Below, one piece after another: positions 1 through 64,000 of a stretch of 64,000 nucleotides of DNA. The DNA comes from Nymphaea colorata. Taxonomy: Eukaryota > Streptophyta > Magnoliopsida > Nymphaeales > Nymphaeaceae. Under the pieces are notes generated by a model that ran no database searches, was not told the DNA's origin, and was given only the letters and a program-made list of their open reading frames with translations. Positions within the stretch are counted from its first letter, which is position 1. Each line of letters opens with the position of its first letter. The translations under genes were made by a program, and so were the position numbers. The stretch lies in NCBI RefSeq assembly GCF_008831285.2, contig NC_045139.1, forward strand, positions 16,784,354 through 16,848,353, in the 5' to 3' direction.

Positions 1-12836
<12,836 letters not shown>

Positions 12837-13285
12837 ATTTGAACTCGGTTTTTCGGGAACGGCGAGCGTATCGAGAAATAATGTGGATATCGGGAGCTCA
12901 AGATTTCTTTTTCCTTCTCGAATTTTAGTTCTGGTTTTTCTTTTCCATTCTTTCTTTTTGATCATCTTCTCATTTATTTTTTTTCCTGGAAAAATGAGAT
13001 GAATACATCCTCGAGAAAGCTGGAAGATGGGCAGGAGGGGCTTCTTGCATTATCTAAATTGATAAATGTGAAACATCAAAGAAAGTACAGAAGAGTAGTG
13101 CTTAAATTGAATTTTATGAACAAAAAAGCCAATATCATCAATCTCTTAAACCAGCAGAATAGCAAAAAAATAAAAATAAAAAATCTTGGAGATGCACTCG
13201 TAACCAAAGGGGTACACACATATATATAACAAAATGAATATTTAAAAACGTTAATATGAAAATAAAGAAACATTGTGACCATCGA

Positions 13286-14090
13286 CAGAGCCAGAAATTT
13301 TGTATGAGTTCAGTTGAATTAAAGGTTTTAAATTTTATTTAAGGTCGAATATTATTTTTCAAAATTTTATATAAAACAAGTGAATTTTTTTAAAATTTAT
13401 ACGTAATTTTTTTTAAAAAAAAAATTGAGATGGAACCAGGGCCCAAGCTGGCCCTACCTTGACTCCGCCCTTAATTGTGACACACCAGCCCATTTGCGAC
13501 CCAATCAATGTCTTAAATAAAAGTGTGTCGGGGTGTGACATCCCCATCATAAACTATGTTTAAGGCGTATGGGTGACGGTCAAAGCAAAATTTATGACAA
13601 TCCCAATTTTAAGTTAGAAAGGACAACAAAAGTTCATTCACACAAAGTGTCTGTTTTAATCTCATCAGCTAAACACACAAACTAGGTTTGTAAAAATTGG
13701 TTGAACAATTAGGTTTTTCAAAAATTTGATTTTTCATAAAGAAAAAGCTTTGAAGCTGTCATCCAGCACAACTTAAATTAAGAGAAATTGTATCTGCATA
13801 TATAACATATAAGTTTAGATATTCTGCTTCTGTTTTTATGGGTAGACTTGTGAAAAATAGTGCCAACATAGGTAAAATGACTCGATTGCCTGCATAATGA
13901 ACAGGGGAATGTATAATTTAACTTTATAGCTGCATGTTGTTCTTTAGGGAGGGTGGGGGTGCCCGGGCCATGGCCCAGGTGAGACCAGAAAAAAAAAATT
14001 ATATGTAAAAAATCAAATTTTTTTAGTTTGGCCTGACCCGTCCTTCCTCTTGGCCCGACCCGCAGATGGTTTGGCCCGCCCCTGGTTACT
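13286..14090. mobile_element. Two degenerate AGGGGCGGAG-type element fragments
   Basis: At 13286-13478 the left side shows AGAGCCAGAAATTTT and the right side TTGACTCCGCCCTTAA, the inverse of AAGGGCGGAGTCAA. At 13945-14090 a GGGTGGGGGTGCCCGGGCC block faces a TTGGCCCGCCCCTGG block across an AT-rich centre. Both resemble the element in CKX intron 4, but their ends are worn and I see no clear target duplications. No coding capacity. Confidence 0.4.
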
Positions 14091-16584
14091 TAGAGTTGAC
14101 ATATGATAGAGGGAGCTAAGAATGACAACTCTCAACCCAAGTCAACACTCTTCAATACCATCAAGATAGCGCCTTTTAGAATCGAAGTTAGGACATGGTT
14201 AATACAATCTACACAGCCCGACCAGCTACACTACCCATCACTTTGAAAAAGAGAATCGGATCCCAAAAGTAGACAAAGATGTCACTGGAGGAGGAGGAAA
14301 AGTGAAACCACATTTTGTCTTGGCAAGACAAAGGAGGGGCAGTAAATGACCCTCCCATGACAGTGTCAAAGGCAAAATTCATAAGGCACCATTGGCGTCA
14401 TCACCTTGGCACACCAACTGTTGTGTCCATAGTTCACACCTTTTAACCTACCCATTCCTCTCTCTCTTTATCTCTCTTTACATTATCATATCTTAACTTT
14501 TTCTTAGGGAGTTCTAGATGGCACCAAAAGTATGAACAAAAAGCAAAGAAAGATATGCCTTATTTCTTGTCGAGGATTTAATGTGTCATTAATAAACCAT
14601 CTTCTTAATTAGAGAATGAAAAGACCAGTTGTAGTGAAGTTGCTTCTTGGGGTCTCCTAGGGCTTCATATCAACCTTAAAGAGACACTAGCCTTGTTGGA
14701 ACACCATGGATTTTTAGGTACAAAACTTTGTGATTTTGGGGATGCCTTGTCTCAAGGTTGTTGGGAAAAGAGAGGGCTGAGAGGAAACCAGGCATATGGG
14801 CAGCATCTGCGTTCCATGGGACAAAAGTCTCTCCCCCTCTTGGGGCTTCTGTTTCGCCGTAAAAAGTTGTGTGTGCCGCTGCGCACGGTACTACGCAGTA
14901 AAGAAGCAATGAGCAGTTTTGTAATTTTAAAAAAGAAATGTCTTTTGAAATCATTTTTTTTTATTTTCATTTTTATCTTTACGAAATGTATTGGTTTTCG
15001 TTTTCAGTGTGAACTAAAGGTATTTTAGTCATTAGCGATACTGGCACATGAAAATTCGTATAAACAGGTTAGCTATTTCATGGGGCCAAACTCGCTATAT
15101 TGTGAACTTCAAATTGTTTTTCAATTTGAATAGTTTTAAGGTTTTATAAACTTATAAAATTTTATGTGCCAAAGTTACTCAAAAAAAGAGAAAAATAGGG
15201 TTCATGTTTCGTCTTTTTGTGAAACCCTTTTATCCTAGCATATGAATTATGTGATGATAGTCAATGGGCTGTATCTTTGAGGAACCAAATTAAACTTTAT
15301 AATCTTTATAAAATTCAAGAAACAAAATAATAAGGAAAATTTGAACAGATAAAAAAATAAAAACATTTTGACATAGAATTAGACGTAGAAGTTTCTGATT
15401 TATTTCTTGATTTGAATCGGTTGCTACACACCATTTTTTGGCCACATTGAGTAACAGCGATTGTAGATAAAGTGAAAAATTAATCATTAACATGCACATT
15501 TAATCAATCATAAAAAAGATTTGTGTTCAGTTTTAAAAAGTAGAGTCTAAACATGGTCTATCCAAATTCAATTGCGTAAAATCCGATTAAGTCAGAATAA
15601 AACCAGTGTGAGGAGCAAGAAATTTTGGGCTGAGGGGGACTAGTTCACAAACTTCTCAAGCTTTTAGGGGCACCAATATATATATATATATATATATATT
15701 GAGCCAGGAGAAAAGCTAGAAAATTTTGGTTAATGAGCATTAGTCATATAATTTAATTTTTTTAAGGGGCACCTATATGTAAAAGAGAAGAACTGCTATG
15801 AAGTTTCAATATAAAAATAAACACTTGTTTGTGCTTGTGTAGGCATTTGCCCATACTATGCTTACGAGTTGAGCAAATAGTTGAAGACACCAATCTGACT
15901 AGATGGGCAGTGCTCACTTTGAACCCAACTTACACTGGTGCGTGCCCACCAGACTCCATGCATGACGCAGCAAAGAAAAAGATGATCTTCTTCCCTCTAC
16001 CATTCTCATCAACTGTATTCTGTAGACGTTGGTACTCATAGTCTCCACCACCCAAAGAGAGAGAGAGAAAGAGAATGACTCACTATTATCTGCAAGTTAA
16101 GGGAATCCTTTTGTCCTGCTCCGAAGTTCTGAAATTAAGCTTGGTTGGTTCAGCTTTCGCGGAGCCATATGTAAGCCAGGGAGAATGTGCTGGCTTGAGT
16201 AGAACTTGCCATATGCACTTGGCAAATTCTCACGAAAAAAATACATATAGTTCCTGACTTAAATTTGTAGTTCTGCCACTGGTAGAAACTTAGGCTGCCA
16301 TGAATGAGATCAAGAAGCTGGTTATTAGATATATATATATATATATATATAACCCTCGGTATGCAAAAAAAAAATTATGTATGGTTGTATAATGACCAGA
16401 ATACCCTTGGTCAGTAAAAGAAGAAAGCCCCTTTTAAAATGATAAAAAGGATAATGACCAGAATATTCTTGGCCATGCAACTTCTTCTTCAATCTTCTTT
16501 TCTGCCGAACCTATGGTTTTGAGTTGAAAGAAAGTTAAAATTTGGGCCAGTAAGAGTATTTTTGTCTGTTCATTATTTCTTAAA

Positions 16585-16925
16585 ACTTTTCAGCCTAAGT
16601 CATCGGACTCTTCTAACCGGAGTCCGCATCGAGTCGGGTGCGCATGGGACATCGGTGCAGCTCCGACTCACACCCGAACCCAGTTAGAATGTCATATTAC
16701 TAAATTACTTATATAATATATATTGTTTTGATATTTTTCTATGCAATATAATTATTGAAGTATGTTATATACATTAATAACTAAATTGTAATAATATGCA
16801 TATGTTGTTATATATATAATAATAAATTAAAAATAATAATAATAATAAAATACCTTTACCGCACTGCTGCACCTAAATTTTTTGAGATGTGCCGTTTCGG
16901 CACCCGTACCCGCACCCCGCACTAT
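16585..16925. mobile_element. Possible non-autonomous element with GGGTGCG-rich ends
   Basis: The left part contains GGACTCTTCTAACCGGAGTC and GAGTCGGGTGCGCATGGG. The right part contains CACCCGTACCCGCACCCCGC. GC-rich, partly inverse ends flank an AT-rich core with an (AAT)n run. This is the layout of small plant hAT-derived elements, but the exact ends and target duplication are not resolved. Confidence 0.35.
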
Positions 16926-19427
16926 GGTGACATCACTTTCAGCTTGTTTATGATTTCATTATTCACCGCACTTCCTTGCCGAAGAAGGCTTCCCGGTTCC
17001 CGGCCTTCCATTTTCCACTATAATATGTGAAAATGGTAATGCATATAATTTAAACTAGTTAAAGAACATGAAAATAAGTAAAAAGAAATATCAAAGTTAA
17101 TGCATGATTAATTCTACACATGTAACAACGCAATCACTTGAAATGCTGTAGAAATTCACAAAATGCATAAATAAAAATAGTAAGGATAAAATGGAAAGAA
17201 TATGAAGCAAATTAAACTTAAATTATGCGAGAAGCGAGCTTCTCCTTCTAAATGGAATGAGCTCGCACAAATGAGGATGAGGCCCCCCAACTTCTTGCTT
17301 CTTTGGAAGTCTTGCCTCTTTCAGATAGATTAATGGAATACTATAAGTAATGTTTCACGAATCTAGCTCGTAATCGTTGGGATGATTCATAAGACACTCT
17401 CAGAATATCCTTACAGCCCTTTGAAGAATGCATTAGGTTTCCATTTTCAGAAACAATTTAATTGAGAAAGTAATATTCCCCTTATATGAGAAGCCACTTT
17501 GTCGTTCTAAATGAAACGAGTTTTAACACAAAAGGGAAACGAATTCCTCCAAACTTCCCTCCGCTTTTAAAAATGCGATAAGTTTTTGGTTCCCAAATTA
17601 ACATGTTTTGAGGAAGCAAGTTTCTCCACTGAATCTGATTACTATGGTGAACCCATAAAGTACGTTTGGTGAGAAAAGCATTGAGTTCTTAGACCACATG
17701 TTCCGAAACATGTTTCAAGAATACCATGTTTTTGATAGGTGGCTAGTTTTCATTTTGAATTTTGAGGTGTCAACTTCTTGTGGTGCCAAAAGAGGATACC
17801 GATATGCAAGTTGAAGTATAGTAGATATGCTAAAGCATTGAAAGTAGCCAACACCCGACAAAGAGCCTGCTCTTGCAGTTCATGCACTCAACTTCCACTC
17901 ATACTTGCATTTTCGGCCCCGGATTCTCGATTCACCAGCATCATATCCACCCAACTCACTAGACTCGTCTGTCCCTGAAGGATGGGGGGAAGGGTGGGGA
18001 TTTCAGCTGGTTTGTAAGACTATGTGATGAAATACTCCTCCTGCTTACCCAATTTTGTTTTAAGGAAATATCATGTAATTATCTCCATTATTTGATCTAA
18101 GATGTGAAAAATAATAGCTATTATATGACATCATGTTTCCTGAAATAAAAAGCATGCACTTTAGACAATCTATTTTAATATCGTGTATTTCAAAAACACA
18201 GTGTTCATCTTATCAAATGCGCTCTTAGGGAACCTTGATGATAGAAATGCCTTGAGAACATACAGAATTTGAGATCGCCAAGGAGCCCTATGTCATTTCT
18301 CTTACTACATCAATATGGTTCTTGCTTGTTCCATGGTGTACCCGTTGTAAAGTGGTGACACAAAAGTTTGGTCCATTACAAACACTAAATTATTTGTGGC
18401 CGTGTTAAGCACTATCAATTATGTGGGCAACCAGTCAAAAGGCCACAGAGTGAGCGATTAATTGCGGCTTGAGTAGGACAATTTCTGTTCTATTCTTACA
18501 CTAAAATAGGTTTTCATGGCTTTAATACAAGCTTTCTTATTCTACCTCAAATAAAATATGTGAACCAAACAGTGTCCTAGCAATATGCATACTAAAATAT
18601 GAGTATTCTTCTTCTTCTTTTTCTTTTGGCACTAGTTTTTGGTTTATCAATCAATGACCAACTCCTTGCCCACTCTTTTAGGCCCCAGTAGTACTGTTGA
18701 TGATGCAATGTCTGACTTGAGAACAAAGAGAGGAAAAGTAAAGGGCATCATGAACTTGCCTTAAATTTGTGGAACATGACTGGATTTGTATTGCATGGTC
18801 CCAGATGATCACATAGTTGGATTATATTGGTACCTTTCTTGAATGTGTTCTCTGAGTCCCACTCTGAGTGATAGTTGGCTCATCAACCCTAAGAGGTCGT
18901 TTGATTTGCGTTTCATCGGAGAGGAAAATTGAGCATTTAATATGTTGAATGAGAAAGCCAATCTTCAAACATGTTAAGTAAAAAAGCACTTCAACAGTGG
19001 AGAAAACAAAACCAAATAAGCATCACCTTACACCAACTACTCTGGTCATCACTTCGTGTATAAACTACTTGTTATCTGAATAGTATTTTAATAGTAGTAC
19101 ATCTTTATAATATTCATTTAGTTTCACTCTTATGGCTTATGATACCCACATTTATACATTGCCAACGAAAAGCTAAAACTCCAACGAATTGTACACTTCT
19201 CATCCATGCAACCCAAAAAAATGTATATAGTAGAATAGAATCCGTACGTAGTTTTTGTTTTGATCTGTGGCCATTTGAGCAAACCCTTTAAAGAAAAAAG
19301 GGTTATTCAAAGCATACCTAGACAAGTTTCATAGCCTTATTCATAACCAAAAAGTTTGGTTTTTGAACTTAGCTCATTTTACCCATAAAGAAAATTTCCC
19401 TCATTTATGGTACATTCAGTGATGGAT

Positions 19428-19449
19428 TTCTCTCTCTCTCTCTCTCTCC

Positions 19450-19480
<31 letters not shown>
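19428..19480. repeat. TC run followed by TA run
   Basis: Nearly perfect TC dinucleotides pass into TA dinucleotides. No gene is nearby, and the repeat explains the low-complexity frames seen across it. Confidence 0.9.
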
Positions 19481-20935
19481 GCTTTAAAATTATTTCGAAA
19501 GGCTGATAGTGGCCAATATAATTCATTTGATGTAGCTCCTTCTCTGCCTTTTTGTAAAGCAGTTCTCCATACATACTGATATTGACAACATCAAAAAAAA
19601 TTATGGGATGGCACGACATAATTCCTTGACTAACGAAACATGATTGGCTACTCCTGTCCATTTAATTCTCCTTTTACTTTAGTAAGTCCTAACAATTAGA
19701 GAAAACGACTGTTTTCGATTTAAAAAAGTAAACATGATCGGGTGTTCGGCCCATTAGATTTCATCAGAAAAAAGATGAAAAAGAAACATGCAAACGTAGT
19801 TGGGTTCGCCAGTTTCACGTTCTTATGAAAGCAATCAGGGAGCAGAGAAGTGATTCCACGTAGTATTCAACATCGAGGAGAGGATTCAAATGTGTCAAAG
19901 GGACCATGGCTTTACATAAAAGTGAAGGCACTAGTGGTAGAAAAAGCTTCAGACCAGAATAAGTGGATCTTACTGTCAACTTCCTCGCCTTCCCCCACGT
20001 AATATCACTTTCTTTCCTTTCTCCCCACCCCCTTATACCAATTCTCTCTTTTGTTTTCTCTTTTCTCCAAATGATGAGTAGGGCAACCGGTCAGGTTGGG
20101 TGGTATGTAATATCTGCGTCTTTAATTCAATTCAATTCAATTCATCGGGGTGCTATCTTGATGGTATTGATGAGTGTTGATCTTAGGATTATGTGTGCCG
20201 TTGTGGAGGTCAAATAGACCGGTTTATCAAAATCGGACTAACCTGATTAGATGACCGAGTGGCCATTCAATTTTCTTTTATATATATATGTGTGTGTGTG
20301 TGCGCACACGTGCACATGCGCCCCATTGGTATCATTAGGTGTCTTGTTATGTAATTAGTGAACTAATATAGGATTAGTGTAAGTAAAGTATATTTATGAT
20401 TAATGAAGGTCGGTGTGGGTGTAGACATGCATGTGCAGCCCTACCAAACAATGCAAGTAGCAGCCAATATGCGTCCAAATCGGTAACAAAGTATATGCGT
20501 TCAATTTACTTATGAAAACCACTCGAAGCATTAGTTGAAAACGCTAACAAGTTGCCATAACCAATGCAATTAAACTAACAACAATAAAATAACTCTCTCT
20601 TGAATCAAGCTGAGGAATCAAAAGGCCAGTTATGATATGCTCAATGAATGTAGTTAGTGACTCGGTCTAGGTAGGGAAGCCCGTATCTTAATGGGGATTC
20701 CACCTTGTAATTAATATCTCTCCTCTTCTAGAATAAAGAGAAATGATTCTTCTCAAGATTCTGCTTCAGCCACTAGCTGTAATGATCTGCTTCAAGCAAG
20801 ATATATATTTATGATACGATCTCAGTTTGTAGCCCATCATCTTCGGATGATGTAAGTTTTGAAAAAAATGAGAGAGAAGCAGTCGTTAGACGATTGATGC
20901 CTCGTGGTTTGTTAATTAATTATAAACAGCAAATA

Positions 20936-20998
20936 CACATACACACGCACATGCACACACACACACATGTGCACATATATATATATATATATATATGT
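20936..20998. repeat. CA/TA compound microsatellite
   Basis: Imperfect CA dinucleotides (with CGCA and TGCA interruptions) run into a (TA)n tract ending near 20996. A similar but shorter TA/TG tract lies at 20279-20303. Confidence 0.9.
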
Positions 20999-23900
20999 CC
21001 TATAAACCTCGGATTCTCTTGCTTTTGCAACATAGAAAAGTAAAATATTCTCTCAATATTGCAATGCTCTCTTTCTGTCTATGCCTTTCTGATAATATCT
21101 TTTCCAATGTATGTTCTCTTTCTCTCTTTCTTTTGTGTGCGAAGGTTCAAGATTATACAGATCTTGAACAGTTTCGACTTAATTAAAGATAAGATCATTA
21201 GAAAGATGTTGGGAGTCAAAATGCCAAAGGGGAGAACTGAAGAAGACTGCGCACTTGACCTGGGAATGGGCGATGCGTGCATGCAAGTGGAAGAATCATC
21301 TTCATATCGAATGCCCATCACACAATTATTGCGTACCTCCTTTTCTTTATTCTTTACCAAATAAAGCAACAAAATGTTCCATCAGCATGCCAGTTAGCTA
21401 GCTCATTATCCATCTCTCTTTCTCTCTTTATATATGCATATATTAGTTGGCAGGCGCATTCTTCTTCTTTTTTCTTCTCTCACACACAACAGACGCAGTA
21501 TCCCCGTGAGATCCACCTCATGAAGGAATATCGATTCACAAGAAGTTCCAAGTAAAGAAAGCAAAGATTGCAGACAACGGAGTCATTATTGAATTTTTCT
21601 TGAAAGATGTATCCGAGTTTAATAAGGACAAGGCCCAAACATCTTCCTCGTGATCTTGCGAGCAGTACCCATGAAGCTCCTCCTCCCTCCTCCACTGTCA
21701 GCTCAAACTCCGCCATAGCCGGCAGAAGGAAAAAAAGAAGAAGAGCAGATCGAATCTGTCTGCTCCAGTTTCCATCCGCCCTGTTATTTAAATAATAGTT
21801 TGCTTTCACATTTTGAAATCTGCTTATATACATGCGTGTGTAAGAGGGAGAGAGAGAGAGAGAGAGAGGAATGGCCACCTGTTTCAGGAAGGAATGAGTT
21901 GGTGAGACGTGGTTGCGTGGGGGTTCGAGATTTGAAGCACCCCTGCCTCCTATTGGTGGAGGAAACGGCAGCCACCAACGGCTGGAAAGTGTGGGTTTTG
22001 GATTAAATTAAGAGGGTCCCGTCTAACGCGATGGCAGCGGCAGATGCTAAGTTGACCGTCACCAATCTCTTGTCACTCGCCGAACGTTAGCTCATGGTCC
22101 CCCGACCCTCGCCGTCCGGCAGGCAAGGGCCGACGCTACTCCCGTTTTCCGGTGATGGTCGTGGAGCACCGCTCCCGAGTCACGACCCTTTTTAGCATGA
22201 GAGAAAGTTAGCGACTGGCACCGTCTCACCGTAAAGAAGAGGAATCATAATTCTTTTATTTTCAATTTTATTTTTATAAAAAAATCTTTTAATATAAATT
22301 AAAAGTATTTTAATCATTAACTAATAATATGCTGCATATAACCATGCGAGAGGCGATGGCACGGTCAAAGAGTAGGTAAAAGTAGAGTTTTATCTTCATT
22401 CGTAACCGTGTGATTCGAACTTGAATCAATTGAAGGAAGGCTACATCACAGCGTCAACTGTCAAACAGTTGTCTCAATGACCTGGCTGGATTATAAATTG
22501 TTATAATATATTTATTTATAAATAGATTAAAAAAAAAAAGTAAATCTGTTGCTTGACTTTTTCATCAATTAAAGCAAAATAATATGTAAAACGAATGTTT
22601 ATATATACTTTGTAAAGTTTGTGATATTTCATAATTTCAAGAATAACAAAGATCAGTATTTGACAATATACGAGCTGATGATCCTAGCTAACTCGACGAA
22701 ATAATTTATTTTAGATGAACGGGTTCTTGAATTTACTCCAACAGTTAGGTGCCCACTTGATGTGTTCGAAAGGTGGCTCTTTCTTAAGCCGTCATCTACA
22801 TAGTGGATGTTTATAAGGAGCCACATTTGTATATAAAATTTTAATACGTATGTCCTGAAAAGTTAACTTCGCACTTGCATCTTGTAAATTATCATCCAAG
22901 TTTACGTAAAGTCATACTTTACATAGTTTATATAAAATTGATTACAAGTCGTGCGATCAACTTGATTGGTAACTCACAAAAAGTAGTTCTACATGAATTA
23001 ATCAAGTCAAATGGCTCATGACTGAGTTTCCATAATCTTCGAATTATGTTTTGCACTCATACTTTAATGACTACGTCATATAAGGTATTGTAACAGAAGA
23101 CAAAAAAAAAAAACAAGTAACTAAATTAAATTGTAAGCGCCACTATAAGGTTTAATTTAGGTAAACAAATTTATCAACATGGTTAAAAATGACCCCCTCA
23201 TGAAGCATTTGGTAATAGAAATTCTATGAATCCATTCGATTGTGGGATATATTCATGAAAGATTAATGAGTAACGATATATTTATGAAACATTAATCCAG
23301 TGTTCATGTTGCCAAATGTTACAAATCAAACTGCTTCTACCATTTTCCAACATTCGTAAGTTACTTTGAGAGGGACAATTTTCGAGCTCCTTTTTTGTGG
23401 GATGATTTTGTGTAACAAATTACCATGAAAGTATCAGAAAATAAAAATTTTTCAAAATGCAAGAATAAAATGTCTAGCTCATTAATTTGCATGCTCTACA
23501 TGATCCTAACCGCAAAACTGCATGTATTTCCTTGTGAAGATAATTTTGATATTTTTCTATCACCACGCCAAGATGATCATGTCAATATATTGGTAGAAGA
23601 CAAGAGGCAGAGCCACATATAACTGCCCACACTAGCTTTTCAAGATTTTTTTTTTTTCAACTAATATTTTTAAATATTTGGTGCATTTTGGTTCCGCCAT
23701 TAATAAGACATCAATAAAAATATTATTAAATTCAAAAAAAAAAAAAACAAGCTTCTACTATGTGAAAACCAGGTGAATAATCGGAGGTCCCTGCCAACAG
23801 TTTGTCCATCTTATTTATTTAATTACGTGCCTTTAATTATGCCCCCTGCTAAAGACAACTCAAAAAAACAAAACGAAAAAGAAAGATGAAGGGGCATTAA

Positions 23901-25827
23901 AGAGGGAGAGGGGTTGCACATGGAGTGGGGCCCACACGAAGCAATCGCATGAGAGAGGCCAGCGGATTGCCCTAAGACCGAACGATACTCACCGTGGAAA
24001 ATAAAAGAACTTGCTGTTTGCGGGATCAGGATTTTCTTTCCCATCCCAGCCGAGACAAACAGAAAAAAAAGAAGATGAGATACAGTTTTTCGTGGAGTTT
24101 AAATCACGGATTCCTTTTTTTCAAAAGGAAAAAGTTTCCCATCATACGATTTATTTTTTCTTCATATTTCCACTTGAAACGAGCGTCTGTCTACTTCGGG
24201 TGTATTTGTTTCATCATGGAATCACTATGGACATAATATCACTAGATTTCGTATATGCGGATTTAAAATGGGACCCGCTCCCCTCCCCCCCCCCTTCAAA
24301 CCGACCTTAAATTCATTGTTTTTATATACCTAACATGGATTTAAAATTCGAGACAAACTGACCAAGTACAGCTTTTAATGTAACCTGAGATCGGAAATCC
24401 AAAGCTATCAAACACTTTTATAATGACTAATGACTCATGGCCCCCCTTTTTTTTCTTTGTGATGAAAGGAAACTTTGGTGCTTTTGAGGGAAATCTTGGA
24501 TTTTGCTGCTTAAGGGTTTGTCTTTCTTTCATCCTTTTTAATCAATTTTATAATTAATGAGCCTCCTTTATAATATCAATGCTTCTAATTTATAATTACT
24601 AATTCGTACTTAATTCTTTTCGCAGACTTCAAGAACTTTTAGTTAAAGTAAGGTTTATGGAAGAAATCAAACATGCCTTTGATCAGACTAAACATAAAAT
24701 ATGCTTTTTTAACTACCAAGTTAGGTGGAGCATTTAACTAAAACATACTCGTTATGTACTTGCGTTGCACTTGCTACCCATTTTCTTTTTTGCCTTCTTG
24801 GATCTCTTTACGGATCCTAAAAAGGCTGGATTTAAGATATTGGACCAATTATTTAGATTTTCCAACAGATTGAGAACCGGACTCAATCAGGATCAAAACC
24901 ATTTTCGAATCAGATCAAATGACGATCATATGTTTTTAAATTAAAAACAATGAGTAGAAAATGAAATTAAATAGAAAACAAAAAGTAGACTTAGGTCGAA
25001 TAAGAAAACAAATGTATCTACCAACTTAGTTTAAGGAATGCCATTAAATTATTACATTTGGCCATTTTTAACTATGAAAAAGTAAGGTTCATCCTAGTAG
25101 GAAAGATGATCTTCTTTCAAAACCAAAACCAAAAGATTCTCTCATTTTAAGAGCCAAAGTACGCTTAAGAATAAGATAATTGGATGGTTAGGTTGCACTG
25201 TCATACCCCAAAATATTATTTAAATTATAAAAATATGTCAACATTTTTATAAAAAAAATTAAAATACTAATGTATTTGTTACAATGCACAATCTTGGATG
25301 AGTCGGTTTAGCACGCATCTCGAGACGCATTAGAACTCAACAAGTGGGTCTGCTTGAGAGAGCTTAGACCAATTAAGACAAAGACAAAGGTTCAAGACCA
25401 CAAATAGGCACGTTTATAATATAATAAGGTTGTCCTCAACACCTAGAGGAATCGACTTCACTAGCTAGCAATTGTGGTGAATTTTTTTTTTTTTTTTTTT
25501 TTTTGAGGGTTCAAGACTTTTGAAAAAAACTATTAAAATTTTTTCACACGAGCTAAAAAAAATTCTGAAAATTTTAAGACAAATTAAAATTCTAGAAAAT
25601 GTTAAATATTAATTTTTTATTTTTTTCAAAATCTCAAAGGGATTATGGCTCCCTTGCTCCCTCTGGACAAACCCATTTTTGTACGTCATACGCTAAGTGA
25701 AAGGCCTCCGCGTCCTGACATGTTAGTAGGGTTGCAAATAAGTGAGATCTGGTGTAAGGGTTTTGTCATTTTTTAGTATATTGTATTGGATTTTGACGTC
25801 GTATCAGATTCTATGCTAATTAGATAC

Positions 25828-26303
25828 TAGAGCTGCGCATGAGTCAGGTTGAGTGCGAGCTTGGCCCTCAACTCGGCAAAAAAAACTTGAGCTCAAGCTC
25901 GACTTGAACTCGAGTCGAGCTCCTTATAGCAAGCTCGAGTTCGACTCTACTACACGACAAAATCGAGCTTGATCTCGTCTCGTTTAACCCATTTAAATTG
26001 TTTAGGCATTAACTCATGTAACTCATGCAAGAGTTTAACTCATGTAACTTGTGATTTTTTTTTTTATCCCAAAAGTTGAAACAGATGACCGGCTTTGGTA
26101 GTATTATGTAGAGTACCGGTTTGTGAGTGGAGTCAAGTATAAACGAGTCTGAGTTCCTAAAACTCGAACTCGACTCGTTTATCATTTTGAATATCTTTGT
26201 AAGCTCAAACTCAGCTGGTTTATAAATGAGTCAAGCACGAGCCGATTTTTTTCGAGCAAGTTCGAGTCGAGCCCAAGTTGACTCGGCTGGTTATGCAGTC
26301 CTA
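25828..26303. mobile_element. Non-autonomous hAT-like element with CGAGCTCGA-type words
   Basis: The element starts TAGAGCTGCGCATGAG and ends TTATGCAGTCCTA, giving imperfect terminal inverted repeats (TAG-GCTGC and GCAG-CCTA). Flanking 8-mers TTAGATAC (25820-25827) and CTAGAGAC (26304-26311) agree at 6 of 8 positions, the length expected for hAT insertion. Both halves are packed with CTCGAG, GAGCTC, CTCGACT and CGAGTCGAG words in both orientations, typical of subterminal transposase-binding repeats. No coding capacity. Confidence 0.6.
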
Positions 26304-26809
26304 CTAGAGACTCGCATACGTGCGCACCTTTGAGAAAATATTATTGCTTTGTCAATCAACATTAAGGATGGACGGGCTGCTTGTACACATAATTCAGTTG
26401 GTTAGGCCTTACCTCAATCGAATAATTTTGAAGACAACAATTTATTAGGATATGATGAATATTCTATAAGAAATCGCCAATCGAATTTAGACAGCCTTGG
26501 TTTTTTGTACAGGTTTTGAGTTGAAAAAACACAAAATATAATCTGCCAAATCTTCAACCAAATAAAATCATATTTTTTTTTTTCATTTAAAAAATGATAA
26601 TTCATGGGTCAAAGTCTACTAGACCATGCCTAACATATTCATTAATATATTTGTCGAATCTGAATATGTAATTGATATTCCTAGTGTGACCTCTTTAGAT
26701 AAATCCTTAGAACCAATGCAATAACATCTCCATTTACTTAACTAGAAACTAGAAAGTTAAAATTGATAGAAAAGAATAAAGGGAAGAAGGGTAGAAGTTC
26801 AATAGTGAA

Positions 26810-26847
<38 letters not shown>

Positions 26848-28395
26848 CAGTCTACTTGAGTAAGGGATAAAAACCACGCCTCTTAAATTTGTATTAAAAA
26901 GTGTTTTAAACAAGATGTGAACCGTTTAATGTAGTTATAAATATTTAGTTTGAGTTATTTGTGTAAAAAAAAGTGGTCTTTTTTTATTATCAAAATTTTG
27001 ACGTTATAAAAGCCATTCATTTTTTTTATTATTTTAAAACATTAAAATAAAAAAATGGCTATATGTTTGTCACAAATTCACTTTTAAAATAATAACTAGA
27101 AGGTTAGATTGCAGAAAAATTATTTTAATTATTAATTTTAATTGATATATTTTTTGTCCTTACCCAAGTGGTCTGTATATAATAAACAAGACAGAAGGGC
27201 AATATTGTAGTTTGGGTTTATAAATTCATTTTGATAAGAGCAATTTAAAAAAGGTTACTTGGCTCGTAAATTTTACAAAAAGGCTGCCACTTTTTAATAG
27301 CCAGTTGAATCGAGGGGACTAAATATAAGTAAAGTACGTCAATCGAAAGGCACCTCGGAGATTGATTTCTTGGCTTCTTCAACTCGATGGTCTCGTATTC
27401 AACTTTTAGAATTTTTGTTGCTAAAGGTCGACAGGACTTGAACTATTAATTCAACATATAGTTTTTATTTGAGTGCATTTGAATTTGATTTTTTTTTTTT
27501 TTTTTTGCTTTTATCAGAGAATATCTAATTTTTGGTCATGCTATGTCAATCTTATTCATGACCCAGATCGTTTTAATCACTTCTTCTGACTAAGCAACGG
27601 TCAACTACATTGTTCGTGGACCACGTTTGAAGCTTAATCGAAGAAAAGCGTCTGGTAATGTCTTTTATCTTTTGAGGCTAAAGAAAAGTTGTTAGATGGA
27701 ACTACTCGGATGTTAGTCAACTTCATCTGGAAGCGGTTTCCATTAATAAATTAATGGAGAGGTAAAAGAGAGAGAGAGAACAGTTACTTTCTTCCTTCAA
27801 CCTTCCAGGTTATGATTCATATCAGGTTTTTCTTTCATGACGATCTAATGAATGAGAGAGAGATAAAAAGTGAAAAGGCGAGGAGAAAAGAGGTTTACGT
27901 CTTCTCGGTACATTTGATCACAAATAATTAACGGCATCAAATGCGTCTTTGGGATCTGCACTGTTGCTGAATTCCAAGTCGGTTTCCCTCTCTCTCTCAC
28001 ATCTCACATTTGGACCAGTTTCCCCTCTTAACTACTTTCTCAACCAATACCAAGTATTTGTCAATCTCTCCCTCCCTCTCTCACACAACAATCACCAGCA
28101 ATTCCTTCGCTCTTTCCTTCAATTCTCTCTCTTTCTCTCTCTCTCGCCGCTGTGGTAGAATTTATTCTTCGAGAAAGAATGCGTTGCCTATCTTTGCTCT
28201 GTATCTCTCTCTTCCTCTATCTTTTCTCTTGGTCTGCTTTCACCTTCTGAGTTTCGTGTAGGAGGAAGAGAGATACCCATATCCTGCTTTTCACAGTATC
28301 AGGTCGTACCTCGTTCACTCTATCCTCCCTTTCTGTCTTTCGAGATTAGAAATCTAGCCTTACCTTGATCTCCCTCTCTCCCTTCTTTCTCTCTC

Positions 28396-28407
28396 ATGAG
28401 GAGGTAG
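28396..28407 (+). promoter_or_regulatory. Minimal upstream ORF (Met-Arg-Arg-stop) before DUF3755 gene
   Basis: ATG AGG AGG TAG ends only 7 bases before the main ATG at 28415. It lies in the TC-rich leader, so it is in the mRNA if transcription starts in the TC tract as expected. Scanning ribosomes would meet it first. The transcript start is inferred, not seen. Confidence 0.4.
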
Positions 28408-28414
28408 AAGGTAA

Positions 28415-30324
28415 ATGGCGACGAATTCCAATATGGGGTTTCATCAGGGGACGCTCATCCCCCCGGCGGCGTATAATCGCCACGCTATCTCCTTTCAGAC
28501 CGGGGCCATCAGTAGCTCCTCCGGGATCCACTCGCCGGACACCGGAGGGTTCGGGGAAGCGTTCTCTGCTCTCAAGCACGACACCGGCTTGGCTGTGGAT
28601 TGGTCACCTGAAGAGCAGTCCATACTGGAGAAAGGGCTAATGAAGTACTCTCTCCCCCCCTCCCCTACCCTCTCTCTCTCTCTCTCTCTCTAACCCCAGT
28701 TCGTTGATTTCTTTGATTTCTTGCTATTTGGTCATGTTGGTACTCATCGTTTTGTCGTATTTGCTGGGCACAAATCTTTCCTTGAATCTCATTGCTCCAA
28801 GGGGTGGCGGTGTGGGCTGACGCTCAGTTTTTTGACCCGCTTTCCCCGTGCATATTTTGTCTGTTCGTTTTTATGAAATTTGTTTATTAGCTGCTTTCGG
28901 CATGTACTTACCATGTTTTACTCTATGTTGTTTATTTTTCTTTCTGTAGGTCGTACTGTTGTCGTTTTTAAGTGTTGTCCCTTTAGTAGTTAACTTCAGA
29001 AATTCGGCAACTCTTTTTACTGCTCTTCCATTACTAGCGTGGATCTTTTCATGTATTCCGTAAATATTTTTTCGGTGAGAATTTCCATGGTGGCTTACAA
29101 AATCAAGTCCCCTTCATTCAGATACAGGACGGAAATACCACTATGATTTTTCTTCGCTTTATGGGATGTAGTTGATCCCCTTCAACTTCATGACAGTTAA
29201 AACCTTCCTACTGCCTGTACGTTTTGGTGGTGCTGCTTGAATAAAGTTGACCATCTATTTTCTGCTGTCTTTTGAAGCCAAATCCATAGTCCATCTATTA
29301 TTTCTAAGTGCTTCATGAGCGTTTCTCGGGTCGCTCCACGCTGCTTCTTAACATTTGCTTTGGTTCTCCACGGAACAGCTTTGTTTACCTTTGGCAACTC
29401 TTTCTTGTTGTTTTCAGGTGTATAGATGTATACTCATATTCCTTGATGTTTTTTCTTTTTTTTTTTTAATTCTCTTTTCAGGTATGCGGGTGAACCTAAT
29501 ATCATGAAGTACGTCAAGATTGCTTCTGAATTGAGAGAAAAGACTGTTCGGGATGTTGCCCTTAGGTGTCGTTGGATGACAGTGAGTTTTTCTTTTCAAT
29601 TTCCTTTTGTTCTGCACAAGTAGCAACGAGCGTTGTGTTTGCTACAGGATTGCTCGTCTGATTGTCAATTGGCTAGAAGCAAAATGGGTCCAGAGCTTGA
29701 AATTATTTTCTTTCCTTGTGTCTGGAATCTTCATTGTATTTTCTGTTCTAATTTGAGAGCATTCTTTGCCCTGCCAATCTGTTTGCATTATCTTGTTTAG
29801 GTGCATGAATTCTACACGGATTAGTTTTGTTGGCAGTACAATGAAAATAAAAAAGGATAGACCATGAGCTTACTACAATGCAGAATAGTTGACAGTACTG
29901 AAATTTCTTTCCATAATTCTGTGAAATCTCAGAGGGTTGTTGTCTCGTTGTATTAGAACCCTGAGTATCTTGAGATTTTCAAAATATCAGTAATAGATTG
30001 TTGGTTGATGTCGTAATGTGTCATGTTTGACGAAGTAATTTTATTTGCAATCATTTTCTGGATACTGTGAGTCTGTGAAGACACGCATGCCTAAAGTCCA
30101 TCAGTCTCTCAGTTTCAAGGTCTTGAATTCTTCCCTTATGACTGATGATTGGACATGGCTTTTCCACAGAGAAAGGAAAGTGGAAAGCGGAGGAAGCTAG
30201 AAGACTGTTATTCAGGGAAGAAGCTTAGAGATAGAAAGGTAAATGGCTCAATACCGTTTCCATTTGGGTCTCCGTGTTACATACTCATTGACTTTGTGCA
30301 AATAGTTTTTAAAGGAAACATGAC

Positions 30325-30416
<92 letters not shown>

Positions 30417-31830
30417 GTCATGGTAAATGAGTTTTCACCCATAACCATGCTTAACTAGCTTCCATCTCTCATTGTATCTAAATTCATGCCCTTGAGCTGG
30501 GATAAATTGGTTATTCATGTTTAAAGTCATATTTTCAAAATTACAACTCTCTCTCTCTCCCTCTCTCTCTTACATATACACACACACACACACACACACA
30601 GAGAAATCATTGACAGAGCACAACTTTCATTTTCACAACTTCTTTTTTATGATGGTTTGGGGGGAGTTGGTGTCGAGTTGTGAACACCAGTATTGCACCA
30701 GTTCTGCTATTCAGATCCAGAGAGAGCACTACCTACTGTCCAGAGATGGGTACTACCCATCCTGGACCAAAGTACATGATTTGAAATGGGTCAGGATGGG
30801 CACCCATTGTTGACAAAGTGCTTTCTGGTTCTGTACGAGCCGAACAAACTGGCATTTTGATGAGGGGTAACAAGATCCAAAGCTTCAGCTTAACATGAAC
30901 TCCGAGGTCACTAATCTTGGATGTTGGAGCTTTTCCACTATGTATGTGCATATGTGTGTGACTGTCTGTGTGTGCAGAGTGAGAGGAGAGTCTTCTTTGG
31001 TACAATGTATTTATAAGTTTAAACCTATACTGCTTTGTCTGCATAGAGCTGATCTGAGTGATGCATGTAACCTTCTGAAAATTTTCCTTCAGACCTTCTC
31101 TTATCTGTACTATCTTGAGAGTGAAGACTAATTATTGAAGAGGATATAAATTCAACACTTTTCTAGTAAACTAGGATCTTCATGGCCTAGGACTTATCAA
31201 GTCATAATATTGGACATGGCATTGGCACTTAGCAAGTGGCGAATAGAGCCATGCCCATGATAAACATGTTGGAATTAGTTTGAAGCTTTGAAGGTTGAAA
31301 ATAGGAGCTTTCCAGACCGTAGCAATGGAATACGCATGGTTCATGTCGTATAGACACTTTTAATTTAGAGATATGTTCTATGTTGCTCCTGCTGGTTATT
31401 AAGTGTTCTGTATAAATGTTGTACATGCAGTTAAATTGTATTTCAGATCTTTAACTGCTAAATTCTTTCAGGAGAAGACCATAGAGTCCTCTAGTAGGGC
31501 TAATATATGTCCAGTCCCACAGCTGAACTTGGGTACATATCCTTTCATGGTGCATCAGATAGCCAACGGCAATGCATTATCAAGTCAAGGTAGGTTATAA
31601 TCTTCAGATTCAATTGAGCTAGTGCTATTGTGTGCATCAAATTTGTAGTATATGATTTCTCTGGTCATGTGGCAATGTTGTCAAAGCTTACTGGTTTTTA
31701 AATGTTTCTGTCGCCATGTCTAAATTTCAATATTACTGTAACTTGGAAGCACATAAAGTAAAACACAGGTGTGCATATGGAATGCGAGTCAGGTTGGACC
31801 CAAGATAGACCCAGACTGGTTTCAGATTTT

Positions 31831-31869
<39 letters not shown>

Positions 31870-32655
31870 AATGGCCTAGTGGCTAGAGACAATACAGATG
31901 ATCCATGTGCCTGTCTCACCTGATATTGATGACATGGAGGTTTCCATAGGGGCTTCAAATTTTGACAGTCCACACTCCACACTTGTCATAACTTTCAAGG
32001 CTCCTAACACATAAGATTCTTTTTTTCTGTTTTTGTGTTTGGAGATCCTAGTATCGGTTCCCAAGTTCTGCAGGTGAAGAAGCTACAGAAACAGTTGTGA
32101 AGCCATTGACATTGCTCCTCTGGGCTGCATGTTATAACCGTATTCACAAATGCTTTATCGCTTGACGAGGTGAAAACTTAAGTATTTAGGAAAATGTCAG
32201 TATATTCTAAGTACAAAATATATAAAAACAAAACCAAAACATATGCAAGAAAAGATGAAGAAGCTCCTCTGTAGGGTATCACAATGGAAACTTTATACTA
32301 AACAGTACAAAAGGAAGAAATAAAAACTCTAAGATATGAAAAAAAGAAGTATATCTGGAGGGAAGAAACTGAAAAATACTTTTTTGGGAGAATCCTGCTG
32401 TGATGTAATAATATTTTCAGAATATTGGTGAGGACCATTACTTTGGTTGATACTCATCTGCTTTTGCCAAAGTTTGAAGCAAATTCTCTGTTGGCAGCTA
32501 TGACTCCGACAATGACTACCACAACCCAGCATCTTTTGGAAGAAAATAACCAGGTGTTTAACCAGATTGCTGCCAATCTTCAAGCATACAAGGTGATTAT
32601 GCAGGCTTGTTTACTGTTTCATTTGATTGCAGTCACCCAAATCTCTCTCTCTCTC

Positions 32656-32707
<52 letters not shown>

Positions 32708-33944
32708 TCTTATGTAGGTACATTCTTTAGTGCATGATATTTTGATTTGATTTTATTGAAAAGCGTGAGTCACACCAGTGATTGAGAATCACAGGTGTTA
32801 AGGGAGTTTGCTTTCACAAGAGCCACTGAACGCACCACAGTTTTGTCTATGTGATTCTTCTGTGCTTACCTGCGTAAGATAAAGAATCACAGGACAAACT
32901 GTAAGTTTCCTTAATATAACTTAAAGCATCCGGCTATATTGGCAACTATTTTTTTCAGATAAGGGGAAAAAACGCAAAAAGGAAAAAAGAATCACTTTCT
33001 GGTTTGGTGATTTACAACGCCAGGTGCTATTTGGAATCAGGGCTACATCTATACGTCTCAAACTCATGACAACCTGCCAACTTGGCTTCCTCTTGCTGCC
33101 TCTGCAATGACCTGAGCCTTCATGGACTCCTTTTAAGAACAAGTTATGCCACCTTTTGTTTTGTTAGAGAGACAATAATTTAAAGGCCTTTAAGTAGCCT
33201 TTCTTTATTGGCAAAACTCAGTTATTCAAAGACGGCACATTTTTTAAACATATATTATAAACCAAGGTATCTAAATGCAACTTGTTGATGTATCAGGTTG
33301 CACTGTGTAAAGAGCTGATCAATTAGGGATTTTTCTAATGAAGTCACTAAAGGGAATTGGGGACAGAGGCAGAGTGTGGTGGATTAGGGCCCTTATTTTC
33401 TCTCTATTCCCTTTGTTCCTGGTGACGTTTTGATCTCTGCCAGATAAACCTGAATGGTTTGTTTATCTAGTGAACACTTGAAACGTGTTGTACACCTACT
33501 CTGCCAGCTAAAAGCTTTCTTAGATAGATCACATATTCTACTTTGCGCTGATTTCACATGTCCAGAATTTGTTCAAACATTTCTAATAGGTATTGATGAT
33601 ATTACTGTTCTTGGTGATTTTGTATGAACCCATTTTAAGACATTAGTGCTGCTAAAAATGATCTTATTTTATCTTCTTTTTATTTTGCTAAGGTACAAGA
33701 CAATATTGAACTTTTCCTGCATGCCAGGAATAATATCACGGCCATCCTCAATGAGTACGTTAGCAATTTTTACTGTTTTATCATTCTGGTTTTGGTACCT
33801 CTAGTTGTAATTTCTGACTTGTAGACGGTGCTGCTTAATATGTACAGCATGAACGGGATGCCTGGGATAATGAGTCAGATGCCTCCATTACAGGTCACTA
33901 TCAATGAAGAACTTGCAAGTACCATTCTCCCCAATACCAGTCAG
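28415..33944 (+). CDS. DUF3755 SANT/Myb-like nuclear protein, at least 7 exons (C-terminal end unresolved)
   Basis: Predicted exons are 28415-28644, 29482-29581, 30170-30238, 31472-31589, 32498-32592, 33693-33754 and 33848-33944, all GT-AG and in frame, giving 257 codons. Residues 1-60 are Ser/Gly/Pro-rich. A SANT/Myb-like helix bundle starts at Trp63 (VDWSPEEQSILEKGL) and runs through KTVRDVALRCRWMT, followed by a basic tail (GKRRKLED). The C-terminal half has the family's LLEENNQVFNQIAANLQ helix and the MPGIMSQMPPLQVTINEELA segment. These are hallmarks of plant DUF3755 proteins, whose biochemical role is not established; nuclear location is an inference. The frame stays open past 33944 through TC repeats to a stop at 34029-34031, but a short final exon is more likely: TCA GAC ACC TGA at 34298-34309 fits the phase, and another acceptor lies at 34045. 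Confidence 0.85.
28667..28692. repeat. (CT)n run in DUF3755 intron 1
   Basis: A pyrimidine-rich stretch of TC dinucleotides begins just after the exon 1 donor (GT at 28645). TC tracts also sit in the leader (27967-28143) and near 33965-34000. Confidence 0.9.
30328..30415. repeat. Compound microsatellite (AT)n(AG)n in DUF3755 intron 3
   Basis: An AT run (30328-30380) passes directly into an AG run (30381-30415) with one GG interruption. It has the same composition and order as 797-930. Confidence 0.97.
31834..31862. repeat. (GA)n microsatellite in DUF3755 intron 4
   Basis: A perfect GA dinucleotide run about 245 bases downstream of the exon 4 donor. Nothing coding overlaps it. Confidence 0.95.
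32642..32704. repeat. Three-part microsatellite (TC)n(AT)n(GT)n in DUF3755 intron 5
   Basis: A TC run (32642-32655), an AT run (32656-32671) and a GT run (32672-32704) follow each other without spacers, about 50 bases after the exon 5 donor. Confidence 0.95.
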
Positions 33945-34679
33945 GTGAAAACTCTCTCCCTTCCTCCGTTCCTCTCTCTCTCTCCCTCTCTCTCTCTCAT
34001 GCTATGTGAAAACACCCTTTTGGGTTTTTAAGCATTGTGTACAAGGCATCAAAATATGCTGCCCGCTGTTTCATCTCAAATGCATTCAATATTTCTAAGC
34101 TGATGAGTGCTGGTCAAACTGTGCCTGAGGTAACATATGCAAACTGCAGGTTATAAGCTATGAAAGGGGTTATGTGAACTCAAGAACAGCTCCGAGACAT
34201 GGTTTTGACACGTGAAACATTGCAACATCCTGAATTTTTTTGTATCAACAAGGTCTTCTCTCAATTCTTGACCACTCCATGACGATTCGCCCTACAGTCA
34301 GACACCTGAGACTTCAGAAGACTTGATTTAGCAGTCCAAGTACTTGATGGATACTCTGCTAGAGATCGAAAGAATAATTTTCAGTTCAGACATTGGGATG
34401 TCATATTGCAAGGGCGCCTGTACTGTAATCCTGCAATTCACTTCAAGCAACCTATGGAGATGAAAGAAGGGTGTGCAGGCAATTGAGCTGAGAATTGCAG
34501 ACCTTGTGAAAAATGGCAGGAGAGCTGCTTCGAGCTTCCTCAATTATGTATTACACGCTTACATAGGAGACACACACGTGCATGCATGCACATTACATGA
34601 ACCTTGTTCGCAGTTTCCTGCTCATTGAGGCATGCAAAAGCCCATGTAAAATTTTTGGGGCATGAAATTATAGATACTG

Positions 34680-34685
34680 AATAAA
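34680..34685 (+). terminator. Candidate poly(A) signal of DUF3755 gene
   Basis: A canonical AATAAA lies about 740 bases after the last firm exon, before the convergent PsbQ-like gene. Plant poly(A) signals are loose, so this is only a candidate for the near-upstream element. Confidence 0.35.
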
Positions 34686-34699
34686 ACTGGAGAAAATAA

Positions 34700-35894
34700 A
34701 GTGCTTGTCATTGATTTTTCCTACCAGACTAAAGTTGCAACTGCTAAGAGGAAAATTACTGGAGTTTCTGCAAGGGCATATGCCGCATCTTTCTTGTTTT
34801 TCTTTGATTTTGTCTTAGGTGTTTCATATACCGTCTATGTTTATATTTTGGTGAGAGTGACTGGTTTCTGCAATAATAGGTTGAGTTTTGCTCATTATAG
34901 GTTTCATGGAAATGGAAAAGATCCAATTTGATGAAACCATCAAGTCCCATTAGGTCTATTGGCATCAATGTATGTTTACCCTGCTCAATAAGCAGCAAGC
35001 AGCATATTGAAAATCAAGTTTGCTTAGGGATTGATTGACGGAGATATGAGAGTATAGGCATGGATGTGCGACGAGATTAAAAACTTATGTACCAAAAAAT
35101 CCAAAGCAACGTGGAAGCAATATAGGGAGGACAATATAAAACTCGCTGCCTACCGTCTAACGAAATAATAGTGAGTTATTTTTATATACTGTGAATATGA
35201 CATTGGTAACACTGGTTAGGACCTCTTAAAAAGTGATCTCGTGCACGATGATGGTTAGGACCTCTTAAAAAGTGAATCGGGCTTGCCGTTGTGTTTAAAT
35301 GAAGTTTCTTTAACCTCAACACTCTTGACAGGAGACCTGATGCCTGCAGGAATAGAACCACTACTGTAAAATGCTGAAACTGGAACACATCGGCCAGTAA
35401 ATCGAATGGTTCAACGATTCATCTAAATCAGTTGTGAAGCGACAAAAGAATGATAATTTTTTAAAATGAAGTAAATGCAATATTTATACATAATTGTGTA
35501 AAATGAGAACATTTTAAAAATAATCGATAGTAACTAATAATGTTTGATTTGATGTATCGCACCCTTGAACGGTTCGATTCGAACGGGCTCAATTTTACAA
35601 CACAAAAGCAAACCATTAGTCCCCACATGAAGGGCAGCTTGGTTTTTTAATTCTTTCTTTATGCACATGATCAGGGGATCCGAAGAACTGTTCAGTGAAA
35701 CCAAGAGAAACTGAAACTGTGTATCCTCTCTAGAGGAAGAACATTGCCTTTATTACGCATCCTCTCGTTGACACAGGATCCAGGAATTGGAGAACACTTC
35801 TCTGCGAGACCAATAGAGGAAATCTGGTGTGCTCTTGGAAGTCCAACAAATTTTCCTTGCTCCATGAGTGCTTGAAAATGAGACCAAGAAAAGC
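34700..35894. other. Spacer between convergent DUF3755 and PsbQ-like genes
   Basis: No further gene is seen. It probably holds both 3' ends. An exact 23-bp direct repeat (GGTTAGGACCTCTTAAAAAG plus TGA) occurs at 35214-35236 and 35253-35275. Confidence 0.5.
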
Positions 35895-36486
35895 TTACTG
35901 AATGATTGCATAAATGTTATCAAGTGCCGCAACAATTTGGTTATAGCACTCCTGCACTCGCCCGGCGTCCTTGCTTCGAGCTGCGTAGTCCAACTGTTCG
36001 ATGTAATGACCATTAAGCCTGAGAATGCCGCATTGAGGATGTATTGATTCGTAGATTGGTGATACGAGACAGTAAAACCAGCAATGGAGAACTTACTCTG
36101 GTGACGCTGTTGAACAAGTCCGAGTACAGCTTCCTGAGTTGAGGCCTCCTGCTGCCGGGCATTGACTGGATTATGGTGTACAGCTCCTGCCGCAGGCTTG
36201 AGGCGCTAGACCTCAGCGACTTCTGAGCTTCCTTCCACGACTCCAACTGGATCAAGTCCTTGAGCTCGACGAGTTCCTGAGCGTGGATTCTTGCTCTTGG
36301 CCGTGCCTCCTCCACCGTTAGATCCGGCGCCACGAACTTGAATTCTAAGCACAACCCACGTCCGGGACTCGAAAGGAAACATGGCGCCGATAGGAGAACG
36401 GTAGAGAGGGTTCTTCTACTTGTGGAGAAATTGGTGAGCGTTAAAGGAGTTCTTGTGAGGAATGGGGATTGAAGAAGAAACGCCAT
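35895..36486 (-). CDS. PQL3: PsbQ-like lumenal protein, PQL3 type, 2 exons
   Basis: Predicted exons on the minus strand are 36486-36097 and 35993-35895 with a GT-AG intron, giving 162 residues. The N-terminal part is Ser/Thr/Leu/Arg-rich without acids, a chloroplast transit peptide. The mature part is the four-helix PsbQ fold: EARPRARIHAQELVELKDLI, then ESWKEAQKSLRSSAS, RRPQLRKLYSDLFNSVTR and, in exon 2, LDYAARSKDAGRVQECYNQI. The RPQLRKLYS and LDYAAR segments fit PQL3. In Arabidopsis the PQL proteins attach to the lumenal side of the chloroplast NDH complex, which drives cyclic electron flow. The start is ambiguous: the frame is open further up, and the ATG at 36516 (MASPLI...) would add 10 residues. 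I prefer 36486 (A at -3, G at +4). PQL1 or PQL2 type is possible but fits less well. Confidence 0.82.
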
Positions 36487-37198
36487 GCTGGTTTTGTAGA
36501 TCAGTGGGGAGGCCATGCCAATGCTGGTCTGTAGATAAGCTTTGTTAATGGTGGGACCAAAGCCTTGGTCTGAATGATTCCATGCTTGTGGATGAGACTG
36601 AAATGGATTTGTTGTGGAGATGGGCACATGTGGTTTGGCTGTCTAAGATCTGCCATAGACCTAATTTCATTCATGGTTCCTGAGAAATCGAAAATTTTTT
36701 CGCCGATCTGAATCGAAATGGTGACAAATCTTTGTTTGGTGGCTTCCATTCAACGAAGTTGTTCATAATGGTACATACATGGGAACTGTGCAGTGGATTA
36801 TTTGAATTATTTCTATTCTCCAAATAATGGCGTTGGGAGATCATGAATGAAACTGCATAATGAATCTGCATGAATTTGATCAACAATCGGATTTGAATTA
36901 ATTTACCAGATCAGATTAAATGTATTCACAAGCAAAATGGGAGATATTGATGCCAATCCATTCAGATTGGGATTTATTGTATCCTACCCATAACCCAATT
37001 CATGTTCAAATCCAATCAGCATATATATATCATTGTGCAAAAAGTTAAGTGGGAATACTATATTAAAGGTGACATCTACCGAATACTTACGTGATGGAAC
37101 CAAATACGAATCTGAATTAAAAAAAAAAAATCCAAATCCACATCCCACAAAAAGTTTCCCCAAATCTTGACTTGGAACCTCCAAAATACAACCAAGAA

Positions 37199-37461
37199 GG
37201 TTTATACTCAATGGATTCGAGGTTCGAATCTCAAGGTCGCTGGTCATACTGAGCTGTATTATTTTTAAGGTTTATACTAAATGGATTCGAGGTTCGAATC
37301 TCAAGGTCACTGGTCATACTGAGCTGTATTATTTTTAAGATTTATACTCAATGGATTTGAGGTTCGAATCTCAAGGTCGCTGGTCATACCGAGCTGTATT
37401 ATTTTTAAGGTTTATACTCAATGGAATCCAGGTTTGAATCTCAATGTCACTGTATTACTTT
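37199..37461. repeat. 70-bp tandem array, 3.7 copies
   Basis: TTTATACTCAATGG begins units at 37201, 37271, 37341 and 37411, so the period is exactly 70 bp. The first three copies are nearly identical, while the fourth is diverged and truncated. Each unit contains GGTTCGAATC (GGTTTGAATC in the last), the word of a tRNA B box. Confidence 0.95.
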
Positions 37462-38256
37462 TCTGTGTTGTAAAGAGTGACAAAATATATATCATATTTG
37501 ATGCATAAGGGCATGACCTTGCCATTTTTTCTTAGAGAAGAACACAAGGTTATGTTTCTTACTTAACCGTGTGTTTATAAAACTTAAAAAGATTAGGCAT
37601 CAATGTGTAAATAAGCAAAAATTAGGCGCATTTTACTGTTAACCTGATTTTCATCACTTTTTTTCGTAAAGCATGACCGAAGTTGCAGACTACGCATATT
37701 ATGTGCATGCATTCACATACACACGTACAGCGCAAACCACTTGCATGAATACATGCATATTAAAAATAAAATTCTTAAATTATGTTTTGGCCAAATTTTC
37801 AAGACAGGAAGGGCACTCATATGGAAAATTTTGATTTTAAAAAACATAAAATATAATATGAATAATTTCTGATACTTAATTATAATATAAGAATAATTTG
37901 TTACATCGCTAAATTGATGGATTTTCTTACTTTCTCATACTGAATTATAATAAATTATATATATATATATATATAATTAAATTGCAAATATAAAAGTCAA
38001 CGTATTTTTTTCAAAAGTTTCAAGTACCTTTCAAATAAGACAAAGCCTTTTGATTAAGGATACTCATTTACGTCTCTCTTTTTCTCTTCCACCTCATCCT
38101 TTGAAATGTATTTTGAAATCTTTAAAATAAATCTACATCATATAGTTTCAACTTAATGTCCACAGTTGATCTCATTAAAACCAACAATCTCAACAGTTTT
38201 CACCAACCAAAGTTTGGTATGTGAGAGTACGGTAGCCACCTATTTTTTTCTAACAC

Positions 38257-38261
38257 ACACA

Positions 38262-38307
<46 letters not shown>

Positions 38308-38308
38308 A
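38257..38308. repeat. (CA)n(TA)n microsatellite
   Basis: A CA dinucleotide run with one TGCA interruption passes into a TA run. Non-coding, upstream of PEX22. Confidence 0.92.
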
Positions 38309-39146
38309 AAGAAATTAATTCAGCTGGCTAATGGATAACTTAAAAATTTAAACGGCTGCTAAAACTATCATACAAATTATTGCTAAAAACATCATAATAA
38401 GCCATGATTACCCTATGTACCATGATTATATAGGTGATTAACACAAATATAAGAAATATTTGATTCAATTAACAAACAAAATTATGTTAAGAAAATAATA
38501 TAAATAAAAAAATGTGGGCAACTGCCTACACAAGCTCATACGTAGCTCTGCCACATGATATCTCGTAATAAGTAATGATTTTGACATAAAAACGCATTAT
38601 CCTTAGCTTGAAAGTGGGGCAAGGCGGCACATGAACTATGTTAGCCCTGAGCTTAGCTTATTCGAACCCAGGCTGACATCCATAAGGACAAAGTAAGCTA
38701 GTCATTTCTCACAAGTATCGAGCTGACTTGACTTGGTTGAACATGATTTTTTTTTTTTTTTTTGAAGAGAAATTAATCATATGCATCTGATTTTTTTAAA
38801 GTTAGTTTGATTATTTTAACAAAGATTTTCATTTTCAAGTTCTACAATTCATATTCTTTTACATATTGAAAAGTCTTAGATTACTCATTTTTTAAGACTT
38901 TTACTTATAATATCATTTTTTTTTTGCAACATTACGTGTTATGATAGTATAATTTTCAAATTTGTACGTTTATGTGGGAGACATCGTGTGACACGATTTG
39001 TTTTTGGTATGTACTTTCGGTCAAAAATGTAAGCGGAAAAGAAAAGGGGGGAGGGGAAAAAAGAGTTTCCTGCGTAGACCCCCGTTTCGTTTTGCTTTGT
39101 GAAAAATTTGGGGGTTTTCCACCTCTTCTCATTCTCGGAGTCGAAG

Positions 39147-39155
39147 ATGGTCTAG
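39147..39155 (+). promoter_or_regulatory. Minimal upstream ORF (Met-Val-stop) before PEX22
   Basis: ATG GTC TAG lies 56 bases before the PEX22 ATG. Its context is good (AAGATGG, A at -3 and G at +4). Whether it is transcribed depends on a transcript start that I cannot see. Confidence 0.35.
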
Positions 39156-39211
39156 AACCAGCGTCCATCTCCCCCATCCACGCCTTCGGACTACTGTGAC
39201 TGTCCTCTTCG

Positions 39212-42200
39212 ATGGCGTCGGACTCTTTGATCAATCAGATTCATCACCTTTTCAACAGATTCAACGCTCTTTTGACGGCCAAGATTTCCGATCTAGTGCT
39301 CGTCTTGTCCAACCATAAGGTATTTTTGGTTGCTTCTCGGATTTTCGTCTTTGCCTGGAACTCAGACTTTGTTAACTTCTCGCCTTACCGTTTCACATCT
39401 TTTAGCTTGGAAATCTTGGCAAACTCAAGGATTTAGCTGATGGAACATGTGATCTGTGCCTTTAGTTGATATTTTATATATTTTTCCCATTTCGTTACTG
39501 TTGTTCTCTGTCAAAATGGTGAAATTGGATGCCAGTTGAATGGCATCAGATTTTCAGAATCTGGTTGTTATTATCTGATTTGCGTTCATGTATATTGTGT
39601 TAACAGCGAGATTTGTTGTTTAGGCGTTGATCCTTTTGTTTAGTGTGAAGAATCTTGCTCGGATAAGAAATACCCATGTGGCCATGTCAAACACGTCATA
39701 TTCTGCCGAATGTGTTATGGTTGTACCTGGTTATGGAGCACCGTCGTCGCATATGTGGCTTCATTATCAGCATCTCATATGCATCCTTGGGATTTCAACC
39801 TTCCCCCCACTTCCTTTACCCCATCCTTCAAACCGAAGGCTGCTTCCATGGTGAAAAGGCAATGAGGCACAACAACCTCTCTTAGAAGTCGGAACCATTA
39901 CTATCATTGTAAAAAATGAGTGGATTAAAACATTGTATAGTACATGAAAAACCGAAAAACCGAGTGTTACTTATTTTGATTGACCAGCTTGCAAATAGTC
40001 ATTATGTCAAAGAGGCCACAACTGAGGTAAACTTTCAAACAGATTGGAGTGCCTTATGGCATATGTAGATTATGCCTTTTCAGGGCGTTGCTTGATCGAA
40101 GGTCCATCACACATAAAGGTTCACAGGGCTGGACAAGAAATTGTCCAGCTGTTTGTAGTGGGAATAGAGAAAATCTTCCGTTAAACTGTGAACAGCTACG
40201 AGCAATGCAGAAAATGCTGGGCATGTTATAGTTAGACTTCTTCTGCAACTTGGAGAACAGTTATCAGCAATTTACCTTCAGGGAAGAGTACACCCATTAA
40301 CACTGACGTATCTGGAAGAATATGTGAAGGAAAACCTACACGAGAAACCTGATTTAAGTTGGTAATCCAATTCAAGGTTGTTCCTTTTTCTTTTTTTGAA
40401 GTATTTTGAAGTGGCAATAACGTCCATAGTGAATTCTTGCTTTTGTCCTTAGTGATAGATATAGGCAGACAGAATAGTATAGAAGCTAGCTGTGAGGTGA
40501 ATATGTTTAATACGATGGGTGCGGCGAAAGGGATTTCAACATCAAAATGTGGTCAAGTTGCAGTAGGTGAATACAGGCGCTCTAGGCTAGGCACATGGCT
40601 CTTGGAACATGAAAGCTATGGAGGGCAACTGTGTTTGTGTCTGTGCCTTTTGTTATTCAAATCTGGACGTAGAGACGTAAAGTCAGAATCTCCAAAATGT
40701 AGTAACAGGAACTAGAATCCTATAGATTGGATTTTATGACCTGGAAAAGCCTAAGAGTGTTGGATTTTTAAGCCTTATAAAATAAAATCTACAGATTGAA
40801 TTTTTAGTTTTTTTTTTTTTTCTGAACCATAGACTTAATTCATCCATACAGTTGGATTTGTGAAAAGCCACCAAAATATGGTACAAATGGCTTGACAACC
40901 ATTGGGCTGCTAGATCTTTGGACGCCCAAATCTAATTCCTCTGTGTATATTGTATGTATACCCAAAAATATGAGGACTAGGAGTACTATCATAAATTGTT
41001 GAATGTGATTTGATCATTCGTTTCAAGATGTTAGTTTACTTTTCAAGAAGGTGGACAATATATACGGTTTTGTTTTAAAAAAACTGTCTTTACATGTGGT
41101 CTACTGAGAGTTGTCCGATCAAGTTACTCAAAAACTTCATATGTAACATGCTTAGTCCTCATAGTTTCTAGTGCACATATTCCAGCTTATCTCATAACAT
41201 GTAACGACACAGATATGATCTCTTCATGTTTGAAAATGTAGAATGTACACAAAAAATCATCATTTGAGGATATCTAAAAAGGACTTCATAAGACAAAAAT
41301 CATGTCATTTGTTTCAAACTCTCATAAAATCGTATGTGTACAATAAACAAGTTGAGTATGTTGATACCTATGCTGTCTGACGTACATTACACTTATGTGT
41401 TTAGTTTTACACAAAAACATTCAAGAACATAATTTATGGAAAAGATGGTTGGACCAGCCTTATATTGTAGGTAATTAGGTCTTTATAATTTTACGAGCTC
41501 ACATTTCTTTCTTTTTTTTTGTTGGGGATAGCTTGAATAAAAGTTTGATTGTGTCATGTTCTTATCCTACTGATACATTTTTTCCTTCTTGCAATGGATG
41601 CATATTTTTCTCATGCTTATTTTATGCTTCTGATTCTATGCTAGCTTTCTGAAAGATCTTATGAACTCTCATTGTTCCATTTTCCTGTTATTTTCCTTAT
41701 ATGTTAGAATGTTCCAATCTTTTCAGAGTGCTGGTTCAATTGGTGCTCTTGCGGGACTTGCTATAGCTATAGTTTTCACATGGAAGTTCTTGAAAACCCC
41801 TGATAGACACCGGAGAAGGCAACAGAAACGAAGGGGTTCTTCGTCAAATATTGGTGCTGAGAATCCAGCACATAATGTTGCACCTAGTTCTGAAGAGAGT
41901 CATCTCTTGAATGCAATGGGTCACACAGAAATTGAAGAATTTCATCCTCCCATGAAGGTAATGTTTGGTTTAATGTTAGCAGTGTTTCTATTTGGTACAT
42001 CAACTGATGCCTACATATCACCCTTTTTCTTTTCTTTAGCAGCTGAGCCTGGGTCAAATTGTAAGGAAGAAATTAAATGGTGGTAAAAAGGTAACAATAC
42101 ACTTCTGTTCTTCAAGTTTAGTGAAAGAAACCATTGGTGCTCTCTAGAATTTTGGGAGCCAGGAAGCTTTTTGCAGTCAGTTATATTTTTCCCATCTCAA

Positions 42201-45200
42201 ATATTTTAGTAATACATAACAACTATTTTATTAACTCTAAAAATTATGTTATTTTGTTGCTTTTGAACATATAAATGGCTAGATTGGAGTGCAATATTAT
42301 GGCAACCTTTCTTGATATGCACGACGTTATTAGCTATGGACCTGTGTTGCTACAACTTTTTTCTGAAACAAATTGAAGTTTAGTGCTACATCTTGGGAAT
42401 TATAGTCAGAGAATCCAATTACCCAAGAGATAACTATTGTAATGATGCTCTAAATGCTGTCACATGGGTTGACATTATTAGCTGTGGACCTGTGTTGCTA
42501 CAACTTTTTTCTGCAACAAATTGAAGTTTAGTGCTGCATCATGGGAATTATAGTCAGAGAACCCAATTACCGAAGAGATATTATTGTGATGATGCTCTAA
42601 ATGCTGTCACATGGGTTGCTTCTAAAAGGCAATTTTCCCATGTTGCAATCACGTTTGCATTTTGTGTATCCCTATATCAACATCTGCCATAAGGAGAGGA
42701 AGGATTCAAGTTGTCATCCCCCATCATCAAGCTTTTGTTAAAGAAGGGTAACGTAATATTTGAGCTACTAAGCATGCATACGTAGGATAAGGTAAACTGA
42801 CCTTTCTCCTTCGTTGCCCAAAAGCTGAGAAGCATATTACTTAATTCTGTGCCCAAAAGCTGAGAAGCATATTACTTAATTTTGTGGCCATTTACCACCC
42901 ATGCAGCTCCTCTCAGGGATTTTAATTTGTAGAGACCTCAGACTGTGTCCCCATCCATTATTACTGTCGACTGTTGCAAGCTGGCAGGCTGGATGTTGGT
43001 TGCAAGAATTTAGAAATCCTCTCTCAATGCCCCTATCCATCACTTGTTATGTTGCCCTAGGAATTATTTGTCATTCACTTAATTTCAGCAACTAACTACT
43101 TTTATGCATTAGATTATCAGACATATCTTGTTGAGTTTCAGTTAGTTATTTAGTATGCATGTGCACATTTCAGCAAATTCCCACTGGGTAACTTGCCTTT
43201 ATTATTCCATTACAACTGTGGCCAATGTGGTGCAGTGCTTAGGGAGCAACCCGGCTGGTTTTGTTTTTAGTGCCATCGCCTGCAGTTAGTCATGCTATAG
43301 AATGATATACATGCAATTTTCTTTTTAACTTCAGATATGTCTGCTTTTTCATTTTAGCATAACTTTTCTGTGTTTTAGGTCCTTTGATTTATCTCTTATC
43401 TGTCTATCTATCTTTTGATGCAGATGACGTGTCAGCTGCTTGGTGTCATCCTCGAAGAGCGTACACCAGAAGAGCTGCAGGTTAGCAGATGAAACTTTTC
43501 ACCTTTTAAGAATATATGAATAAATAACTCTTATTTTTCCTTGTTTTCTATTGCAGAAGCATGCAACAGTGAGACCATCAGTGGTGGAAGTTCTGTTGGC
43601 AATTGCTAAGTATTGTGATCTTTACCTCATGGAAAGGATCCTTGATGATGAGAGTTCGGTATGTGTCATTTTCATCCTTCTTCGATCTATATATTTCTTC
43701 TGACCTATGTCACCGCGGTACCGGTACGGGTGCTGGTACGGGTACGGGTACGGCGTTTTTGTTAATCTTGGTACGCTGTACGGCAAAAATATTATTTTTT
43801 TAATTAAAAAAATTATAAATTTTGAGTAAAACAAATCATAATATTATCACATCAATAACACAAAATTCTTCCCTACATCCAATCTCATCTCATAAAGAAA
43901 CATTCAAAAAAAAAAAATCAAAGATGAGGTGTATCGGTGGGAGCGGCAAAGATTAAGTCCTCGACCTTAAGACATCAACGATGAAGATGCCCCCTTGATC
44001 CAATCCCACCCGTTCATCCTCTTCCATTCCCAATTCCCGTCCCTTGAGACTAAGCACCAGATCGCAACTCCACCCAACGCAGCTGCCCTGTCTCCCTCTT
44101 CCTCCCCACCTTCCTTCCTCCTCTCCCAACCACGCAGCTGCCCTGTCTCCCTCTTCCTCCCCACCTTCCTTCCTCCTCTCCTAAACACGCAGCTGCCTTG
44201 TCTCCCTCTTCCTCCCCACCTTTCTTCCTCCTCTCCCAACCACGCAGCCCTCTTCCTCCCCACCTTCCTTCCTCCTCTCCCAAAACAGCCGCCGGAAAAC
44301 CGTTGCCGTCAACCGGTCGTCCGTCGCCGGTCACTGTCTGCCGCTGCCGCTGCCCGACAAATGAGAACCTCCCAGCAGCCGCCGTTGGAACGCTCGAGAG
44401 GTGGAGAGGGAGAACGGAGAAGACGATGCAATCGCTGCGTTTTTTTCATTATGATATGGTTTGGATCTGGTTTCGACCCGAAACCAGATCCAAACGTACC
44501 ACCGCGTACCGACGTACCGGTACTGCCGCACCGGCGAACCGGTACCGGTACGCAAGCCAACCTGGCATACCGCGGTGACATAGCTTCTGACATTTAACTT
44601 ACAACCTTGAAATTCTACTTTCTCATTGTCCATGCTCTTCCTTTTTCCTTGTTTTACATCTAATCTTTTAAACTACTTGGTGGATATTAGTCGTTTCAAG
44701 GTGAACATGCCTGTAAATGTTTCTGGTAGAGGACATATTCAAGTTATCTCCTTTGCTTCCTAGGCAACTCTTAGAAAGTGGATCTACCTTTTGAAGAGGT
44801 TGTCCCACTGGCTAGTTCTTAAATTTGCATACTTCTTTTGGATGGATATGCAGAATGAAATCACCAGCTTGCACATTTCCTCAAAAGCGTGGAAAAATCA
44901 TCAAAATTTTATTTCTTTTTCTACATGGTTTGGCCAATTTGCCAAGTTGGTTTCAACTTCAAATTTGGCTGTAGCTTGGTTGAGGTGTTTGCGAGTACAT
45001 ATCTTTTCTTCCAATTTTCCTTTTCTATCTTGTCTTGGATATGCTTTTTTTTTTTGTGCTTGATGTTTCTCTCTCTTTTTTTTTTCAGTCTATTTATTTA
45101 TTAATTTAGTATAAAATGCGAATTCATGACTGTACTAGCTTGTTGTTCTGCTTGTTTAGTTTTTTAATTTAGAGGGTACTTGATGACCTTGTATGCGACA

Positions 45201-47057
45201 TGTTTGGGTCCTGGGTCCTGGGTCCTAGACTCCTGGGTTTCAGACACATGATCCTTTGTTTGCAAGTCAGATTCATGGATTCGGAGATAATGGGATCTTA
45301 AATCCATGGTTCTGAAGTCTGCAATTTGCTAGAACCATGGATTTAAGGCGGGCTTCATATTAGATCAGACCCTCGATCCTAAGTTTTTATTTTTACTTGT
45401 CGCTAGTTTTATATACTTCAAACATTGGAGAGCTTCTAGCTGTTAAATATATTTCTATTTTCGGTTGTAACTTGTAAGTTGTAACTTTCTGGCATCTTTA
45501 TCTTACATGATATAATTGGTGCTGTCATTCATTCATGGACTGTTAAAATACAATCTGTTTTAGAAGGCAGTTTTGCTTTGTTTTAATGTATGACTTACCA
45601 AAGGTTCATCTGGAAATTCAATTGATTTGGCTGGTTCATGGATTATATTGTCGTTGCGTAGTTCTCTTGATTTGCTGATTTATTGTGGCGTTTACATCAA
45701 ACTGTTTTCTTCACAGGAAATAGTTCTTTCAGCTTTGGAAACTGCAGGCCTTTTCACAACTGGCGGACTGAACAAGGACAAGGTAAATTTGGCACAAGGT
45801 GTTTTAGAAGATTGTGTCTACTTACATGTCATGCAAATTTGGGTGTTAGAATCCTGGTGATTTAAGGACTTTAACACAATAAAATTATCCTAGGTGTTTG
45901 TGATTACGTATCTAGCCTTTGTTATCTGCGCAATTTCCAGATTTTGCGTTTAAGTCTCGAACAGGGCAAACTATTTCAAGGGCTACCCTGGTCCAGAGTG
46001 AGAGCAACAAGAGACAGAAACAGGCACCTGGCATTTAGACTGGGCCACCAAGGACATTGTCTGCGTGGCATGGCAGCATGTCATGATTCTAGTGGTTTAA
46101 TGGCTTAACCTTGTACGCTAATCACCCTAGGGCTTTTTTACATTATTAAGTACCTAATTCGAAATGTCTTACTCGGTTGAACAGTTGAATCCACTTTAGC
46201 CATGTCATGTTCTTCGAAGTCCACATAAGTTATTAATTATTTAAAGCTGCTTGTTGCAGTTATACTTAACTTTAATTTCAAAGCTTATGTAGCCATGCTT
46301 CGGTTTTATCTTTTTTGAGCTGGGTTCCTTGAAGAGTCAAAATGTTGATGTTGGAAAATTTTAAGTTACACACTGCACCTGTGCACAGTTATTTGCCTTG
46401 TCAACGACCTAACAATCAAAATACAAACAGAAGAACCTGGTACAATGGCTAATTTTGTTAGTTTCAGAAGTAACAGAAAAGAAAAGGGCACCTGGGCTGG
46501 CAGCTTTTAGTGAAATTGATGATCAACATTGGATATATTTGCAGGTTTTGTTTTGTAGCACAGAAAATGGTAGAACATCCTTTGTTAGACAGCTTGAGCC
46601 AGATTGGCATGTTGATTCAAGTTCAGAGATAGTCTCTCAGCTTGCTGTAAGATTCTGGTGCTCTTTCGTCATATAAGTTTCCTATTTCCCTGTATTCGTT
46701 AGCTGTATTAACAACGATCCTCTCTACTGGAGAACCACCAGCGGTTCTATCAAAATTGAATGGTGCTCAAATGGAGGTGCTGAAGCTAGCACACCACGTC
46801 AACCTCAATTTTTGTGCATCATCCGATTTTGATCTTTACCAGCAGAATTTACCTTCGTTATAGAAGGATCCTTTTCCTTTCTATTTTTCTGTCTTTCAAT
46901 TGAAATCTTACCAACTGTTTTTTGGCTGCTGTGGCTGCACCAGCGATTCATAAGGAACCAACTTCATGTTTCCCCGGCTGGATCAAGCTACATGGCGCCA
47001 AACATTTTCAGCTCAATTAGTTTAGAGCAGTATTTCTCAATCATGGACCAAAATTGA
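39212..47057 (+). CDS. PEX22: Peroxisome biogenesis protein 22 (PEX22), 8 exons
   Basis: PEX22 anchors the ubiquitin-conjugating enzyme PEX4 to the peroxisome membrane and activates it for recycling of the PEX5 import receptor. Predicted exons are 39212-39319, 41727-41957, 42040-42090, 43424-43480, 43557-43658, 45717-45782, 46545-46646 and 46944-47057. All boundaries are GT-AG and phase 0, joining to 276 residues (Arabidopsis PEX22 is about 283). Exon 2 opens with the single membrane segment AGSIGALAGLAIAIVFTW, then a basic stretch (HRRRQQKRR). The cytosolic domain shows SLGQIVRKKL, CQLLGVILEERTPEELQ, CDLYLMERILDDES, VLFCSTENGRTSFVRQLEPD and LEQYFS, very close to the Arabidopsis protein. Intron 1 is 2.4 kb, intron 3 has two tandem duplications and intron 5 a hAT-type element. 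Exon 3 begins at a TAGCAG tandem acceptor that could add or drop one Gln. Confidence 0.96.
42327..42618. repeat. 148-bp tandem duplication in PEX22 intron 3
   Basis: Two adjacent copies (42327-42474 and 42475-42618) begin TTATTAGCT(A/G)TGGACCTGTG and end near CACATGGGTTG. They differ by a few substitutions and a small deletion, so the duplication is not very recent. Non-coding. Confidence 0.9.
42814..42886. repeat. 35-bp tandem duplication in PEX22 intron 3
   Basis: GCCCAAAAGCTGAGAAGCAT occurs at 42816 and again at 42851 with its surrounding sequence, a period of 35 bp. Two copies, nearly identical. Confidence 0.9.
43705..44583. mobile_element. 879-bp non-autonomous hAT-type transposon in PEX22 intron 5
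   Basis: Perfect 16-bp terminal inverted repeats (CTATGTCACCGCGGTA at 43705-43720; TACCGCGGTGACATAG at 44568-44583) are flanked by an identical 8-bp target duplication, CTTCTGAC (43697-43704 and 44584-44591). An 8-bp duplication is the hAT superfamily signature. The subterminal regions repeat GGTACGG / CCGTACC words many times, as expected for transposase-binding sites. The interior is GC-rich and contains a 55-bp tandem array (44079-44284) and a perfect 17-bp hairpin (44459-44495). No transposase: the open frames across it come from the tandem array, whose 55-bp period shifts frame each unit. Intact ends and identical flanks suggest a fairly recent insertion. Confidence 0.9.
44079..44284. 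repeat. 55-bp tandem repeat inside the hAT element
   Basis: GCAGCTGCC(C/T)TGTCTCCC begins units at 44079, 44134 and 44189. A fourth, shortened unit begins at 44244. Spacing is exactly 55 bp. The units are pyrimidine-rich (CTTCCTCCCCACCTTCC). Confidence 0.93.
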
Positions 47058-50000
47058 GTAGTTTGTGACTGGATAATTTTGTATTAGCCATGTAATCCTT
47101 GAGTTGACTTTGAGGCCCATGTTCATATGTATGCACTTGGATGTGGACTCTTGTACTCCCATGTAAGCTAGAGAAAGCTCATCTGTAAAATAGTGTGCAA
47201 ATTCGTTGGTCCTTTTACCTTCAACTCTGGATTTACCTAATGCTAGATCCTGAGCAGCCCGGTCATTTACTTCTTTCTTGTCAAGGACTAACCAAGACAT
47301 CCTTCATGTGGTAACTACGATTCTTAGTGAAAGTCACTGCCCTGTAACTAAAATAAGGTTTTCCATGCACGCATCAGTTTAGTTTGCCTTATATACAAAT
47401 ACCTTCTGCTTTTCCTTGGGACTACATCTTGTACGATCAGCTGTGGTTCAGGTCCTATATATGTTTTTTTCTTTAGATATTAAAAGAAATTTGTCTTTGC
47501 CGTCTTATTGAATAAGGGAGAAGTGCTGGCTGAATCCGTCAGTGCAAGCAATTCAAGTTGGAGTATCGGCCGATATTTGAGGTGACCGGTTCTACTGGCC
47601 ATTGTCTTCAGTATGCCTATGTTTTTGTTTTTTTTGGGTGAATAGGGCTGTTGTTTTTAGTGCGTCTGGGCCTGAATTAGTAACTTCAAAATATTTTTTT
47701 GCTTAAACATTAAAAAAAAATTGTTGTTTTATTAAATCAGAGGCTGATACTGAGTCACCCAACTCGGCCGATACAGCCAGCATATCAGCTGATACCTTGA
47801 GCGAACTTCCTTGGTCCCTTCATCGCTTCGACGGGACGATGAGACGCCAATATTATTGACTACTGTCACCTGCACGTGTTTGTGGTAAAGGACCAACGCA
47901 AGCTTGTTTGGGTTTTACTGACAGCGTTGATACGGGTTTTACTGACGGCCTTTAAGCTTACCGATCTTTTTTTTTTTTTCCTTCCTTGAAAAAGGTTCCA
48001 GACAGAATGTTTCATCACAATTATAGGAGAGATGAAGTCTCTCTGTTTCCTTTTGCTTTATAAGGATCCAAAACTGAGTTTGCATATACTGATGAGATAA
48101 GCAGCCGTCGGGTCTGTTGCCTGCCTAATCAGCTGTGCTATGACCTCTCGATTGAGTTTTTTCTTGAAGAGTAATCTTAATGATTCTTCTCCATCGGGCA
48201 TTCATGCTGCAATGAGGCTGTTATGTGTGTTGAACTAGTAGCATATAGATGTGTGCGATAGTTGCATATTCTAATTCGAATAGTCAGACCATATCTGAAT
48301 CTGATCCAGTATTCGACTTTGATGTCAGATTTGGAATACGGCAACCGATCTTTATTCTGACCAACTCATTTCTGGTCTACAATCAGGCTATTCTACAGAT
48401 GTAAATGCAGTATCGAAGAAGCATACTCTACATGGATGTCCGACCGGTGTTCTCGTCCGCAGTTTCGAATAAAGATCTAAGTTCTTGAAAAAAAATCATG
48501 GGAACGTAACCGAGATACAAATTAACGAAGGCATCTTGAAATATAAATAATCTGCAATATGAAAATCAAAACATGTTCCAACAACTTTTACCTATCTTTG
48601 CTACACAACCAAAAGCCGAGCGTATATTTAAAAACTTTCATCCAGTTTATATGTAAAATACGAAAAACATGCACAATTTTTTTTCTTCCGTTTGACCATT
48701 TTTGTTACATGTAACCTAAGCTGTTAAATGAAAAAAACAAGAATCGTTCTCTCGTCTATATGATTTTTACATGGAAAATTGTTAATAACTTGTCAATCTG
48801 TGTTTTGTACTAAAATACGATACTTTCAGAAGTTTGGCAAGGATATTAATAATATCGCGGACTGGACCTGCTTTGGTGATTGACATTGGCAATTCTCGTA
48901 TCGCATCCGAAAGTACCGCCATTTGTTCTGCGGAATTATGACATTTTTTACTTTCTCTCGTTGATGGCGCTTGGCGCGCCCCTGCTCGTGTTCCTCCGCG
49001 TTCGAGTGTATAAAATCAGAAGTGCACGTGTCTTGCGCCTAAGAATTCAATAACGCCGTTGATGCCTTACTGAACATCCACAGATGCATGTCGTCGGGTG
49101 AAATTAGATAGCTTCTTGTTCTTTTGAGGAATGAATCCTTTCTTTTGAGTGCTTTAATTTCATGAGCTTTTCTGTAATGCTGTAATAATGGATTGCGGTG
49201 GCTCAAACTGGTGCTTGCTCCTTTTGGGCTAGAGTCGTTTTGGGTACTCGACAGGAAAGAGAGCAGTCTACTGAAATCAACTTGTTTTAGGTTGGAAGAA
49301 CGATAGTTGTTCTCGTATTTGAAATTTGTATGCTTGTTCTAAAGGATTGCTTGTTGATTCCTTTTGATTGTTCAATTTTTATTGGTGTTCATGCACAGAA
49401 AGTTCATCTTTCGAGATTCTTTGATATGTTCGATTGAAATTTCTTTTGCCTCTTGTTTAGTATATGCATGTGGCTTGTTTTGATAAAAACTACTTTTATA
49501 TGTGTGATTGAGAACGAAAAAATTAAGACCGCTCCTTTTGCGTCTTTCTTGGCAAACTGTAGGCTTCTGTTCAATGCCCTCTTTCCTAAAGTTGTCCAAT
49601 TTCATTATCGAAATCAAGAGGCTTGAATTTCGTGGCATTTAGACAGATTATGTTGTTCAGTATAACGCTGGAGAAATTTATTGATTATTTTGAAGGCTCA
49701 ATTCCATAATTGAGAATGCTTTACGTATGTACTCCATTCCCCAATGTTACTTGAAAATAGCTGGACCAAGTTATTCTCAGGTTGGAAAACATTGACCATG
49801 CTGTTTGCACATGATCACTTCTCACTAAAAGGTAAACAAATTGAAATAGAAGGCAGGTTCTTAGGTGTTCAACTGTTATGAATCAGGTTTTGGATGTCGT
49901 ATCAAGCTCATAGATGTTTTGGACTTTCTGTCACCAAGATCCATTGAAAATTTGATGCTTAATGAGGCTTAAAGAAACCCTATTCAGGGATCCACTGGAG

Positions 50001-52484
50001 GGGTCATTCTGAGGCTTATCTAGGAACTTGTTTGAACTCTGATCCAGTTTTGAAAGACTATGAAAGTTGAAATAGTTTGGTTAAAAATAGTTGGGGTAGT
50101 AAATCTGTGTGCATATGAAATATGATTTACAAATATAATTGTCTTGTGAAACTAGTGTTTCATGAACTAGTACTTTTCTCTTGTACCTAAACCTTGTCGC
50201 AGAGAAAGTTTTCTCTTTAGTCAAAAAGCTAATTCTGGTTGAACCTTAAGTACACACCTGTGATTTTATTAATGTCTTTGAGTTTTCAAGTGCTTTATTT
50301 GTAACCAACATTCACCAACTATTAGCCACATATATGAGTATTACTATAATTAAATGCTACCAACAGTAAATGAATTGGTTGGTACATCATATTTCACATG
50401 CATAATTTTGCATTTATCATGCAAACTTATTAAGCCATCTACTTCTGCTCAATTATTTAGACTTCTAGGGCTATCTGAATGAGAAAATATTTGTCGCATG
50501 AAAGCTTTCAAATATTGAAGGTATTACCTATTATGAAGTATTTTCTCTAGTTACGGTACAAACTTTTCTTTGTTGCATTAATAAATTAGCATGAAATAAA
50601 ACTTGGGCTGATGGATGTGAAAATTTGTTTTTTTTGTTTTTCATAATGATTTGGAAACAATTATTTATATGAACCAACCAGAAGGACTTAATGAAAAGGA
50701 TTGCAAGAACTATATCTGCAAAAGAAAAAGTCATCATATATAGCCTGGCAATCTTGGAGGCAGTGGTATAAAAGGTTGTAGACTTGCATTGTTGAACATG
50801 GCTATTTATGTAGGTAATATCTTTTTTTTTTGTGCTTATTATAAATGTGTTAATGACTACATAATTGTATTAGCACTTTATGTTGACGGATTGATTGTCA
50901 AGTTGTCAATTCTACGTGAATGATCTTGGTGCTGCAAAGAAGGAATTAAGAAATGACCAATATGTAAGAATGTGAAGAGAGAGGACTTCTAAATTTTGAA
51001 AAGGTCTTTCTGCAGCAACAGTTTATTATTTATTATATACAATGGTGTACATTGTCGTAATCACATATTTAATAAGTAAAAGTTGTAAAACATTCCATGA
51101 TTTTAAGCTTTAATGAGAAAACTTGGCATTTCTCAAAAATATATAGTTATCCGTCATGATAGTGGTAGTAAACAAAAAGTATAGCAATAGTTGAAGCTCT
51201 GAAAAAAGCTGGATCTGGTTAGCAGATTTAGTAAGTGAACCTCGCATTTCTCAAGATTGTGAAGTCATATATTATGGTAACAAGTAACAACAATGGTATG
51301 GAGTAGGATCCAATTAAGGCATTGACAAAGCTGGGAAACTGTTAATTTGTCTCAGTAGGCTCCCATTTCTCATTACAAGGAGTACCATAATAGAAGTTCA
51401 AATACATAACTAGGGATTGTTGGGCAACTGGAATTGACATCGTAATTGTGAATTATGAGTGTCAGGTATGACTTACCAACCAATTCATTTATCGATGATA
51501 AGTAAACAAAAAAGTTTGAATTTATTATGGTAAAACATACGTGTGTGGATACTAGTTCGGAAATCTTGTCAATAACTAAGACTCTTGCAATCTCAAAGAT
51601 ATCAATGGAACCAGAGGAATTAGTCTGCCTGCTGGTTAAGTGAGCAAAAGCTTCTTGATCCCTTGGAGGATATAGGGCTTTGGCAGGGTGAGTTCAAAAT
51701 ATTTGAGCGATGAGAGTTTAGGTGGAACTGAAGATTATCTATGTCAACTGTCAAGTTCATCCTAATTATTGAATTCAAGTGCGATTGTTCCTTCTGTACT
51801 GATAATGCCTTGGGACACCTGCACAATTATATATCATTATAAAATCATATTGGTCCTCTTGTGAACATATGCTATAAAAGCTTGTTAATCATGTGTATAT
51901 GCTTTAATTGTATTATTTTGCATTTGCTTTGCTATAATTGTTATAACCTTATATTCTTGTAAAAAGCTTAGTTATGTAGCATCATATTCACAAGGTGATG
52001 TCTAATTGCTTGTAGTATTTCTCACGATTTTTTTCTCTTTTAGCATGTAAATTAATTTAGTATACTATATCCTCTTCCATTTATTATTTTTTGATGCTTG
52101 GGATTTGGATTCATATACCTGATTGTTATAGGGTTATGAGAGTTTCTGTATATCTTTTATGGACTTCATTTTGATAAAGTTTTGGTAAATCCTATCAAAG
52201 TTTTTATTGTAAAGGAAGGAAAAGGTCCCACTGGTTACTTTCTTCTTTTTATTTATATCATGCCATCAATCTGCTCTTGTCACCCATGCAGATGAATCTG
52301 TACTTGTACTTGCCATTTGATTTCAGACTTGAGCAAGGCATAAAAACAACAGAAGCAAGACTACTGCTGAAGTTCATGTGACGTGTCTGTTGGAATGGTT
52401 TGGAAAATCAGGAGTGCTGCACAGGTTTCTTGTATCTGGAACACCCTGAATAGTAAGTCCTGAAAGGTCATCTTCAAGACGCAC
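47058..52484. other. Spacer between PEX22 and the Ku-motif gene
   Basis: The first part is the PEX22 3' region. Words TATCGGCCGATA/TCGGCCGATACAG (47563-47776) look like a worn transposon. 48960-49120 is GC-richer with a TATAAAA box and looks like a promoter and leader. 49120-52290 is AT-rich and could be a leader intron of the gene at 52485. No protein domain recognised anywhere in this stretch. Confidence 0.5.
48966..49015 (+). promoter_or_regulatory. Candidate promoter: E2F-like GGCGC site plus TATA box
   Basis: GGCGCTTGGCGCGCC (48966-48980) resembles the E2F consensus TTTSSCGC, and TATAAAA follows at 49009-49015. The first coding ATG downstream on this strand that I can support is at 52485, so a leader intron would be needed to link them. 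The acceptor CACCCATGCAG ending near 52292 is one option. Inferred. Confidence 0.35.
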
Positions 52485-54135
52485 ATGGATTCTGATGTTG
52501 AAGACATCAGAAATAAAGGTACCATGGAAAGGAAACGGTGTTTGCCTCCATGGATGCTGGGGATAACAGCTGCAGGCAAAGAAAAAACCTCTATGATAGC
52601 AGCTGGGGATGACATCAACGTATCTGTTGGTGATGAACAGCTCCAGCAAGTTGAGCAATCTGAGCATGTCTCAGGTGGCACAAAGAAAAATCTGGTATTA
52701 CCTCCTGTCAAAGATGCAAATGGAAATACAGTCAAAAGAATAAGGAAATCGAGCAAGAGAATTATTGAAAATGAAAATGTAGTTCAGCAACATGAGGATG
52801 TGCATGAAAGAAAGAAGAAACGCGAGAGTGTGATCACAGGAGAAGAGAACAATGCTCAAAACTTGAAGAGGAGATCGAAGACATATGGTTGTAGCGGCTT
52901 AGATAGTTCTGCAAGGCTTCCTTCATCTCAAAGTTGTAGCAGTGACGTAGAGTTGTCTTTGGATGATCTGGTGACCATTGCTGAAGAGGTATACCAACAA
53001 CTTGATTCAGAACTAGTTTATGAACTTTTAGAAAGCTTATAGATTCTTTTGTGTATTTGTATGCACACACACAGAGAGATGTGCATACGCAGGCAGCAAG
53101 AATTATGTTATATGTGTGCACATGAATGTGCATCTATGTATGTGTACTGTGTACATATGCCTTGTATGCATGTGTTTGTGCAGTTGAACCTTTTGGTGTA
53201 ACTTCAGTCACATGCTTAATGGGGAAGCTAGGCAAGGATATCTTGGTGTCGCATCCTATCATATGCAGGTATGTGTCCTGCATAATTGGAAAAGATTAGT
53301 TGAACATGGACATCAGATGTGCAAGACTAAGCATTAGAATCAATAGAAAACTGTCTAGAGATTAGCCTGTGTAACTCATGTATAATAAAGCAAACTGAGG
53401 CATGAGAAGCTTGTGGAGAGGATAGGATATGGTGAAAAATCATGGAAAGGCAATAAATCTGATTAACCAAAAAAAGATCTATAAATATGGTTAGGATTAC
53501 AGAAATGATGCTATGCTTGCCACATTCAGGATGTGGTATGGCATGTCCCTCATTCACTGTGGATATATTGCACAAAATCCAAAATTGTGAAGTAGCACTC
53601 AAAAGTTCTATTCCCCTATACCTCTACGAAGTAGTTCAGTAGACACTCATCTCTTGTAGTGTTCTATAGCTGTATTAGAAAATTACTACTTTTGTAGGTA
53701 TACTAAGTCAACTTTCTGCAGTATGTCAGGGAGGAAGCTGAGAAGGATGGTGAGAAAGAGGCAGGAAATGGGCTTCCATCCAAAAGTTCATCAAGCCAAT
53801 TGATCTCCAGACATGTGACGAAATCAGAGGCAGGTCACATTGGCATGGATTTTATTAAGAAAAGAAGCATAGTGAATGATGGTCTGCCAATAGAAAATAT
53901 GCAATGTACTGCTCCAGTAATAACTGGCAACGCTGCTGAGGACATGTTAAATATTTTCTTGGGTCCTGCAGTTTGGAAGCCTCGGGAGCACAAGAAGCTA
54001 GAACTTGCGGAGTACATACTACAGAGCCATAAGCTCAGCGAAAATCTGAACAAGGGAACCGTTGAGGGTGAAGAGGCTCCTGTAATGAAAAAGAAGGGCA
54101 GTCTTAAAGAAAAGATAGCCATGTTTCTGGATTGA
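52485..54135 (+). CDS. Unrecognised plant protein with APLF-like Ku-binding motif, 2 exons
   Basis: Predicted exons are 52485-52988 and 53722-54135 (GT-AG, phase 0), giving 305 residues. An in-frame TGA eight codons upstream makes 52485 the first usable ATG. The protein is mostly disordered and basic: RKRCLPPWMLG at residues 16-26, Lys/Arg-rich patches with probable nuclear signals (KRIRKSSKR, RKKKRE, LKRRSK), a short acidic/hydrophobic helix across the splice (LSLDDLVTIAEEYVREEAE), then a conserved-looking C-terminal block (AAEDMLNIFLGPAVWKP) and a basic last stretch KKKGSLKEKIAMFLD. I do not recognise the family. The RKRxLPxWM pattern is the Ku80-binding motif of animal APLF and, in a variant form, CYREN, so a DNA-repair role is possible but only inferred. 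An E2F-like promoter candidate lies 3.5 kb upstream. Confidence 0.72.
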
Positions 54136-55368
54136 TGATTGATGTCTTGCACAAAAAATGTCTAGAAAATTTTCTGTACGGTGATAGTTTGGTCTGTAAC
54201 TATGATGCATTATGCATGTGCTGACTATAGTCAGTCATAGTTTTGGATGTTTCAAGAAAATGTGCAAGTCGAGTGCTAGTTGTGAAGAGCCTGCCAGATT
54301 TGCCAGTTAGTACTTATTTTTGTATTAAGATCTGGTTGAGGCAGTCGCTTTTGTTTTTCCTTTTATTGGCGGAGCAATGAATATATCATATTGTATTAGA
54401 AGGTAGGGAGGCATTTAGTTATCTTGTTTAAGAAACTAATGAATTAATGACTTTCATACCAGGGATTGTGTTTGAAACAAAGATTATTAGAACTGTAATT
54501 ACTTCCCCCCACCCATTTGCCGTAAAAAACCCATTCAGTTATAACAGTAAGCAACAGTTATTGAGAGATACATGGTAAAACGGTTAGAATTTTGCCGTTT
54601 CTTCTTCAGGAGATCGTCTGCATTACCATGGTTCAAATTTCAGATGGTATGACTTGAAGTACTTTGTGCTAGTTAATACTGATTTTTCCCTTCACGAAAC
54701 ATGGCTGGAGTAAGATATACTGCAAATCAATTGGAAGAATGTTAACGCACGTATCACACCAACCTATTTTGCATCAGTCATCACTAGAATGTGATGCTTT
54801 AGTCTATCTGCGATTTACATCATTGCTGGCCTGGCAAGGGAAATATGGGACAATCGGTGTATGCTGGCGTACGTGCGCATGATTGTGCATATACTTGATC
54901 CACATCTCTCTTATTAATAATTTATGGTTCTGTTGGCAAGATCCTCCCGTGAAATATTCTTGCGTGAACCCCGTGAATGTTGGTGTAAGAAAGAACTTAC
55001 TATTTGCTTTTGACAAAGTAATTGAAAAGCTTGTCTTGCCAGTCTTCTTTTGTTTCCCATTTATGATAGGCAGTTGAATACTCCTCTCTTTCTCTCGCTC
55101 TCTCTGGTTTGAACATCCTATATTCGTCTAACGGTAGGAGTAAAATGATGGCCAAGCCACTGTATGAGCAAATAATGGACCAGTTCACCATTATGACATT
55201 TTAGAGCTTAATTGGTGTAACATCTTACTCTCTCCCTCGCTCTGGTTTGGACATCCTTGTTCTGTTTACTATGGAGATACTACTATACGAGTAAAGTGAT
55301 TGGCCAGCCACCTTTATGAACTTTCACATTTTAATTGCTGTAACATTTTTACTTGCATAAATTGATAG
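54136..55368. other. Convergent spacer with 3' regions
   Basis: Probable 3' UTRs of the Ku-motif gene (plus strand) and the gibberellin 2-oxidase gene (minus strand) meet here. No further exon recognised. A TC run occurs at 55081-55106. Confidence 0.5.
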
Positions 55369-58321
55369 TCAAAGAAGAAACCTTGGCAGACCAATTTTAC
55401 GACCAACTGTTTGCACGTCCCTTTGTGTTTGCTCTCTGAATTCCTGAAAAGTGAATTGCTTGTAAAGTGGAGGATCCTTACTGCTTCTGATCACCGACTC
55501 ATAAGATGGGCACAGAAAGTAAGCTATAGAAAACCTTTCCTTCCTCTGATTTGTCATTACTTTGTGTTCAACACTCTTATATGCTCCATTGCTCCACGCC
55601 TGCAATTACATTTTGACAATTAAGTATTTATCAGTTGATGTTCATCTGAAGCTATATAGTTACCGTAATACTAATATATGCCACCACAATTTCATATTGA
55701 ATCCTGTCAGATGCTGTTTTGACAATTAAGTATTTATCAGTTGATGTTCATCTGAAGCTATATAGTTACCGTAATACTAATATATGCCACCACAATTTCA
55801 TATTGAATCCTGTCAGATGCTGCATTGCAGCATTAGGTCTGAGCTATGACGGTGAAAATTGTTGGTACGACTCCTCTTTTTTTTTTTTCTTTTGTGGCTA
55901 AATGTAGCACCGGTTGGTGGTGTCGGGGTGTGATGTACACCTACCACGGTCATCAACGTACATCCCAATAGTTTGGTAAACATACCCTTCTTTGTGGAAC
56001 TGCATACAACAGTGCTACTTTATTCTAGAGAATATCATCACTAAGAATTGCGGGAACGATAACTGAAATGGTCACAACATCCATTTTTGCCTCTTTTTTG
56101 GTCTCAATAAAGTTGAAACGGGTGTCACTATCGACGGGAACATGACCATTTTCTCTGCTTTATACCCACTTCTGGATATACAGCAGTGCGTCTAAATTAT
56201 TGGACGATATCTGTGCTTCTGCACACTATCGAGCATGTGCCTTCCTAGATAGGAGGATGACGGTGAATTTTGCATGTGTCTCAGCATGTGCGTTTATGCG
56301 TACCTATGCATGCCACACAGACGTTTCTCTAGAACAAACCTGAAAAAGGTCGCCAATGTTTACAATCAAAGCATCTGGGTTCGGTTTGACAGATATCCAC
56401 TTGGAGTCCTTCATCAGCTGCAAACCCCCAACCTCATCTTGATGGAGGATGGTGAGGAAATCGCTATCTGTGTGAGGCATGAGTCCAAAGACTTTGGAAG
56501 AGACGGGGCACGGTGGGTACCGATTCAGACGAAGGAAACAAGTGTTCTCATTGCAATGTTCAGTGAAATACTGCTTGCTTTGGCCCAGATTCTCTGCTAG
56601 CTCTGCTGCTAAAGTCATAGCTAATTCTGACATTTCTGCTGCAAACTCTGCCATCACCATTCTGAACAGGAAAACAGGAAAAGGTTCATTATTAGTAGCC
56701 CTGAATGTCCTTCCTAGTTCTGCTTGGAAGTGTTCACGCAACCATATCTGTGTGTGCGTGTGTGCGTGTATGCGTGTGCGCGCGTGTGTCTGTGCATGCA
56801 TTTTTACTTTCTAATCTATAAGCAAGTCCATCCAAATTCCTGTAGCTGCAGACTTGTGCTTGTGTGCCTTTGCTGACGCTGGAATGCTTATGTTTCTAGC
56901 AGTGTTTTCCCTGCTGAGATGGTAGAAAGTTTGAGAAATGATGTGCCCTAGGGCTGCCAGGTGGACCTCAGGTAACCCCAAAAAATGGTGGACCTTCCTC
57001 ATTGTCTGCATCATGTGATTGAAAGTGTGAGACCACTTTCTACTTTTCACCTGAGCATGTTTCAGCACAGAATTGGTGGGGTACCATGCCTGACACTCCA
57101 CTGCCTTCCGGTCTGAGGATCACGATGTCATCAATATGACTTTGAGGACTGGACAGTGTCTTCAGAAATTGTGGAATATGGAGAAGTGCTGTGTTCAATC
57201 ACTATCGTTAGCGTGAGATCCCGGACGGTTTTGTGCCATCCCAAAGGTTGGCTCTTGAGAACTTGAAAACCTACTTATGTTTCACTATCGCATTATTCTC
57301 CTATTTATTTTTGAAGTTTGACAACAATATGCTTATGTTTTGGCAGTACTAGAAAAACATGCTTCAGTTGGACCTTTCCTGCCTTTTTCTGTGTAATGCA
57401 GTTAAGCAAGAGAAATCAAAACATTTCATCATAATTTGAGTGTGTTTTTGTAAAATGTTCATCTATTTTTTAACTAAACAAATCGCAGATATCCACTCTA
57501 AGAACTAATATGCGAAAAAGAAAATGGTAAACTCCGAGTATTTTCTTAATATTAATTCGATGTAATTCCAAAGAGAAAATGGCTTGTGTTGAAGGGAAGT
57601 TAACGCAAGAACGCGGATTAAGCTGTATATTTTTTGTCCTTTGAATCACCGTGACAGTACATCTACGCCACCTTATAGCAAGAGATGCAGCGGTTGAATA
57701 CGCGGATCCTACTTGTGGTGCTTATTTAGAATGGTGCGATTACCAAAGTATAGACGGTGAAGGAGTGGTAACAACATGAGTTGATGAGTTCAAATAAGCA
57801 AGCTAGTGAAGAGAGAAAAAAAGGGAGATGTGCTAAAGGAGAACCATCCAAGAGGTGTGTAAGAAATTTCCATACCTCAACGACTGTAATTCCTCTCCGT
57901 AGCAGTTATTCTGTGGAACTTTCTGCAAAGAAATATGAAATGCTTCTGACCATGAAAACTGCTCCACAGAGGTTGCAGAAGGTGCTCCCCATCTATAAGA
58001 ACCATTCAAGAGTTTCCCATCTGCTTTTCTCTCAAATGGTAGCTCAAAAATCTTAACTTGCTCCTCCCTCATTTTGCATAGAAGCTCATGACTTATCCCA
58101 TGGTTCAAAACCTGAAAGAAGCCCCACTTGCTAGCTGCATCGACAATCTTCTTTCTGCATTTCATTTTTTCTTTCTTATCCTCGCCAAATAAGCCTCTCA
58201 GATCAATCAATGGCAGCTCACACTCCTTCGCGTTTTCTTCGCTGTCTACCAACTTCATAGAGATTTTACTGTATTGACAAATGAAAGGTGGATAAGAAAG
58301 TCTGTTCCCCAGAGAACCCAT
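55369..58321 (-). CDS. GA2OX8: Gibberellin 2-beta-dioxygenase, C20-GA class (GA2ox8-like), 3 exons
   Basis: A 2-oxoglutarate/Fe(II) dioxygenase that 2-beta-hydroxylates gibberellin precursors and so inactivates them. Minus-strand exons are 58321-57876, 56661-56340 and 55599-55369, giving 332 residues, the family norm. The N-terminal DIOX_N domain has ELPLIDLRGL and WGFFQVLNHGIS (66-76). GSYRWGAPSATS and FSWSEAFHI match the C20-GA2ox (GA2ox7/8) class rather than the C19 class. Iron ligands are His212 and Asp214 (HTDSD) and His268 (SVEHKV); the 2-oxoglutarate site is Arg278-x-Ser280. LNRYPPCP and GDLFQAWSNG are also conserved. The N-terminus has no targeting signal, so the enzyme is expected in the cytosol. 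The frame is open to an ATG at 58483, but 58321 gives the usual length. Intron 2 contains an exact 106-bp tandem duplication, and a 4-codon upstream ORF precedes the start. Confidence 0.95.
55611..55822. repeat. Exact 106-bp tandem duplication in GA2ox intron 2
   Basis: Copy 1 (55611-55716) and copy 2 (55717-55822), both starting TTTTGACAATTAAG and ending GTCAGATGCTG, are identical over all 106 bases. It begins 11 bases beyond the exon 3 boundary, just inside intron 2 on the acceptor side. Either very recent or an assembly artefact. Confidence 0.95.
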
Positions 58322-58341
58322 GTTTTGATTTTCTTCAACTG

Positions 58342-58353
58342 TTATTGTTCCAT
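58342..58353 (-). promoter_or_regulatory. Minimal upstream ORF (Met-Glu-Gln-stop) before GA2ox
   Basis: ATG GAA CAA TAA in a strong context (ACCATGG) ends 20 bases before the chosen ATG at 58321, out of frame with it. Its presence in the mRNA depends on the transcript start. Confidence 0.4.
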
Positions 58354-58483
58354 GGTCTCGTATATAAAGAGCTTTATGTGCCAGCAAGGACAAGGAAAGG
58401 AACATTAGTTTTGTTAGAGACTTGTCGAGTGTGGGAGGCAGAGGAACACTGAGTGAATGAGATGCAGCTCGTACCTGTGACAA

Positions 58484-61247
58484 GTGTCAAAAGAAGAGTG
58501 TTGATTGAGAAATCAGAAGCCAGAGAGATCAAAAAGACAGGAAGGAAAAGGTGAAAGTGTGCAGTGACGTTTCAGTCAAGAAAGATACACAGTTTGGAAA
58601 TTGGTAGGGTTCCTTTTTGTGCTTTCGGAGTCGGAAATGGCTAAATAATTTGCTCGCTTTTGTGGGCAGTGTTGAATACACTGACTGCTCTTTTCTGGTA
58701 AGGGGACAGGGCATGGTCCCAAAATGACGAATCATATCACGTGGAGATCAGTAGAAATAAGCGAATAATAACACTGTATTTATTACCATATCATCATCTT
58801 TATCGGCAAGAAGAAGCTGCCACAAATTTCCCTCGTTTCTGGGCTGTAAAAATGGTCCAGTATCTGATCTGGGTTCAAGTCTGATTAATCAGATTTGATA
58901 AGAAATGTCTAAAGTAGACAAGAAATCGAATTCTGTTTAGCATTTTCATATGGATATTTGCATCAGATTACGTTTGACATTTGGATATCATTTTGCATTT
59001 GTACATGAGTCTAAATTTAACTGTCAGGTTTATAATTTACACCTTCACTTATTTGTTGGTCCTGAAATAATGCACTTGTACGCGATGAAGTCATCAGAGG
59101 AAACTAGCTGTCAGAATCTCATCTAGAATCTTAACATCAACATCATGGAGTCGGTTTACCCTTCCATGCATTATACTCCATGATACGATGAGGTTAATTA
59201 AATTCGACCCAGCGGCTTGCTCATGGTTGAAGAAACAAGAATTGTTTCAAACACAAGCTGAAGCCTTTTGCACTAGCGCAAAAAAGAAGTTTGTTATGTG
59301 CGAGTATAATTTGGTGAACACTTTTAGTGCTGTTTTCCATTTTGAATTCTCAAAGCATCAACTATTTGTGTTGTAAAAAGAGTGCACCAATATTCAAGTT
59401 CAAGTTGAAGCATAGCGAAAGCGTCATCCGGATGCACTGAAAGCAGGCCTGATTGAAGGATAGATGGCATTGGTTCTCTTCTTGATTTATACTCCTATCA
59501 CCCTAGTATACTTTTCCAATTAGCATCCAATGTCTCCGTTAGGAATAAGAATCTCGAGAAACAAAAGAACAGAAATTCCAGTTCCGACTGAGTGTGAAAA
59601 GCAGAAAGGGGCCAAAGAAGCAAAAGGAATCTAACTTTTCCATTATGAATGTTATCATGTGACATTGCGAATTCGGAAAAGTATTATATATTGGCAACGT
59701 CGTGCGGCGGCTCATGTGCCATATAGTATTTATTCATAATGCCATGCCTTTTTTCTCCACCACTTCAGACAGCGAGTCAAAAAAAGTACAAATGTTGCGT
59801 GTTGAATCTAGAGGTATGGCTTCTCGTGTCATTGACCATAAACAGGCCTTGTGACTAATGCTGCTCTTCAAATGAATCGAACTCTCTCTCTGTGAGTACC
59901 CCCGCGTGAGAGAGAAAATAAAAGCCTTTTTTTTTACATACAACTTTCGACGGTGTTGAAAGACTCCGTGCTTACGTTATTAGCTAAGTGTCAAATCATC
60001 AAATTGTGCTCGATATTCAACAGAAAAGCAAATACCGTAAGAAGGCAAGACAGCTGCACCATCTATAAAAAGCTACCCAACATATTGCACTAGTGTCTGA
60101 TCCTGCCATTTTCTATCAATGGAGAAGAGGAAAGTAGAAAAGCTTAATTTTAAGAGGCATAGTGCAAGACTGAAGAAACGCGACAAGGACAACGTCGGCA
60201 TTAGCACCTGCCCAAACAGAAAAAGTTCCCCTCTATTCGCTTCTGGATCAATCTTAAATATATGTTAAAGCAATATTTCCCAAAGAAGTCAACTCGTCCA
60301 CACTCATCATCATATAAATGCTACCAAAACATGGATAAATAAGAGAAAACACGGGGCACGCAAGACATCAACTTTGCAAAACAAGAGAAGCACTTCCGAG
60401 AGTAGAAATGGGGAGTTGGACCTAACAAAAAAACATGCAAAGATACATTTTGCGGTTCAATCTAATAGGTGGATGTCCACTAAGATGCGAACGAACTTTT
60501 ACAAGCATAAATGGATGCTAAAGAAATTGTGCCACGATCTCAAGCTAAGAATTAAAGGGAAAGATTCCAGGAAAAAAAAAACTACCAAATCTTAACAGAA
60601 CCAAAATCTCTCATTATTGTAAGACAGAAGATTCTACTACAGCCCCATCCACCAGGTTAGCTGGCTGGACTCGAGAAGATCTTCAAGCTGAAAGGTCCAC
60701 GTGTCGATGCACAAGGTGCATCTCTTGACATAATCTGGTGCAGCCTACCCACCCATAGATCAAGAAAGGCAAAAGAATCTTGGAAAGCATTCAAGAATCA
60801 ATAATTGGGGCTCCTTTTGCTCCGTGACCAAGCACCATTGGGTAAAAAGTACATGATCATCTAAAGTCGGTCATCAGACCACAAGGGATATTTTATCAGG
60901 ATTTGGAGGACCAAAATATCATTGTAATCTTTTCCCTAGGGATGGGGAAACATGAATTGGAACATATTCTCTCACTGAGAATGTACAAAGATGAGTTCAC
61001 GATGGGAAGCTTTCTGATAATTAACCGAAACTCAATAAAAAATAATTGAAAATAAATAGTTCACCTCCAAGAGAAAACAAAGAATCGGTTTATCCAAGAG
61101 GTACCAGTGGTTACATGTAGGACCTGTTCTCTCAACAAAAAGGAGTACAACTAAAAGCAAAACCCAGGCAAACCATTTATCCGACTTTCAAAACTTCAGG
61201 CACCAGTGATTCACATGCGGACTGGTGGTAATAAGCCAGCCCTCTTA
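58484..61247. other. Spacer between GA2ox promoter and eIF3a 3' end
   Basis: The left part is the GA2ox promoter and the right part (from about 60600) the eIF3a 3' UTR. A 49-codon basic frame (60120-60269, plus strand) and a 73-codon Lys-rich frame (60374-60595) exist but match nothing I know. No element or repeat of note. Confidence 0.5.
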
Positions 61248-64000
61248 CTAATACCGCTTGGACGAGGACCATGAAGATGAAGACCGCGACCCATAGCTGG
61301 AGAATGATGAACGCCGATCATCTGTACGAGGTGGCCGATCATCTGTACGACCCCACCTATCTGGTTCGGGTGGTGGTGCTGCACCACCACCATCAGTTGG
61401 CTGCTGAAGCCGAAACTTGGGAACGTACTTGCCTGGCGTTGGACCAGCAGCTGCAGCAGCAGTTTCTACTGGTTTTGCAACCGGTACTTGTGGCCTAGGA
61501 TGCCTAGGTTCATCAGTTGTTCTAGCAAGTGAAGCCTCCTTTTGCAACCTTTCTTTTTCCTCAAGTTCCCTCTCTCTTTGCCGTTGTTTCTCCGCAATCT
61601 CATCCAGCTTTGCCCTACGTTCAGCTTCTTCACGTCGTTTTCTTTCTGCCTCTGAGAAAAAATATCAATTTATCAGCCACAAATGCATAGAGAACACAGT
61701 ACAGCTACCACTCTGTGCAGATAGAATTTAGACACACAGCGTGCATAGATTGCTGTGACAATGCTTAATACCAAGTCCCTAAATAACGTTTCTCGTTGTC
61801 AGGAAAAACACAAAAAAAAGTGGTGCAGGCCAGAATTTCCAACCACCAAAAGTTGTTCACAACTCAAAAATTACAACAAGTTCAAAACCTTATCCAGGTA
61901 TGACTTTGTCAGAAAGATCAATCATGCTGCAGGATTGGATTGTTTACCTATCCAGCAAAAAAACAATAGAGGAATTGCTTGAATCAGAAATAGTTGTACA
62001 AAAGTCCTAATTTAATTTCCAGCACCTGCTTTATCAAAGTTTGGAACCATGCCTATCCTCAAAGCTCACTGACAACTGACAGAGAAAGCGCAAGTGGCCT
62101 TAGGAATTTAATCCAACTTGCCATTTTTACTCATCACAAAGCTTCTCATAAAGACCTAAAGGGATGTGGGTTTAACGGGCCAGGAACATAATTGTCAGCT
62201 TCACATGCAGATTATGAACCAGAGCTAACAAGACCTCCAATTGACCTTGCTGCACATGGTAGCTTTTAGACCTTTACTGCACATGGTAGCTTTCAGACCT
62301 TTAAGTTGGAGATTAGAAGTTTGATGCCTGGGTGTGTATCCTTTGGGTAACCCAGGAAGAGGGTTTCCTTGGTGTGAATCCAAGCAGAAGAGGTTAGCAG
62401 TGGGTGTCTATGACTCAGGAAATGGCAATCAACCAGCCATGAGTTCAAAATTTTTGGGTGAAACAGCATCCACAAAAGCATCTCCAAAAGGCAAAAACAA
62501 CAAAAATTGGATAAAGGAAGAACCAAAAATTGGCATGAAGGAAGCAACAGAAAGGGGAAGAAGATGATTGTATGCGGACAAGGAAAAAGCCCAGGCTAAT
62601 ATCCCACTATCAAAGACTTTCCCCAAATGCATCAGGCCAAGCCACAAAAGAAAGAATTCCAGATACCTGGAAATTAACTGCATAAAATTGAAGAACAGGT
62701 AGAGCTACTTCCTCTTAAAATGGTGAAGATAAGAAGCAACTGTATAGAGGAATACTTCCCGTGAAAGTAAGAAAAAAAAAATTGTCTCCAACTGCAGAAG
62801 AGAATGGAGAAAGGAAACAACCACATAAATGAAGAAGAAATTCAACATGTTAGTGTAACTTCTAAATGGCTATGCGAGATTCTGGAGACATTAAAGATAT
62901 GGTTGGCACTTAGCAGGAAGTCATTATACAACTGGAGTGCCAGAACAAGTTTGGACTTCTCAAACAATTTCATATCATGTTATTCTTGGCATAAGTTCAT
63001 CAAAACTCATACAGGGGTCCAACAGGTATTAATGCCGTGCTTCCCTGTTGCATGTACAGCCCAAAGTAATCAACCAAAACATAGATGATTCAACATCTAA
63101 GCAGGATGAATACATGAGTAGGTAGGTAGCACATGAGAGATATCAGGATATCCAAGGACACAGTTCAAAATGGGGTATTTGCAAAGAAAGAGGGCTACCT
63201 TCACGTTTTCTGGCTTCCTCCTCTTCCTTCAACCTGGTCAGCCTTGCCGCTTCTTCTCGCCTGTAAAATATTATCTTCCTTTGTCTCAACCTTTCCTGCC
63301 TTCTTTCTGCCAAGATCATAGCAATTCGCTCATCCCTCTCTCTCTTCAACTGTTCAAATTCATCTCTTCGGCGTGCAATGAGCTCTTGTTCAAAAATTTC
63401 CTGCAGCGAGTAACAAACTATCAACTGACAGAAGGACAAACTGGTGAGGAAACCAAAATGGAGATGCTCTCAAGAGTCACTGAAGAGGTCAAGAGGGAAG
63501 TTATACTTCTAAGCATGAATAAGAGATAAGGCAACAGTCTTTACTCTGGTTATACTGTTTTTCCATTTGCAAAGAATTCTTCCATATATAAATTACTCCT
63601 TGCAATCAAAGTTATGGTTCGAGTAGAGTACCTTGTTTTCAGCCATTCTAGATAATCTACTCTTCTCTTGAAGGTCTCCTGCATGCTGCTGTCTGCTCTG
63701 CTCAATAGCTTGCTGCCAAGATTCAAAAAATAGACAAGATGATATTGCAACAGTAAATAAGTGAATCATAAACAATTCTAAATTCAAGTCAAGGATTTTA
63801 AGCAACCCTCTGTTGGCGTTCAAAGAAGATCTCATCATCTTTCAGGCGCTGTTTATATGCTTCTTCAATCAATGGTGACTCTTCCTCCCTTTTTGCTCTC
63901 TCCAAATAGTCCATTGTTTTGGCCAATTTCTGCAGCTTCCTTTCCATCTCATGTCGTTCTTTGAGTTGTTCATTCAAAGCCAGCTCAAGCAGCGCTTGCT
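61248..64000 (-). CDS. TIF3A1: Eukaryotic translation initiation factor 3 subunit A (eIF3a), C-terminal part; 5' end beyond the window
   Basis: eIF3a is the largest scaffold subunit of eIF3 and bridges the 40S ribosome, other eIF3 subunits and mRNA. Minus-strand exons visible are 64000-63807 (partial), 63712-63632, 63400-63199 and 61651-61248, with consistent phase. The first three encode the long charged helix of the family ([46 protein letters not shown], then [20 protein letters not shown] and an Arg/Glu-rich coil). The last exon continues the coil ([17 protein letters not shown]), then a Pro/Ala linker, [11 protein letters not shown], and a Gly/Ser/Arg/Asp tail with [16 protein letters not shown] and a Ser-rich end. 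GKYVPKFR followed by DRWG is diagnostic of plant eIF3a. The PCI domain and N-terminus lie beyond 64000. The last intron is 1.5 kb. Confidence 0.93.
62250..62303. repeat. 27-bp tandem duplication in eIF3a last intron
   Basis: CTGCACATGGTAGCTTT occurs at 62250 and at 62277 with its flanking sequence, differing by one base. Two copies. Confidence 0.85.

Follow-up and report, generated by a model that had tools for sequence, protein, structure and literature searches.

Among proteins that bind Ku, the APLF-type Ku-binding motif (A-KBM) has been proven, in the parts of the literature available to us, for APLF, for WRN, which has two, and for MRI/CYREN, with peptide letters given for the WRN-nA, WRN-cA and MRI-A versions (PMC4831024). 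The key residues of the APLF motif are R182-K183-R184 and W189 (PMC5207133), while CYREN is described as a largely disordered Ku-binding protein that suppresses classical end joining during S and G2 (PMC13276856), and that carries its A-type motif at its N-terminus (PMC8224183). For plants, the accessible portion of one report describes PAXX as binding both KU70 and KU80 (PMC12707071); this paralogue of XRCC4 and XLF has in animals a Ku motif, given in the accessible text as FKSKKPAGGVDFDET, that has no LPxW, unlike the plant motif evaluated here. Our search of the literature, outside of which most subscription journals lie, found no plant A-KBM protein, and this is weak evidence of absence.

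Against this background we evaluated a candidate A-KBM protein encoded in a 64,000-nucleotide stretch of plant DNA (hereafter the window; C2:16784354-16848353 of a genome assembly with 407,766,735 bases in 783 contigs). The gene model has two exons on the + strand (52485-54135) and a predicted product of 305 aa. Exon 1 (52485-52988, +, residues 1-168) is open in frame from an ATG at 52485 to a GT donor, and exon 2 (53722-54135, +, residues 169-305 and the stop) is open to a TGA, with a phase 0 GT-AG intron between them (52989-53721, +; donor GAG/GTATAC, acceptor CTGCAG/TATGTC) that is inferred from the sequence. Open stretches of these lengths would arise by chance, at the stop frequency of the window, with probabilities of about 9e-5 (exon 1) and 5e-4 (exon 2), and GC content is 0.42 and 0.44 in the two exons, 0.37 in the intron, and 0.35 and 0.36 in the 500 bases to either side. 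A second in-frame ATG (M14; 52524-52526, +) has a stronger start context than M1 (ACCATGG vs CACATGG), so the true product may start there, in which case the motif would run from the third residue of the real protein (residues 3-12). Use of both ATGs would yield products that differ in the distance of the motif from the N-terminus.

The encoded protein is likely mostly disordered: disorder-promoting residues make up 67% of it, and single-sequence AlphaFold2 models, which are often poor for any protein, reached a mean pLDDT of 57.6 for the exon 1 frame and 39.7 for the exon 2 frame. An earlier note on this DNA had described the remainder of the protein as disordered and basic, and of this description the disorder holds up whereas the net basic charge does not, there being 46 K+R vs 49 D+E. 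The exon 1 model contains one predicted short helix at residues ~159-169 (LDDLVTIAEE = 159-168; 52959-52988, +; block pLDDT 73 and 84). The protein is presumably expressed and nuclear. Scanning Pfam with E values up to 10 gave no family membership, with the qualification that HMMER filters are able to hide weak matches, and returned just two rows, both of which we rejected as relatives: VGLL4 (E 0.035, 14.6 bits vs a cut-off of 27) and WEF-hand (E 2.6). The family annotation of unrelated function that the earlier note had named as evidence against its reading was thus looked for in Pfam (E up to 10) and not found. In the PDB at E up to 10 no solved-structure relative was found for either the whole protein or a 27-residue peptide. 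Within the genome no second copy of the gene was found at E up to 1e-3, the matches being its own two exons (21 candidates scored), and among viral contigs 29 stretches fitted a pattern, with 0 confirmed as relatives.

The motif itself, RKRCLPPWML, lies at residues 16-25 as counted from the ATG at 52485 and is encoded at 52530-52559 (+), just as the earlier note had read it, except that the span given there (52530-52562) starts correctly and ends one codon too far, taking in G26. Its assignment to the APLF class also proved right in register, since the basic patch R16-K17-R18 sits at W-7 to W-5 and is followed by LPxWM, so that these three residues and W23 are spaced exactly as R182-K183-R184 and W189 are in APLF (human residues 182-192). 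The minimal core R-x-x-P-x-W is present as R18-C-L-P21-P-W23, and RKRCLPPWML qualifies by sequence as an A-KBM. Compared with WRN-cA, the plant peptide differs at 2 of 9 places (ERKRCLPPW vs ERKRRLPVW in the accessible text of PMC4831024), and RKRCLPPWM shares 6/9 residues with WRN-cA and 4/9 with each of WRN-nA and MRI-A. In APLF the motif lies within a disordered region; the plant segment is modelled as coil (block pLDDT 61 and 54, from the single-sequence approach noted above as often poor) and may be disordered, which is what one would expect of a Ku-binding motif. Beyond the motif the proteins differ, as APLF combines an FHA domain with zinc fingers and WRN is an exonuclease/helicase, whereas the Pfam scan at E up to 10 gave no row for any such domain in the plant protein.

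How far this likeness exceeds chance depends on how much of the motif is counted. The minimal core RxxPxW is common, occurring 9 times in the six frames of the window, about 400 times by expectation in a plant proteome (assumed residue frequencies) and in more than 600 human proteins according to the accessible text of PMC4831024, so only the long motif carries evidential weight. By summed BLOSUM62 score against the published WRN-nA, WRN-cA and MRI-A peptides, RKRCLPPWM (score 85) came first among the 78,312 nine-residue windows that the six frames of the window contain, the next reaching 65, and when the protein was shuffled 20,000 times no shuffle reached 85 (largest 79). The pattern [KR]3xLPxW[MLF] was seen once vs 0.004 expected over the same six frames, and in a plant proteome of 31,500 proteins, again with assumed residue frequencies, the expectation is 0.18 for this pattern and 0.02 for RKRxLPxW[MLF]. 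RKR may still serve nuclear localisation or be some other basic patch, with LPPWM an unrelated hydrophobic stretch and neither having anything to do with Ku. The commonness of the core and the further basic clusters in the protein speak for such a coincidence, and all of these chance figures overstate the surprise because the motif was chosen once it had already been noticed; the rarity of the long motif in exact register speaks against it, and on balance we regard chance likeness as fairly unlikely.

Support of a more independent kind comes from Ku80 in the same genome. Searching the genome with the Ku barrel family yielded 4 matches, of which two lie on contig C4, one on C3 and one on C118. 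The joined peptide of the C4 gene matches Pfam Ku_N (8.6e-10) and Ku (4.5e-13), and all 9 of its PDB matches at E up to 0.001 are Ku80 (XRCC5; best 4.4e-17), so that the C4 gene is Ku80 by sequence; the C3 gene was judged by eye to be Ku70. The fourth match (C118:8688-9278), which is crossed by 2 TAG and 4 TAA, belongs to a further Ku-type gene with Pfam Ku_N and Ku that adjoins a rhomboid gene on a 75-kb contig of the plant assembly (region C118:3000-12900); this Ku-type gene may come from a protist contaminant, have short introns or use another code.

To compare the docking site, we took the seven published A-KBM-site positions that fall within the reliable part of the alignment (68, 74, 106, 109, 112, 115 and 119), which the accessible portions of three papers give as L68, Y74 and I112 (PMC5207133), D106, D109, I112 and Q119 (PMC13377182), and L68, I112 and M115 (PMC8224183). 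At these positions plant Ku80 has L, Y, D, D, V, M and I, respectively, an identity with human Ku80 of 5/7 vs 28/95 over the whole stretch with the seven included (binomial P 0.027), the two changes being I112 to V and Q119 to I. Beyond residue 119, in the region of the XLF-type site, the global alignment is gappy, and I149/I150 (PMC8224183, accessible portion) were left outside the count for this reason, with L and I placed opposite them. Of these positions, L68 is one where the change L68R lowers motif recruitment (PMC4831024) and I112 one where I112R leaves WRN without stimulation by Ku, while D106 and D109 face the arginine of the motif (both PMC13377182); all four are kept or conservatively changed in the plant protein. 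On the ligand side, the contacts described for the WRN complex are made by R13, C15, W18 and M19 (PMC13377182, accessible portion), the plant equivalents of which are R18, L20, W23 and M24. The A-KBM site of plant Ku80 thus appears largely kept, which we consider modest evidence and yet the best independent support for the Ku reading; the DFLDA stretch or its helix may also be conserved for folding alone.

Taking motif and site together, we propose that a mostly disordered protein docks on Ku80 via an N-terminal APLF-type motif and works like CYREN or APLF, to which we assign a probability of about 0.55. Weighing against this proposal are the change of Q119, next to the key tryptophan, to I in plant Ku80, the commonness of the minimal core and the weak C-terminal likeness described below. 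Under the proposal, the motif would dock the predicted protein on Ku80, the docked protein would serve Ku as a flexible tether or modulator in the manner of animal CYREN/MRI or APLF, and the mid-protein helix and the C-terminus would remain available for contacts with other repair or telomere proteins; such modulation could go in either direction, helping or restraining joining. A tether or modulator role is suggested by the CYREN-like build of the protein, that is an N-terminal motif, disorder, a short helix and a hydrophobic end. The earlier note had suggested a Ku-associated end-joining or telomere factor, and this Ku interpretation is partly supported, with Ku binding itself and a part in end joining or at telomeres both putative. 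Alternatively, the motif could be a conserved plant motif that binds some partner other than Ku, given that the protein has no Pfam family and that the motif is its sole tie to DNA repair, but its resemblance to established Ku80 ligands would then have to be coincidence, as would the preservation of the Ku80 site, and we hold this alternative to be improbable.

If Ku80 docking is right, the closest comparison is with CYREN/MRI, in that the plant protein has its A-KBM near the N-terminus (residues 16-25, or 3-12 from M14) and is probably also largely disordered, although its 305 aa contrast with the 157 aa given for CYREN-1 in the accessible text of PMC13276856. At the other end of the protein, where CYREN/MRI has an XLF-like motif made up of a basic patch followed by phenylalanine, lies SLKEKIAMFLD (54100-54132, +), a weak candidate that shares 3/11 residues with MRI-X (VLKYVREIFFS). 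Its score against MRI-X is matched or beaten by 25/742 ORF ends in the window (its own included) and 127/5,000 shuffled tails, while scores as high as its own were reached by 129/742 ORF ends and 1,228/5,000 shuffled tails against XLF, and by 77/742 and 939/5,000, respectively, against WRN-X. The C-terminus thus gives a hint of resemblance, at about the 3% level, to the CYREN/MRI version of the XLF-like motif only, and the loose likeness to the second Ku-binding type that had been suggested earlier survives weakly for MRI-X and falls away for XLF and WRN-X. A CYREN/MRI family profile was not among the two Pfam rows at E up to 10, a result to be read with the same filter limit of HMMER in mind. 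That the protein is a true, very diverged CYREN/MRI homologue, with N-terminal A-KBM, helix and XLF-like C-terminus, would fit the same order of elements and a tail nearer MRI-X than XLF or WRN-X, but we consider it very improbable given its roughly doubled length relative to CYREN-1, Pfam rows (VGLL4 and WEF-hand) of which neither belongs to the CYREN/MRI family, and the repeated origin of short motifs in disordered proteins. The plant protein may instead, by analogy, work like APLF and CYREN/MRI, and we see no evidence of descent from either.

Should a plant A-KBM protein of this kind exist, it would point to the outer groove of Ku80 as an ancient docking port common to animals and plants, and it would give a handle on gene targeting, on DNA integration and on the choice of repair route in plants. 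In the accessible part of a review, many plant telomeres are described as blunt-ended and Ku-protected, a seemingly paradoxical arrangement given the end-joining role of Ku, and these blunt ends depend on Ku without being joined (PMC6356271). Because such telomeres need Ku yet stay unjoined, a restraining Ku ligand would, speculatively, be most interesting there. A bolder reading, which we think quite unlikely on present evidence, is that a disordered Ku80 ligand resembling CYREN exists in flowering plants and masks Ku or redirects it; if true, it would help explain how Ku sits on blunt-ended telomeres without joining them, as well as the choice between end joining and recombination. The predicted protein is a candidate plant partner of Ku that lends itself to testing.

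Pfam assigns four exons in the neighbourhood of the gene to ordinary plant families. Downstream, on the other strand, are two exons of a 2-oxoglutarate-dependent dioxygenase (56304-56810 and 57833-58486, -; DIOX_N and 2OG-FeII_Oxy), and elsewhere in the window are an exon with an FAD-binding domain (6013-6705, +), which we take to be like cytokinin dehydrogenase, and a PsbQ-type protein (36013-36642, -). Between the gene and the dioxygenase exons, at 55612-55822, two adjoining near-identical copies of about 105 bases each (...GACAATTAAGTATTTATCAGTTGATG...) were noticed by eye.
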